Of a DNA stretch of 33,528 nt, positions 1 to 33,528 are shown one piece after another. The stretch covers positions 1 through 33,528 of the forward strand of contig PZPI01000004.1 of the NCBI GenBank assembly GCA_003045935.1, read 5' to 3'. The notes below the pieces were generated by a model that was not told the origin of the DNA, did no database searches, and saw nothing but the letters and a program-made list of their open reading frames with translations. A program made the position numbers and the translations under genes. Position 1 is the stretch's first letter, and every line of letters begins with the position of its first letter. Origin of the DNA: Bacteroidota bacterium (lineage in GTDB: Bacteria > Bacteroidota > Bacteroidia > Flavobacteriales > Flavobacteriaceae).

Positions 1-60
1 TTGGAGTCAATCTAAGGAGTTGAGAGAGGCTTAGCCGTTGGCAAAAAGACCATAAAAAAT

Positions 61-97
61 AAAAAACCCCTTGATAATCAGAGGATTAAAAAGGGGA
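61..97 (-). terminator. Rho-independent terminator downstream of tRNA-Leu
   Basis: Minus strand reads CCCCTT ... AAGGGG TTTTTT; plus arms AACCCCTT (69-72 region) and AAGGGG (91-96). Confidence 0.75.
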
Positions 98-101
98 TTT
101 G

Positions 102-186
102 TACTCGAGGCGGGACTTGAACCCGCACGACCGCAATGGTCATTGGATTTTAAGTCCAACGTGTCTACCAATTCCACCACTCGAGC
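102..186 (-). tRNA. tRNA-Leu(UAA)
   Basis: Reverse complement GCTCGAGTGGTGGAATTGGTAGACACG...TTGGA CTTAAAA TCCAA...GGGTTCAAGTCCCGCCTCGAGTA; anticodon loop CTTAAAA gives TAA; T-arm GTTCAAGTCC; long variable arm; no encoded CCA. Confidence 0.95.
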
Positions 187-212
187 CTTCGTTAGACAAG
201 TCTAACTATTTC

Positions 213-238
213 AAAAAAAAAGCTGCGTTGTTCGCAGC
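213..238 (-). terminator. Rho-independent terminator between tRNA-Gly and tRNA-Leu
   Basis: Minus strand GCTGCG AACAA CGCAGC TTTTTTTTT, immediately downstream of tRNA-Gly. Confidence 0.75.
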
Positions 239-244
239 ATTTAG

Positions 245-317
245 AGCGAAAAACGGGGTTCGAACCCGCGACCTCAACCTTGGCAAGGTTGCGCTCTACC
301 AGCTGAGCTATTTTCGC
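245..317 (-). tRNA. tRNA-Gly(GCC)
   Basis: Reverse complement GCGAAAATAGCTCAGCTGGTAGAGCGCAACC TTGCCAA GGTTG...GGGTTCGAACCCCGTTTTTCGCT; anticodon GCC. Confidence 0.95.
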
Positions 318-355
318 ATGATGTTAAGAACATATCCTAGCTTAACCAGGGGTTG

Positions 356-384
356 CAAATTTAGAATATTTCTTCAAATTCAAA
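356..384 (-). promoter_or_regulatory. Bacteroidota-type promoter (-33 TTTG / -7 TAAATTTG) for tRNA-Gly
   Basis: Plus strand CAAATTTA (356-363), 17 nt, CAAA (381-384); minus reading is TTTG-N17-TAAATTTG, fitting the TTTG/TAnnTTTG consensus. Confidence 0.65.
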
Positions 385-410
385 ACATTCTATAGTCAAA
401 AATGTAGTTA

Positions 411-2993
411 TTACAGCTTTCCTAATCGTTTTTTAATCGATTCTAGCGTTACTAAGGCTTCCACAGGAGTTAAAGAGTTTACATCAATATCCATCAGTTC
501 CTCCTTGATCTCAAGTAGAACGGGATCGTCTAATTGAATAAAACTAAGTTGCATTTCCCCTGAGCCTGTGCTTAATGAGGATTGTTTTTCTTGTCGATCT
601 CCGCTTTTTTCTAGGTTTTTAAGAACCTTTTGGGCTTGTTGCAAAAGTGTTGCCGGCATTCCTGCCATTTTAGCAACATGAATTCCGAAGCTGTGCTCTG
701 ATCCTCCGGGCAAAAGCTTTCTTAAGAAAAGCACATTGTCTTTACTTTCCTTCACTGCCACGTGATAATTTTTGACTCTTGCGTAAGAGTCTGTCATCTG
801 ATTAAGTTCATGGTAATGCGTGGCGAAAAGTGTTTTAGGTCGATCCTTGCTCTCATGCAAGTAAGTAGCGATGGCCCAAGCGATAGAAATTCCGTCATAG
901 GTACTAGTACCACGCCCAATTTCGTCCATGAGAACTAAACTTCTTGGGCTTAAATTATTTATGATTGCGGCAGTCTCATTCATTTCGACCATGAACGTAG
1001 ATTCGCCCTTACTGAGGTTGTCACTAGCACCGACACGAGTGAAAAGTTTGTCGGTGATGCCCATCTCTGCCTCGCTTACTGGGATAAATGATCCTGACTG
1101 AGCTAGAATAACACATAGTGCTGTTTGGCGTAGGATCGCAGATTTACCACTCATATTAGGACCGGTAATCATCATTATTTGCTGATTCTGATCATCTAAT
1201 AATAAATCATTTGCGATATAGTTCTGATCATGTGGCAGGCGCTGTTCAATGACAGGGTGTCTGGCTTCCTTGATCGAAAGGGTGAAGGAGTCGTTCAGTT
1301 TTGGTCGATGGTAGTTGTAGGCCTTTGCGATGTAGGCAAAGTTTGATAGACAGTCAATACATGCAATTTCATTAGATAATTGCTGCATTGAACTAATTCT
1401 AGGTTGTAAGTCTTCAACAAGCTGGGAATATAGCTCTTGTTCTAAGATTTGAATTCGCGCCTCTGCCGAGGATATTTTACTTTCGTACTCTTTAAGTTCT
1501 TCGGTGATGTATCGTTCTGCATTCACGAGGGTTTGCTTTCGTATCCACTCTTCAGGAACTTTGTCTTTATGGGTGTTGCGTACTTCGATATAATATCCAA
1601 AAACATTATTAGACGCGATTTTTAAGGAGGTAATCCCCGTTCTTTCGACTTCTCTTTTAAGTAGGTCGTTAAGGTGATCATGGCCTCTTTCAGATAGAGA
1701 TCGAAGCTCATCGAGTTCTTCACTTACTCCGGTTCTAATCACACCCCCCTTAGATACTAGGGCTGGAGGGTTATCTTCTAAACGCGAATCGAGTAATTCT
1801 GTTATAAAAGCAACGGTCTGCTCTTCAATAGATGTATCGTAGGTGCTAGGCCTTAAAAGTTTTGATAGCTCTGAGATCTTCTGTAAAGATGCGGATAGTG
1901 CTTTGAGCTCTTTAGGGTGTACACGAGCTGCTGCAATTCGTGCTACCACTCGTTCGACATCAATGCATTCAGATAAAATAGCACGAACCGATTCAAAAAG
2001 ATTTTCTCTCTGCAGCTCTGAAACCTTTTGGTGGCGCTTTTCTATAGTTTCTCGATGGGTTAGTGGTAGACCAATCCAGCGCTTTAAAAGCCGACCACCC
2101 ATTGCCGTTTGGGTACGATCGATAATATCGATAAGTGCTGTTCCTCCAGGTTGTAGCGGATGAAATAGTTCCAAATTCCTTATACTGAAATGATCTAACC
2201 ATAGGGTTCCTTCTGGGCTCATTCGTCTGATTGTCTGAAGGTGTCCTAGTTTGTCATTTCGAGTTTCGCCTAGATAGTGAAGAATGGCTCCTGCACTGAT
2301 GATACTTTCGAGTTTATTGTCTAGGCCAAAACCCGTGAGATTATGGGTTTTGAAGTGAGACAACAGTTTTTCAGTAGCGAAACTCTCACTAAAAATCCAA
2401 GACTCTAAGGTGAATAAGGGTTTGCCTTGAAGCGACTCCTGAAGTTCGTTTCGCTGAGGCTTTGAAATGAGAATTTCAGAAGGATTAAATTGGGCTAATA
2501 ATTTTAGAATATAAGACTCCGAACCTTCAGCTACCGAAAATTCTCCGGTAGATACATCGGCCAACGCTAGGGCATAATTCCTCTCTCCCTTGTAGATAGA
2601 AGCAAGGAAATTATTGGTCTTCGAATCAAGTAACTCGCTTTCGTAAGTGACTCCTGGAGTAATTATTTCTGTAATCCCTCGTTTTACGATTCCTTTAGTT
2701 TGACTTGCGTCTTCTAGCTGATCACAAATGGCTACTCGTTCACCTGCTTTTACCAGCTTGTATAAATAGGTATTTAACGAGTGGTGAGGAAAACCTGCAA
2801 GTGGAGTTTGATCACCTCCATTATTGCGCGCAGTGAGAACAATCCCTAAAATTTTTGCCGTTTTTTCAGCATCAGAACCAAAAGTTTCATAGAAATCTCC
2901 GACTCTAAAAAGAAGTAATGCGGTAGGATGCTTTGCTTTTATCGCATCGTACTGTTGCATTAGTGGGGTAGTGCTCTTTTTGTTTTTTGCCAT
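411..2993 (-). CDS. mutS: DNA mismatch repair protein MutS
   Basis: 860 aa; TPLMQQYDAIKAKHP...FRVGDFYETFG N-terminus, ITGPNMSGKSAILRQ Walker A, LVLMDEIGRGTSTYDG, TLFATHYHEL. Confidence 0.98.
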   Translation of the reverse strand: MAKNKKSTTPLMQQYDAIKAKHPTALLLFRVGDFYETFGSDAEKTAKILGIVLTARNNGGDQTPLAGFPHHSLNTYLYKLVKAGERVAICDQLEDASQTKGIVKRGITEIITPGVTYESELLDSKTNNFLASIYKGERNYALALADVSTGEFSVAEGSESYILKLLAQFNPSEILISKPQRNELQESLQGKPLFTLESWIFSESFATEKLLSHFKTHNLTGFGLDNKLESIISAGAILHYLGETRNDKLGHLQTIRRMSPEGTLWLDHFSIRNLELFHPLQPGGTALIDIIDRTQTAMGGRLLKRWIGLPLTHRETIEKRHQKVSELQRENLFESVRAILSECIDVERVVARIAAARVHPKELKALSASLQKISELSKLLRPSTYDTSIEEQTVAFITELLDSRLEDNPPALVSKGGVIRTGVSEELDELRSLSERGHDHLNDLLKREVERTGITSLKIASNNVFGYYIEVRNTHKDKVPEEWIRKQTLVNAERYITEELKEYESKISSAEARIQILEQELYSQLVEDLQPRISSMQQLSNEIACIDCLSNFAYIAKAYNYHRPKLNDSFTLSIKEARHPVIEQRLPHDQNYIANDLLLDDQNQQIMMITGPNMSGKSAILRQTALCVILAQSGSFIPVSEAEMGITDKLFTRVGASDNLSKGESTFMVEMNETAAIINNLSPRSLVLMDEIGRGTSTYDGISIAWAIATYLHESKDRPKTLFATHYHELNQMTDSYARVKNYHVAVKESKDNVLFLRKLLPGGSEHSFGIHVAKMAGMPATLLQQAQKVLKNLEKSGDRQEKQSSLSTGSGEMQLSFIQLDDPVLLEIKEELMDIDVNSLTPVEALVTLESIKKRLGKL

Positions 2994-3008
2994 AGCTTTG
3001 TCGAAAAT

Positions 3009-3554
3009 ATGAAAACTCCCTTTATTAAAACCGAAAATCAGGCATTAGGTCGACCCGATATCGATACTTTTAAATCTATCGATAAACGTTTTGTTGTTGT
3101 GCTCGATGAAGTTAGAAGTGCCCATAATGTCGGATCTATCTTTAGAAGTTCTGATGCCTTTCTAGTTGAAGAGTTATTGCTATGTGGAATTACGCCAACT
3201 CCTCCGAGTAAAGAAATACGCAAAACAGCCCTGGGAGCCGAGCAAAGTGTAGTATGGAGTAAATGGCCTTCAACGTTAGAAGCTATCACCGAGCTAAAGC
3301 AGAGAGGTTACCAGATATGGGCGATTGAACAGGCTTCTTCAGCCACAGACTTAGGAGATTTTATGCCCTTATCTGATAAGAAATACGCCCTAATCTTCGG
3401 AAATGAAGTTTTTGGAGTTGATCAAGAGGTGATTGATCAGTGTGATGGGGTTATTGAAATTGCACAAGGGGGTACGAAGCATTCGCTTAACGTATCGGTT
3501 TCTGCAGGAGTAGTCTTGTGGCACTGTTTTAGCCAAAATCAAAAAACCCCTTGA
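3009..3554 (+). CDS. TrmH/SpoU-family RNA 2'-O-methyltransferase
   Basis: VVLDEVRSAHNVGSIFRSSDAF, ALIFGNEVFGV, GTKHSLNVSVSAGVVLW: SPOUT motifs 1-3. Confidence 0.92.
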   Translation: MKTPFIKTENQALGRPDIDTFKSIDKRFVVVLDEVRSAHNVGSIFRSSDAFLVEELLLCGITPTPPSKEIRKTALGAEQSVVWSKWPSTLEAITELKQRGYQIWAIEQASSATDLGDFMPLSDKKYALIFGNEVFGVDQEVIDQCDGVIEIAQGGTKHSLNVSVSAGVVLWHCFSQNQKTP

Positions 3555-3574
3555 AATAATTCGAAGGGGTCTTT
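3545..3574. terminator. Bidirectional intrinsic terminator overlapping the 3' end of the methyltransferase ORF
   Basis: ACCCCTT (3546-3552) pairs AAGGGGT (3564-3570); plus tail is CTTT, minus tail is TTTTTT. Confidence 0.7.
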
Positions 3575-3612
3575 ATAGTTTGAGTTAGTTAGCAAAAAAA
3601 TGCCGAGCCTAA

Positions 3613-3633
3613 TTAACTAAGTGTTTTAGTTAA
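3613..3633. repeat. Inverted repeat TTAACTAA-GTGTT-TTAGTTAA in a convergent intergenic region
   Basis: Perfect 8-bp arms 3613-3620 and 3626-3633; a third related arm TTAGTTA lies at 3585-3591. Confidence 0.7.
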
Positions 3634-3647
3634 ATGCAACTATTTTT

Positions 3648-4820
3648 TTAAAAAAGTGTTAATCCTTTTTTGATTCTTGTAGTTTTCTTGGTTTGTTTCT
3701 TCCAGTGAACTTCAAGTAGTGTATCCTCGATTCGTTCAATAACGGCTTCAAAGAAATTGGGATCTTCGTAGCTTGGGAGTAGACTGAGGTCAATAACCAA
3801 AATATTCCATCTTTTTTGTCTTCTGATGAAATTTTGATATCCTTTGGTTATAGATTTTAGATATTCTGGATCGATATTTTGCTCGTAAATACGCCCTCTT
3901 TTTTTAATATTTTCGAGGATTCGATCGAGGTTGTTCTCAAGAAGAACGTAAAGTCCGGGGGCTTTCAGTAGTCGCTCACCCCACCGATAGTAGCGATTGA
4001 AAAGTTCGAAATCTATTTCGTTCAAATTGTTTTTGGCAAAAAGTAATGACTTAGATAGGTGGTAGTCGCTAACTAGACCTTCAGCGGCTTGGCTCGTTTT
4101 TAAGGCGTCAAATCGATCGAGTAAAAAATGTAATTCGACGGGTAGTGCATAAGCCTTAGGGTCTTTGTAAAAAGACTCCAAATAAGGGTTTTTGTCGAAT
4201 CGCTCATATCTTGAGCTTAGTTCATAGCGCTCTGCAATTGCTTTGCATAGCGTGCTTTTTCCCACTCCGATACAACCTTCTAACACTACGTTTTTACTCG
4301 TATGCCAGAGTTCTTTTTTGCTTCGTAGTAGACTAGTTTTACTTTTAGTGATCGGCTGAGATTGGTCTTTCTCTAGTATTTTTCTCACCTCCTTAATCGA
4401 TTGATTTGCGATTTCGAGGTGCGGTGCAATTTCACAGAGAGGTTCGATGACGAAACGGCGATTATTCATCCTCGGATGAGGTAACTCAAGTGAAGGTGTG
4501 TTAAATTCTGTAGGGCCCATGAGTAAATCGATATCCAACGGTCTGTTCGCATATCCTTTTTCTACTCGTATTCTTCCAAAGGATTTTTCTAGTTCTAAAC
4601 ATACTTGTAACAACCTCTCGGGAGTAAATTCACTTTCTAACTCTAAGCATGCATTTAGGAAGTTGTCACCTTCAAAACCTAATGCAGGGCTTTCATAAAC
4701 TGATGATACCGATTGAATGATTCCTAGCTGATCAGATATGCTAAATAATGCCTTTTGAAGGTAGAGTAGTCGATCTCCTTCATTACTCCCAATCCCGATA
4801 TAGTAGGTGCTAGTTCTCAT
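3648..4820 (-). CDS. folK: Fusion of FolK (HPPK) and a deoxynucleoside kinase domain
   Basis: N-term YIGIGSNEGDRLLYLQ...RPLDIDLLMG...LPHPRMNNRRFVIEPLCEIAP (HPPK); C-term LEGCIGVGKSTLCKAIAERY...NPYLESFYKDP...KKRGRIYEQNIDPEYL (dNK P-loop and LID). Confidence 0.93.
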   Translation of the reverse strand: MRTSTYYIGIGSNEGDRLLYLQKALFSISDQLGIIQSVSSVYESPALGFEGDNFLNACLELESEFTPERLLQVCLELEKSFGRIRVEKGYANRPLDIDLLMGPTEFNTPSLELPHPRMNNRRFVIEPLCEIAPHLEIANQSIKEVRKILEKDQSQPITKSKTSLLRSKKELWHTSKNVVLEGCIGVGKSTLCKAIAERYELSSRYERFDKNPYLESFYKDPKAYALPVELHFLLDRFDALKTSQAAEGLVSDYHLSKSLLFAKNNLNEIDFELFNRYYRWGERLLKAPGLYVLLENNLDRILENIKKRGRIYEQNIDPEYLKSITKGYQNFIRRQKRWNILVIDLSLLPSYEDPNFFEAVIERIEDTLLEVHWKKQTKKTTRIKKGLTLF

Positions 4821-4883
4821 GGCCTTCGAAAGTACAAAAAGGCTTCAACTTTCAGTATCTTTAGGGCTTTAAACGTGAGTGCT

Positions 4884-6659
4884 ATGAATTTTTTTAAACG
4901 TTTTATTGCTTCCTTCTTCGCAGTTATTGCTGCTTTCTGGTTTATGGGTATTGTATTGGTCCTAATTATTGTGGGCTTAGGAAGTGCGGATGTTGCTCCT
5001 TCGGTTGCTAATGCCTCTGTCTTAAAAATATCTTTAAATAGACCTATTGTAGATTACAAGGGAGGATCGGGAGATGATCCGTTTTCTATGTTTTTCGAGG
5101 AGACGATTGCATTAGATGAGGTGGTTGCCGCTGTTCAAGCTGCCGCTGAAGATGATCGTATTTCGGGTATTAGTTTTGAAACACCCTTTTTTCTTGGGGG
5201 ATGGAGTCAAGCAGAGACGCTGCGAAACGCACTCATTGAATTCAAAAGTTCGGGTAAGTTCATTTACGCTTATGGAGATTCGTATTCTCAGAAATCGTTT
5301 TATTTGTCTTCTGTCGCTGATAGTTTATTTGTAACTCCGACAGGTTTTGTTGATTTACGCGGTCTTTCCTCAGAACTTACTTATTATAAATCGTTTCAGG
5401 AAAAGTCAGGATTGCGTATGGAGGTGATTCGTCATGGTAAATACAAAGCAGCGGTAGAACCTTACCTCAATGATGCCCCATCAAAAGAAAATATTGAACA
5501 AATTCAAGAGTTAATTGATGGACTTTGGGACGTGGTTGGAGTGCAAATGGCTGATCAAATAGAAGTTTCGAGATCTGATTTTGAAGGTTGGGTTAATGAT
5601 TTGATAACTCGTGATTTAGAAAAGGCAAAGGAACTGGGCTTGATCGGAGATCTGATCTATGAAGATCAGTATGAAGATACCTTGAAACGTGCGGTTGGTG
5701 CTTCTAAAAATGACCTGAGTGCTTCTTCGAAATTGAATACTATCTCGTCTAGTTCTTACTTTAAGACGATTAAATCAACTCAAATCGATTCTTCTGATAG
5801 AATTGCGCTCGTTTATGCGCAAGGAAGTATTTTATACGGAGAGGGATCGCCTACGATCATGGGCCAAGAAACCATGAATAAGGCTTTACAAAGTGCTCGA
5901 GAGGATCGAAATATAAAGGCGGTGGTACTTCGCATTAATTCTCCGGGAGGTAGTGCACTTACTTCTGATCTAATTTGGCGAGAAATTGAAAAAACAGCCA
6001 AGGAAAAACCTGTGGTGGTTTCTATTTCTGACGTCGCTGCTTCAGGAGGCTATTATATTGCTACCCCAGCTACCTATATCTTTGCGCAACCGACCTCGAT
6101 CACAGGTTCTATTGGGGTGTTTGGTACTTTGCCAAACGCTTCAGAACTTGCAGAGCAGTGGGGTGTTTCCTCGTATACCTTAAGTACTCATGAGCGTTCG
6201 GCGACCTATTCGCCCTTGCGACCGCTTAGTGATTCTTTTCGAGCAGAGCTAACCGAAGGAATTGAACAGACCTATCAGACTTTCTTAGAACGCGTAGCTT
6301 CGGGTCGATCAATGTCTATCGAATCTGTAGATGCAATCGCACAAGGACGAGTTTATCTCGCTCCAAAAGCGCTAGAGCTCGGTCTTATTGATGAAATTGG
6401 AACGCTCAATGATGCCATCAATAAGGCTGCTGATCTTGCAGCAATTGATGAATTTAAGTTAAGAGAATATCCTAGATATAAATCTGATCTTGAGCGCTTG
6501 TTGGGAGATTTACCTTCAGCAAGTCTATCTATCATTTCATCGAAACTTCCTAGCATTGTTTCCGATTATCTTAATTTCTGGGAAACGGTAGGTGGTAGTG
6601 AAAATCATGATTACAATCGCATTCAGGCACGCTTACCTTTTGATTTAAAAATTGAGTAA
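4884..6659 (+). CDS. sppA: Signal peptide peptidase SppA, 67 kDa type
   Basis: Two ClpP-like repeats; VVLRINSPGGSALTSDLIWREI, SISDVAASGGYYIATPATYIFAQPTSITGSIGV. The ORF opens with GTG at 4875; ATG 4884 gives MNFFKRFIASFFAVIAAFW. Confidence 0.95.
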   Translation: MNFFKRFIASFFAVIAAFWFMGIVLVLIIVGLGSADVAPSVANASVLKISLNRPIVDYKGGSGDDPFSMFFEETIALDEVVAAVQAAAEDDRISGISFETPFFLGGWSQAETLRNALIEFKSSGKFIYAYGDSYSQKSFYLSSVADSLFVTPTGFVDLRGLSSELTYYKSFQEKSGLRMEVIRHGKYKAAVEPYLNDAPSKENIEQIQELIDGLWDVVGVQMADQIEVSRSDFEGWVNDLITRDLEKAKELGLIGDLIYEDQYEDTLKRAVGASKNDLSASSKLNTISSSSYFKTIKSTQIDSSDRIALVYAQGSILYGEGSPTIMGQETMNKALQSAREDRNIKAVVLRINSPGGSALTSDLIWREIEKTAKEKPVVVSISDVAASGGYYIATPATYIFAQPTSITGSIGVFGTLPNASELAEQWGVSSYTLSTHERSATYSPLRPLSDSFRAELTEGIEQTYQTFLERVASGRSMSIESVDAIAQGRVYLAPKALELGLIDEIGTLNDAINKAADLAAIDEFKLREYPRYKSDLERLLGDLPSASLSIISSKLPSIVSDYLNFWETVGGSENHDYNRIQARLPFDLKIE

Positions 6660-7375
6660 TGGAATACTCAAAACGACCCCAGGCATTTTATTTCTTTCTG
6701 ATTCTAGCAGGACTGTTCATCACTTCCTTGGTAGTTTCAAATCTTATTTTTCAGAAGTTTTTTTATTGGTCTCCTTTCGGTGAAGTAAGCTTGTTTTCTA
6801 CTCCTTTATTCGAACTCTCGGTAGGTATTTTGCCTTATCCGCTAACGTTTTTAATCACCGATTTGATCTCAGAAATCTATGGTAAGAGGATGGCGAATAA
6901 AGTGGTAATTGTAGGAATTATTGCTTCAGTCTTCTCGCTACTTATCGTGTATACTGCTTCTTCAGTGAGTGCAACCGACTGGTCACCCGTAAGTGATGAA
7001 TTATTTTCAACGGTTTTTGGAAATACGATTGTTGCTGTGTTCTCTTCGATGATGGCTTATTTACTGGCTCAGTTTGTAGACATTCAGATCTATCACTTTT
7101 GGAAACGGCTTACTAAGGGTCGACACCTTTGGCTAAGAAATAACTTTTCTACCTTCTCTTCTCAGCTCATCGATACTACCTCGGTTGTTTTGTTGCTCTG
7201 TTTTTTCGGTGAGATTGGTTGGGAACGATTTACGGGGCTAGTTCTCTCAGGGTTTCTCTTTAAGGCATTAATTGCCCTTCTAGACACACCAATTCTCTAT
7301 TTGATGGTTTACGGATGTCGAAGATACTTTCGATTAGAAGTAAATGAAGAGATTGAATTGTTCGAGACTAATTAA
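6659..7375 (+). CDS. Queuosine precursor transporter, YhhQ/DUF165 family
   Basis: PLTFLITDLISEIYGKRMANKVV and multiple TM helices; ...DIQIYHFWKR...RNNFSTFSSQLIDT. Confidence 0.9.
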   Translation: MEYSKRPQAFYFFLILAGLFITSLVVSNLIFQKFFYWSPFGEVSLFSTPLFELSVGILPYPLTFLITDLISEIYGKRMANKVVIVGIIASVFSLLIVYTASSVSATDWSPVSDELFSTVFGNTIVAVFSSMMAYLLAQFVDIQIYHFWKRLTKGRHLWLRNNFSTFSSQLIDTTSVVLLLCFFGEIGWERFTGLVLSGFLFKALIALLDTPILYLMVYGCRRYFRLEVNEEIELFETN

Positions 7376-8159
7376 GTCGCAGTTCTATTTGGTAGCCCTC
7401 ATGTGATCGAACATTGAAGACTCTTCCGTCTTCAAAAAGAAGGTATTGTCCTTTGATTCCTGTAAGTACTCCATCTAGTTCTGGCTCTTTGTTGAGGTTA
7501 GTACTCTGAACCTCTTTTCCTTTCGGATTAAACGGAAAGTTGAGGTGAACTACTTCGCTTTCGATGATAAAATCACTTACTTCAACGGGTATGTAAGCTT
7601 TTAAAGAGCTCCAATGCTGCTTTAAATCTAAGGTAGATTCCGGCTTCGACAGCATGACTCTAAAGTTAGTCTTGTCGCTAATGTGTTCCTTTAAAGCCAC
7701 TTCGGCAACCCCTGCTAGATATCGATTAGGAACTTCTAAAATGGCTAATGCCTGATGAGCTCCTTGGTCAATCCAACGGGTAGGCAATTGTTTTTTTCGA
7801 GTGATTCCTACCTTGATAGCGCCTGTATTGGATAAATAGACGATGTGAGGTTGCAATTGCATTTGCTTCTCAAACTCCAAGTCGCGGTCTGCGACCCCTA
7901 AATGCGCTTTGCTCTCCTCAGGTTTCATAATCCAAGTACCCGCCATTGGAGATTCGAAGAAACATTTTTTACAAAATCCTTGTCTGAAAATTCCGTGATC
8001 GTCACCGCAACCAAGACATTGATATCCGACGTGCTTTATTTGAATTGATTTGCCGATGAGTTGGTTCACTTGTAGCAAATCATTTTCGATAGGGAGAAAA
8101 TAATTGATCGGACTGAAATCTTCAGTTTCCATCTTCTTTAGTACCGTCTGAAAAAGCAT
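7368..8159 (-). CDS. DUF2797 family protein (Cys cluster plus GIY-YIG-like segment)
   Basis: CLGCGDDHGIFRQGFCKKCFFE Cys cluster; HIVYLSNTGAIKVGITRKKQLPTRWIDQGAH. Confidence 0.8.
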   Translation of the reverse strand: MLFQTVLKKMETEDFSPINYFLPIENDLLQVNQLIGKSIQIKHVGYQCLGCGDDHGIFRQGFCKKCFFESPMAGTWIMKPEESKAHLGVADRDLEFEKQMQLQPHIVYLSNTGAIKVGITRKKQLPTRWIDQGAHQALAILEVPNRYLAGVAEVALKEHISDKTNFRVMLSKPESTLDLKQHWSSLKAYIPVEVSDFIIESEVVHLNFPFNPKGKEVQSTNLNKEPELDGVLTGIKGQYLLFEDGRVFNVRSHEGYQIELRLN

Positions 8160-8172
8160 AGAAAGGGATGTG

Positions 8173-8180
8173 TATATTTG
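8173..8180 (+). promoter_or_regulatory. -7 element TATATTTG upstream of the GH3-family gene
   Basis: Exact match to TAnnTTTG, 27 nt before ATG 8208; it includes the TTG (8178) that opens the supplied ORF. Confidence 0.55.
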
Positions 8181-8207
8181 AGCTTTACAACCTCTAATGT
8201 ACGAAGA

Positions 8208-9725
8208 ATGATGCTGCCTCTATTTAATTCTGTTGCCTCTTGGCTGCTTAAGAAAAGATTTCATCAGATACAGCTATTTATTAAGTATCCGGGAGAGGTT
8301 CAATTCGAAGTCTTACAGAAACTACTCGAAACCGCTTCAAACACTGAAGTGGGAAAAAGCTATGATTTTAGTAGTATTCGCACTTACGAAGATTTTGCTT
8401 CTAGAGTTCCTATTGTCAGTTACGAGGATATAGCGCATCAGATTCAAAGAACACGAGAGGGAGAACAAAATGTTTTTTGGCCTAGCCCAATTAAATGGTT
8501 TGCTAAAAGTAGTGGCACTACTAATGCTAAGAGTAAATTCATTCCAGTAAGTCAAGAGGCACTAGATGACTGTCACTACAAAAGCGGTAAAGATTTGTTA
8601 TCGCTTTATTTGAATAATAATGAGAACTCTAAACTCTTCACAGGTAAAAGCTTAAGGTTAGGAGGGAGCAAAGAGTTGTATAAGGATAAAGGCTCTTATT
8701 TCGGAGATCTATCGGCTATTCTTATTGATAACCTGCCAAAGTGGGCGGAGTATAGCAGCACACCCAGTAATAGAATATCCTTATTGCCTGATTGGGAGAC
8801 AAAGATCGCAGCAATTATTTCTGAGAGCACCAAGGCGAACGTCACCTCACTTGCCGGGGTACCTTCATGGATGCTTGTTTTACTCAATGAAATTAATGCC
8901 TATTCGGGTACTGAACATTTATTTGAAATCTGGGAGAATCTAGAGGTTTATTTTCACGGAGGTGTGAGTTTTACACCCTACCGTGCTCAATATGAACGAT
9001 TGCTTCCAAAAAGTAATTTCAAATACTATGAGATTTACAATGCCTCTGAAGGGTTCTTCGCTATTCAAGATCGAAATTACCAGAATGATCTACTGCTCAT
9101 GCTTGATTATGGGATTTTTTACGAATTTATCCCATTAGATACTCTTGGTAGTTTTAGTGAAAAGGCGGTGCCAATCTGGGAAGTAAAGTTAGGGGTGAAT
9201 TATGCCATGGTCATCACTACTAACGCTGGTTTATGGCGCTATGTCATTGGTGATACCGTTCGATTTACTTCTGTCGATCCATATCGAATTAAAATTACGG
9301 GTAGAACCAAGCACTTCATTAATGTGTTTGGTGAGGAGCTAATGGTTGAAAATGCAGAGCAAGGTCTACGAACGGCATGCGAGCAAACCGGTGCGAGTAT
9401 TAGCGATTATACGGTTGCACCTATCTTCATGTCAGAAAAAATAAAAGGGGCACATCAGTGGCTTATCGAATTCAATAGAGCGCCTTCTGACTATGTTCAA
9501 TTCATGCAGGTATTAGACGAGGCTTTGCAGCATCTAAATTCTGATTATGAGGCAAAGCGTTTAAAGGATATTACACTAAGAGCACCCGAACTAGTTGTTG
9601 CGAAGTCGAAGCTGTTTTATCAGTGGTTAGATGGGCAGAACAAAGTGGGTGGTCAGCACAAGATACCTCGATTATCAAATAGTAGAACCTATATAGAGGA
9701 GTTATTGGTTCTCAATAAGCAATAG
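8208..9725 (+). CDS. GH3 family protein (acyl-adenylate/amide synthetase-like)
   Basis: WFAKSSGTTNAKSKFIPVS ATP motif; YNASEGFFAIQ; YVIGDTVRFTSVDPYRIKITGRTKHFINVFGEELM. The ORF opens at TTG 8178, but ATG 8208/8211 is more likely. Confidence 0.9.
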   Translation: MMLPLFNSVASWLLKKRFHQIQLFIKYPGEVQFEVLQKLLETASNTEVGKSYDFSSIRTYEDFASRVPIVSYEDIAHQIQRTREGEQNVFWPSPIKWFAKSSGTTNAKSKFIPVSQEALDDCHYKSGKDLLSLYLNNNENSKLFTGKSLRLGGSKELYKDKGSYFGDLSAILIDNLPKWAEYSSTPSNRISLLPDWETKIAAIISESTKANVTSLAGVPSWMLVLLNEINAYSGTEHLFEIWENLEVYFHGGVSFTPYRAQYERLLPKSNFKYYEIYNASEGFFAIQDRNYQNDLLLMLDYGIFYEFIPLDTLGSFSEKAVPIWEVKLGVNYAMVITTNAGLWRYVIGDTVRFTSVDPYRIKITGRTKHFINVFGEELMVENAEQGLRTACEQTGASISDYTVAPIFMSEKIKGAHQWLIEFNRAPSDYVQFMQVLDEALQHLNSDYEAKRLKDITLRAPELVVAKSKLFYQWLDGQNKVGGQHKIPRLSNSRTYIEELLVLNKQ

Positions 9726-9739
9726 CTTGAAAAATTGAT

Positions 9740-10984
9740 TTAAGAAGCAGCTTTTAGATTTCCTAAAGCAACTGCAGAGGCTCGTGAGAGTTTCTCTTGA
9801 ACGTAGGTTTTATCTACTTTAAGCTCCTTGATTGAATCTTCTGAAGGCAGTTCATACATAGCATCAGTAAGCACCGCTTCACACAAGCTTCTGAGACCTC
9901 TAGCCCCTAGATCGTGTTCTAAGGCTTTATCTACTAAAAGCTCTAAAGCGTCGGGAGTTACTTCTAGAGTAATATTATCGATCGCAAATAACTTTTGATA
10001 TTGCTTGATAATAGCATTTTTGGGTTCAGTGAGTATCGAAAGTAAACTGGTCTTATCTAATGGATTCATATGAGAAAGTACAGGGAGTCTACCAATGATT
10101 TCAGGAATTAGCCCGAAGCTTTTAATGTCTTTTGGGCTTACATATTGAAGTAGATTTTCTTTGTCGATTTGGCCACTTTCCATTGAGCTGCTATAACCCA
10201 CAGCTTGTCTATTCAGGCGTTTAGAGATGTGTCTTTCGATACCGTCAAATGCACCTCCGGCAATGAATAAAATATTTGAAGTGTCCACCTCTATAAATTT
10301 CTGATCGGGATGTTTTCGACCTCCTTTAGGCGGAACGTTAACGGTAGTACCTTCAAGTAGTTTAAGTAATCCTTGTTGCACTCCTTCTCCAGAAACATCT
10401 CGAGTAATTGATGGGTTATCACTTTTTCTAGCAATCTTATCAATCTCATCAATAAAAACAATACCTCTTTGAGCACGCTCAAGATCATAGTCTGCAGCCT
10501 GTAGTAGCCTAGTGAGAATGCTCTCCACGTCTTCTCCTACATATCCAGCTTCAGTGAGTACGGTGGCATCAACAATGGCTAAAGGAACTTCAAGCATTTT
10601 AGCTATAGTCTTTGCAACCAAAGTTTTACCCGTACCTGTTTGCCCTACGATAAGGATATTACTTTTTTGAATTTCAACCTCGTTGTCGTCGTTGTTTTGC
10701 AACAAGCGCTTGTAGTGGTTGTATACTGCTACTGCTAATACCTTCTTGGTTTTATCCTGTCCAATTACATAGGTGTCTAAAAAGGCCTTAATTTCTTTAG
10801 GCTTTTTTAACGCTAGTGATTCAGATAGTTCTGCGTTTTTATTTCCTTTTCGCTCCTCGGCGATGATGTGATAAGCCTGTTCAATACAAGCATCACAAAT
10901 ATGAGCATCAATTCCTGCAATAAGAATTTCGGTTTCTTCTTTCTTTCTTCCGCAGAAAGAGCACTGTAGGGATTTATCACTCAT
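9740..10984 (-). CDS. clpX: ClpX, ATP-dependent Clp protease ATP-binding subunit
   Basis: N-term Cys zinc finger [10 protein letters not shown]...[61 protein letters not shown]. Confidence 0.98.
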
Positions 10985-10993
10985 GATAAGTTC

Positions 10994-11668
10994 TTAAGAA
11001 CGAACTAAGATTTCGTCAATCATTCCGTATTCTTTCGCTGCTTCAGCTCTCATCCAGTAATCACGATCTGAATCTTCGTAAACCTTATCAAAAGGTTGTT
11101 TGCTATGCTTAGCAATGATTTCGTAGAGTTCGTCTTTTAACTTGAGGATTTCTCTTGCGGTGATTTCAATATCTGAAGCTTGACCTTGAGCACCTCCGAG
11201 TGGCTGATGTATCATCACTCTTGAGTGTTGTAATCCACTTCTCTTTCCTTCGGCGCCAGCACATAGCAGTACCGCAGCCATTGAAGCAGCAATACCTGTA
11301 CAAATCGTTGCGACATCGGGTCTTATAAATTGCATAGTATCGTAAATGCCTAAACCAGCGTATACACTACCTCCAGGTGAGTTGATATAAATCTGAATGT
11401 CTTTACTAGCGTCTGTACTCTCTAAAAATAAAAGCTGTGCCTGAACAATATTTGCCACCTGATCATTGATTCCCGTACCTAAAAAGATGATGCGGTCCAT
11501 CATCAGTCTAGAAAACACATCAAAAATGGCAATATTCATTTGCCGCTCTTCAATGATGTTAGGAGTAAGACCAACAGGAGACATACTAGATACTATCTGA
11601 TCGTAATACAACGAGCTAATACCTTGATCTTTTATCGCAAATTTTTTGAATTCTTTACCGTAGTCCAT
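10994..11668 (-). CDS. clpP: ClpP, ATP-dependent Clp protease proteolytic subunit
   Basis: INSPGGSVYAGLGIYDTMQFI, CTGIAASMAAVLL, RVMIHQPLGGAQGQASDIEI. Confidence 0.98.
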   Translation of the reverse strand: MDYGKEFKKFAIKDQGISSLYYDQIVSSMSPVGLTPNIIEERQMNIAIFDVFSRLMMDRIIFLGTGINDQVANIVQAQLLFLESTDASKDIQIYINSPGGSVYAGLGIYDTMQFIRPDVATICTGIAASMAAVLLCAGAEGKRSGLQHSRVMIHQPLGGAQGQASDIEITAREILKLKDELYEIIAKHSKQPFDKVYEDSDRDYWMRAEAAKEYGMIDEILVRS

Positions 11669-11703
11669 AGCTGTTAACTGCTTTAACTTTAAAGATACTC
11701 TAA

Positions 11704-13026
11704 TTAGGCGTATGCTTCTTTGATGAAGTCTTCAAAGCTGATTGCTTTCTCTTTTACTTTTCCTTCTTTCTTGAAAAGGTCTAAAAGTTTCTCATTCATT
11801 ACCTGGGTAGATAGTCGACGAACCTCTTCTTGATTTTGCATGATAGAGGCAGTGATTTGATCTACTTCTTGATCACTAGGATTCATTCTTCCGAATTGAG
11901 CCATTTGACTGCGAATGTAGCTGCCAGCATAGTCTTTCAATTCATCAAATGAAACTTGGAGGTTGTGAGTTTTGATAAGCTCGGCCTCAATCAATTGGTA
12001 ACGAATCCCTTTTTCTGAACGCGCGTATTCTGCTTTTGCTTCATCTTCGGTAAGCTCTTTCTCACCTCCGAACTGAATCCAACGTGTTAAAAATTCATCG
12101 GGTAGATCAAATTTTGTTTCGGCAATGATCGCTTCAGTAATGTCGTTCATGAACTTCTGATCGGCTTGTTGAGCAAATTGCACTTCAGAGTCAGCTTTGA
12201 TCTTTTCCTTCATTACTTTGATAGAATCAACAGCGCCTTCTCCGAAAAGTTTATCAAAGAATGCTTGATCCATTGCAGCCGGCTCACGACGATTGATTTC
12301 GCTAATGGAGAACTCAACTTCAATAGCTAGACCATCAGCCTCTTCATTAGAAATTCCTAGAACTCTTGATAGTTCAAAATCTTTTTCAAAGAGACCTTTC
12401 GTTTTAACCTTCACTGCTTCACCTACTTTTAGGCCGATAAATTTCTTTGCCGATGCTTTACTTTTGATTGTTTTAAGAGCGATGGTAGCAGTATTTTCAA
12501 TTTTCGGCTCCTCTGCAGTGATAAGACCGGTAACTTCATCGCCTTCTTCAACAGTGTCTTTTGAGTGAAGCGAACCGTATTGTTCTTGCAGACGAACTAC
12601 TTGCTCGTCAATACTTTTATCCGAAGCTGTGATTTTATAATTGGTGATCGCTTTTTTTGTTTTTAAGACAGGATTGATCTCAGGAGCCATCCCAATTTCA
12701 AAGTCGAATTGAAGCGTTTCTGCTTTCCAATCAAAATCCTCACGTTCTTTAGGAAGCGGGTTTCCTAATAGTGCCAGTTTTTCGTCTTCAATATACTTAC
12801 CGATTTCTGTTTGCAAGATTTTGTTGATTTCATCAACAAGTACTGCTTGGCCGTACTGCTTTTTAATCAGTCCTAGAGGCACCTGACCTTTTCTAAATCC
12901 TGGAATATTGGCAGTTTTACGGTAATTGCCAAGTACGGTATCCACCTTTTCTTGGTAATCAGAAGATTCTAGGCTAATGGTAATTAGCGCGTTTAGTGGA
13001 GCAAGCTCTTTTTTGCTGATCGTCAT
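11704..13026 (-). CDS. tig: Trigger factor
   Basis: YRKTANIPGFRKGQVPLGLIKKQYG N-terminal ribosome-binding signature; directly upstream of clpP-clpX. Confidence 0.95.
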   Translation of the reverse strand: MTISKKELAPLNALITISLESSDYQEKVDTVLGNYRKTANIPGFRKGQVPLGLIKKQYGQAVLVDEINKILQTEIGKYIEDEKLALLGNPLPKEREDFDWKAETLQFDFEIGMAPEINPVLKTKKAITNYKITASDKSIDEQVVRLQEQYGSLHSKDTVEEGDEVTGLITAEEPKIENTATIALKTIKSKASAKKFIGLKVGEAVKVKTKGLFEKDFELSRVLGISNEEADGLAIEVEFSISEINRREPAAMDQAFFDKLFGEGAVDSIKVMKEKIKADSEVQFAQQADQKFMNDITEAIIAETKFDLPDEFLTRWIQFGGEKELTEDEAKAEYARSEKGIRYQLIEAELIKTHNLQVSFDELKDYAGSYIRSQMAQFGRMNPSDQEVDQITASIMQNQEEVRRLSTQVMNEKLLDLFKKEGKVKEKAISFEDFIKEAYA

Positions 13027-13054
13027 AATAGATCCTTATTTTTAAAACGAGCCG

Positions 13055-13062
13055 CAAAATTA
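13055..13062 (-). promoter_or_regulatory. -7 element TAATTTTG upstream of tig
   Basis: Plus CAAAATTA is minus TAATTTTG, 29 nt before the tig start. Confidence 0.5.
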
Positions 13063-13079
13063 GTCTATTTTATGAGCGC

Positions 13080-13844
13080 TTACAAGTTTAAAAATTTCGC
13101 AACGGCCTCGCCAAAAACGTTAGGTTGTTCTGCATGTAGCCAGTGTCCAGCATTGGGTATAGATACAAGTTCAAAATTAGGGTATTGCCTTTGCAAGGTT
13201 ATGAGGTCTGTGTCTTCTACGTAGCTAGATTCAAGCCCTCGTATGAAGAGGGTAGGGGTGTGTATTTTAGGTTCTTCTGGAAGTGCTTTTCCAATTCGAT
13301 CAGGATGAGATCGAAACAGGCTGAGGTTGCATTTTACAGATAGAATACCCTCATTGTTTCGTTCTAAATTTTTCAATAGAAATTGCCTTAAACCGATCTC
13401 TGGAAATAAAGGCGTAAGAAATTCTTCAGCCTCTTTTCGACTTTGAAATTGTTGTTCATTTACCTCGCTCAGTGCTTCCAAGATTTCGGTGTGATGTGGT
13501 GGATAGGCTTTAGAAGCTATGTCTACTACAATAAGCCGATCAACTCGTTCTGGAAATTGTTGCGCTACGAATTGCGCTGTCTTTCCGCCCATTGAGTGAC
13601 CGAGAAGGTCAAATTTCTCAATCCCTTGATCATCGGTGTAATCGAGAACATCCTGACTCATGACTTCATAGCTAAACTCTTCGCTGTGAAAACTCTTACC
13701 ATGATTTCTGGCATCTAATAAATGCACTGATCGCTCTCTTTCAGCCCACTTTTTGGCAAAGGTTTTCCAATTGTCTCCACTACCTAGAAATCCGTGTAAG
13801 ATCAAAAGCGGTTTTCCTTCTCCAATAATATTCGAGTGTAGCAT
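13080..13844 (-). CDS. Alpha/beta hydrolase, YbfF-like esterase
   Basis: LLILHGFLGSGDNWKTFAKKWAER, LLDARNHGKSFHS, DLLGHSMGGKTAQ, NAGHWLHAEQP. Confidence 0.9.
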   Translation of the reverse strand: MLHSNIIGEGKPLLILHGFLGSGDNWKTFAKKWAERERSVHLLDARNHGKSFHSEEFSYEVMSQDVLDYTDDQGIEKFDLLGHSMGGKTAQFVAQQFPERVDRLIVVDIASKAYPPHHTEILEALSEVNEQQFQSRKEAEEFLTPLFPEIGLRQFLLKNLERNNEGILSVKCNLSLFRSHPDRIGKALPEEPKIHTPTLFIRGLESSYVEDTDLITLQRQYPNFELVSIPNAGHWLHAEQPNVFGEAVAKFLNL

Positions 13845-13849
13845 ACCAA

Positions 13850-14572
13850 CTAAGGGTTTTGTAATCGGTGTAGATATTGGTTAACTACATTATCTAATCC
13901 AAAGTAAATGGCCTCACAAATCAGTGCATGCCCGATAGAAACTTCTAAGAGATTGGGAATCGAATTTGCAAAAAACGCGATGTTCTTTAAAGACAAATCA
14001 TGTCCGGCATTAACTCCTAATCCTAACTGTTCGGCTCTTTTTGCAGTAGCAATGAAATCTTCAATGGCTTTTGTAGGGTTCGACGAATATTTAGAGGCGT
14101 AGGGTTCTGTATACAATTCGATTCGATCTGTTCCTGTTTTTGCAGCTGCCTCAACCATTTCAGGATTAGCATCAAGAAATATGGAGGTTCGTATTCCCTC
14201 CTTCTTAAAGGTAGTGATCACTTCAGTAAGAAATTCTGAATGCTTTTTGCAGTCCCAACCAGAGTCAGAGGTAATTGCATCAGGCGCATCGGGTACTAAG
14301 GTTACCTGTTCAGGTTTGACTTCAAGAACCAAATCAATAAAGGATTGAATAGGGTTGCCCTCAATGTTAAATTCGGTGTGCACCACGGGGCGTAATAGTC
14401 TAGCGTCTTCATATCGAATATGTCTTTCGTCTGGTCTCGGATGAATAGTTATTCCTTGACCGCCAAAATTCTGAATATCGGTAGCCGTTTTGATCAGATC
14501 TGGATTATTATGACCTCGAGCATTACGAATCGTAGCCCATTTATTGATGTTTACACTGAGTTTTGCAGGCAT
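13850..14572 (-). CDS. pdxJ: Pyridoxine 5'-phosphate synthase
   Basis: LSVNINKWATIRNARGHNNPD, GITIHPRPDERHIRYEDARLL, VNAGHDLSLKNI. Confidence 0.97.
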   Translation of the reverse strand: MPAKLSVNINKWATIRNARGHNNPDLIKTATDIQNFGGQGITIHPRPDERHIRYEDARLLRPVVHTEFNIEGNPIQSFIDLVLEVKPEQVTLVPDAPDAITSDSGWDCKKHSEFLTEVITTFKKEGIRTSIFLDANPEMVEAAAKTGTDRIELYTEPYASKYSSNPTKAIEDFIATAKRAEQLGLGVNAGHDLSLKNIAFFANSIPNLLEVSIGHALICEAIYFGLDNVVNQYLHRLQNP

Positions 14573-14593
14573 GAGTAATTCTATTTAAGTGTA

Positions 14594-14601
14594 CAAAAAT
14601 A
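14594..14601 (-). promoter_or_regulatory. -7 element TATTTTTG upstream of pdxJ
   Basis: Plus CAAAAATA is minus TATTTTTG, about 21 nt before the pdxJ start. Confidence 0.45.
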
Positions 14602-14621
14602 GACAATTAAGACCCCTTTGA

Positions 14622-15320
14622 ATGTCTCAAATATCCGTAATTTGCAATATGAATTTCTCTCAGGTAGCATTTCAGGAACTATTGAATCAATGTATTCCTA
14701 TCTTTCGTATCGATGATCGAGTCGAGGAAGTCAAAGAATTCTTTGAGGATGGTCGGTTCTCTCATGTAGCCATTTATGATGATCAGCGCTTTTTAGGTAA
14801 TTTGTCTTCATACGCCTTATATCCTCTTGAGAATGAGGAATCACTTTATTCTTTAATCGATGAACTTCAGTCTTTTTGGGTAGGTGAGACTACTCATTGG
14901 GTGAGTGTTTTTGATCAATTATTGAAATCAGGTGCTGATTTAATTCCTGTTCTAGACAACTCAGGACTTCATAAAGGGTATTATTTGCTTGAAGATATCG
15001 AAGGAATGTTTGGTCAAAGCACGTTCGTCCAAGAGGCGGGAGAGGTTTTGATTATAAGTAGTAATCCCACAAACTTTTCGGTAAGTACGATAGTGCAAGT
15101 CATTGAAATGAATCAAGGCCAAGTGGGGGGGCTTCTTATGACTACTTCAAACGAATTAGTCAAGGAGGTTGCGGTAAAAGTTAATTCTGAAAATTTCACT
15201 CAAATCCTCAGTGAACTTCGACGTTACGATTACCACATCGATTACAGTCCTGTAAAAGATTTGTATTTTGAGCAATTAAAAGAGCGATCTGATTACCTAA
15301 CCAATTATTTAGACCTATGA
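14622..15320 (+). CDS. CBS-domain-like protein
   Basis: IPIFRIDDRVEEVKEFFEDGRFSHVAIYDDQRFLGNLS and DLIPVLDNSGLHKGYYLLEDI are CBS-like; adjacent to nadK with ATGA overlap. Confidence 0.75.
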   Translation: MSQISVICNMNFSQVAFQELLNQCIPIFRIDDRVEEVKEFFEDGRFSHVAIYDDQRFLGNLSSYALYPLENEESLYSLIDELQSFWVGETTHWVSVFDQLLKSGADLIPVLDNSGLHKGYYLLEDIEGMFGQSTFVQEAGEVLIISSNPTNFSVSTIVQVIEMNQGQVGGLLMTTSNELVKEVAVKVNSENFTQILSELRRYDYHIDYSPVKDLYFEQLKERSDYLTNYLDL

Positions 15321-16216
15321 GTAATGAGGGGGTAAAAATTGCCTTGTATAGCTTGCAACTTAACAAGACTGATTTGGTTTTTTTAGCCGATTTAGTAGTA
15401 GAATTGGAGCGAATAGGCTACACTTTAAGTGTTGAGGCAGAATTTGCAAATTCACTTGCTGCCCATCTTCCTAATACGCATTTCACCGTTTTTAAATCAG
15501 CAGCCGAACTGAAGAAAATGAAAGCGGATTTGATGTTAAGTATTGGTGGGGATGGTACCATGCTTCGTGCCGCTACTTTCATTGGAGATTCTGAACTCCC
15601 TCTTATTGGTGTGAATTTAGGAAGACTTGGATTTTTAGCGACACTTCAGCGTGAAAATGTAGTTGAAGCTTTAGAGCGATTCTCTTCTGGTAATTACCGA
15701 GTCGAGGCACGCAGTTTATTGCAAGCGCAACTTAAGGGAGAAAGCGGTGCTTTTGGAAAGATTGATTATGCTTTAAATGAGGTTGCGGTAAGCCGAAAGG
15801 ACACGACAAGTATGATCACTATTGAAACCTGGCTGGATGGAGTCTACCTTACTACTTATTGGGCTGATGGTTTGTTAATTGCTACGCCAACAGGCTCTAC
15901 TGGTTATTCGCTTAGTTGCGGCGGACCCGTAGTTTCGCCAAATTCGTCATCTTTAGTCATTACTCCGGTAGCACCACATCATTTAAATGCAAGACCCCTC
16001 ATTATTGAAGATTGTACTGAAATTAGATTGAAGGTTGATTCTCGGGAACCACAACATTTGGTTTCTCTAGACTCTAGAATTAGTACTGTGGATAATGGAC
16101 AAGAATTGTGTATTCGAAAAGCTCCATTTGTCTTAAAATTGGTTGTTTTTGAAGAGGATCATTTTTTTCAAACACTTAGAGAAAAGCTCCTTTGGGGAGA
16201 GGATAAAAGAAATTGA
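15317..16216 (+). CDS. nadK: NAD kinase
   Basis: LMLSIGGDGTMLRAATFIGDSELPLIGVNLGRLGFLA; NEVAVSR; ADGLLIATPTGSTGYSLSCGGPVV. Confidence 0.97.
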   Translation: MSNEGVKIALYSLQLNKTDLVFLADLVVELERIGYTLSVEAEFANSLAAHLPNTHFTVFKSAAELKKMKADLMLSIGGDGTMLRAATFIGDSELPLIGVNLGRLGFLATLQRENVVEALERFSSGNYRVEARSLLQAQLKGESGAFGKIDYALNEVAVSRKDTTSMITIETWLDGVYLTTYWADGLLIATPTGSTGYSLSCGGPVVSPNSSSLVITPVAPHHLNARPLIIEDCTEIRLKVDSREPQHLVSLDSRISTVDNGQELCIRKAPFVLKLVVFEEDHFFQTLREKLLWGEDKRN

Positions 16217-16218
16217 TT

Positions 16219-16863
16219 ATGAATTGGAGATTAAAGATTGTCCTAACCGCTGTTTTTAGCTTAGTTGTTACTAGCACACAAGCCCAAGATTTAGGAGCCC
16301 TTGAAATTGGAACTTCTCTGCATGGAGTGATCGCTGTGGGCGATACACCCATAGATAATTATAATCCGAAAACCTCTATAGCTTTAGTGGCAAAGTATAA
16401 TTTACCCTATCGATTGGCGATTAGAGCAAGTTTCGCACCAACTTATAACTATACCGATCAGATTTCTGACACTCCAGTTTGGGACATTTACAAATCAACT
16501 CGTGCCAGTCTTGGACTAGAATATCATTTTAGTGATTTCAATGTATACGATGGAAGGAGACAATTTACTACTTATGCAATGTTAGGAGGAACTTATCAGT
16601 TCGGAAATTTCAAGCTTACAAGAAACTGGGATCTTATTTCGAAGGCACGATTAGGTGCAATGGGAGGATTTGGTGCTAAATTTAGAGCCTTCCCAATGCT
16701 AGTTGTTTCGGCTGAAATTGCTGCCGGATACCTATTCTCGGATGACTATGATCGACTTCCAGAACCAGCAACTAGCTTAACTACTTATTATGATCGCTCG
16801 GGGAACGACTGGTATCTGTTTCCTAATTTAACAATAACCTATACCTTTGCCCCCAAATTTTAG
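16219..16863 (+). CDS. PorG/DUF6089-like outer-membrane beta-barrel protein
   Basis: Signal peptide MNWRLKIVLTAVFSLVVTSTQAQ, YNPKTSIALVAKYNLPYRLAIRASF, LGLEYHFSDFN, Phe C-terminus; position between nadK and uppS. ATG at 16219, ORF track opens at TTG. Confidence 0.65.
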   Translation: MNWRLKIVLTAVFSLVVTSTQAQDLGALEIGTSLHGVIAVGDTPIDNYNPKTSIALVAKYNLPYRLAIRASFAPTYNYTDQISDTPVWDIYKSTRASLGLEYHFSDFNVYDGRRQFTTYAMLGGTYQFGNFKLTRNWDLISKARLGAMGGFGAKFRAFPMLVVSAEIAAGYLFSDDYDRLPEPATSLTTYYDRSGNDWYLFPNLTITYTFAPKF

Positions 16864-16877
16864 CCGACCCGATTAAA

Positions 16878-17624
16878 ATGATTAAAAATAAAACCGAGCA
16901 ATTAGGCCCGAAACACCTTGCTATCATCATGGATGGTAACGGTCGTTGGGCTAAAGCGAAAGGAATGCCACGGGCGTTTGGGCATGAATCTGGTTTTAAA
17001 TCGGTTCGAGTTATCGTAGAAGCCTGTGCTAAGCGAGGAATTGATTTTTTAACCTTATACGCCTTCTCAACAGAGAATTGGTTAAGACCAAAACAGGAGG
17101 TTGATATCCTCATGCGTATTCTACTAAAAGCATTGAAGTCTGAACTGGCAACGATGCAGGAAAATAATATTCGCCTCATAACCATTGGTAATCTAGATCG
17201 ATTACCCGAGTCAATCGCTGAGGTACTTTTGAGTGTAGTTGCGCAGACAGCTTCAAATACAGGGATGACTTTAACCCTAGCACTAAGTTATGGTGGCCGT
17301 GAAGAGATCACTGCTGCTACCCGTGTAATCGCTGAAAAAGTTAAAAATGGCTTAATTCGACCTGAAGATGTCGATGAGTCAATGTTAAATGAGCATCTTT
17401 ACACCGCAAATTGTCCACCTGTCGACTTATTGATCAGAACTAGTGGAGAAAGACGCCTAAGTAATTTTCTTTTATGGCAAATGGCTTATGCTGAATTATA
17501 TTTTACCGAAACCCATTGGCCAGATTTCACCGAAGCCCATTTGGAGAAGGCCTTAGTTGATTATAAACAAAGAGAACGAAGATTTGGAAAGACTAGTGAG
17601 CAGCTTGAAAAGGCTACAAAATAA
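16878..17624 (+). CDS. uppS: Isoprenyl transferase (undecaprenyl diphosphate synthase)
   Basis: KHLAIIMDGNGRWAKAKGMPRAFGHESG; LTLYAFSTENWLRP; DLLIRTSGERRLSNFLLWQMAYAELYF. Confidence 0.97.
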   Translation: MIKNKTEQLGPKHLAIIMDGNGRWAKAKGMPRAFGHESGFKSVRVIVEACAKRGIDFLTLYAFSTENWLRPKQEVDILMRILLKALKSELATMQENNIRLITIGNLDRLPESIAEVLLSVVAQTASNTGMTLTLALSYGGREEITAATRVIAEKVKNGLIRPEDVDESMLNEHLYTANCPPVDLLIRTSGERRLSNFLLWQMAYAELYFTETHWPDFTEAHLEKALVDYKQRERRFGKTSEQLEKATK

Positions 17625-20229
17625 TCGGTTATTACTGATTATTGTCTTGTTATTGGCAATGGGAGATTGGGTTAGTGCCCAAGAAGCAGATTCTACCCCA
17701 ACAAAAAAAACGTATATCATTGGTAAAGTTGAGGTCACTGGTCTTCAGAGTTACAACGAGCAAACCGTTAAGACTTTTGCGGGTTTAAGAGAAGGACAAT
17801 TCATCACCCTTCCAAGCGAAGAAGTATCTGCGAGTATCAAGAAACTTTGGAATTTAGAACTGTTTAGTGACGTAGCCCTGTATTATTCCGATGTTCGAAA
17901 CGATTCCATTTTTTTAGAACTGAGTATCAAGGAGCGACCTACTCTTGATGAGGTTACTTTTTATGGAATTAAAAAGGGGAAAACAGAGAGTATTATAGAG
18001 GATACCGAGCTTAAAAAGGGAAAGAAAATTACAGAAAGCCTTATTGCTAATACCGTCAATTTTCTTGAAAATAAATACAAAGAAAAAGGGTATCTCAATG
18101 CCAAGGCATTTATTGCTGCTGCCGCGGATACCTCTGGTGTAAATACTCAAGATTTAATTGTCAACCTAAAGAAGGGTAAGAAAGTAAAGATTGGTGAAAT
18201 CTCTTTTAAAGGCGCTGAAAAACTGAATACTTCAGTGCTCGAGAAGGCACTCAAGGACACTAAGAAAAAGAAGATTTATCGTTTTTGGAAGAAGTCTAAA
18301 TACATCGAGGAGGATTTCGAAGAAGATTTAATTAACCTGCGTGATGCTTATGCTGAAAGAGGTTATCGAGATGCTAGGATAGTTAGCGACTCTACTTATA
18401 CTATTGATGATGAAACCATCGGTTTGCAAATAGAGCTTGTAGAGGGTAATAAATACTACTTTGGAGATATCGACTTTGTGGGCAATACAGTTTATGATGA
18501 CAAGAGTCTAGCTTCAGTTCTAGGGATTAAAAAGGGAGATACCTACAACGGGGTTCAACTCAAAAAACGCATTGCCGATAATTCAAAACCTGATGCAGAA
18601 GATTTAACGAATCTCTATCAAAACAACGGATATCTGTTTTCGAGCATCAATCCTGTCGAAGTTTCAGCTCAACGGGATACGATTGATTTTGAAATTCGAA
18701 TTATTGAGGGAAAAGAAACCTTTATCAATCACGTAGACGTTTTTGGAAACGACAAGACCAACGACCATGTGATCTATCGTGAGATTAGAACAAAACCTGG
18801 TCAACAGTACAGTAAAGACAATATCATAAGAACCATTCGAGAATTAGGGCAGTTAGGGTTCTTTGATCCTGAACAAATCTCTCCAGATGTGGTAAACCCT
18901 GATCCCAATTCTGGTACGGTAGACTTAAAGTATGATCTTGTTGAGGCAGGTTCTTCTCAAATTGAACTTCAAGGTGGTGTTGGTGGAGGTGGCTTCATTG
19001 GAACACTTGGGCTTTCGTTCAACAACTTCTCGATGCGTAATCTTTTTAATAAAGAGGCCTATACGCCTGTACCAATGGGAGATGGTCAGACGTTTGCACT
19101 TAGATTACAGGCGAGCCGAACCTTTAGAGTATATAGCTTAAATTTTGCAGAGCCTTGGTTGGGCGGTAAAAAGCCTGTTCGCTTTAACATGTCGCTTCAA
19201 AAGACGCAACAGTATGCGGCGCAGTTCAATAATGGACGATTCGATGTAGACAAATCAAGAGGTTTTGGTATTGCAGGTATTTCTGCGGGGTTATCTAAAC
19301 GGGTTCAATGGCCTGACGATTTCTTCGTGCTTTCACACGCGCTAAGCTTTCAGAACTACAATTTTGAAAATTACAATAACGGACTTTTTAACTTTGGTAA
19401 CGGATCCTCCAACTCCTTCTCTTATAGCTTTGGGTTGTCTAGAAGTTCACAGGGACCTAGCAGAATTTTCCCACTTACGGGTTCAAATTTTGAAATGTCT
19501 ATACGTGTGACTCCACCATTCTCCGCTTTTTCAAAAAAGGATTATACGAGTCTTCGGGCTGAAATTAATTCAGTAACTGAGGAGTTGTTAGCTGAAGGTG
19601 TCAATGGGGTAAATTCAGCTGAATTAAGTAGAGATTTAGAGGCTTTAGAAGAAGAACGATTTAAGCTATTAGAGTTCTATAAGGTTAAATTTAAAGGGGA
19701 TTGGTATACAAGAATCGTTGACAAGTTAGTGCTTCGAACCAATGCGGAGTTTGGATTTTTAGGTGCTTATAATAACGATATAGGCATCGTTCCTTTTGAG
19801 CGATTTTATGTAGGTGGTGACGGTTTAGGAAACTTTACCCTTGACGGTCGTGAAAATATCCAGTTAAGAGGGTATGAAAATAGCTCGATCACGCCTTACA
19901 CTCTAAATCCGATTACAGGTAGACAAGAACAAGACGGCGGAGCTATCTACAATAAATTTTCGTTGGAGCTTCGTTATCCACTTACCCTCAAGCCTAGCGC
20001 TTCGGTATTTACCCTAGCCTTTTTAGAGGCGGGTAATGCTTTCAATGGTTTCAACACCTACGATCCTTTCAATATGAAGCGTTCTGCAGGATTTGGAGTG
20101 AGAATCTTTATGCCGGCATTTGGATTGTTGGGTATCGACTTCGGATACGGATTCGACAGTGATAACACGCCTGGAGCTTTTGGTCCTAGCGGATGGCAAA
20201 CACACTTTATTATCGGTCAACAATTCTAA
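17596..20229 (+). CDS. bamA: Outer membrane protein assembly factor BamA
   Basis: POTRA repeats (IGKVEVTGLQSYNEQTVKTFAGLREG...; IGEISFKGAEKLN...; FGDIDFVGNTVYDD...; INHVDVFGNDKTNDHVIYREIRTKPGQ) and a Phe-terminated barrel. GTG 17596 gives a signal peptide; the ORF opens at TTG 17557 inside uppS. Confidence 0.93.
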   Translation: MSSLKRLQNNRLLLIIVLLLAMGDWVSAQEADSTPTKKTYIIGKVEVTGLQSYNEQTVKTFAGLREGQFITLPSEEVSASIKKLWNLELFSDVALYYSDVRNDSIFLELSIKERPTLDEVTFYGIKKGKTESIIEDTELKKGKKITESLIANTVNFLENKYKEKGYLNAKAFIAAAADTSGVNTQDLIVNLKKGKKVKIGEISFKGAEKLNTSVLEKALKDTKKKKIYRFWKKSKYIEEDFEEDLINLRDAYAERGYRDARIVSDSTYTIDDETIGLQIELVEGNKYYFGDIDFVGNTVYDDKSLASVLGIKKGDTYNGVQLKKRIADNSKPDAEDLTNLYQNNGYLFSSINPVEVSAQRDTIDFEIRIIEGKETFINHVDVFGNDKTNDHVIYREIRTKPGQQYSKDNIIRTIRELGQLGFFDPEQISPDVVNPDPNSGTVDLKYDLVEAGSSQIELQGGVGGGGFIGTLGLSFNNFSMRNLFNKEAYTPVPMGDGQTFALRLQASRTFRVYSLNFAEPWLGGKKPVRFNMSLQKTQQYAAQFNNGRFDVDKSRGFGIAGISAGLSKRVQWPDDFFVLSHALSFQNYNFENYNNGLFNFGNGSSNSFSYSFGLSRSSQGPSRIFPLTGSNFEMSIRVTPPFSAFSKKDYTSLRAEINSVTEELLAEGVNGVNSAELSRDLEALEEERFKLLEFYKVKFKGDWYTRIVDKLVLRTNAEFGFLGAYNNDIGIVPFERFYVGGDGLGNFTLDGRENIQLRGYENSSITPYTLNPITGRQEQDGGAIYNKFSLELRYPLTLKPSASVFTLAFLEAGNAFNGFNTYDPFNMKRSAGFGVRIFMPAFGLLGIDFGYGFDSDNTPGAFGPSGWQTHFIIGQQF

Positions 20230-21014
20230 TGAAAGCACAACGAATTCTAATAGTAGTATTCTGTTTCCTGGCTCAAGTAAGTTGGGGGCAACGGGCTACT
20301 CGTGTTGGATTTATTGATACCGATTACATTTTATCCAAAGTAGCATCGTATGCAGAAATGCGTTCGGAGTTATCTAGTAAAATAGAAGCTTGGAATACAG
20401 AAATCGAACGCCGAAGAACTGAACTGAAAGCAAAACAGGATGAGTTGGGCGCACAAAGAGATTTTCTGCCCCTGTCAATCATTGAGCAGCGAGAAATCGA
20501 AATAAGTCAATTAAGTAAAGCGTTACTTCAATATGAACTAGATCGATTTGGTCCTGATGGAGATTTAATTGCCACCGAGGTAACTATTGTACGCCCCATA
20601 CAGGATTTGATTTATGCTGCAGTTCAAGAAATCGCTGAAGCTAGAAGCTTTGATATGATCTTCGATAAGTCTACAGATCTTGTAATGCTCTATTTTGATA
20701 ATCAATTTGATATAAGTGATTTAGTTATCCGAAAATTAGAGGCTGATTCTAAGGTTCGAGTGATTGGTATGCCTGAAGAATCTCAAGTTGAGGAAATGTT
20801 TAGTGAGATCGAAGAAAAGCGTCAAACGATTACTGAAGACCTCAACAAGGCACAACAGTCTAAAGAAGAAGAGAAAAAAGCTGCCCTATCACGATTAGAA
20901 AAAGAACGTGAGGAGCGAAGAAAGGCCTATATTAGCAAACGCGAAGCGGTGCTTAAAGCTCGTGCAGAGCGTCAAAAACAAATAGAAGAAAAACGTAAAG
21001 ACACAATTAATTGA
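20229..21014 (+). CDS. OmpH/Skp family periplasmic chaperone with extended charged C-terminus
   Basis: Signal peptide MKAQRILIVVFCFLAQVSWGQ; VGFIDTDYILSKVASYAEMRSEL...; start overlaps bamA stop (TAATG). Confidence 0.88.
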   Translation: MKAQRILIVVFCFLAQVSWGQRATRVGFIDTDYILSKVASYAEMRSELSSKIEAWNTEIERRRTELKAKQDELGAQRDFLPLSIIEQREIEISQLSKALLQYELDRFGPDGDLIATEVTIVRPIQDLIYAAVQEIAEARSFDMIFDKSTDLVMLYFDNQFDISDLVIRKLEADSKVRVIGMPEESQVEEMFSEIEEKRQTITEDLNKAQQSKEEEKKAALSRLEKEREERRKAYISKREAVLKARAERQKQIEEKRKDTIN

Positions 21015-21028
21015 AAATCAACTATTCC

Positions 21029-21529
21029 ATGAAACAATTCGTACTTATTGTAATGGCATTCTTTGCTGTTACAACCTCTACTTTTGCTCAATCTAAAGTT
21101 GCTCACATCAATGTTCAGCAACTACTAAGTGATATGCCAGACATGAAGGCAGCTCAAGATGAGCTTAAAAAATTAGAAAATACTTACCGTGCTGACATTG
21201 AGTCTTCTGTAGCTGAACTTCAAAAGAAACTAGTTGCTTATCAAAATGAGGCAGCGAGTAAGACTGCTGAAGAAAACAAGGCTAGAGCTGATGAGTTACA
21301 GAGTGCCGAACGCAACATCGCAGCAGCCGAGCAAGCAGCTATGCAAGAATTACAGCGTAAACAACAAGAATTATTCGCTCCTATTTCTGAGAAAGCGAAG
21401 GCTGCTATTGATAAGGTAGCTAAAGACCAAGGATTCGATTATGTAATCGATTCAAGTCCAGGGCTTAGCCTTCTAGTTGCTAATGGTACAGACTTATTAC
21501 CTTCTGTGAAGAAGGAGTTAGGATTCTAA
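21029..21529 (+). CDS. OmpH/Skp family periplasmic chaperone
   Basis: MKQFVLIVMAFFAVTTSTFAQ signal peptide; KVAHINVQQLLSDMPDMKAAQDELKKLE; FDYVIDSSPGLSLLVANGTDL. Confidence 0.9.
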   Translation: MKQFVLIVMAFFAVTTSTFAQSKVAHINVQQLLSDMPDMKAAQDELKKLENTYRADIESSVAELQKKLVAYQNEAASKTAEENKARADELQSAERNIAAAEQAAMQELQRKQQELFAPISEKAKAAIDKVAKDQGFDYVIDSSPGLSLLVANGTDLLPSVKKELGF

Positions 21530-21559
21530 TTTGATTACCAATTAGAAGTAGTAACTTTT

Positions 21560-21584
21560 AACCGCCCAATGGGGCGGTTTTTTT
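21560..21584 (+). terminator. Intrinsic terminator between ompH and murI
   Basis: AACCGCCC (21560-21567) AATG GGGCGGTT (21572-21579) followed by T's to 21584; murI ATG is at 21585. Confidence 0.85.
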
Positions 21585-22373
21585 ATGGCAAGAACTATTG
21601 GCATATTTGACTCTGGTGTTGGCGGATTAACGATTCTCTCTTCTATAGTAAATGAGATGTCAGATTCTGTTGAATACCACTATGTGGCTGATAGTCTCCA
21701 CGCTCCCTATGGTTCAAAATCAATCGAAGAACTTTTAGAACGGAGCAGAAGAATTACTGAATTTTTGATAAGCAAGGGGTCAGAACTTATTGTTGTTGCC
21801 TGTAATACGGCAACTACTCAAGTTATTTCATCGCTTAGAGCGGAGTTCAATATTCCGTTCGTCGGTATCGAACCCGCTGTTAAGCCTGCTGCTCAGTTAA
21901 GTGTATCTAAACGAATCGGTGTAATTGCTACTGCTAACACCCTCAAAAGTGGTCTCTTTAAGCAAACCTTGGAGGTCTATGCTTCGGGTTGCAAAACTTT
22001 TACTCGAATTGGTGAAGGCCTTGTTGAAGCGATCGAAACTGGAGAATTAGTATCTATAGAATTGAACGACTTAGTTCGTGATCATGTGACTTACTTTAAT
22101 TCAAATGAAATAGATGTACTTGTATTAGGCTGTACTCACTATTCGTTTGTTTCTCAGCTATTTGAAAAGTATTTGGACCAGGGAACTTCTTTAGTTACTT
22201 CAAATGAGGCAGTAGCTAGACGTGTTCAATCGGTTTTTGGAACTTTAGATAGCCAATCAGGGTTAGTCAGGTCTATTCATATTTATAGCACTTCTGAAAA
22301 GCTATTGTCTTTAAAGAAGTTAATCGCTGCAGAAAACCTTCAAGTTGATCAGGTACTACAGGTGCAAATCTAA
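21585..22373 (+). CDS. murI: Glutamate racemase
   Basis: ARTIGIFDSGVGGLTILSSI; VVACNTATT; LVLGCTHYSF. Confidence 0.97.
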   Translation: MARTIGIFDSGVGGLTILSSIVNEMSDSVEYHYVADSLHAPYGSKSIEELLERSRRITEFLISKGSELIVVACNTATTQVISSLRAEFNIPFVGIEPAVKPAAQLSVSKRIGVIATANTLKSGLFKQTLEVYASGCKTFTRIGEGLVEAIETGELVSIELNDLVRDHVTYFNSNEIDVLVLGCTHYSFVSQLFEKYLDQGTSLVTSNEAVARRVQSVFGTLDSQSGLVRSIHIYSTSEKLLSLKKLIAAENLQVDQVLQVQI

Positions 22374-22861
22374 ACCCTTTCGAAGGTTTCTATCGTAAAT
22401 GAGTAGACATGTCTATCGTCGACCGGATGATGCTGTTCTTCAACTTTTTTCCATTCCTGTAAGTTGATTTCAGGAAAGTAGGTGTCTGCTTTAGGAGTGG
22501 CATGAACTCTAGTGATGATCATTTTTGTCGCTAGAGGTATAGCTTGTTTATAAATTTCTCCCCCGCCAACGATGAATTGTGTGTTTGATGGATGCAATTC
22601 TAAGGCAGACTCAATAGAATGGCTAATGCCGAAGATCTCAAATGGCGGAACGTAGTCAGTGTTTCGGGTAACCACGATATGATCTCTATTCGGCAGTGCT
22701 TTTGGGAAGCTTTCTAGTGTTTTTCTTCCCATTATGATAGGGTAACCCGAAGTGGTTTGTTTGAAATGCTTGAAATCATCGGGTAGATACCATGGCAAGT
22801 CTCCTGACCAACCCATTGCGCCATCTTCGGCAGCAGCAACAACAATGATTACTTCTTTCAT
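22370..22861 (-). CDS. folA: Dihydrofolate reductase
   Basis: IIVVAAAEDGAMGWSGDLPWYLPDDFKHFKQTTSGYPIIMGRKTLESFPKALPNR; FIVGGGEIYKQAIP. Confidence 0.97.
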   Translation of the reverse strand: MKEVIIVVAAAEDGAMGWSGDLPWYLPDDFKHFKQTTSGYPIIMGRKTLESFPKALPNRDHIVVTRNTDYVPPFEIFGISHSIESALELHPSNTQFIVGGGEIYKQAIPLATKMIITRVHATPKADTYFPEINLQEWKKVEEQHHPVDDRHVYSFTIETFERV

Positions 22862-23685
22862 TATACAGCAACTGGCGCTTTAATGGTTGGGTGTGGATCG
22901 TATCCGATCAATTCGAAATCCTCAAAGGTGAAATCGTCTATATTTTTGATAGCCGGATTTAATTTCATAGTAGGTAAAGGGCGACAATCTCTTGAGAGTT
23001 GAAGATCAACCTGCTCTCTATGGTTACTATAGATATGAACATCCCCAAAGGTGTGTACAAAATCTCCAGCTTCTAAACCACAAACTTGAGCTACCATTAG
23101 AGTAAGAAGTGCGTAAGAAGCAATATTAAAAGGAACTCCAAGAAATACGTCTGCGCTGCGTTGATAAAGTTGACAAGACAATTTATTATCGGCCACATAA
23201 AATTGAAAGAATGCATGGCAGGGAGGTAAAGCAGCCTTGCCATTAGCTACATTTTCAGCAAATGGCTTTGAGGTGTCTGGCATTACGCTGGGGTTCCAGG
23301 CACTTACTAACATTCTTCTGCTATCTGGATTGTTTTTGAGAGTGTGGATCACCTCTTTTATTTGATCGATACCTTCTGAATTCCAATTACGCCATTGATG
23401 ACCATAAACAGGACCTAAATCTCCATTATCATCGGCCCATTCATTCCAAATACGAACTCCATTTTCAGTGAGATAATTGATGTTTGTATCTCCCTTCAAA
23501 AACCAAAGTAATTCGTAGATGATCGATTTTAAATGTACCTTTTTGGTAGTTACCATCGGAAACCCTTCACTAAGATCGAATCGCATCTGATATCCGAAAA
23601 CACTTTTTGTTCCAGTGCCTGTTCTGTCTGTTTTTTCAGTTCCGTTTTCTAAGATATGTTTGAGTAGATCGTGATAAGCTTTCAT
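22861..23685 (-). CDS. thyA: Thymidylate synthase
   Basis: [64 protein letters not shown]. Confidence 0.98.
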
Positions 23686-23720
23686 GCTTTGAATTTACCT
23701 ATTTTTTGAATTTTAAATCT

Positions 23721-25013
23721 TTAACCTAGAATCATTCCTGCAATAGTTGCCGACAATAGGGACGCAAGTGAGCCTGCGATAAGTGCTTTGAAACCGAGCT
23801 CTGATAAAGTCTTCTTTTGGCTTGGAGCAATCGTTCCTATTCCACCTATTTGAATACCGATAGAAGCAAAGTTGGCAAATCCACAAAGCATGTAGGTCGC
23901 CATAAGTACTGATTTATCATAGGTTAGGTGAACTGCAGCAGCCATATTCTTTAATTCGGCTAGTTGGGTATAGGCGACAAATTCTGAGGCCACTAGTTTG
24001 ATTCCTAAAAGTTGCCCCATTAGGTTAAGATCTTCACTAGCTACTCCAATGATGTACATGAGCGGAGCGAAAATCGTTCCCAGCATAGATTCTAGGGATA
24101 ATTCGGAATATGAGGAGTTGGCCGCGATCCAATCATTCATTCCTGTCAGGTCTCCAATCCCGGTTAAAATTCCATTAATCATCGCAATAAATGCAATGAA
24201 TACTAGTAGCATCGCACCAACGTTTAAAGCAAGTTTCAAACCTTCAGTAGTTCCGTTTGAAAGAGCATCAAGAGCGTTAGAGCCTACTACCGTATCGCTT
24301 ACTTCTATTTTTTCATCAATCGGTTCTGTTTGCGGAACCATCAATTTAGCGATGATGATTGCACCTGGAGCTGCCATTACTGAAGCTGCTATAAGGTGGC
24401 GAGCAAATGAGAGTCGAAGTTCGGGGTCTGTACCTCCTAAAAAACCAACGTAAGACGCTAGAACGCCTCCAGCTACAGTTGCCATACCACCAGTCATTAC
24501 TAGCATTACTTCAGAGCGGTTCATTTTGGCGAGATATGCTTTAATTAATAGTGGAGCCTCAGTTTGTCCTAAGAAAATGTTACCCGCGACAGAAAGACTT
24601 TCAGCCCCTGATATTTTGAGCGTTTTGGTTAATAACCAGGCTAGACCACTTACTATTTTCTGAACTACCCCTAAGTAATAGAGTATAGAGGTTAGGGCCG
24701 AGAAGAATACAATCGTGGGTAAGATTTGAAATGCGAAGACATAACCAATCGCAGGTTCACTTACGTTGATTAAGTTGCCAAAAAGAAAGGCGCTTCCGCT
24801 TTCGGTAAATTCTAAGACCGCTGTGAAAAAACCTCCCAAAACATTGAAAAAAGATTTTACCCATTCTACCCGTAAAACACCAAAGGCTAAAATAAATTGA
24901 AGTGAAAGCCCTATTAGAATGGTTTTCCATCGGATGGCCTTTTTATGAGTGCTTAGTAGATAAGCGATGCCTAATAGGAAAAGGATTCCGATAATACCTT
25001 TAATAATAGCCAT
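23721..25013 (-). CDS. CNT/NupC family nucleoside transporter
   Basis: GLSLQFILAFGVLR...GNIFLGQTEAPLLIKAYLAKMNRSEVMLVMTGGMATVAGGVLASYV...CGFANFASIGIQIGGIGTIAPSQK. Confidence 0.95.
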   Translation of the reverse strand: MAIIKGIIGILFLLGIAYLLSTHKKAIRWKTILIGLSLQFILAFGVLRVEWVKSFFNVLGGFFTAVLEFTESGSAFLFGNLINVSEPAIGYVFAFQILPTIVFFSALTSILYYLGVVQKIVSGLAWLLTKTLKISGAESLSVAGNIFLGQTEAPLLIKAYLAKMNRSEVMLVMTGGMATVAGGVLASYVGFLGGTDPELRLSFARHLIAASVMAAPGAIIIAKLMVPQTEPIDEKIEVSDTVVGSNALDALSNGTTEGLKLALNVGAMLLVFIAFIAMINGILTGIGDLTGMNDWIAANSSYSELSLESMLGTIFAPLMYIIGVASEDLNLMGQLLGIKLVASEFVAYTQLAELKNMAAAVHLTYDKSVLMATYMLCGFANFASIGIQIGGIGTIAPSQKKTLSELGFKALIAGSLASLLSATIAGMILG

Positions 25014-25016
25014 AAT

Positions 25017-25658
25017 TTATTGGTTTCGTTGTTCAAGTTCGTCTCTAAGGGCTGCTGCCTTCTCGTAATCTTCATCTTCGACAGCTTTTTTAAGAGCCGC
25101 TTTAAGTTGTTTTTCACTGTAGCTTTTAAAGCGTCTTGAGTTAGAGCTTGACTCTTGCGTTTTTTCTTCTTTTTCGCTCCTTGATTCTGTCTCTATGTGA
25201 GCAAGATCGCGCGTATTCGATGTAAGGTCTTTCGATTCGGCATCAACGTTTAATTCAATGCCGGCCTTATCTAGAATATCAGGATAGGTATAAATCGGTG
25301 CGCCCGTTCGCACTGCAATCGCAACAGCATCGCTGGTTCGAGCATCGATAAGTTCTTCTTGCTGATCTTTTTTACAAACAAGACTAGCATAAAATACGCC
25401 CTCTTCTAATTTATGTATGATCACTTCCTTGACCTTAATTTCAAATCGATCAAGGCACGATTTGAGTAAATCATGGGTTAGGGGTCTCGGTGGTTTGAGA
25501 TCCTCTTCGATGGCAATAGCAATGGATTGTGCCTCTGCGGCACCAATAACAATAGGGAGTTTTCGACTGCCGTTCTCTTCACTTAAGATAAGTGCATAGG
25601 CCCCTTGCTGGGTTTGACTATAAGAGATGCCCTTAACTGTTAGACTCACGAGGTTCAT
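25017..25658 (-). CDS. DUF151 'bifunctional nuclease' domain with C-terminal UVR motif
   Basis: LPIVIGAAEAQSIAIAIEEDLKPPRPLTHDLL; IDARTSDAVAIAVRTGAPIYTY; C-term LKAALKKAVEDEDYEKAAALRDELEQ. Confidence 0.9.
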   Translation of the reverse strand: MNLVSLTVKGISYSQTQQGAYALILSEENGSRKLPIVIGAAEAQSIAIAIEEDLKPPRPLTHDLLKSCLDRFEIKVKEVIIHKLEEGVFYASLVCKKDQQEELIDARTSDAVAIAVRTGAPIYTYPDILDKAGIELNVDAESKDLTSNTRDLAHIETESRSEKEEKTQESSSNSRRFKSYSEKQLKAALKKAVEDEDYEKAAALRDELEQRNQ

Positions 25659-25680
25659 AAGAGGGCAAAATAAGGGATTT

Positions 25681-26640
25681 TTATGCGTTTTGTGCCTTAA
25701 AAGCCTTCAATTTTTCAATAAGTTGTGGTACTACTGTAAATGCATCACCAACAATTCCATAGTCGGCTGCTTTAAAGAACGGCGCCTCAGGATCATTATT
25801 GATAACCACTTTTACTTTTGAAGCGTTGATTCCTGCTAAATGCTGAATCGCTCCAGAAATTCCAATAGCGATATAGAGATTAGTGGCTACGGGTTTTCCT
25901 GTTTGTCCAACGTGTTCACTGTGAGGTCTCCATCCTAAATCTGAAACGGGCTTGGAGCAAGCGGTAGCTGCTCCTAAAACTTCAGCTAGGTCTTCGACAA
26001 GGTGCCAATTTTCAGGTCCTTTTAATCCGCGCCCGGCAGAAACGACGATGTCAGCATCGGCGATGGTCACTTTTCCGTCCGCTGTAGCCTGATTGGTTAC
26101 CGTCACTCGATCATTAGTAAGTTCTAAAGTCATAACTTCTACCTTTGGTACAGCGTCGTTATGATGCACGCCAAAGCTATTTTTACTCAATCCAATAATG
26201 CATCGATCTGACTTAGAAGATGTGTAAGCAAAGCCTTTGTTAGTAAAGACGGTTCTCTTAAAGGCTGTCTTGCCTCCAATATTCTCGGGAAGCGCGATCA
26301 CATTAGGTATGAAGCTAGAGCCGCTTTGAGCTGCGATCATCCCTCCGATGTATTTTGAATCTGCACTTGAGCTGATGACTAAGTACTGGGCACCACTTTT
26401 CTCAAATGCTGTGGATATTTGTGATGCATATCTTTCGGCTGTAAATGTATTCAGTGATTCATTGGAGATGCTAATGATTTGATTTAGTCCTCCAATGTTT
26501 TCTGGTGTATCATTATTAATGACTAATCCAATAGCCTCAGTACTGAGTTGACTAGCTAACGCAATAGCATAGGATGCCAGCTCGTATGCTGATTTTTTGT
26601 AGGCTTTATTTTCTGATTCTAAATAGACAAGTACTGGCAT
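25681..26640 (-). CDS. etfA: Electron transfer flavoprotein alpha subunit
   Basis: VVSAGRGLKGPENWHLVEDLAEVLGAATACSKPVSDLGWRPHSEHVGQTGKPVATNLYIAIGISGAIQHLAGI. Confidence 0.97.
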   Translation of the reverse strand: MPVLVYLESENKAYKKSAYELASYAIALASQLSTEAIGLVINNDTPENIGGLNQIISISNESLNTFTAERYASQISTAFEKSGAQYLVISSSADSKYIGGMIAAQSGSSFIPNVIALPENIGGKTAFKRTVFTNKGFAYTSSKSDRCIIGLSKNSFGVHHNDAVPKVEVMTLELTNDRVTVTNQATADGKVTIADADIVVSAGRGLKGPENWHLVEDLAEVLGAATACSKPVSDLGWRPHSEHVGQTGKPVATNLYIAIGISGAIQHLAGINASKVKVVINNDPEAPFFKAADYGIVGDAFTVVPQLIEKLKAFKAQNA

Positions 26641-26643
26641 GGC

Positions 26644-27390
26644 TTATAAAACTTTTGCTTCTTTATGGAGTAATTCGATTAACTGATCAATGTTCGCTTC
26701 GTCTATTAGGGTGACTTCACCTTTTGAAGCGGGTTTTTCGAAGGACAAATCTTCTGTTAAGGCTTCGATACTTGATGGTGCAATCACTTCAAGAGGTTTG
26801 GTTCTAGCAGACATAATCCCTCTCATGTTAGGTATTTTCAGGTCACTTTCTTCTACAAGTCCTTTCTGAGCACCGATAACTAGTGGTAGACTAGTTTCTA
26901 AGGTTTCAGATCCACCATCGATTTCTCTGGTGGCAGTGGCGTTACTCCCGTCAATAGTTAGTCCTGTACAAGTATTGATAAATGAATAACCACATTGACT
27001 CGCAATTAGGCCGGGTACCATGTTGCCGTTGTAGTCGATAGACTCTCTTCCGCAAATTACTAGATCGTAATTTTCTTTTTTAATCTGCTCGCTAAGAGCG
27101 TGAGCAACCAAAAAGCCGTCACTCGGATGGGTGTCTACCCGAAATGCCTTGTCTGCGCCGATAGCTAAAGCTTTTCTCATGATCGGTTCGACGCTGGTTT
27201 CGCCCACTGTAGCGATATGTACCTCTGCACCCTGCTGTTCTTTGAACCACACAGCGCGAGTCAGTCCAAACTCGTCGTTGGGGTTAATTACAAATTGAAC
27301 TCCGCTAGTATCCAATGATTTCTGATCTGCGGTAAAGTTAATTTTCGAGGTAGTGTCAGGTACAGCACTAATGCAAACGAGAATTTTCAT
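26644..27390 (-). CDS. etfB: Electron transfer flavoprotein beta subunit
   Basis: MKILVCISAVPDTTSKINF...INPNDEFGLTRAVWFKE; ADKAFRVDT; LVICGRESIDYNGNMVPGLIA. Confidence 0.97.
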   Translation of the reverse strand: MKILVCISAVPDTTSKINFTADQKSLDTSGVQFVINPNDEFGLTRAVWFKEQQGAEVHIATVGETSVEPIMRKALAIGADKAFRVDTHPSDGFLVAHALSEQIKKENYDLVICGRESIDYNGNMVPGLIASQCGYSFINTCTGLTIDGSNATATREIDGGSETLETSLPLVIGAQKGLVEESDLKIPNMRGIMSARTKPLEVIAPSSIEALTEDLSFEKPASKGEVTLIDEANIDQLIELLHKEAKVL

Positions 27391-27407
27391 AAAATCGTGA
27401 CTTTCTT

Positions 27408-27415
27408 CAAAGATA
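27408..27415 (-). promoter_or_regulatory. -7 element TATCTTTG upstream of etfB
   Basis: Plus CAAAGATA is minus TATCTTTG, 18 nt before the etfB start. Confidence 0.5.
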
Positions 27416-27434
27416 CTTAAAACTTAAAAAATAC

Positions 27435-27446
27435 TATGCATGCATA
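27435..27446. promoter_or_regulatory. 12-bp perfect palindrome TATGCATGCATA between etfB and pdhB
   Basis: Self-complementary 12-mer in a 133-bp divergent intergenic region. Confidence 0.5.
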
Positions 27447-27492
27447 ATAAATTTATTACACATTTCTAAGCTTTATTAAGCGTGAAAAGTTT

Positions 27493-27500
27493 TAAATTTG
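27493..27500 (+). promoter_or_regulatory. -7 element TAAATTTG upstream of pdhB
   Basis: Exact TAnnTTTG, 23 nt before ATG 27524. Confidence 0.5.
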
Positions 27501-27523
27501 CGCCTCAAGAACAAATGTAGTCT

Positions 27524-28504
27524 ATGAAAACGATTCAATTTAGAGAGGCGATTGCCGAAGCGATGTCAGAAGAGATGCGTCGTGATGAGAGTATCTATTT
27601 GATGGGTGAAGAGGTAGCCGAGTACAATGGCGCCTACAAAGCCTCTAAAGGAATGCTAGATGAATTTGGGGCTAAGCGAGTAATTGATACGCCAATCTCT
27701 GAAATGGGATTTGCTGGTATTGGAGTGGGTTCTGCGATGAATGGTAACCGTCCGATCATTGAGTTTATGACTTTTAACTTCTCACTTGTAGGTATTGATC
27801 AGATTATCAATAATGCCGCAAAAATGCGTCAGATGTCTGGCGGGCAGTTTAATATTCCTATCGTTTTCAGAGGACCTACTGCTTCTGCAGGTCAGTTAGC
27901 TGCGACTCACTCTCAGGCTTTTGAGAGCTGGTATGCCAACTGTCCAGGCCTTAAGGTAGTGGTTCCTTCAAACCCTGCCGATGCAAAAGGACTGCTTAAG
28001 TCTGCAATTCGTGATGAAGATCCTGTAATTTTCATGGAGTCTGAGCAGATGTACGGTGATAAAGGTGAGGTGCCAGAAGGAGAGTACCTTATTCCACTAG
28101 GTTTAGCTGATGTGAAGAGAGAAGGTACTGATGTGACAGTTGTTTCTTTTGGTAAAATTATCAAAGAGGCATATAAAGCTGCAGAACGTCTTGCTGAAGA
28201 AGGAATTTCTATTGAAATCATCGATCTTAGAACAATCCGTCCTATGGATCATGCGACTATTATCAACTCGGTTAAAAAGACGAATCGACTAGTTATCTTA
28301 GAAGAGGCTTGGCCTTTTGGGAATATTGCAACTGAAATTATCTACCAGGTTCAAGATCAAGCTTTCGATTATCTCGATGCACCTGTTGTAAAACTAAACA
28401 CTGCTGATACGCCAGCGCCTTATTCTCCTGTTCTATTAAAAGAGTGGTTGCCGAATGAAGACGACGTAGTTAAGGCTGTGAAAAAGGTTCTATACCGAAA
28501 GTAA
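27524..28504 (+). CDS. pdhB: Pyruvate dehydrogenase E1 component beta subunit
   Basis: FREAIAEAMSEEMRRDESIYLMGEEVAEYNGAYKASKGMLDEFGAKRVIDTPISEMGFAGIGVGSAM; DLRTIRPMDHATIINSVKKTNRLVILEEAWPFG. Confidence 0.95.
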   Translation: MKTIQFREAIAEAMSEEMRRDESIYLMGEEVAEYNGAYKASKGMLDEFGAKRVIDTPISEMGFAGIGVGSAMNGNRPIIEFMTFNFSLVGIDQIINNAAKMRQMSGGQFNIPIVFRGPTASAGQLAATHSQAFESWYANCPGLKVVVPSNPADAKGLLKSAIRDEDPVIFMESEQMYGDKGEVPEGEYLIPLGLADVKREGTDVTVVSFGKIIKEAYKAAERLAEEGISIEIIDLRTIRPMDHATIINSVKKTNRLVILEEAWPFGNIATEIIYQVQDQAFDYLDAPVVKLNTADTPAPYSPVLLKEWLPNEDDVVKAVKKVLYRK

Positions 28505-28524
28505 TTGAACCTTCAAAAAAAATT

Positions 28525-28566
28525 AAACCCACTTCCTGTGTTGTATGACTAGGGAGTGGGTTTTTT
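28525..28566 (+). terminator. Intrinsic terminator after pdhB
   Basis: AAACCCACTTCCT (28525-28537) pairs AGGGAGTGGGTTT (one G-U), then T tract. Confidence 0.85.
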
Positions 28567-28624
28567 AATGCCTAGAATTGTCGATTCATTAACATTTCCT
28601 TCGAATCATCTAGTGAGTTTTTAC

Positions 28625-28632
28625 TACTTTTG
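28625..28632 (+). promoter_or_regulatory. -7 element TACTTTTG upstream of hppA
   Basis: Exact TAnnTTTG, 40 nt before ATG 28673. Confidence 0.5.
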
Positions 28633-28672
28633 CCCGCGTTAACCAATACTACTTATAATTAATCATAATAAT

Positions 28673-31048
28673 ATGGAGGCATTAATACCTTATTTATGGG
28701 CTTTCGGAATCGTGGGCCTTATCTATGTGTTTGTTAAAAACGCCTGGGTTTCGAAACAAGAAGTAGGAGATGAGAAAATGGCAAGAATTGCCAAAAATAT
28801 TGCCGACGGAGCAATGTCATTCCTAAAAGCTGAGTACAAAATTTTATCTGTTTTTGTTGCTGCTGTCGCAGTTCTTCTCTTTTTCAAAGGACAGAATGAA
28901 GCAGGTTCAAACGGTCTAGTTGCAGTATCATTCATCGTTGGTGCAATTTGTTCTGCACTAGCTGGTTTTATTGGTATGCGTGTTGCGACTAAAGCTAACG
29001 TTAGAACAACTAACGCGGCTCGTACATCACTTTCAAAGGCACTTGAAGTTGCATTTGCTGGAGGTTCTGTAATGGGACTTGGTGTTGTTGGTTTAGGTGT
29101 CGCTGGTTTAGGAATCCTATTCACGGTATACAGTGCTCAAGGATGGGGAATCGATGAGGTGCTTAACGTACTTTCAGGATTCTCTTTAGGAGCTTCTTCT
29201 ATCGCATTATTCGCTCGTGTGGGTGGTGGTATTTATACGAAAGCTGCTGACGTTGGAGCTGACCTTGTAGGTAAAGTTGAAGCAGGTATTCCTGAAGATC
29301 ACCCTCTTAACCCTGCTACGATTGCAGATAATGTTGGTGATAACGTAGGAGATGTTGCTGGTATGGGAGCTGACCTTTTTGAGTCTTATGTGGGTTCAAT
29401 CATTGGTACAATGGTTCTAGGGGCTGCTTTTGCTACTCTACCTGAATTTGCCAGTTCTTTCAATGGACTTGGCGCGGTGTATCTTCCATTAGTTCTTGCT
29501 GCTGCAGGTATTATCATGTCAATCATCGGTACATTCTTTGTAAGAGTGAAAGAAGGAGGGAATCCTCAAGCTGCTCTTAATCTTGGTGAATTTGGTTCAG
29601 CAGGTTTAATGCTAGTTGCTTCTTATTTCTTAATTAATGAAATGTTACCTGAATCTTGGGTAGAAGGTTCGAAAGTATATACTTCAATGGGAGTATTTTG
29701 GGCTACTATCGCAGGTCTGGTTGCAGGTCTTTTGGTTGGTAAGGTGACAGAGTATTATACCGGGACAGGTACAAAACCTGTAAATTCTATTGTTCGTCAA
29801 TCTGAGACAGGTTCAGCTACAAACATTATTGCTGGTTTAGGAGTTGGTATGATGTCGACAGCTATTCCAATCATTTTAATTGCTGCTGCAATTCTTGTTT
29901 CACACCACTTTGCTGGTCTATATGGTATCGCAATTGCGGCGGTAGGAATGCTTGCTAATACAGGTATCCAATTAGCAGTTGATGCTTACGGTCCTATTTC
30001 AGATAACGCAGGTGGTATTGCAGAAATGGCTGAGCTTCCTTCTGAAGTTCGTGAGCGTACCGATACTCTAGATGCCGTAGGTAATACTACTGCTGCGATC
30101 GGTAAAGGTTTTGCGATTGCTTCTGCTGCGCTAACTGCTCTCGCATTATTTGCTGCCTTTATGAAAACAGCTCAGGTTAAATCTATTGATGTTTCTGAGC
30201 CTACGATCATGGCAGGTCTTCTAGTTGGAGCGATGCTACCGTTTGTATTCTCTGCGCTTTCAATGAACGCAGTAGGTCGTGCGGCAATGGCCATGATCGA
30301 AGAAGTTCGTCGTCAGTTTAAAGATATTCCTGCTCTTAAGGCTGCGCTAGAGGTAATGCGTAAATACGATTCAGACCTTTCTAAAGCTTCTGCTGAAGAT
30401 CGTGCGATTTTCGATGCTGCTGACGGTGTTGCTGAATACGACAAGTGTGTGGCTATTTCTACACAAGCCTCGATTAGAGAAATGGTAATGCCAGGTCTGT
30501 TAGCAATCATTGTTCCTGTTCTTGTAGGGTTCTTAGGAGGCGCTGAAATGCTTGGAGGTCTTCTTGCAGGTGTTACTGCTTCTGGTGTTCTTATGGCAAT
30601 CTTCCAGTCTAATGCTGGTGGTGCCTGGGATAACGCTAAGAAAACAATTGAAAGTGAAGGTCGTAAGGGTAGCGATGCGCACAAAGCTGCGGTTGTTGGT
30701 GATACAGTAGGAGATCCGTTCAAGGATACTTCAGGACCATCGCTAAACATCCTTTTAAAACTGATGTCTGTAGTAGCGTTAGTGATTGCACCTAGTTTAG
30801 TAAGTCCATCAGAGGCTGCTTACGCTGAAGCTGCAACTGCACAAGAAGTTAGAAAAGAAATTTCTGTTAATGTTCAGGCGACTTCTGAAGAAGGTGGCGT
30901 TGAGGTTTCAGTGGTTACTTCAGAAACTACCAATGGAGTAACTACAACTACTGAAGTAGCTTATGCAGGTTCTGACCTGGATGAGGTTATGGAAGAAGTT
31001 AGAGTTAATCATCCAGAGGTTACTATTAAAAAAGAGACCCAAGAATAA
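28673..31048 (+). CDS. hppA: Membrane-bound ion-translocating pyrophosphatase
   Basis: [99 protein letters not shown]-terminal hydrophilic tail. Confidence 0.97.
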
Positions 31049-31068
31049 GGGTTTTGAATATAGCTAAT

Positions 31069-31100
31069 AAAAAAGCCTGCTAGAAATAGCAGGCTTTTTT
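31069..31100. terminator. Bidirectional intrinsic terminator between hppA and dNK
   Basis: AAAAAAGCCTGCTA-GAAA-TAGCAGGCTTTTTT, 14-bp perfect stem. Confidence 0.95.
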
Positions 31101-31129
31101 ATTCATCATATATAACCGATGGTCTAGGT

Positions 31130-31744
31130 TTAAAACAGTCCGTTTAATTCAGCGTCGATTCTATTTACAATGCTTCCAAGATCCTCGGGATTGTCTACAA
31201 AATCTAGGTGGTCCACATCGAAAATGAGGAGTTTACCTTTGTCGTATCCCTTTATCCAATCTTCATATCTTTCATTAAGACGATTCAGATAATCAATTGA
31301 AATTCCGTTTTCATACGAACGACCCCGCTTGTGAATCTGCTTTACTAGATTTGGAATTGAACTTCTTAGGTAAATCATTAAATCAGGAGGAGCGACTAGG
31401 GATTCCATAAGTTCAAATAGACTCTTGTAATTCTCAAAGTCACGCCCAGTCATAAGCCCCATATCGTGTAAGTTCGGGGCAAATATGAAAGCATCTTCAT
31501 AAATGGTGCGATCTTGAATGACACTTTTTCCACTTTCTCGAATGGACAGAATTTGTCTAAAACGAGTGTTTAAAAAGTAAATCTGTAGATTAAAACTCCA
31601 GCGCTCCATTTGGGTGTAAAAGTCGTCTAGATAAGGGTTGGTGATTACCTCCTCAAACTGTGGCTCCCATTTAAAATGCTTAGCGAGTAGATTCGTAAGT
31701 GTGGTTTTTCCGGCTCCAATATTGCCGGCGATAGCAATGTGCAT
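31130..31744 (-). CDS. Deoxynucleoside kinase (dAK/dGK-like)
   Basis: MHIAIAGNIGAGKTTLTNLLAKHF, FEEVITNPYLDDFY, VIQDRTIYEDAFIFA, HKRGRSYENGISIDYLNRLNERYEDWI. Confidence 0.93.
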   Translation of the reverse strand: MHIAIAGNIGAGKTTLTNLLAKHFKWEPQFEEVITNPYLDDFYTQMERWSFNLQIYFLNTRFRQILSIRESGKSVIQDRTIYEDAFIFAPNLHDMGLMTGRDFENYKSLFELMESLVAPPDLMIYLRSSIPNLVKQIHKRGRSYENGISIDYLNRLNERYEDWIKGYDKGKLLIFDVDHLDFVDNPEDLGSIVNRIDAELNGLF

Positions 31745-31817
31745 CCTGTTTTCTTAGTTTTTGAAAATGAACCTCAAGATAAGAATATCTTTCCTGTTTA
31801 GTGTTATAAAATAAGCG

Positions 31818-31825
31818 TACTTTTG
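31818..31825 (+). promoter_or_regulatory. -7 element TACTTTTG of the metK leader
   Basis: Exact TAnnTTTG ending 9 nt before the SAM-II P1 5' strand. Confidence 0.65.
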
Positions 31826-31834
31826 TAGTCTGTT

Positions 31835-31882
31835 GGAGGAAAGATTTGAACTGATTGCAACCTCGTAAAAAATGCTAAAGCA
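31835..31882 (+). ncRNA. SAM-II riboswitch aptamer
   Basis: GGAGGAAAGATTTGAACTGATTGCAACCTCGTAAAAAATGCTAAAGCA: P1 GAGG/CCTC, conserved GATTT, TGATTGCAA, AAAAAATGCTAAA; located before metK. Confidence 0.92.
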
Positions 31883-31960
31883 GTATTCGTGTCGTAATAG
31901 CCCGTTGTGCTTTAGTCTCTTTTAGAGTGTTGTAATCTTCTGAATTAAAGAGACACGAAT
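31875..31960 (+). promoter_or_regulatory. Candidate expression platform of the SAM-II riboswitch with competing helices
   Basis: CTAAAGCA (31875-31882):TGCTTTAG (31908-31915); ATTCGTGTC (31885-31893):GACACGAAT (31952-31960); GTCTCTTT (31915-31922):AAAGAGAC (31947-31954). Confidence 0.6.
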
Positions 31961-31961
31961 T

Positions 31962-33230
31962 ATGTCATATTTATTTACATCAGAGTCAGTTAGTGAAGGG
32001 CATCCTGATAAGATTGCCGATCAAATTAGTGATGCGCTACTGGATCATTTTTTAGCATTTGATCCGCAAAGTAAAGTGGCGTGTGAAACACTCGTAACTA
32101 CAGGTCAGGTAGTCTTGGCAGGAGAGGTTAAAAGCTCAACTTACCTAGACGTGCAATCGATAGCTCGTGGAGTAGTTAATTCTATCGGATACACTAAAGG
32201 AGAATACATGTTTAGCGGTGATTCTTGCGGGGTAATCTCCTTAATCCACGAACAGAGTCAAGATATCAATCGAGGTGTTGATCGTAGTGCTCCAGAATCT
32301 CAAGGTGCTGGAGACCAGGGAATGATGTTCGGATATGCAACTTCAGAAACCGAAGAATACATGCCCCTTGCCTTGGTTATTTCTCACGAGATTTTAAAAG
32401 TTCTGGCAGCGTATCGCCGAGCGTCCAATGGAGACTCTTCGAAGCCGATGAACTATTTACGTCCCGATGCAAAAGCTCAAGTCACGTTGCAGTATAACGA
32501 GAACAATCAGCCGGAGCGAATAGATACTATTGTTGTGTCTACCCAGCACGATCCTTTTGATAACGAACAAAACATGCTTGATCAGATAAGAACTGATATT
32601 ATCAAATACGTAATACCTGAAGTTAAGCAGCGAATGAGTGATTCGGTTCAGTCCTTGTTTACCGATAAAATCAACTATCACGTTAATCCAACAGGTAAAT
32701 TTGTGATTGGAGGTCCCCATGGAGACACGGGGTTAACGGGTCGTAAGATTATTGTAGATACCTACGGTGGAAAAGGTGCACACGGAGGAGGAGCGTTCTC
32801 AGGAAAAGACCCATCAAAAGTAGATCGATCTGCAGCGTATGCAGCACGCCATATTGCTAAGAATCTAGTAGCTGCAGGTATAGCTTCTGAAGTACTGGTT
32901 CAGCTTAGTTATGCAATCGGTGTAGCAGAGCCTACCTCTGTTTTTATTGATACTTATAGAACGAACGCTACTTCATTCACTGATGCAGAAATCGCTCAAA
33001 AAGTTGCCGAACTCTTTGATCTTACGCCTTATGGAATCGAAACACGCTTAAAGCTTCGTAACCCAATTTATAGCGAAACAGCATCTTATGGGCACATGGG
33101 AAGAAAACCGAGTAAGGTGGTTAAGATTTTTGAATCACCCTACAATGGGAAGGTTGCGCGTGAGGTTGAGTTGTTTACTTGGGAGAAGCTCGATTATGTG
33201 GAACCTTTGAAAAAAGCATTTCTGGGTTAG
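31962..33230 (+). CDS. metK: S-adenosylmethionine synthetase
   Basis: [92 protein letters not shown]. Confidence 0.99.
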
Positions 33231-33321
33231 TTAAAAATCTAATCATTTAACCCTTCTTTTGAATTATTTTCAAACGAGGCTTGTTTTTTATGAAACCTTT
33301 TCTGTAATTAGCGCCGATATT

Positions 33322-33384
33322 ATGAACAAGACACGCTTTTATAACAACTTTGCTTACTTTAACTATTATCAGTTAGAGAGGTAG
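33322..33384 (+). CDS. Putative Phe/Tyr-rich leader peptide MNKTRFYNNFAYFNYYQLER
   Basis: 20 codons, 3 Phe and 4 Tyr, ending just upstream of an antiterminator/terminator pair and pheA; too short for the supplied ORF track. Confidence 0.8.
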   Translation: MNKTRFYNNFAYFNYYQLER

Positions 33385-33424
33385 GGGCTTATCGTTATTT
33401 AACGTATCAATATAATAAAGTCCC
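33384..33424 (+). promoter_or_regulatory. Candidate antiterminator helix of the pheA attenuator
   Basis: GGGGCTT (33384-33390) pairs AAGTCCC (33418-33424, one G-U), the latter being the 5' arm of the terminator. Confidence 0.6.
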
Positions 33425-33442
33425 GTTTTTCGGGACTTTTTT
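33417..33442 (+). terminator. Intrinsic terminator/attenuator before pheA
   Basis: AAAGTCCCG-TTTTT-CGGGACTTT followed by TTT, ending 7 nt before the pheA ATG. Confidence 0.9.
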
Positions 33443-33448
33443 CGTTTT

Positions 33449-33528
33449 ATGAAAAAAGTAGCCATACAAGGGGTCGACGGATCGAACCATTACATCGTAG
33501 CACAAGCGTTATATCCAGAGGGAGTGAG
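33449..33528 (+). CDS. pheA: Prephenate dehydratase, 5' partial
   Basis: MKKVAIQGVDGSNHYIVAQALYPEGV..., resembling the N-terminus of Bacteroidota prephenate dehydratases; runs off the window end. Confidence 0.75.
   Translation, partial: MKKVAIQGVDGSNHYIVAQALYPEGV

Follow-up and report, generated by a model that had tools for sequence, protein, structure and literature searches.

A very probable leader-peptide attenuator with mixed phenylalanine and tyrosine codons upstream of pheA in Flavobacteriaceae

Introduction

How might a cell decide whether to transcribe a pheA gene that has a terminator placed immediately in front of it? The question is raised by the window, that is, the whole stretch of 33,528 nucleotides analysed here, which is contig C137 of a 1.56-Mb, 96.5% complete assembly. 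It ends after the first 26 codons of pheA, the gene for prephenate dehydratase (33449–33528, + strand, starting MKKVAIQGVDGSNHYIV... and cut by the contig end). A preliminary description had pointed to a short ORF rich in Phe and Tyr codons ahead of the terminator and read the whole as an attenuator worked by a translating ribosome. The conserved codons, covarying arms, spacing and fold model reported below support that reading. The element is very probably a ribosome-mediated (leader-peptide) transcription attenuator of a pheA–aminotransferase–tyrA–DAHP synthase/chorismate mutase operon.

The leader in the window

The features of the leader all lie on the + strand. The candidate leader ORF, present just where it had been described, is 20 codons long including the stop (33322–33384; translation MNKTRFYNNFAYFNYYQLER*) and has three Phe and four Tyr codons; an aromatic content of 7 in 19 codons is attained by 0.095% of base-shuffled ORFs (p ~0.001). 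Region 1, the 5′ arm of the 1:2 protector hairpin, lies within the ORF at 33348–33364 and folds with 33371–33386. The latter, the 3′ arm, overlaps region 2, the two together spanning 33371–33390 as placed by 2:3 covariation and footprint distance. Region 2 is GGGGCTT (33384–33390), the 5′ arm of the antiterminator, and it does start on the last base of the leader stop codon. Region 3 (33417–33425), delimited by covariation, comprises both the antiterminator 3′ arm AAGTCCC (33418–33424) and the terminator 5′ arm AAAGTCCCG. Region 4 (33431–33442), found by terminator scan and 3:4 covariation, is the 3′ arm CGGGACTTT of the intrinsic terminator with its T-tract.

The terminator itself, AAAGTCCCG-TTTTT-CGGGACTTT, occupies 33417–33439, is followed by TTT and stands right before pheA, as claimed. 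Since pheA begins at 33449, the end point given earlier for the element, 33451, falls on the final base of the pheA ATG. An extra hairpin, CTTTAACT-ATTATC-AGTTAGAG (33357–33378), had also been proposed; it exists but is not separate, being the upper part of the longer 1:2 helix, in which the first bases of GGGGCTT are tied up. The leader folds with a z-score of −5.05, matched by none of 200 shuffles, and a scan from 33200 gives two terminator-like sites (a single palindrome, counted on both strands) against 0.2 expected. The GGGGCTT/AAGTCCC match in the window is weak by itself (p ~0.02), so the case leans on conservation.

A probable promoter consists of TTG at 33281–33283 and a variant −7 box, TAATTAG, at 33305–33311 (+ strand), recognized from its sequence and from the −12 to −5 position given for such boxes in PMC9723704. 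Across the family a TAnnTTnG box stands upstream of 138 of 161 leaders, where 13 would be expected, mostly 16–19 nt before the ATG; that of the window is one base shorter and closer to the ATG. Transcription is predicted to start at ~33316, which would leave ~6 nt of 5′ leader before the ATG. Most relatives have a predicted untranslated stretch of ~14 nt; with the −7 box so near the leader ATG, near-leaderless initiation of the regulatory peptide is predicted in the window and in these relatives alike. The phylum to which the Flavobacteriaceae belong mostly does without Shine-Dalgarno initiation.

The operon

The C-terminal half of pheA is found on another contig of the same assembly, C30; the contigs are not joined, and ~55 pheA codons are missing between them, as estimated from the closest relative. 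Beyond pheA, C30 carries an aminotransferase (PF00155), the prephenate dehydrogenase tyrA (PF02153) and a DAHP synthase/chorismate mutase fusion (PF00793 + PF01817), which bears out the expectation that the downstream gene serves aromatic biosynthesis. Of 80 named relatives, 78 share this gene order. The family assignment, Flavobacteriaceae, comes from the closest named match, a Flavobacteriaceae MAG with 86% pheA identity to a congener (G010). The leader codons thus match the end products of the operon that follows. As the operon under control comprises the common pathway together with the Phe and Tyr branches (DAHP synthase/chorismate mutase, pheA, aminotransferase, tyrA), a mixture of Phe and Tyr codons makes sense.

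Conservation of the leader peptide

The pheA upstream regions compared came from genomes within the genus, from ~85 other genera of the family and from 80 named genomes. Alignment of relatives had been suggested as a check, and on the side of the codons its outcome is clear: an aromatic-rich short ORF precedes pheA in 172 of the 174 Flavobacteriaceae loci with enough upstream sequence, against a reverse-strand background of 53 by the same loose ORF scan. Nearly all family loci have a terminator 20–50 nt past the leader stop. The 155 distinct leader peptides consist of 23.8% Phe, 14.3% Tyr and 2.9% Trp, or on average 5.5, 3.3 and 0.67 residues per 23, and every one of them contains both Phe and Tyr. 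The aromatic fraction is 0.429 in frame, 0.135 and 0.195 in the other two frames and 0.161 in shuffles. When similar leaders are compared, aromatic codons differ by 618 synonymous and 293 non-synonymous changes and the other codons by 920 and 1785. By this measure the aromatic codons are under purifying selection, and the synonymous bias suggests that the ORF is translated.

The codons are also placed with regularity. Counted from the first base of the last aromatic codon, the distance from the aromatic run to region 2 is 11–15 nt in 135 of 153 leaders. Phe or Tyr make up 80–100% of the codons 12–23 nt upstream of region 2 and almost none of those at 0–11 nt. A ribosome reaches ~12 nt downstream of the codon that it is reading (PMC4833913), and the gap is thus about one ribosome footprint. 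In the window the last aromatic codon, a Tyr at 33367, begins 17 nt before region 2.

Three competing helices

Pairing was counted in 28 length-matched relatives, all of one clade, for three mutually exclusive helices. The 1:2 helix is 89.7% paired with 15 both-side changes, controls with a slid partner reaching at most 57%, and supplies the family counterpart of region 1 in the window. The 2:3 helix is 94.9% paired and the 3:4 helix 97.8%, each with both-side changes at four pairs. The covariation score of each of the three is reached by none of 500 shuffles, slid controls being at most 60%. Over 161 relatives the terminator helix, 3:4, shows 98% pairing and 105 double changes (0 of 500 shuffles). 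Swapping region 3 among leaders tells the same way, the native sequence beating a foreign one 3005 times, losing 383 times and tying 637 times. The antiterminator and terminator arms therefore covary in relatives, which was the other half of the suggested check, and the layout, as read from the alignments, is the full classical 1:2 / 2:3 / 3:4.

The commonest class change in region 3, GTCCC/GTCTC (the C and T classes), has occurred only ~4 times on the pheA tree, so the sequence counts overstate the number of independent events. Rarer variants with matching partners (GTTCC, GTCCT, ATCCC, AGCCT and CCCGG) add further events; independent pairs chosen on the tree number only three, too few for statistical testing. 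Alignment of all 161 leaders by MAFFT shifted region 2 of the GGGAC class by one base relative to that of the GAGAC class, and the resulting 2:3 count of 63% was discarded in favour of the length-matched set of 28 and the swap test. Within that set (alignment A2, L026:1304–1423 and 27 relatives), Trp versus Tyr/Phe at columns 21/72 covaries with the region 2 base, G-C accompanying Trp and U-A or U-G accompanying Tyr/Phe, so that codon identity at this position is tied to RNA structure.

Fold models indicate how the helices might exchange. Until region 3 has been transcribed, region 2 pairs with upstream leader RNA at a median modelled probability of 0.80. The value for the window is 0.55, a modest 1:2 helix that is weaker than in most relatives, its overlap with the control codons being supported family-wide. 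With the polymerase past region 3 and region 4 still unmade, the modelled probability of 2:3 in the window is 0.96 if the ribosome occupies the last Tyr codon and 0.00 if it has reached the stop codon; the medians over 159 relatives are 0.97 and 0.00. The complete leader always folds into the terminator, which wins at equilibrium, and hence the choice of antitermination must be kinetic and made during transcription, as in classical attenuators.

Proposed mechanism

From the codons, helices and spacing we infer a course of leader translation, stalling and readthrough that would respond to both Phe and Tyr and probably switches on aromatic amino-acid synthesis when either is short. Transcription would begin just 5′ of the leader ATG. 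With charged Phe- and Tyr-tRNA plentiful, the leading ribosome would reach the stop codon and cover region 2 (33384–33390), leaving regions 3 and 4 to pair as the terminator. Were Phe or Tyr short, the ribosome would stall in the aromatic run, whose last codons are at 33364–33369, and would melt region 1; region 2, left free, would then pair with region 3, the terminator would be blocked and RNA polymerase would go on into pheA. Should the leader not be translated at all, the 1:2 hairpin would protect region 2 and favour termination, an effect expected to be stronger in most relatives than in the window.

Which amino acids may be sensed

That the leader responds to both Phe and Tyr is the reading we hold with good, if not full, confidence. 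It has to be weighed against a simpler one, in which Phe alone is a true signal and Tyr is tolerated, the codons UAU/UAC being one base from UUU/UUC and satisfying the RNA structure. Such a single amino-acid attenuator would account for the preponderance of Phe over Tyr in the leaders of the family (5.5 versus 3.3 per leader) and for the codons nearest region 2, which at 12–18 nt are 73–82% Phe. It would also suit the one codon position in the 28 leaders that shifts among Trp, Tyr and Phe together with its region 2 partner (columns 21/72), a coupling by which base pairing dictates part of the aromatic identity. It does not readily explain why Tyr is kept in 155 of 155 leader peptides or why 61% of the codons at 21–23 nt before region 2 are Tyr. 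The window itself has four Tyr against three Phe, both of the aromatic codons nearest region 2 are Tyr, and the operon holds tyrA and an enzyme feeding both branches. Sensing of Phe alone accordingly seems rather unlikely.

Distribution in Bacteroidia

The survey outside the family covered 40 Bacteroidia loci of ~7 kb. Of the 29 in which a DAHP synthase gene lies alongside pheA, 28 have an aromatic leader (one of the 28, L267, is doubtful), as does 1 of the 11 in which none lies there, this one being on a contig that ends early; the association has a Fisher p of ~1e-7, uncorrected for relatedness. Tyr is retained in the leader where the operon is pheA–DAHP synthase–aroA–aroC or pheA–DAHP synthase alone (L264, L290). 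Leader and terminator are both absent in two families, f5 (L294, with pheA apart from other genes in the examined locus) and f15 (0.6-Mb genomes), and 28 loci from elsewhere in the phylum yielded no such leader. As judged from these loci, the attenuator is conserved across the class Bacteroidia.

A broader hypothesis, which we put forward tentatively, is that a pan-aromatic attenuator was ancestral to Bacteroidia, a single leader weighing how much Phe and Tyr, and in many lineages Trp, is available, because its true target is the entry enzyme, DAHP synthase/chorismate mutase. The leader is indeed kept where this enzyme is in the pheA operon, even where tyrA is absent (L264, L290), and is missing elsewhere. 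Trp, Tyr and Phe interchange at one leader column, and leaders contain 104 Trp against 37 by shuffle. Trp was considered as a firm third signal and set aside, as part of this excess goes with the pairing of columns 21/72; that Trp is sensed as well seems less likely than not.

A probable role for translation

The alternative hairpins and terminator are conserved, and their association with an aromatic operon is near all-or-none; both would equally be expected of a riboswitch, T-box or protein-bound leader that sensed an aromatic compound directly, without translation. Such direct sensing is nevertheless very improbable. No Rfam family was found at gathering score in the window leader or in the pheA leaders of the 11 relatives scanned, the alignments have no conserved aptamer core, what is conserved being in-frame codons with synonymous drift and paired arms, and the spacing fits a ribosome. 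The proposal that the terminator is simply that of metK, and the ORF an accident of AT-rich sequence, draws on the position of metK, which has the same orientation, ends at 33230 and has no terminator-like site between its end and the leader (scan from 33200), but we regard it as already refuted by the comparative evidence, since 114 of 152 relatives have their upstream neighbour in the opposite orientation and still keep leader and terminator, so that the terminator is not serving an upstream gene, and since the in-frame aromatic content, the synonymous bias and a promoter-like box between metK and the leader also speak against it.

Relation to known systems

The ribosome-mediated attenuator proposed here uses a familiar mechanism. 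With the enterobacterial pheA leader (RF01859 Phe_leader; E. coli pheL) it shares a leader ORF, 1:2 / 2:3 / 3:4 switching, an intrinsic terminator and a place upstream of pheA, although the window leader scores 21.5 bits with that model, below the gathering threshold of 55. The E. coli leader is Phe-only, whereas the present one mixes Phe with Tyr, and often Trp, and controls a four-gene operon that includes tyrA and DAHP synthase/chorismate mutase. A similar logic is seen in the E. coli ilvGMEDA leader, with Ile/Val/Leu codons, and the thrABC leader, with Thr/Ile codons, where one attenuator likewise has control codons for several end products of a branched pathway; the family is aromatic here, the phylum different and the sequence unrelated. 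According to PMC2965389, published in 2010, Proteobacteria and Actinobacteria were the only groups with demonstrated leader-peptide systems until the Firmicutes case that it reported itself.

Within the phylum, the Bacteroidete Trp leader, Bacteroid-trp (RF01692; Weinberg et al. 2010, PMC2864571), is also a leader-peptide attenuator of an amino-acid operon, but its codons are Trp, its operon is trp and it is a separate sequence family; its model matched only upstream of trpE in one member of the family Flavobacteriaceae (L332) and neither in the window nor in the pheA leaders of 11 relatives. For Flavobacterium psychrophilum, a 2021 study describes a structured 5′ element of pheA, conserved in other Flavobacteriaceae and lacking an Rfam hit, and, separately from it, ‘strong clues’ that leader peptides act as attenuators upstream of amino-acid operons (PMC9723704). 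Gene and family are the same as here; what the main text of that study says of pheA comes without leader sequence, codon analysis, covariation or class-wide survey. It had been remarked that dual Phe and Tyr sensing in Bacteroidota would be noteworthy; the element is new only in part. The pheA leader family is missing from Rfam and was hinted at in PMC9723704, and is in that sense largely anticipated for Flavobacteriaceae; its anatomy and range are new, that is, the codon-level, covariation and class-wide evidence, the mixed Phe/Tyr(/Trp) control codons and the link to DAHP synthase.

The result is a concrete, testable account of aromatic amino-acid regulation in most flavobacteria and many other Bacteroidia, and the leader is ready to become a new Rfam family that would annotate many genomes. 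The exact distance between ribosome and antiterminator, the matching Trp and His leaders described below and the tie to DAHP synthase make this a clean natural system for studying how one leader integrates several amino acids.

Other leaders and RNA switches

Trp and His operons serve as matched controls. A Trp-rich leader (WW/WWW) precedes trpE in 29 of 30 family genomes, and a leader with HHH or longer precedes hisG in 18 of 20. The genome of the window has its own examples: a trpE leader, MIQIRTNKNWWRSS, with terminator AAAGGCCTGTCATCGCGACAGGCCTTT (L352, contig C127, ~2113–1990, − strand), not reported by the Rfam Bacteroid-trp model at gathering score, and a hisG leader, MNKTTHRHHPYHYAHAR, with five His and then a probable terminator (L366, contig C61, ~1225–1335), for which there was no Rfam match. 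Taken with pheA, leader codons fit the downstream pathway in three separate operons. Before trpE, most family members have the WWW form.

Immediately upstream of the pheA leader, metK stands between two unrelated RNA switches, for a SAM-II riboswitch (Rfam RF01726, 61.9 bits against a gathering score of 44) lies upstream of it at 31830–31888 (+ strand). A second SAM-II is found at L103, 1928–2003.
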